The notes beneath the pieces are model-generated. The model had not been told where the DNA came from. It did not search any database and saw nothing but the letters and a program-made list of their open reading frames with translations. A DNA stretch of 9,599 nt from Planctomycetia bacterium (GTDB lineage Bacteria; Planctomycetota; UBA11346): assembly GCA_005801395.1 (NCBI GenBank), contig SYDV01000023.1, positions 1 through 9,599 on the forward strand, read 5' to 3'. The translations under genes were made by a program, and so were the position numbers. Shown here one piece after another: positions 1-9,599 of this stretch (position 1 is its first letter; every line of letters starts with the position of its first letter).

Positions 1-3000
1 GTGATTTGATATAAAAGATTACAACACGCATAATAACTGTAGGTGGTTTTCCACGTCGCATTACGCGGATCAGATTCGGTTAATTTCTTTTTCGTCAGGG
101 TATAGGTGTAAAAGATCGTCGCGGCATCAGTGCTACCACTCGCCTCGGTGACCGACGCTAATAAATTTCGTCCCGTGTAGGTATAACTGGTCGCATACAG
201 ATTTGCGCCATAGGAAAATAATCCGGTACTCACGTTACGAACAAAGCTTTTGGGTTTCAACACGCTGGTGCGATTACCCTGGGCATCGTAGCCATATTCC
301 GTTCGCTCAGCATTCGCAATAATCGTTGGAGGCACCGTCATCGCATTGGTCGCGGCTTTAATCACTGCTTTCATACGACCTTGTTCATCCCATTCCGTCT
401 TTTCAGTAATTCCACGAGCATCGGTGCGAGAGATTAATTGGCCTTCGACATCATAGGTCATTTCTTCGATGACGTAGCTTGGATTTGGCATAACGACACG
501 AGTAAGTCCGCTGAGGTAGGATTCCTTTGCCAATGCCGAATCGGGAACATTTAGTGCGCCTGGTATTAATTCACGCACGGACCGATAAGGTAAATCTCGT
601 AGATTATAAAGGAAATACGTCCGTCGCCCGTAGGCGTCTTGCTCATAACTGATCCGTTGATCATCGCCATAAATCCGACTCGTTATCAGCGTCACACCTG
701 CCCGTGGTACGCGCGTTTCGCTGATTTGACGTAATTGTGAATCGTAACCGTAGGTTGCCGTATCGCCATCACGGGTTTCACTCGCCACTAAGGATTTACC
801 AGGCACATAAGTCCAAGCCGAAGTGCCGACGACCACAGCGGCAGGACTGGCGATGCTCATACCGCTGCGTCGTCCAGTTGCATCATATGTCATCGTTTCC
901 ACATTCCCGTTACGATCACGGTGTGACATCAGTAAGTTTGCATCAATTCCAGCACCATACGTCCATTCTTCATAGGTCGCATCATGGTAGGTAATGCGCT
1001 GAATTCGATTGCGTAAGTCGTAGAGATAAGTTGCCATGCGATTTTCAGCATCGGTTGACGTTGCCAGACGCCCAACTGCATCATAAGTAAAACTGCGAAT
1101 GGCACGAACACCACTGGTAACATCTGGTGGTTCAATGACACTGATTAAGCGTTTGTAATTAATACTGGTAGTAATTTCTTCATAAACATAATCGGTAACT
1201 TTACCGTTTGCATCAGTGGCGGATAATAGTTGACCACGGCTATTATACGTCCAGCTCCAAGCCCCTTGGACGCTAGTACCCTTAGCCGCGATTTTACTAA
1301 TTACGTTGCCTTTGGCATCGTAGCCATATTCCGTGATTCGGCCAAGGCCGTCGCTATGTATCAACGGACTTTGATTGGCATTAAAGGTAGTTGATTCTTG
1401 GGCATAAATAACTCCCGCCCCAGAAAGAACCTGTTTACTCGTTGCGGAACCGGCTGTGTCACGGACGTATTTTGTTTTTGTTCCGGACGCACTCACTTCT
1501 TCGGCAATGCGATGTTCGGCATCGGAATCGTAAGAAGATGCCAATTTCCATCCATTTGCTGTGATTACATTACCTATGAACGAGAATGACGTGGCGCGTT
1601 CTTGTTTAGTTATTCTACCTAATTCATCAAATGATATATTCATTACGCTACCGCTATTGTCACCTCCACCCTCGTACACCATCAGCCCGCTAACAGCTTC
1701 TGAGTCAGTAGTACTGCTTATTTGATTACGGTAACTAATTTCACCGCTGCCGTTGATGACTTGCCAAATATGATTGGGACCTTGGTTAGTTGTTTGGGTG
1801 CCGTTAAACGTTGGGGTACGTCCGGTGGTTAAATATAAGGTTTTATTTCGGTGAATGTCTTCGGCACCGGCATCGTACATCTGCAATTTTTGATGTCGGC
1901 TAACTGCATCCCATGTCGTGGAGAAATTTGACAACGTGCCATCAGGATACGTAATGCGATTCACAGCCACCAGAGAATTAAGATTATAGGTATAGGTAAT
2001 AGTGCCCGTCGTTGGTGTGACCATGGTGTTGATCACCCATTGGCCCGCATGGCGTTGCCAGGTGAACGATACGAATTGCCCATAAGCATCCGTGATGTTA
2101 TTCACCTGCCATAAACGTTCACGATCGTATTGGAGGGTAGCTTCTGATGCCTGAGCATCTGCGGTGACATACGCCAGAGTGATACGATTGCCGTTGCGAT
2201 CTTCGATGGATTTTAGACGACCAAGAAGCGAATCATTTATTCCTGCGGTAGCGGAGAATAATTCAAAGGTATAAATGTTTTTTTGATGCGTCGTCATTTT
2301 TGCCGTGCGCATTAACGCTTCATCACTGGTCTTAATTCCAGACGCATCATGCGTGGTTAATCCGAAGACCGCCTTAAATCCGCCATCCGTATAATTGCCA
2401 TCGTTAAGTGTGTCGATAAATTCTATTGGTGCAGTCAATGATGGATCGAACATCCGCACGGTGTTAGTGGCTTGATCAAGGGTTAGTTGGATGTCAGTAG
2501 AAAGAAATACCCCTGGCCCAAACGAACCATGCCAACCCATATCAGCGTAGCGATGAATGCGGTCGAGCGACAGCGCTAATAAACTACCTTGTTCATCCAT
2601 TCCACCGCCACAGGGACCACAACCAGACCCCGATTTTGCCACCGCATAATCACGTGCGGTATGGAAATGACTGCGTTGGGTATTGTCGATGTAGCTGTTG
2701 CCTAAAGAACTAGCTGACTTTGGTGTACTACTACGTTGGCCCGATGCCGTAGATTTGGGGTCGCAACACGGCGTGATACATTGGGGTTTAGGTGGGAAAA
2801 TGGTTGGGGTGTCGAATTGGGCGGTGATGATGGCTCGGGCTTGCCCAAAGTTAAATCCCTCCGAATTAGAAGACTGCAATACTCCATTCAAAACCTGAAG
2901 AGGCAAAAATTGGCAGTACGACGGAGGACTAGACGGGAAGAAGTCTGATACATAGGTCCCTGATCCGCTTCCAGAAAGCGCGTTTACCTTATGATACAAA

Positions 3001-3803
3001 CCATCAACGGTCACCTCTCCATCATTATAAGGTGATGTCCCATATTGTCCTAATGACAAAAATATAGTAACTTGAGCGCCTTTCGCAGCGGAATTAATTG
3101 GCACTTTAAAACGGCATGATTGTACTGTAAAAGACTGGGTTTTCGATGTAAAGTCGATATTTCCACCCAAGCCATCGTACGGGGTATCATGAACCCAAGT
3201 GCTACTTGTTACAATAAAAGGCACTACGAACCCTTCACCATCAACAGATACCCAACCCGTATTATCATGTCGTTCAGGTGCATATAAATCGGGATTAATT
3301 GCATGGAGATCTGGATCAAATTCGTCATCGACTTTCTGCCAATACCTGCCAGCTCCAGGCCCAATTGATTGGGCTTCAAAATGCTGCATTTTCGGAAGCA
3401 CCCTCAAACAAAAACTTAATTTCGCGTATAAACTGTCTGACGATACAGGGAAAGAACTCAGGGTTGAACCTACCGTTGGAATAGAATCGTTGTTTGTTTT
3501 CCCTTCGAAGGCGTTGGCATTTATTAAAAAAAGACCTGCCGTACTAGATAACTGTCCAACAATTGTATCGCCTAATGCAGGTAAATTTTCATAATTTTCA
3601 TAGAAACCATCATTTGGGGTTTCTCCCGGGTTCAATAATGGCCAAGTTATACTGCCACCTAATGCGCTATATCGTGCAGAAATAGCACGCATAACCGCCT
3701 CAGTTCCTGGCACATACTGATCAGCCGCCGAGGCCACATTCAGCGTAAAAATGGCAAAGATACTGAGGAGGGCTGTGAAAAATCGATGATTTAATAATGT
3801 CAT
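1..3803 (-). CDS. RHS/YD-repeat exported protein, partial (C-terminus beyond the left edge)
   Basis: The frame is open from an ATG at 3803 to base 1: 1267 codons plus two bases, no stop, so the C-terminus is missing. Residues 1-27 form a Sec signal peptide (basic start, hydrophobic LLSIFAIFTL, cleavage near ASA-AD). Residues 28-330 are an N-terminal domain I do not recognise. Residues 335-400 are a Pro/Ser-rich, Cys-containing linker with C342, C346, C347 and a CGPC motif at 395-398 followed by GGG. RHS-like sequence starts near 405 and continues to the edge, with YD motifs such as FDELGRI, YGYDAKGN, FTYDAVGRL, MTYDATGRR, MTYDVEGQL and YGYDAQGN. RHS repeats of known families build large beta-barrel shells that can enclose a C-terminal toxin or effector; whether this one carries such a tip cannot be seen. 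It is coupled to the NHL gene upstream. Confidence is high for the family and low for the function. Confidence 0.93.
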   Translation of the reverse strand, partial: MTLLNHRFFTALLSIFAIFTLNVASAADQYVPGTEAVMRAISARYSALGGSITWPLLNPGETPNDGFYENYENLPALGDTIVGQLSSTAGLFLINANAFEGKTNNDSIPTVGSTLSSFPVSSDSLYAKLSFCLRVLPKMQHFEAQSIGPGAGRYWQKVDDEFDPDLHAINPDLYAPERHDNTGWVSVDGEGFVVPFIVTSSTWVHDTPYDGLGGNIDFTSKTQSFTVQSCRFKVPINSAAKGAQVTIFLSLGQYGTSPYNDGEVTVDGLYHKVNALSGSGSGTYVSDFFPSSPPSYCQFLPLQVLNGVLQSSNSEGFNFGQARAIITAQFDTPTIFPPKPQCITPCCDPKSTASGQRSSTPKSASSLGNSYIDNTQRSHFHTARDYAVAKSGSGCGPCGGGMDEQGSLLALSLDRIHRYADMGWHGSFGPGVFLSTDIQLTLDQATNTVRMFDPSLTAPIEFIDTLNDGNYTDGGFKAVFGLTTHDASGIKTSDEALMRTAKMTTHQKNIYTFELFSATAGINDSLLGRLKSIEDRNGNRITLAYVTADAQASEATLQYDRERLWQVNNITDAYGQFVSFTWQRHAGQWVINTMVTPTTGTITYTYNLNSLVAVNRITYPDGTLSNFSTTWDAVSRHQKLQMYDAGAEDIHRNKTLYLTTGRTPTFNGTQTTNQGPNHIWQVINGSGEISYRNQISSTTDSEAVSGLMVYEGGGDNSGSVMNISFDELGRITKQERATSFSFIGNVITANGWKLASSYDSDAEHRIAEEVSASGTKTKYVRDTAGSATSKQVLSGAGVIYAQESTTFNANQSPLIHSDGLGRITEYGYDAKGNVISKIAAKGTSVQGAWSWTYNSRGQLLSATDANGKVTDYVYEEITTSINYKRLISVIEPPDVTSGVRAIRSFTYDAVGRLATSTDAENRMATYLYDLRNRIQRITYHDATYEEWTYGAGIDANLLMSHRDRNGNVETMTYDATGRRSGMSIASPAAVVVGTSAWTYVPGKSLVASETRDGDTATYGYDSQLRQISETRVPRAGVTLITSRIYGDDQRISYEQDAYGRRTYFLYNLRDLPYRSVRELIPGALNVPDSALAKESYLSGLTRVVMPNPSYVIEEMTYDVEGQLISRTDARGITEKTEWDEQGRMKAVIKAATNAMTVPPTIIANAERTEYGYDAQGNRTSVLKPKSFVRNVSTGLFSYGANLYATSYTYTGRNLLASVTEASGSTDAATIFYTYTLTKKKLTESDPRNATWKTTYSYYACCNLLYQI

Positions 3804-3814
3804 AATTAACCTCA
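3804..3814 (-). promoter_or_regulatory. Coupled ribosome binding site of the RHS gene
   Basis: On the minus strand GAGG (3810-3813) lies six bases before the RHS ATG and shares bases with the TGA stop (3812-3814) of the preceding NHL gene. Ribosomes finishing the NHL gene would sit on the RHS start signal. This arrangement supports the ATG at 3803 and argues for one transcript with coupled translation. Confidence 0.7.
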
Positions 3815-6010
3815 AGGTGCCGCTGGTGTAGTTATGGTAAACTGGACAAACTGACTCGCCTTGGGCGATGCAGCACGCACGATACCAGTACCGCCACGCA
3901 TTAACGAAAAGGTGGTACGCGCTTCACCATTAACATCGCTCATTACCGTCAAACTGTTAACCAAAGTTGGCCCCAACCCACCATCCGTAAAAACGGTAAA
4001 GGTCACTGGCGCGGTAGGCGCACCCATGACGACCAAGGTCGTAGGTAAATAATCGGTGGCTTGAAAAAAACGCTGACCAAGGGGTTTCAAAACCGGGACC
4101 GTTGCCCCGGGCGTAGCCGTTTGCCACACCCGACCTGGATGCACATCAGCCAAATAGGCCGTTCGATAATTTATATCCGTGTCCCATAAATTATTGTCAA
4201 ATACTGGCGCTTGTACCAACGGCGTACCGTTCACCAACGCGGGCGACATAACGTTGGCTTGCGCCGTCGCAGTCAATGAACCATATGTAGCGGTAATGGT
4301 ATGCGGTCCCCCAACGATTAATGGCGCGGTGTAATCTCCGATCGTGGAAATGGTTCCGCCGCCAGCCACCACCGACCACGTCGGAAATAATTCGGTGATG
4401 GGTTTACCAAATTGATCCGTACCTGTGGCAGTGAGTTTAAACGTCTGCGTGCCAGCAACAGGAACCACCGTCGCCGCTGGTGTTATCGCAACCGAACCGG
4501 GCGTTTGCATAACCACCAAGGTGATGCCAGTCGTCAACGGCAAATTGGTTCCATCGCTGATCGTGACCGCCAAATGATAGGTACCAGCGCGAGTAAAATA
4601 TACCGTGGTGGCTTTGGCCGTGTTCGTGGCGTTGTCGCTCCACGTGACCGGATCTGGCACGGTTTCGACCGTCGACCACGTATAGATCACACTGGCTTCG
4701 CCATTGGTGTCGGCTCCTAACGTGGTCACGGCTGAATAAGTACTAAACAAAGGATTGGTAGTCACGGTTGGACGAGTTTTAATGACTGGCCCCATACTGG
4801 TGACGCGGATACGACGATTATTGGTATCGGCGATAAATATGGCGCCGAGGCTATCCAGCGCCATTTCCTGTGGTGCGCTGATTTTTGCCGCTGACGCAAG
4901 CGCGCCGTCACCGGAATAACCAGCGGTACCAGTGCCATAGACCGTTGAGATAATGCTGCCGGCAATTTTTCGCACGCGATGGTTGGCATAATCCGAGATT
5001 AAAATATTTCCGTTACTCAAGACCAATAAACGCCGAGGTGCCATCATTTTTGCTGCTGTGGCAGCTCCACCATCCCCAGAAAAGCCGCTGGTTGTCCCGG
5101 CAATGGTGGTCATCGTGGTTCCAGTGACTTGGCGAATGCGGCTATTGCCGGTGTCCGCAATCAGTACATTTCCAGCGGCCGTTATGGCCACGCCGTAGGG
5201 CGAACTTAATTGCGCTGAGGTCGCAAGGCCGCCATCACCACTTAATCCCGCCGTACCGGTTCCCGCCACGGTAGTAATAATGCCCGCGCTGACTTTACGA
5301 ATGCGATGGTTGTTGGTATCGGCAATAAAAATTTCACCCGTAGCGTTCACAACAATACCATTAGGGGCATTTAAACGCGCTGCGGTCGCGCTCGCACCGT
5401 CCCCGATATATCCCGACACACCTGAACCGGCCACGGTCGTAATCACTCCGGTACTCAGGGTTATGCAACGGATACGATGGCCACCACGTTCAGAAATATA
5501 CAGCAAGCCTGAATTCGTCAGGGCAAGACTAGCGGGAGAAAATAACGTCGCTGCTGCCGCTTGGCCACCATCCCCGGTCGACGAGCCCGTCCCAGTGCCA
5601 GCAATCGTTGTGATCATCCCCGTTGCTGCAGTTAATTTACGAATGCGATGATTACCCGTATCAGCGATGTAAACATTATGTTGCGCGTCAACCGCGACAC
5701 CCTCTGGGGCGGCCAACTTTCCCTCCATCGCAAATCCAGCATCACCGGAAAATCCAGACGTTCCGGTTCCCGCCACGGTGCCCATAAATACTTCACCGGC
5801 TGACAATGACGCGGAATTGGCAATCAATCCCGCCGCGATGAGCAACATCCAGACCAGTTTATTCACTCTTCCAGCGCCAATACCCGCGATGACGTCGGAC
5901 GTCGGACGTCGGACAAACCCAAAACGCAATTTTCGCATCATCATAACCCGCATCTCCATCTTGTTCACGAACACGCCGTTTGCACCAAGAGCAAATAATA
6001 ATTCGGCCAT
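3812..6010 (-). CDS. Exported NHL-repeat protein with PKD-like and Ig-like domains
   Basis: A 732-residue protein from the longest ATG start. A signal peptide lies at about 49-71 (NKLVWMLLIAAGLIANSASLSA), so the mature protein is outside the cytoplasm. Residues 77-405 hold six NHL-type units of about 55 residues, each with a TVAGTG...SGDGG loop and an IADTGNHRIRK-type strand; six units suit a closed beta-propeller. Residues 415-500 are PKD-like (TYTWS-type strand, FTRAGTYHLAVTISDG). Residues 505-587 resemble a Big-type Ig domain (TQTFKLTATGTDQFGKP, GGGTIS). The tail at 655-732 looks like another Ig-like domain with a GEARTTFSL strand. NHL propellers usually bind protein, glycan or other ligands; the ligand here is unknown. 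It is the first gene of a pair with the RHS gene. The start is uncertain: 6010 has AGG six bases upstream, but ATGs near 5944 (after GGAG) or GTG at 5866 would fit the signal peptide better. Confidence 0.9.
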   Translation of the reverse strand: MAELLFALGANGVFVNKMEMRVMMMRKLRFGFVRRPTSDVIAGIGAGRVNKLVWMLLIAAGLIANSASLSAGEVFMGTVAGTGTSGFSGDAGFAMEGKLAAPEGVAVDAQHNVYIADTGNHRIRKLTAATGMITTIAGTGTGSSTGDGGQAAAATLFSPASLALTNSGLLYISERGGHRIRCITLSTGVITTVAGSGVSGYIGDGASATAARLNAPNGIVVNATGEIFIADTNNHRIRKVSAGIITTVAGTGTAGLSGDGGLATSAQLSSPYGVAITAAGNVLIADTGNSRIRQVTGTTMTTIAGTTSGFSGDGGAATAAKMMAPRRLLVLSNGNILISDYANHRVRKIAGSIISTVYGTGTAGYSGDGALASAAKISAPQEMALDSLGAIFIADTNNRRIRVTSMGPVIKTRPTVTTNPLFSTYSAVTTLGADTNGEASVIYTWSTVETVPDPVTWSDNATNTAKATTVYFTRAGTYHLAVTISDGTNLPLTTGITLVVMQTPGSVAITPAATVVPVAGTQTFKLTATGTDQFGKPITELFPTWSVVAGGGTISTIGDYTAPLIVGGPHTITATYGSLTATAQANVMSPALVNGTPLVQAPVFDNNLWDTDINYRTAYLADVHPGRVWQTATPGATVPVLKPLGQRFFQATDYLPTTLVVMGAPTAPVTFTVFTDGGLGPTLVNSLTVMSDVNGEARTTFSLMRGGTGIVRAASPKASQFVQFTITTPAAP
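4990..5785 (-). repeat. NHL-unit coding repeats, imperfect tandem DNA repeats
   Basis: Units 1-5 and part of unit 6 of the NHL gene recur about every 165 bases with variable DNA identity. The 17-base string CCGGTTCCCGCCACGGT occurs identically at 5256-5272 and 5763-5779, and AATGCGATGGTT-like strings recur at the conserved NHRIRK positions. Most divergence is at synonymous or loop positions, as expected of an old internal duplication with local exchange. Confidence 0.7.
5891..5914. repeat. Heptamer microsatellite, three copies of GTCGGAC
   Basis: Three perfect head-to-tail copies of GTCGGAC occupy 5894-5914, preceded by GAC at 5891-5893. In the NHL reading frame the tract encodes the R-R-P-T-S-D-V part of the N-terminal extension. 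Seven bases is not a multiple of three, so gain or loss of one unit would shift any frame that starts upstream. Confidence 0.85.
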
Positions 6011-6020
6011 CCTTTACCTA

Positions 6021-6048
6021 ATTATTAAGTATTGTCGCTGAGTTTCAA
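6021..6048 (-). promoter_or_regulatory. Possible sigma70-like promoter of the NHL-RHS operon
   Basis: On the minus strand TTGAAA (6043-6048) and AATAAT (6021-6026) are separated by 16 bases; each differs from the consensus at one position. Transcription would begin near 6014, only a few bases before the ATG at 6010. Either that start is almost leaderless or translation begins further in. The element was found by eye; similar matches arise by chance in AT-rich spacers. Confidence 0.35.
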
Positions 6049-6115
6049 AAGGCGCGAGAAGCTAGTGAACAACTATTTTCGTTCAAGTGTTGCAAGTTCC
6101 TGCGTTGCCAATTGC

Positions 6116-6138
6116 GACACGGGCGAACCGCCAGTGTC
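6116..6138 (-). terminator. Hairpin just after the FAD gene, possible terminator without U-tract
   Basis: Ten-base arms with one mismatch (GACACTGGCG and CGCCCGTGTC on the minus strand) flank a three-base loop. The hairpin begins 10 bases after the TGA of the FAD-dependent oxidoreductase and lies before the NHL promoter candidate. No run of T follows, so it may instead protect an mRNA 3' end or be a fortuitous inverted repeat. Confidence 0.4.
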
Positions 6139-6148
6139 TAAGTTTCGC

Positions 6149-7207
6149 TCAAGAGCGGGCCGCCTGTGCAGCCACCGCCGCGCCAAGAGCAAAACAAGTT
6201 CCCGTAACGCGGAGCGCCGACGCGGCGGCATCGTCGACGGGCATGCCTTTACCAATAATCCATAAATTACGCGGACCGTGGTTGAGCTGGACTGCTGATC
6301 GCGGAATGCCGTGTTGATTTTGTGCTGGCCACAACCATGTGGTGCCGTGAGCTTGGTGGTGTTCTTGTGGCCAAGCGGCCCAACATAATCCACGTTCTGT
6401 TTGGGCGAATAACGTTGCTACGTCCAATTGCGCTGCGGGACGACCTTCATCGCGGGCGGCGATTGCAATAGCCTGTGTCCATATTTGACCGCCGAGTGCC
6501 GTTGCAATGTCATGCGAGATATGTGCCGCCTGATCAAGCGTGGTGGTGGGCGGCACATCGATTGATAATTGCCAACGGTCCTCACCGATAGGAGATAACG
6601 CCAAGGCAGCATCGCTATTCAGGACTTGCTGCGCGAGGTGCAAGGCTCGCACACGTGCGATTTTATTCAAACCTACATTTGGTAGCTGTAAAATACTGCG
6701 ATAGGCAGGCCATTGCGTGGCCTCGGCGATGGGTAATCCCAATAACCGGGCGCTGATGCCTGCGCCACTTGCGTCAATCACGCCACGTACCGGCACCGTT
6801 CCGTGTGTCGTACTGGTGACACTAATGACCTGTCCTTGATCCGACGTCATCGCCGTTACCCGCGTTTGATAATGAACCGCGACTGACATGTGTGCTAATC
6901 GTTGTTGTAGGCCAGTCATTAAAGTAAGCGCTGTGGTTGGCCACAACCACACCCGACCATGGCGATACGCTGGCCCAGTCGTCACAAATGGTAGCCAAGC
7001 GCTGACGAATTCGGGCTCTAATAAAATAGGCGAAACAGCATCAATGGGGGCCAAACCACAAATGGTGCGATGTTCGCCGCGTGCTGCCACTCCGCCAACG
7101 GCGTTACTCGCTTCATATAAAACGACGGGCACGCCCTGTTGCGCGAGCGCAACGGCTGCGGCGCAACCGGCAACTCCGCCACCGATGACCAAGATCGGGT
7201 GCGTCAT
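6149..7207 (-). CDS. FAD-dependent oxidoreductase
   Basis: A 352-residue protein with a Rossmann FAD-binding start: beta strand ILVIGGG, the GxGxxG motif at G9, G11 and G14, and the ribose-binding acidic residue E32 in VVLYEAS, then a GG pair at 38-39. VIDASGAG at 143-150 is the second dinucleotide motif (ATG-type). The C-terminal block at 315-346 (NLWIIGKGMPVDDAAASALRVTGTCFALG, given here only in part as GKGMPVDD and LRVTGTCFALG) matches the FAD-closing segment of the FAD_oxidored family. There is no signal peptide, so it is cytoplasmic. Substrate is unknown. The ACP gene ends eight bases before this ATG with no strong Shine-Dalgarno between, so translation is probably coupled and a carrier-bound acyl or polyene chain is a reasonable substrate guess. 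It is somewhat short for the family. Family confidence is high, role low. Confidence 0.88.
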   Translation of the reverse strand: MTHPILVIGGGVAGCAAAVALAQQGVPVVLYEASNAVGGVAARGEHRTICGLAPIDAVSPILLEPEFVSAWLPFVTTGPAYRHGRVWLWPTTALTLMTGLQQRLAHMSVAVHYQTRVTAMTSDQGQVISVTSTTHGTVPVRGVIDASGAGISARLLGLPIAEATQWPAYRSILQLPNVGLNKIARVRALHLAQQVLNSDAALALSPIGEDRWQLSIDVPPTTTLDQAAHISHDIATALGGQIWTQAIAIAARDEGRPAAQLDVATLFAQTERGLCWAAWPQEHHQAHGTTWLWPAQNQHGIPRSAVQLNHGPRNLWIIGKGMPVDDAAASALRVTGTCFALGAAVAAQAARS

Positions 7208-7215
7208 GGATATTA

Positions 7216-7464
7216 TTAACCGCTGACGGCCTGGACCACACCAGCCGCTAAGGTTTTGGAACTTTCCAATGCCTCATCTGGTAACTCTAAACTGGTGCTT
7301 AATTGTAATTCCCGTTCAATATCCAACAGCACACGCATCAATCCGTGGCTATCTAGCCCTAGGCCATCCAATGATAAATCCGACTTCGCTCGCACTTGTT
7401 CAGCACTGAGTTTCAATTGTCGCCCTAAGGCCGCGTAGACAGTCGCCACGATTTGATCGCTCAT
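7216..7464 (-). CDS. Acyl carrier protein
   Basis: An 82-residue protein with the size and helical pattern of a phosphopantetheine carrier. The expected attachment serine is S39 in GLGLDSHGLMR; histidine follows where leucine is usual (DSL). Helix II continues as LMRVLLDIEREL, and the acidic LPDEALESSKTLAAGVV tail matches the family. An ATG at 7464 with GGAG five bases upstream is the best start; the frame stays open upstream only to a TTG near 7578 that overlaps the divergent lipoprotein gene, which I reject. It is the first gene of a pair with the FAD-dependent oxidoreductase and is transcribed away from the lipoprotein gene. It would need a phosphopantetheinyl transferase and an acyl-loading enzyme from elsewhere. 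It differs from housekeeping fatty-acid ACP in sequence and setting, so it is probably a specialised carrier. Confidence 0.87.
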   Translation of the reverse strand: MSDQIVATVYAALGRQLKLSAEQVRAKSDLSLDGLGLDSHGLMRVLLDIERELQLSTSLELPDEALESSKTLAAGVVQAVSG

Positions 7465-7562
7465 TCGTTCTCCGGTGGGCGGCAGCCTAGGTCGAATGAG
7501 TCCGTCGTCATCCACCCATCTGGCGACTGCTTTGAACAGATCCAAGGATTGGCAGCGCCATA

Positions 7563-8186
7563 ATGCGGCACATAACAAGCGCCGTGCGACTAACCCTGTT
7601 TTTTATCATGACGCTGATGGTCGCTGGCTGCGGCGTTCGAGTTCCGGTAGTTCCGGAAAGTGCGCGCATGCAAACGCCACGCGCAGCGCCAACGATCAAA
7701 TGGATCGGCAAGGGACGATTGGAAGTGGTGGCCCCTGGTAAACGCATGAGTGGTTCGGCCATCGTTCGCGGCCTAGGCGATGGATCCGTGCGTGCAGCAT
7801 TTATTAGTGACGAAGGTTTATTGTTGGCAGATGTCAGTGCCCGCGACGGTGAATACACCGTGAATAAATCCATTACTGATATGGAACGGGCGTTGCCACA
7901 TTTGGGACGATTAGTGGCCCACGCCTACGGCCATATTACCGAGAGTGAGCGCCAGTGGAACGGAGGACACTTACTCGGAAAACACCTAGATACCGTGCGT
8001 TGGTATGGTGGCGATCCAATTTTATTACGCGCTGTGACGGGCGATGGATTGGACCTCTTAATTGAAGATTATCGCTGGCTGGGCATGGAGTTAGTGCCAT
8101 ACGAAGCCCGTGCCGAAGGGCCATTTGGCATCACCATTCGTTTACGCTTACAAAGTGCGACGGCCAGTAACACCGCACCAAAATGA
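7563..8186 (+). CDS. LolA/LolB-like outer-membrane lipoprotein
   Basis: A 207-residue protein whose first 22 residues are a lipoprotein signal peptide (hydrophobic LTLFFIMTLMV, lipobox V-A-G-C with C23). The residue after C23 is glycine, not aspartate, which favours sorting to the outer membrane. Residues 45-195 have the alternating strand pattern of the LolA/LolB lipid-binding fold: IKWIGKGRLEVV, SGSAIVRG, VRAAFISDEGLLLADVS, a helical NKSITDMERALPHLGRLV, and a closing FGITIRLRL strand. Related folds (LolB, DUF3261, DUF4292) are known to bind or deliver lipids or acyl chains. It diverges from the ACP-FAD pair across a 98-base gap, so a shared role is plausible: handling a product built on the carrier. 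No good Shine-Dalgarno precedes 7563, but the next ATG at 7608 would shorten the signal peptide too far. Confidence 0.72.
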   Translation: MRHITSAVRLTLFFIMTLMVAGCGVRVPVVPESARMQTPRAAPTIKWIGKGRLEVVAPGKRMSGSAIVRGLGDGSVRAAFISDEGLLLADVSARDGEYTVNKSITDMERALPHLGRLVAHAYGHITESERQWNGGHLLGKHLDTVRWYGGDPILLRAVTGDGLDLLIEDYRWLGMELVPYEARAEGPFGITIRLRLQSATASNTAPK

Positions 8187-8312
8187 CGCCCTTGCGCAAT
8201 GATTTCGGGCAAGAGCTTGGTTTTAGGTAAGGTTTGCTAGTGTAGCGACGTCTTCACAGCCTCCGTCCACAACAACGCCATCGTAAACCATTTAACCAAA
8301 GAGGTTTTTTCC

Positions 8313-8858
8313 ATGACTACGTTTGCTCGTTCTCTCGCACTCCTAGCTTTTTTAAGTTGTTTTTCTCTTGGCTTGATCGCCGCCGATAAAAAAGAGGCTG
8401 ATAAATTTCATTTTGCCCTCTTAGGTGACGCACCTCCGATGTTTAATGCCAATGGCGAAAAGGTCACACCTAAATATCTGCTATCACAAAAATATGTGAT
8501 TTTATATTTCTCGGCTAGTTGGTGTGGACCGTGTCATAAATTTAATCCCTCGTTTTTTGAGTGGTACAAAGCCAATGGCGGCGGAAAAAATGTCGAAGTT
8601 ATTTTAGTCGGCAGCGACACCGGCACTGATGGCGTTAAAGCCTATATGAAAGAGCAGAAAATGCCGTGGCTCGCCTTTGAGCAAAATGGCAAACAGTTTG
8701 ATGCCATAAAAGCTAAATATGGGGCCAAAGGCATTCCGCACGTAGTCTTGCTCAATGAAAAAGATGAAGTATTGGCCAGTAGTTATGTCGACGGAAAATA
8801 TGTGGGGCCAATGGCACCATTAAAAAAATATGAAGAATTAATCAAAGGCGGAAAATAA
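8313..8858 (+). CDS. Exported thioredoxin-like protein (nucleoredoxin/tryparedoxin type)
   Basis: A 181-residue protein. A signal peptide (SLALLAFLSCFSLGLIAA) is cleaved near A23-A24, so the domain acts in the periplasm. The WCGPC redox motif lies at 70-74 after the strand YVILYFSAS, and the cis-proline is P142 in GIPH. The FNPSFFEWYKANGG stretch after the CxxC and the DGVKAYMKEQKMPWLAFE insert are typical of the tryparedoxin/nucleoredoxin-like subfamily. Proteins of this kind reduce or isomerise disulfides, often together with a membrane electron donor, which is not visible here. AGAGG eight bases before ATG 8313 supports the start. C16 falls inside the hydrophobic segment but the preceding residues (F-L-S) make a poor lipobox. 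The gene ends at a terminator, so it is probably monocistronic. Confidence 0.92.
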   Translation: MTTFARSLALLAFLSCFSLGLIAADKKEADKFHFALLGDAPPMFNANGEKVTPKYLLSQKYVILYFSASWCGPCHKFNPSFFEWYKANGGGKNVEVILVGSDTGTDGVKAYMKEQKMPWLAFEQNGKQFDAIKAKYGAKGIPHVVLLNEKDEVLASSYVDGKYVGPMAPLKKYEELIKGGK

Positions 8859-8893
8859 CTTTCTTGAGAAATAGTAGACTGGCCTGCCGTCCT

Positions 8894-8911
8894 GCTGTGA
8901 TTTATCACAGC
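8894..8911. repeat. Perfect inverted repeat GCTGTGATTTATCACAGC
   Basis: Eight-base arms (GCTGTGAT and ATCACAGC) are separated by two bases, 36 bases after the thioredoxin-like gene. As RNA it would form a seven-base stem with a TTTA loop. As DNA it resembles a dimeric repressor site but its TGTGA and TCACA half-sites are four bases apart, not the six of a CRP site. No T-run follows directly. Confidence 0.5.
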
Positions 8912-8942
8912 CCGCATCTTGGCTGATTTTCTTGCCATCCCT

Positions 8943-8980
8943 ACAGGCTGAGTCCATTATTGGCCTCAGTCTGTTTTGTC
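8943..8980 (+). terminator. Intrinsic terminator of the thioredoxin-like gene
   Basis: ACAGGCTGAG (8943-8952) pairs with CTCAGTCTGT (8965-8974) with one G-U wobble, and the stem extends by CC/GG across one mismatch to a six-base loop ATTATT. The right arm runs straight into TTTTGTCTCT. This fits a factor-independent terminator for the plus-strand gene, 85 bases after its stop. Confidence 0.75.
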
Positions 8981-9265
8981 TCTCCATAGACCTGCCTGAA
9001 TTCCCAAACGAACAAGTTCCAATCATTGCTCCTGCTCATCGCTAGCTCTTTTTTCTCGCCGCATGGTTAGTAACAGCGTTGATGGATGACTGCCCGGGCT
9101 GTCAGTCCACCCATGCAAGTCTTTATATAAAAGTACTTACAACATTTTATGCAGCGAACGCCACGTTAAAGGCGTTGATTCATCAAGACTTGGCTCACGC
9201 GCCGTTCTTGAGGCCGAGCAAGTTTCCATGGTTCAGGACGCGACTGGTCCTACCTTATGACACGC

Positions 9266-9271
9266 GGAGGG
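9266..9271 (+). promoter_or_regulatory. Shine-Dalgarno deciding the start of the right-end gene
   Basis: GGAGGG lies seven bases before the ATG at 9279. It is the strongest ribosome site in the window and fixes the start of a gene that runs off the right edge. Confidence 0.75.
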
Positions 9272-9278
9272 CATCCCT

Positions 9279-9599
9279 ATGGCTCGTAATTCCTGGTGCG
9301 CATGGTCCTTAGTTCCCAGCTTGTTGATGTTGTCCATGGCGACGATTTACGCCGCCGATAGCGTTCCGGCAAAAGAGCTCAAACCGGCTCCTAATCAAGC
9401 TGAGCCCATTACCAATGCGACGCCCACCACGCCACCTGCCACCGCTCCAACGGTAACGCCTAGTGGACAACCAGATCCCACAACCGCTATTGTTGCCGAA
9501 GGGCGCTATATTTATCGCCAACGGGATGTCGATGCTTTAGTGCAGATCGCCAGCCGGCACACCAAATTGCGTTTTAGCAAAACCGAAGAAGAAGGATTA
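9279..9599 (+). CDS. Exported protein of unknown function, partial (C-terminus beyond the right edge)
   Basis: The frame is open for 107 codons from ATG 9279 to the last base, with no stop. Residues 1-26 form a signal peptide (SWCAWSLVPSLLMLSMATIYA, then AD). Residues 30-70 are a low-complexity Pro/Thr/Ala linker (TNATPTTPPATAPTVTPSG), typical of a flexible spacer near an envelope surface. From residue 72 a folded domain begins: VAEGRYIYRQRDVDALVQIASRH (given here in part), with amphipathic helix character. I do not recognise the family; the start resembles the beginning of several periplasmic domains but nothing decisive is visible. It has its own strong Shine-Dalgarno and lies after a long spacer and a terminator, so it probably begins a new transcription unit. 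Confidence 0.75.
   Translation, partial: MARNSWCAWSLVPSLLMLSMATIYAADSVPAKELKPAPNQAEPITNATPTTPPATAPTVTPSGQPDPTTAIVAEGRYIYRQRDVDALVQIASRHTKLRFSKTEEEGL

What the first reader, a model, noticed from the sequence alone, without database searches (positions are those of the whole stretch)
1..6010. Translationally coupled NHL-propeller and RHS-shell pair
A secreted protein with a six-unit NHL propeller plus PKD/Ig domains is followed eight bases later by a secreted RHS/YD-repeat protein whose Shine-Dalgarno overlaps the first gene's stop. Coupling implies a fixed stoichiometry and a shared place of action. The NHL protein could be an adhesin, a capping partner or a receptor-binding part for the RHS shell. 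The pairing does not match the known Tc-toxin or VgrG/T6SS RHS layouts that I recall.
Basis: partly seen in the sequence, partly recalled or inferred. Interest (0 to 1): 0.7.

Follow-up and report, generated by a model that had tools for sequence, protein, structure and literature searches.

The report
Two-gene toxin shell with docking domain
Next to a gene for a predicted toxin shell (an RHS protein) lies a gene whose last domain belongs to a family without a name in the libraries searched, a family that ended the gene directly in front of such a shell gene in all 28 planctomycete copies examined; the domain likely docks the shell onto an exchangeable anchor or sticky arm, here a propeller protein.

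Summary
In detail: a six-blade NHL propeller plus Ig-like protein ends 8 bases before a signal-bearing RHS gene whose Shine-Dalgarno overlaps its stop. But NHL is not the conserved part of the pair. That is the last ~133 residues of the upstream protein, a domain without Pfam or NCBIfam match, modelled at pLDDT 93.6 as a short helical cap plus an intimin/invasin-type Ig sandwich. In unnamed Planctomycetota genomes, 28 of 28 strong matches to this domain, found without regard to context, end a gene directly in front of an RHS gene; conversely 25 of 28 RHS genes of this subfamily have it upstream. What precedes the domain varies: membrane anchor or lipobox with a linker, Ig/Fn3 arrays, PKD/cadherin, PA14/Calx-beta, or here NHL. 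By contrast 79 of the 80 NHL loci nearest to ours show no RHS match in the stretch fetched. In 32 pairs, the nine longest partners go with the nine longest RHS heads. Some relatives' RHS ends carry toxin domains. Best reading: a split, two-gene version of the bacterial teneurin-like surface toxin, in which a docking domain likely tethers the RHS shell in trans to an anchor or adhesive arm. Contact itself is untested.

The parts
3812..6010 (-). upstream (partner) gene: N-terminal hydrophobic signal, NHL propeller, Ig-like region, C-terminal docking domain; likely start ATG 5944
4796..5785 (-). six-blade NHL propeller (residues ~76-405), teneurin type (TEN_NHL); best solved relative is a bacterial teneurin-like protein (9ifo/9pt5)
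4214..4777 (-). Ig/PKD-like region (residues ~412-599)
   Evidence: alignments to proteins annotated with PKD/Ig-like domains; no Pfam hit in this protein itself
3815..4213 (-). C-terminal docking (RHS-partner) domain, residues 600-732: helical cap (~4195-4124) plus Ig-like sandwich (~4108-3815)
3801..3814 (-). coupling junction: stop TGA 3814-3812, GAGG 3813-3810, ATG 3803-3801
   Evidence: junctions of relatives
1..3803 (-). RHS gene, open at the window edge (1267 aa seen)
3726..3803 (-). N-terminal hydrophobic signal of the RHS protein (residues 1-26)
   Evidence: read by eye
2703..3725 (-). RHS N-terminal head (residues ~27-367), divergent even against the relative with the most similar shell (P0001)
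2508..2702 (-). conserved pre-shell motif H.H...DY...GC.PCG...R.HRY.D...SFGPG (residues ~368-432)
3..2507 (-). YD/RHS repeat shell (residues ~433-1267), continues outside the window

Best explanation
The two genes encode a split polymorphic-toxin system in which a C-terminal domain of the upstream protein likely docks, in trans, the RHS shell made by the downstream gene, so that the shell would be held by whatever N-terminal half the upstream protein carries. In most short versions that half is a single membrane helix or a lipobox plus a linker; in the long versions it is mostly an adhesin-like array (Ig, Fn3, PKD/cadherin, PA14), and in this window a teneurin-type NHL propeller with Ig-like domains. 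Shown: co-conservation, order, close spacing, modularity, co-variation of partner size with RHS head size, and toxin or pretoxin domains at some relatives' RHS ends. Inferred: export by Sec, physical docking, contact through the variable RHS head or pre-shell region, and use against neighbouring cells.
For: Domain to RHS: 27 of 27 matches at E<=4.7e-10 (26 span the domain, G672:C74 covers positions 39-132) of profile A3 in 294 Planctomycetota genomes have an RHS frame directly downstream, plus a 28th (G706/L197). RHS to domain: 25 of 28 distinct RHS genes (E<=1e-30) in the same 294 genomes have the domain directly upstream, 1 is cut by a contig start, 2 have another large ORF there. The domain ends 1-24 residues from the partner's C-terminus in all 32 pairs (window included). 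In 30 of 32 pairs a start codon of the RHS frame lies -20..+50 bases from the partner stop (my reading; not L134, +76, nor L144). Arms differ; of 43 short partners (some near-duplicates) 30 have an anchor-like helix, 6 a lipobox, 7 unclear. Nine partners over 400 aa have RHS heads of 159-537 aa, 23 shorter ones 57-155 aa, without overlap (the 400 cut is mine). Controls: 0 of 6 loci with only a partial match have RHS within 1.5 kb; 0 of 80 nearest NHL loci carry the domain. Relatives' RHS ends: Ntox47, PLA2-like, PT-HINT, deaminase in 4 of 10; Rhs_assc_core in 9 of 10 (7 above the curated cut-off).
Against: No contact was tested; the model of the RHS N-terminus failed (pLDDT 30). Partner and shell also track each other because they are inherited together: Mantel r is 0.54 for partner-shell against 0.46 for partner-preshell, so distances do not single out the pre-shell region as interface. 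Two RHS genes (L188, L189) lack a recognisable domain upstream, and in L156 partner and RHS-like start are divergent, not co-directional. Membrane-anchored short forms fit a chaperone as well as a tether. Profile A4 was built from RHS genes next to partners, so the reciprocal count is biased in its favour, and the E cut-offs were chosen after seeing the rows. The window's own toxin end is unseen.
Confidence: 0.62

Rival explanations
1. The upstream protein is a dedicated membrane-anchored periplasmic chaperone or foldase of its RHS shell, like lipase-specific foldases (recalled: N-terminal helix, Ala/Pro-rich linker, client-binding C-terminal domain); long forms later gained surface arms.
For: 30 of 43 short partners have one N-terminal anchor-like helix, then a linker and the C-terminal domain; next to one RHS gene each in the loci.
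Against: Nine of 32 partners exceed 400 aa, up to 2819 aa; seven of these carry Ig, cadherin, PKD, PA14 or similar arrays and one NHL, unusual for a foldase; partner size co-varies with the RHS head.
Confidence: 0.2
2. The domain is a plug or cap that seals the N-terminal mouth of the RHS shell in trans, doing what the FN-plug does within teneurins.
For: In the short systems the RHS head before the pre-shell motif is only 57-155 aa, leaving little for a built-in plug; the domain is an Ig-type sandwich with an extra helical cap. The FN-plug role is described in PMC6425310 (passages).
Against: The PDB sequence search and the fold lists show no teneurin chain among the rows shown, which is inconclusive; long systems have RHS heads big enough for their own plug.
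Confidence: 0.12
3. The two proteins are only co-expressed and secreted to the same place, without touching.
For: Operon-like coupling alone would keep genes together; contact has not been tested.
Against: Only the last domain of the upstream gene is conserved while the rest changes; long partners go with long RHS heads.
Confidence: 0.06

Closest known systems
Bacterial teneurin-like proteins (TLPs), PMC13018210 and PMC6425310
   Same: Teneurin-type NHL propeller plus YD shell, variable N-terminal adhesion modules, lipoprotein or wall anchoring, polymorphic C-terminal toxins; the NHL of this window is closest among solved structures to a TLP (9ifo/9pt5, E about 2e-78)
   Different: TLPs are one chain with FN-plug, NHL and YD-shell and were reported in six phyla, Planctomycetota and Verrucomicrobiota not among them (section 6; the 2019 review does mention Verrucomicrobia for similar proteins). 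Here arm and shell are two genes, NHL is optional, and a separate C-terminal domain is the constant part.
Neisseria MafA/MafB, PMC4287609 (passages)
   Same: Surface adhesin lipoprotein gene frequently immediately upstream of a signal-peptide-dependent secreted polymorphic toxin
   Different: According to the paper MafB has no repeats and maf genes are specific to Neisseria; no RHS shell. No sequence comparison was made here.
TcB/TcC subunits of Tc complexes
   Same: Two proteins together make one toxin-shell unit, and the TcdB/TcaC type carries a beta-propeller (PMC3482391 and PMC6425310, passages)
   Different: TcB and TcC together form the shell; here the partner has no RHS repeats.
T6SS Rhs effectors (PDB 8uy4 Tse15, 7q97, 8cp6 Tse5)
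   Same: RHS shell with sequence similarity
   Different: No PAAR domain found; hydrophobic N-terminal signal instead; the upstream gene has no Eag-type chaperone match (class recalled; Pfam of the window gene, of P0040 and P0041).

Membership tests
RHS polymorphic toxin | RHS/YD repeats | tested here: met
   RHS_repeat E=4e-34, 9 stretches
RHS polymorphic toxin | Rhs-associated core followed by a variable toxin | not testable with these tools
   window gene runs off the edge; relatives: core in 9 of 10, toxin or pretoxin domain in 4 of 10
Teneurin-like protein (TLP) | teneurin-type NHL propeller | tested here: met
   TEN_NHL E=2.6e-34; best PDB match TLP
Teneurin-like protein (TLP) | FN-plug, NHL and YD-shell in one chain | tested here: not met
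   NHL and YD repeats are in two genes with a stop between
Teneurin-like protein (TLP) | FN-plug domain | tested here: inconclusive
   no such Pfam match in either protein; partner domain: no teneurin chain among the rows shown
Tc toxin B/C pair | both subunits contribute RHS shell | tested here: not met
   no RHS repeats in the upstream protein nor in the partners of 32 other loci (RHSself False)
T6SS Rhs effector | N-terminal PAAR domain | tested here: not met
   only RHS_repeat found in the RHS frame at E<=10
MafA/MafB | MafB toxin without repeats downstream of lipoprotein MafA | tested here: not met
   downstream protein is an RHS repeat protein

The most novel reading that the evidence does not exclude
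A split teneurin: planctomycetes and some verrucomicrobia build their surface RHS toxins from two chains, a shell and an exchangeable arm, held together by a dedicated docking domain that pairs specifically with the head of its own shell; the junction block (last ~90 residues of the arm gene plus the first ~360 residues of the shell gene) diversifies as a unit between homogenised flanks, keeping cognate pairs matched.
Probability: 0.3. Interest if true: 0.8.

Novelty: new variant of a known kind. Interest (0 to 1): 0.7.

Why it matters
It gives an RHS toxin system in planctomycetes and some verrucomicrobia, for which my paper searches showed no account of how such toxins are displayed, and a marker domain by which copies can be found. 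If docking is real, teneurin-like toxins exist in a two-chain form in which the adhesive or anchoring half can change over evolution without touching the shell, which bears on how animal teneurins came to combine a toxin shell with adhesion domains. The docking question is directly testable with two small constructs.

Tried and rejected
NHL-RHS as the conserved pair: rejected. Of the 80 nearest NHL loci in genome contigs (588 stretches matched a pattern, 196 passed tblastn, 80 kept) only L039 matches the RHS profile, fused in one frame; L013 showed only five weak YD-like regex matches on the other strand, not confirmed by the RHS profile. Some of these contigs are short.

Scans for the RHS by peptide patterns (A1) in genome contigs and viral contigs found nothing; the whole-genome profile search did. 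Own genome not held, so the window's host stays unknown; its pre-shell region is nearest to two Planctomycetota genes at 38 and 37% (L153, L155).

Distribution: strong matches in 14 of 294 Planctomycetota genomes (5 more with partial matches only), 11 of 23 in the class of G664, which here equals its order; 3 strong of 387 Verrucomicrobiota plus one partial, 3 of 168 in the class of G240; 0 of 129 in the phylum of an Acidobacteria record, 0 of 150 in the phylum of a Burkholderiales record, 0 of 18 mixed. The tool warns that an empty answer without a positive genome shows nothing; the same profile did find its targets. Other phyla were not searched, so restriction to planctomycetes and verrucomicrobia is not claimed.

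Rows dropped: A4 holds 19 of the 32 pairs (the others lacked the CxxCG pattern used to cut them, were too short, or, L147 and L157, were left out by me); A5 holds 30 loci or window rows plus 4 typed pieces (L148, L156, L157 left out). The mirror-tree test used 30 of 32 pairs (L144, L152 dropped). All three distance correlations beat all 2000 shuffles, but this reflects common inheritance and does not show contact.

AlphaFold of RHS residues 1-880 with 3 sequences failed (pLDDT 30.3) and was not searched. Fold lists for the partner domain cover model residues 40-137 only; the helical cap is barely tested, and phage, beta-galactosidase and other Ig domains tie with intimin and invasin. PADLOC: no match for 4 proteins. 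NCBIfam: none for 6 of 7 partners, one sub-cut-off hit for P0051.

Print: the listings (one search showed 20 of 428 papers, 12 of 56) showed no description of this pair; that library lacks most subscription papers. PMC12057145 (passages) reports a giant single PVC protein with RHS and adhesin domains, a different architecture.

Full report
What is in the window. On the minus strand a 732-residue frame (6010..3812) holds six NHL repeats (Pfam NHL E=1.3e-39; teneurin NHL model E=2.6e-34), an Ig/PKD-like stretch and a further C-terminal piece. Its stop (3814-3812) overlaps GAGG, and ATG of an RHS frame follows after 8 bases. The RHS frame (3803 to the window edge, 1267 residues seen) starts with a hydrophobic signal, has a ~340-residue head, a Cys/His motif and nine RHS stretches.

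Looking for relatives. The RHS head has only two relatives at E<=0.001 among 7991 scored candidates (P0001, P0002; candidates are limited by length and shared words). The C-terminal half of the NHL protein has 35, of which five share the motif YRTAYLA..PGRVWQTA near the end (P0003-P0006, P0010). Their neighbours could not be read. A whole-genome profile search with the RHS alignment in 288 genomes of the phylum of an Akkermansiaceae record found one strong relative (G240) and four weaker ones at E<=1e-15; in the order of G240 (6 genomes) two more genomes carry strong relatives. In front of all four RHS genes in these three genomes (L102-L105) stands a 257-276-residue gene without NHL, whose last ~130 residues align with the end of the NHL protein.

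Blind test. A profile of that C-terminal domain (A3) was run on 294 Planctomycetota genomes without regard to context. It gave 33 rows: 27 at E<=4.7e-10 in 14 genomes (26 spanning the domain; G672:C74 covers positions 39-132 with a stop inside) and 6 partial, weaker ones; the cut was set after seeing the rows. All 27 loci were fetched: 27 of 27 have an RHS frame directly downstream on the same strand. In 9 of the 27 the RHS frame is cut by a contig end (L148 and L152 keep only 332 and 148 residues), and in L144 it has no start codon near the junction. A further genome in the class search (G706) makes 28 of 28. In the verrucomicrobial sample the three strong matches are G240 and G294, already known through their RHS, and G227, whose partner faces an RHS-like N-terminus that is adjacent but divergent at a contig end, judged by eye. 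Loci with only a partial match have no RHS within 1.5 kb: 0 of 6 examined (L109, L124-L128); a seventh partial place, G451:C59, had no locus.

Reciprocal test. A profile of the RHS pre-shell region (A4, 19 genes, all taken from pairs, so biased towards them) in the same 294 genomes gave 28 distinct RHS genes at E<=1e-30: 25 with the domain directly upstream, one at a contig start (L190), two (L188, L189) with another large ORF directly upstream in which the profile finds no domain. By eye the end of the L189 upstream protein resembles a degenerate form; not tested.

Evidence that partner and shell belong together beyond adjacency. In 30 of 32 pairs a start codon of the RHS frame lies within -20..+50 bases of the partner stop (my reading; start choice is a judgement). 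Partner length and RHS head length split without overlap: nine partners over 400 aa with heads of 159-537 aa, 23 shorter partners with 57-155 aa; Spearman 0.57, p=6e-4 (loci are related, so p is only indicative; L157's head position rests on a poor match; the 400-aa cut is mine). Among near relatives of the window the propeller is 85-100% identical but the last ~90 residues only 50-78%, while the RHS head is 18-67% identical to P0001 over residues 1-360 and the adjoining shell 85-100% over 401-600, 75-80% beyond. The variable blocks are thus neighbours across the gene junction. This compares proteins from different contigs, so joint exchange is suggested, not shown. Mantel correlations (partner-preshell 0.46, partner-shell 0.54, preshell-shell 0.66) show co-inheritance and do not single out an interface.

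What the RHS does. Of ten RHS C-termini scanned with Pfam, four have toxin or pretoxin domains (Ntox47, PLA2-like, PT-HINT, deaminase) and six none informative. Of ten scanned with NCBIfam, nine match the Rhs-associated core, seven above the curated cut-off. These are polymorphic toxins by domain content; that the window's gene is one follows by relationship only.

How it likely works. Both proteins have N-terminal hydrophobic signals and are likely exported by Sec. [quoted passage not shown] the other half of that protein would hold the complex to a membrane (helix or lipobox) or present it on an adhesive arm; here the arm is a teneurin-type propeller with Ig-like domains. Every step from export onward is inference. 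A membrane-anchored chaperone is the main rival, a trans-acting plug the next.

Known systems. Bacterial teneurin-like proteins combine anchor or adhesion modules, NHL, YD shell and polymorphic toxin in one chain (PMC13018210: outline, passages and sections 6 and 10 read; PMC6425310: passages). The window's propeller is closest among solved chains to such a protein (9ifo/9pt5 E about 2e-78; next family E about 4e-30). The window fails the one-chain criterion, so it is not filed as a TLP, though it may work like one. MafA/MafB of Neisseria (PMC4287609, passages) is an adhesin-toxin gene pair without RHS. Tc B/C and T6SS Rhs criteria were tested and not met.

Limits. The contexts of the other NHL-type partners are unknown. 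The statement that the pair was not found in print rests on the listings of six searches of an open-access library.

Noticed in passing
window 2508-2702 and the RHS genes of L102-L155: The RHS pre-shell region has an invariant His and CxxCG (H17, C31, C34, G35 invariant in all 19 aligned rows of A4), a candidate metal or disulfide site of unknown role.
   Followed up: partly
window 6149-8186: FAD-dependent oxidoreductase, acyl-carrier-like protein and a weak, sub-cut-off LolB2 (flexirubin) match lie together and may be the edge of an aryl-polyene or flexirubin type cluster.
   Followed up: no
L039 7715-14014: A Burkholderiales frame of 2100 aa fuses NHL and YD repeats in one chain, as in teneurin-like proteins.
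   Followed up: partly
L156 (G227:C58): Partner gene and an RHS-like N-terminus are adjacent but divergent at a contig end, unlike the other pairs examined.
   Followed up: partly
L103 14490-15128: A 212-aa frame with an N-terminal signal overlaps the end of the RHS gene and is a candidate immunity gene.
   Followed up: no
L103 and L105 RHS frames: A PA14-like stretch (judged by eye) seems to be inserted within the RHS shell.
   Followed up: no
P0003, P0004, P0005 against window 3815-6010: Near-identical propellers with divergent last ~90 residues, suggesting recombination or gene conversion between cassettes.
   Followed up: partly
G672 (L140, L145, L148, L150, L153, L157): One genome carries six copies of the pair, one with a stop inside the domain match (L157) that looks like a remnant.
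   Followed up: no
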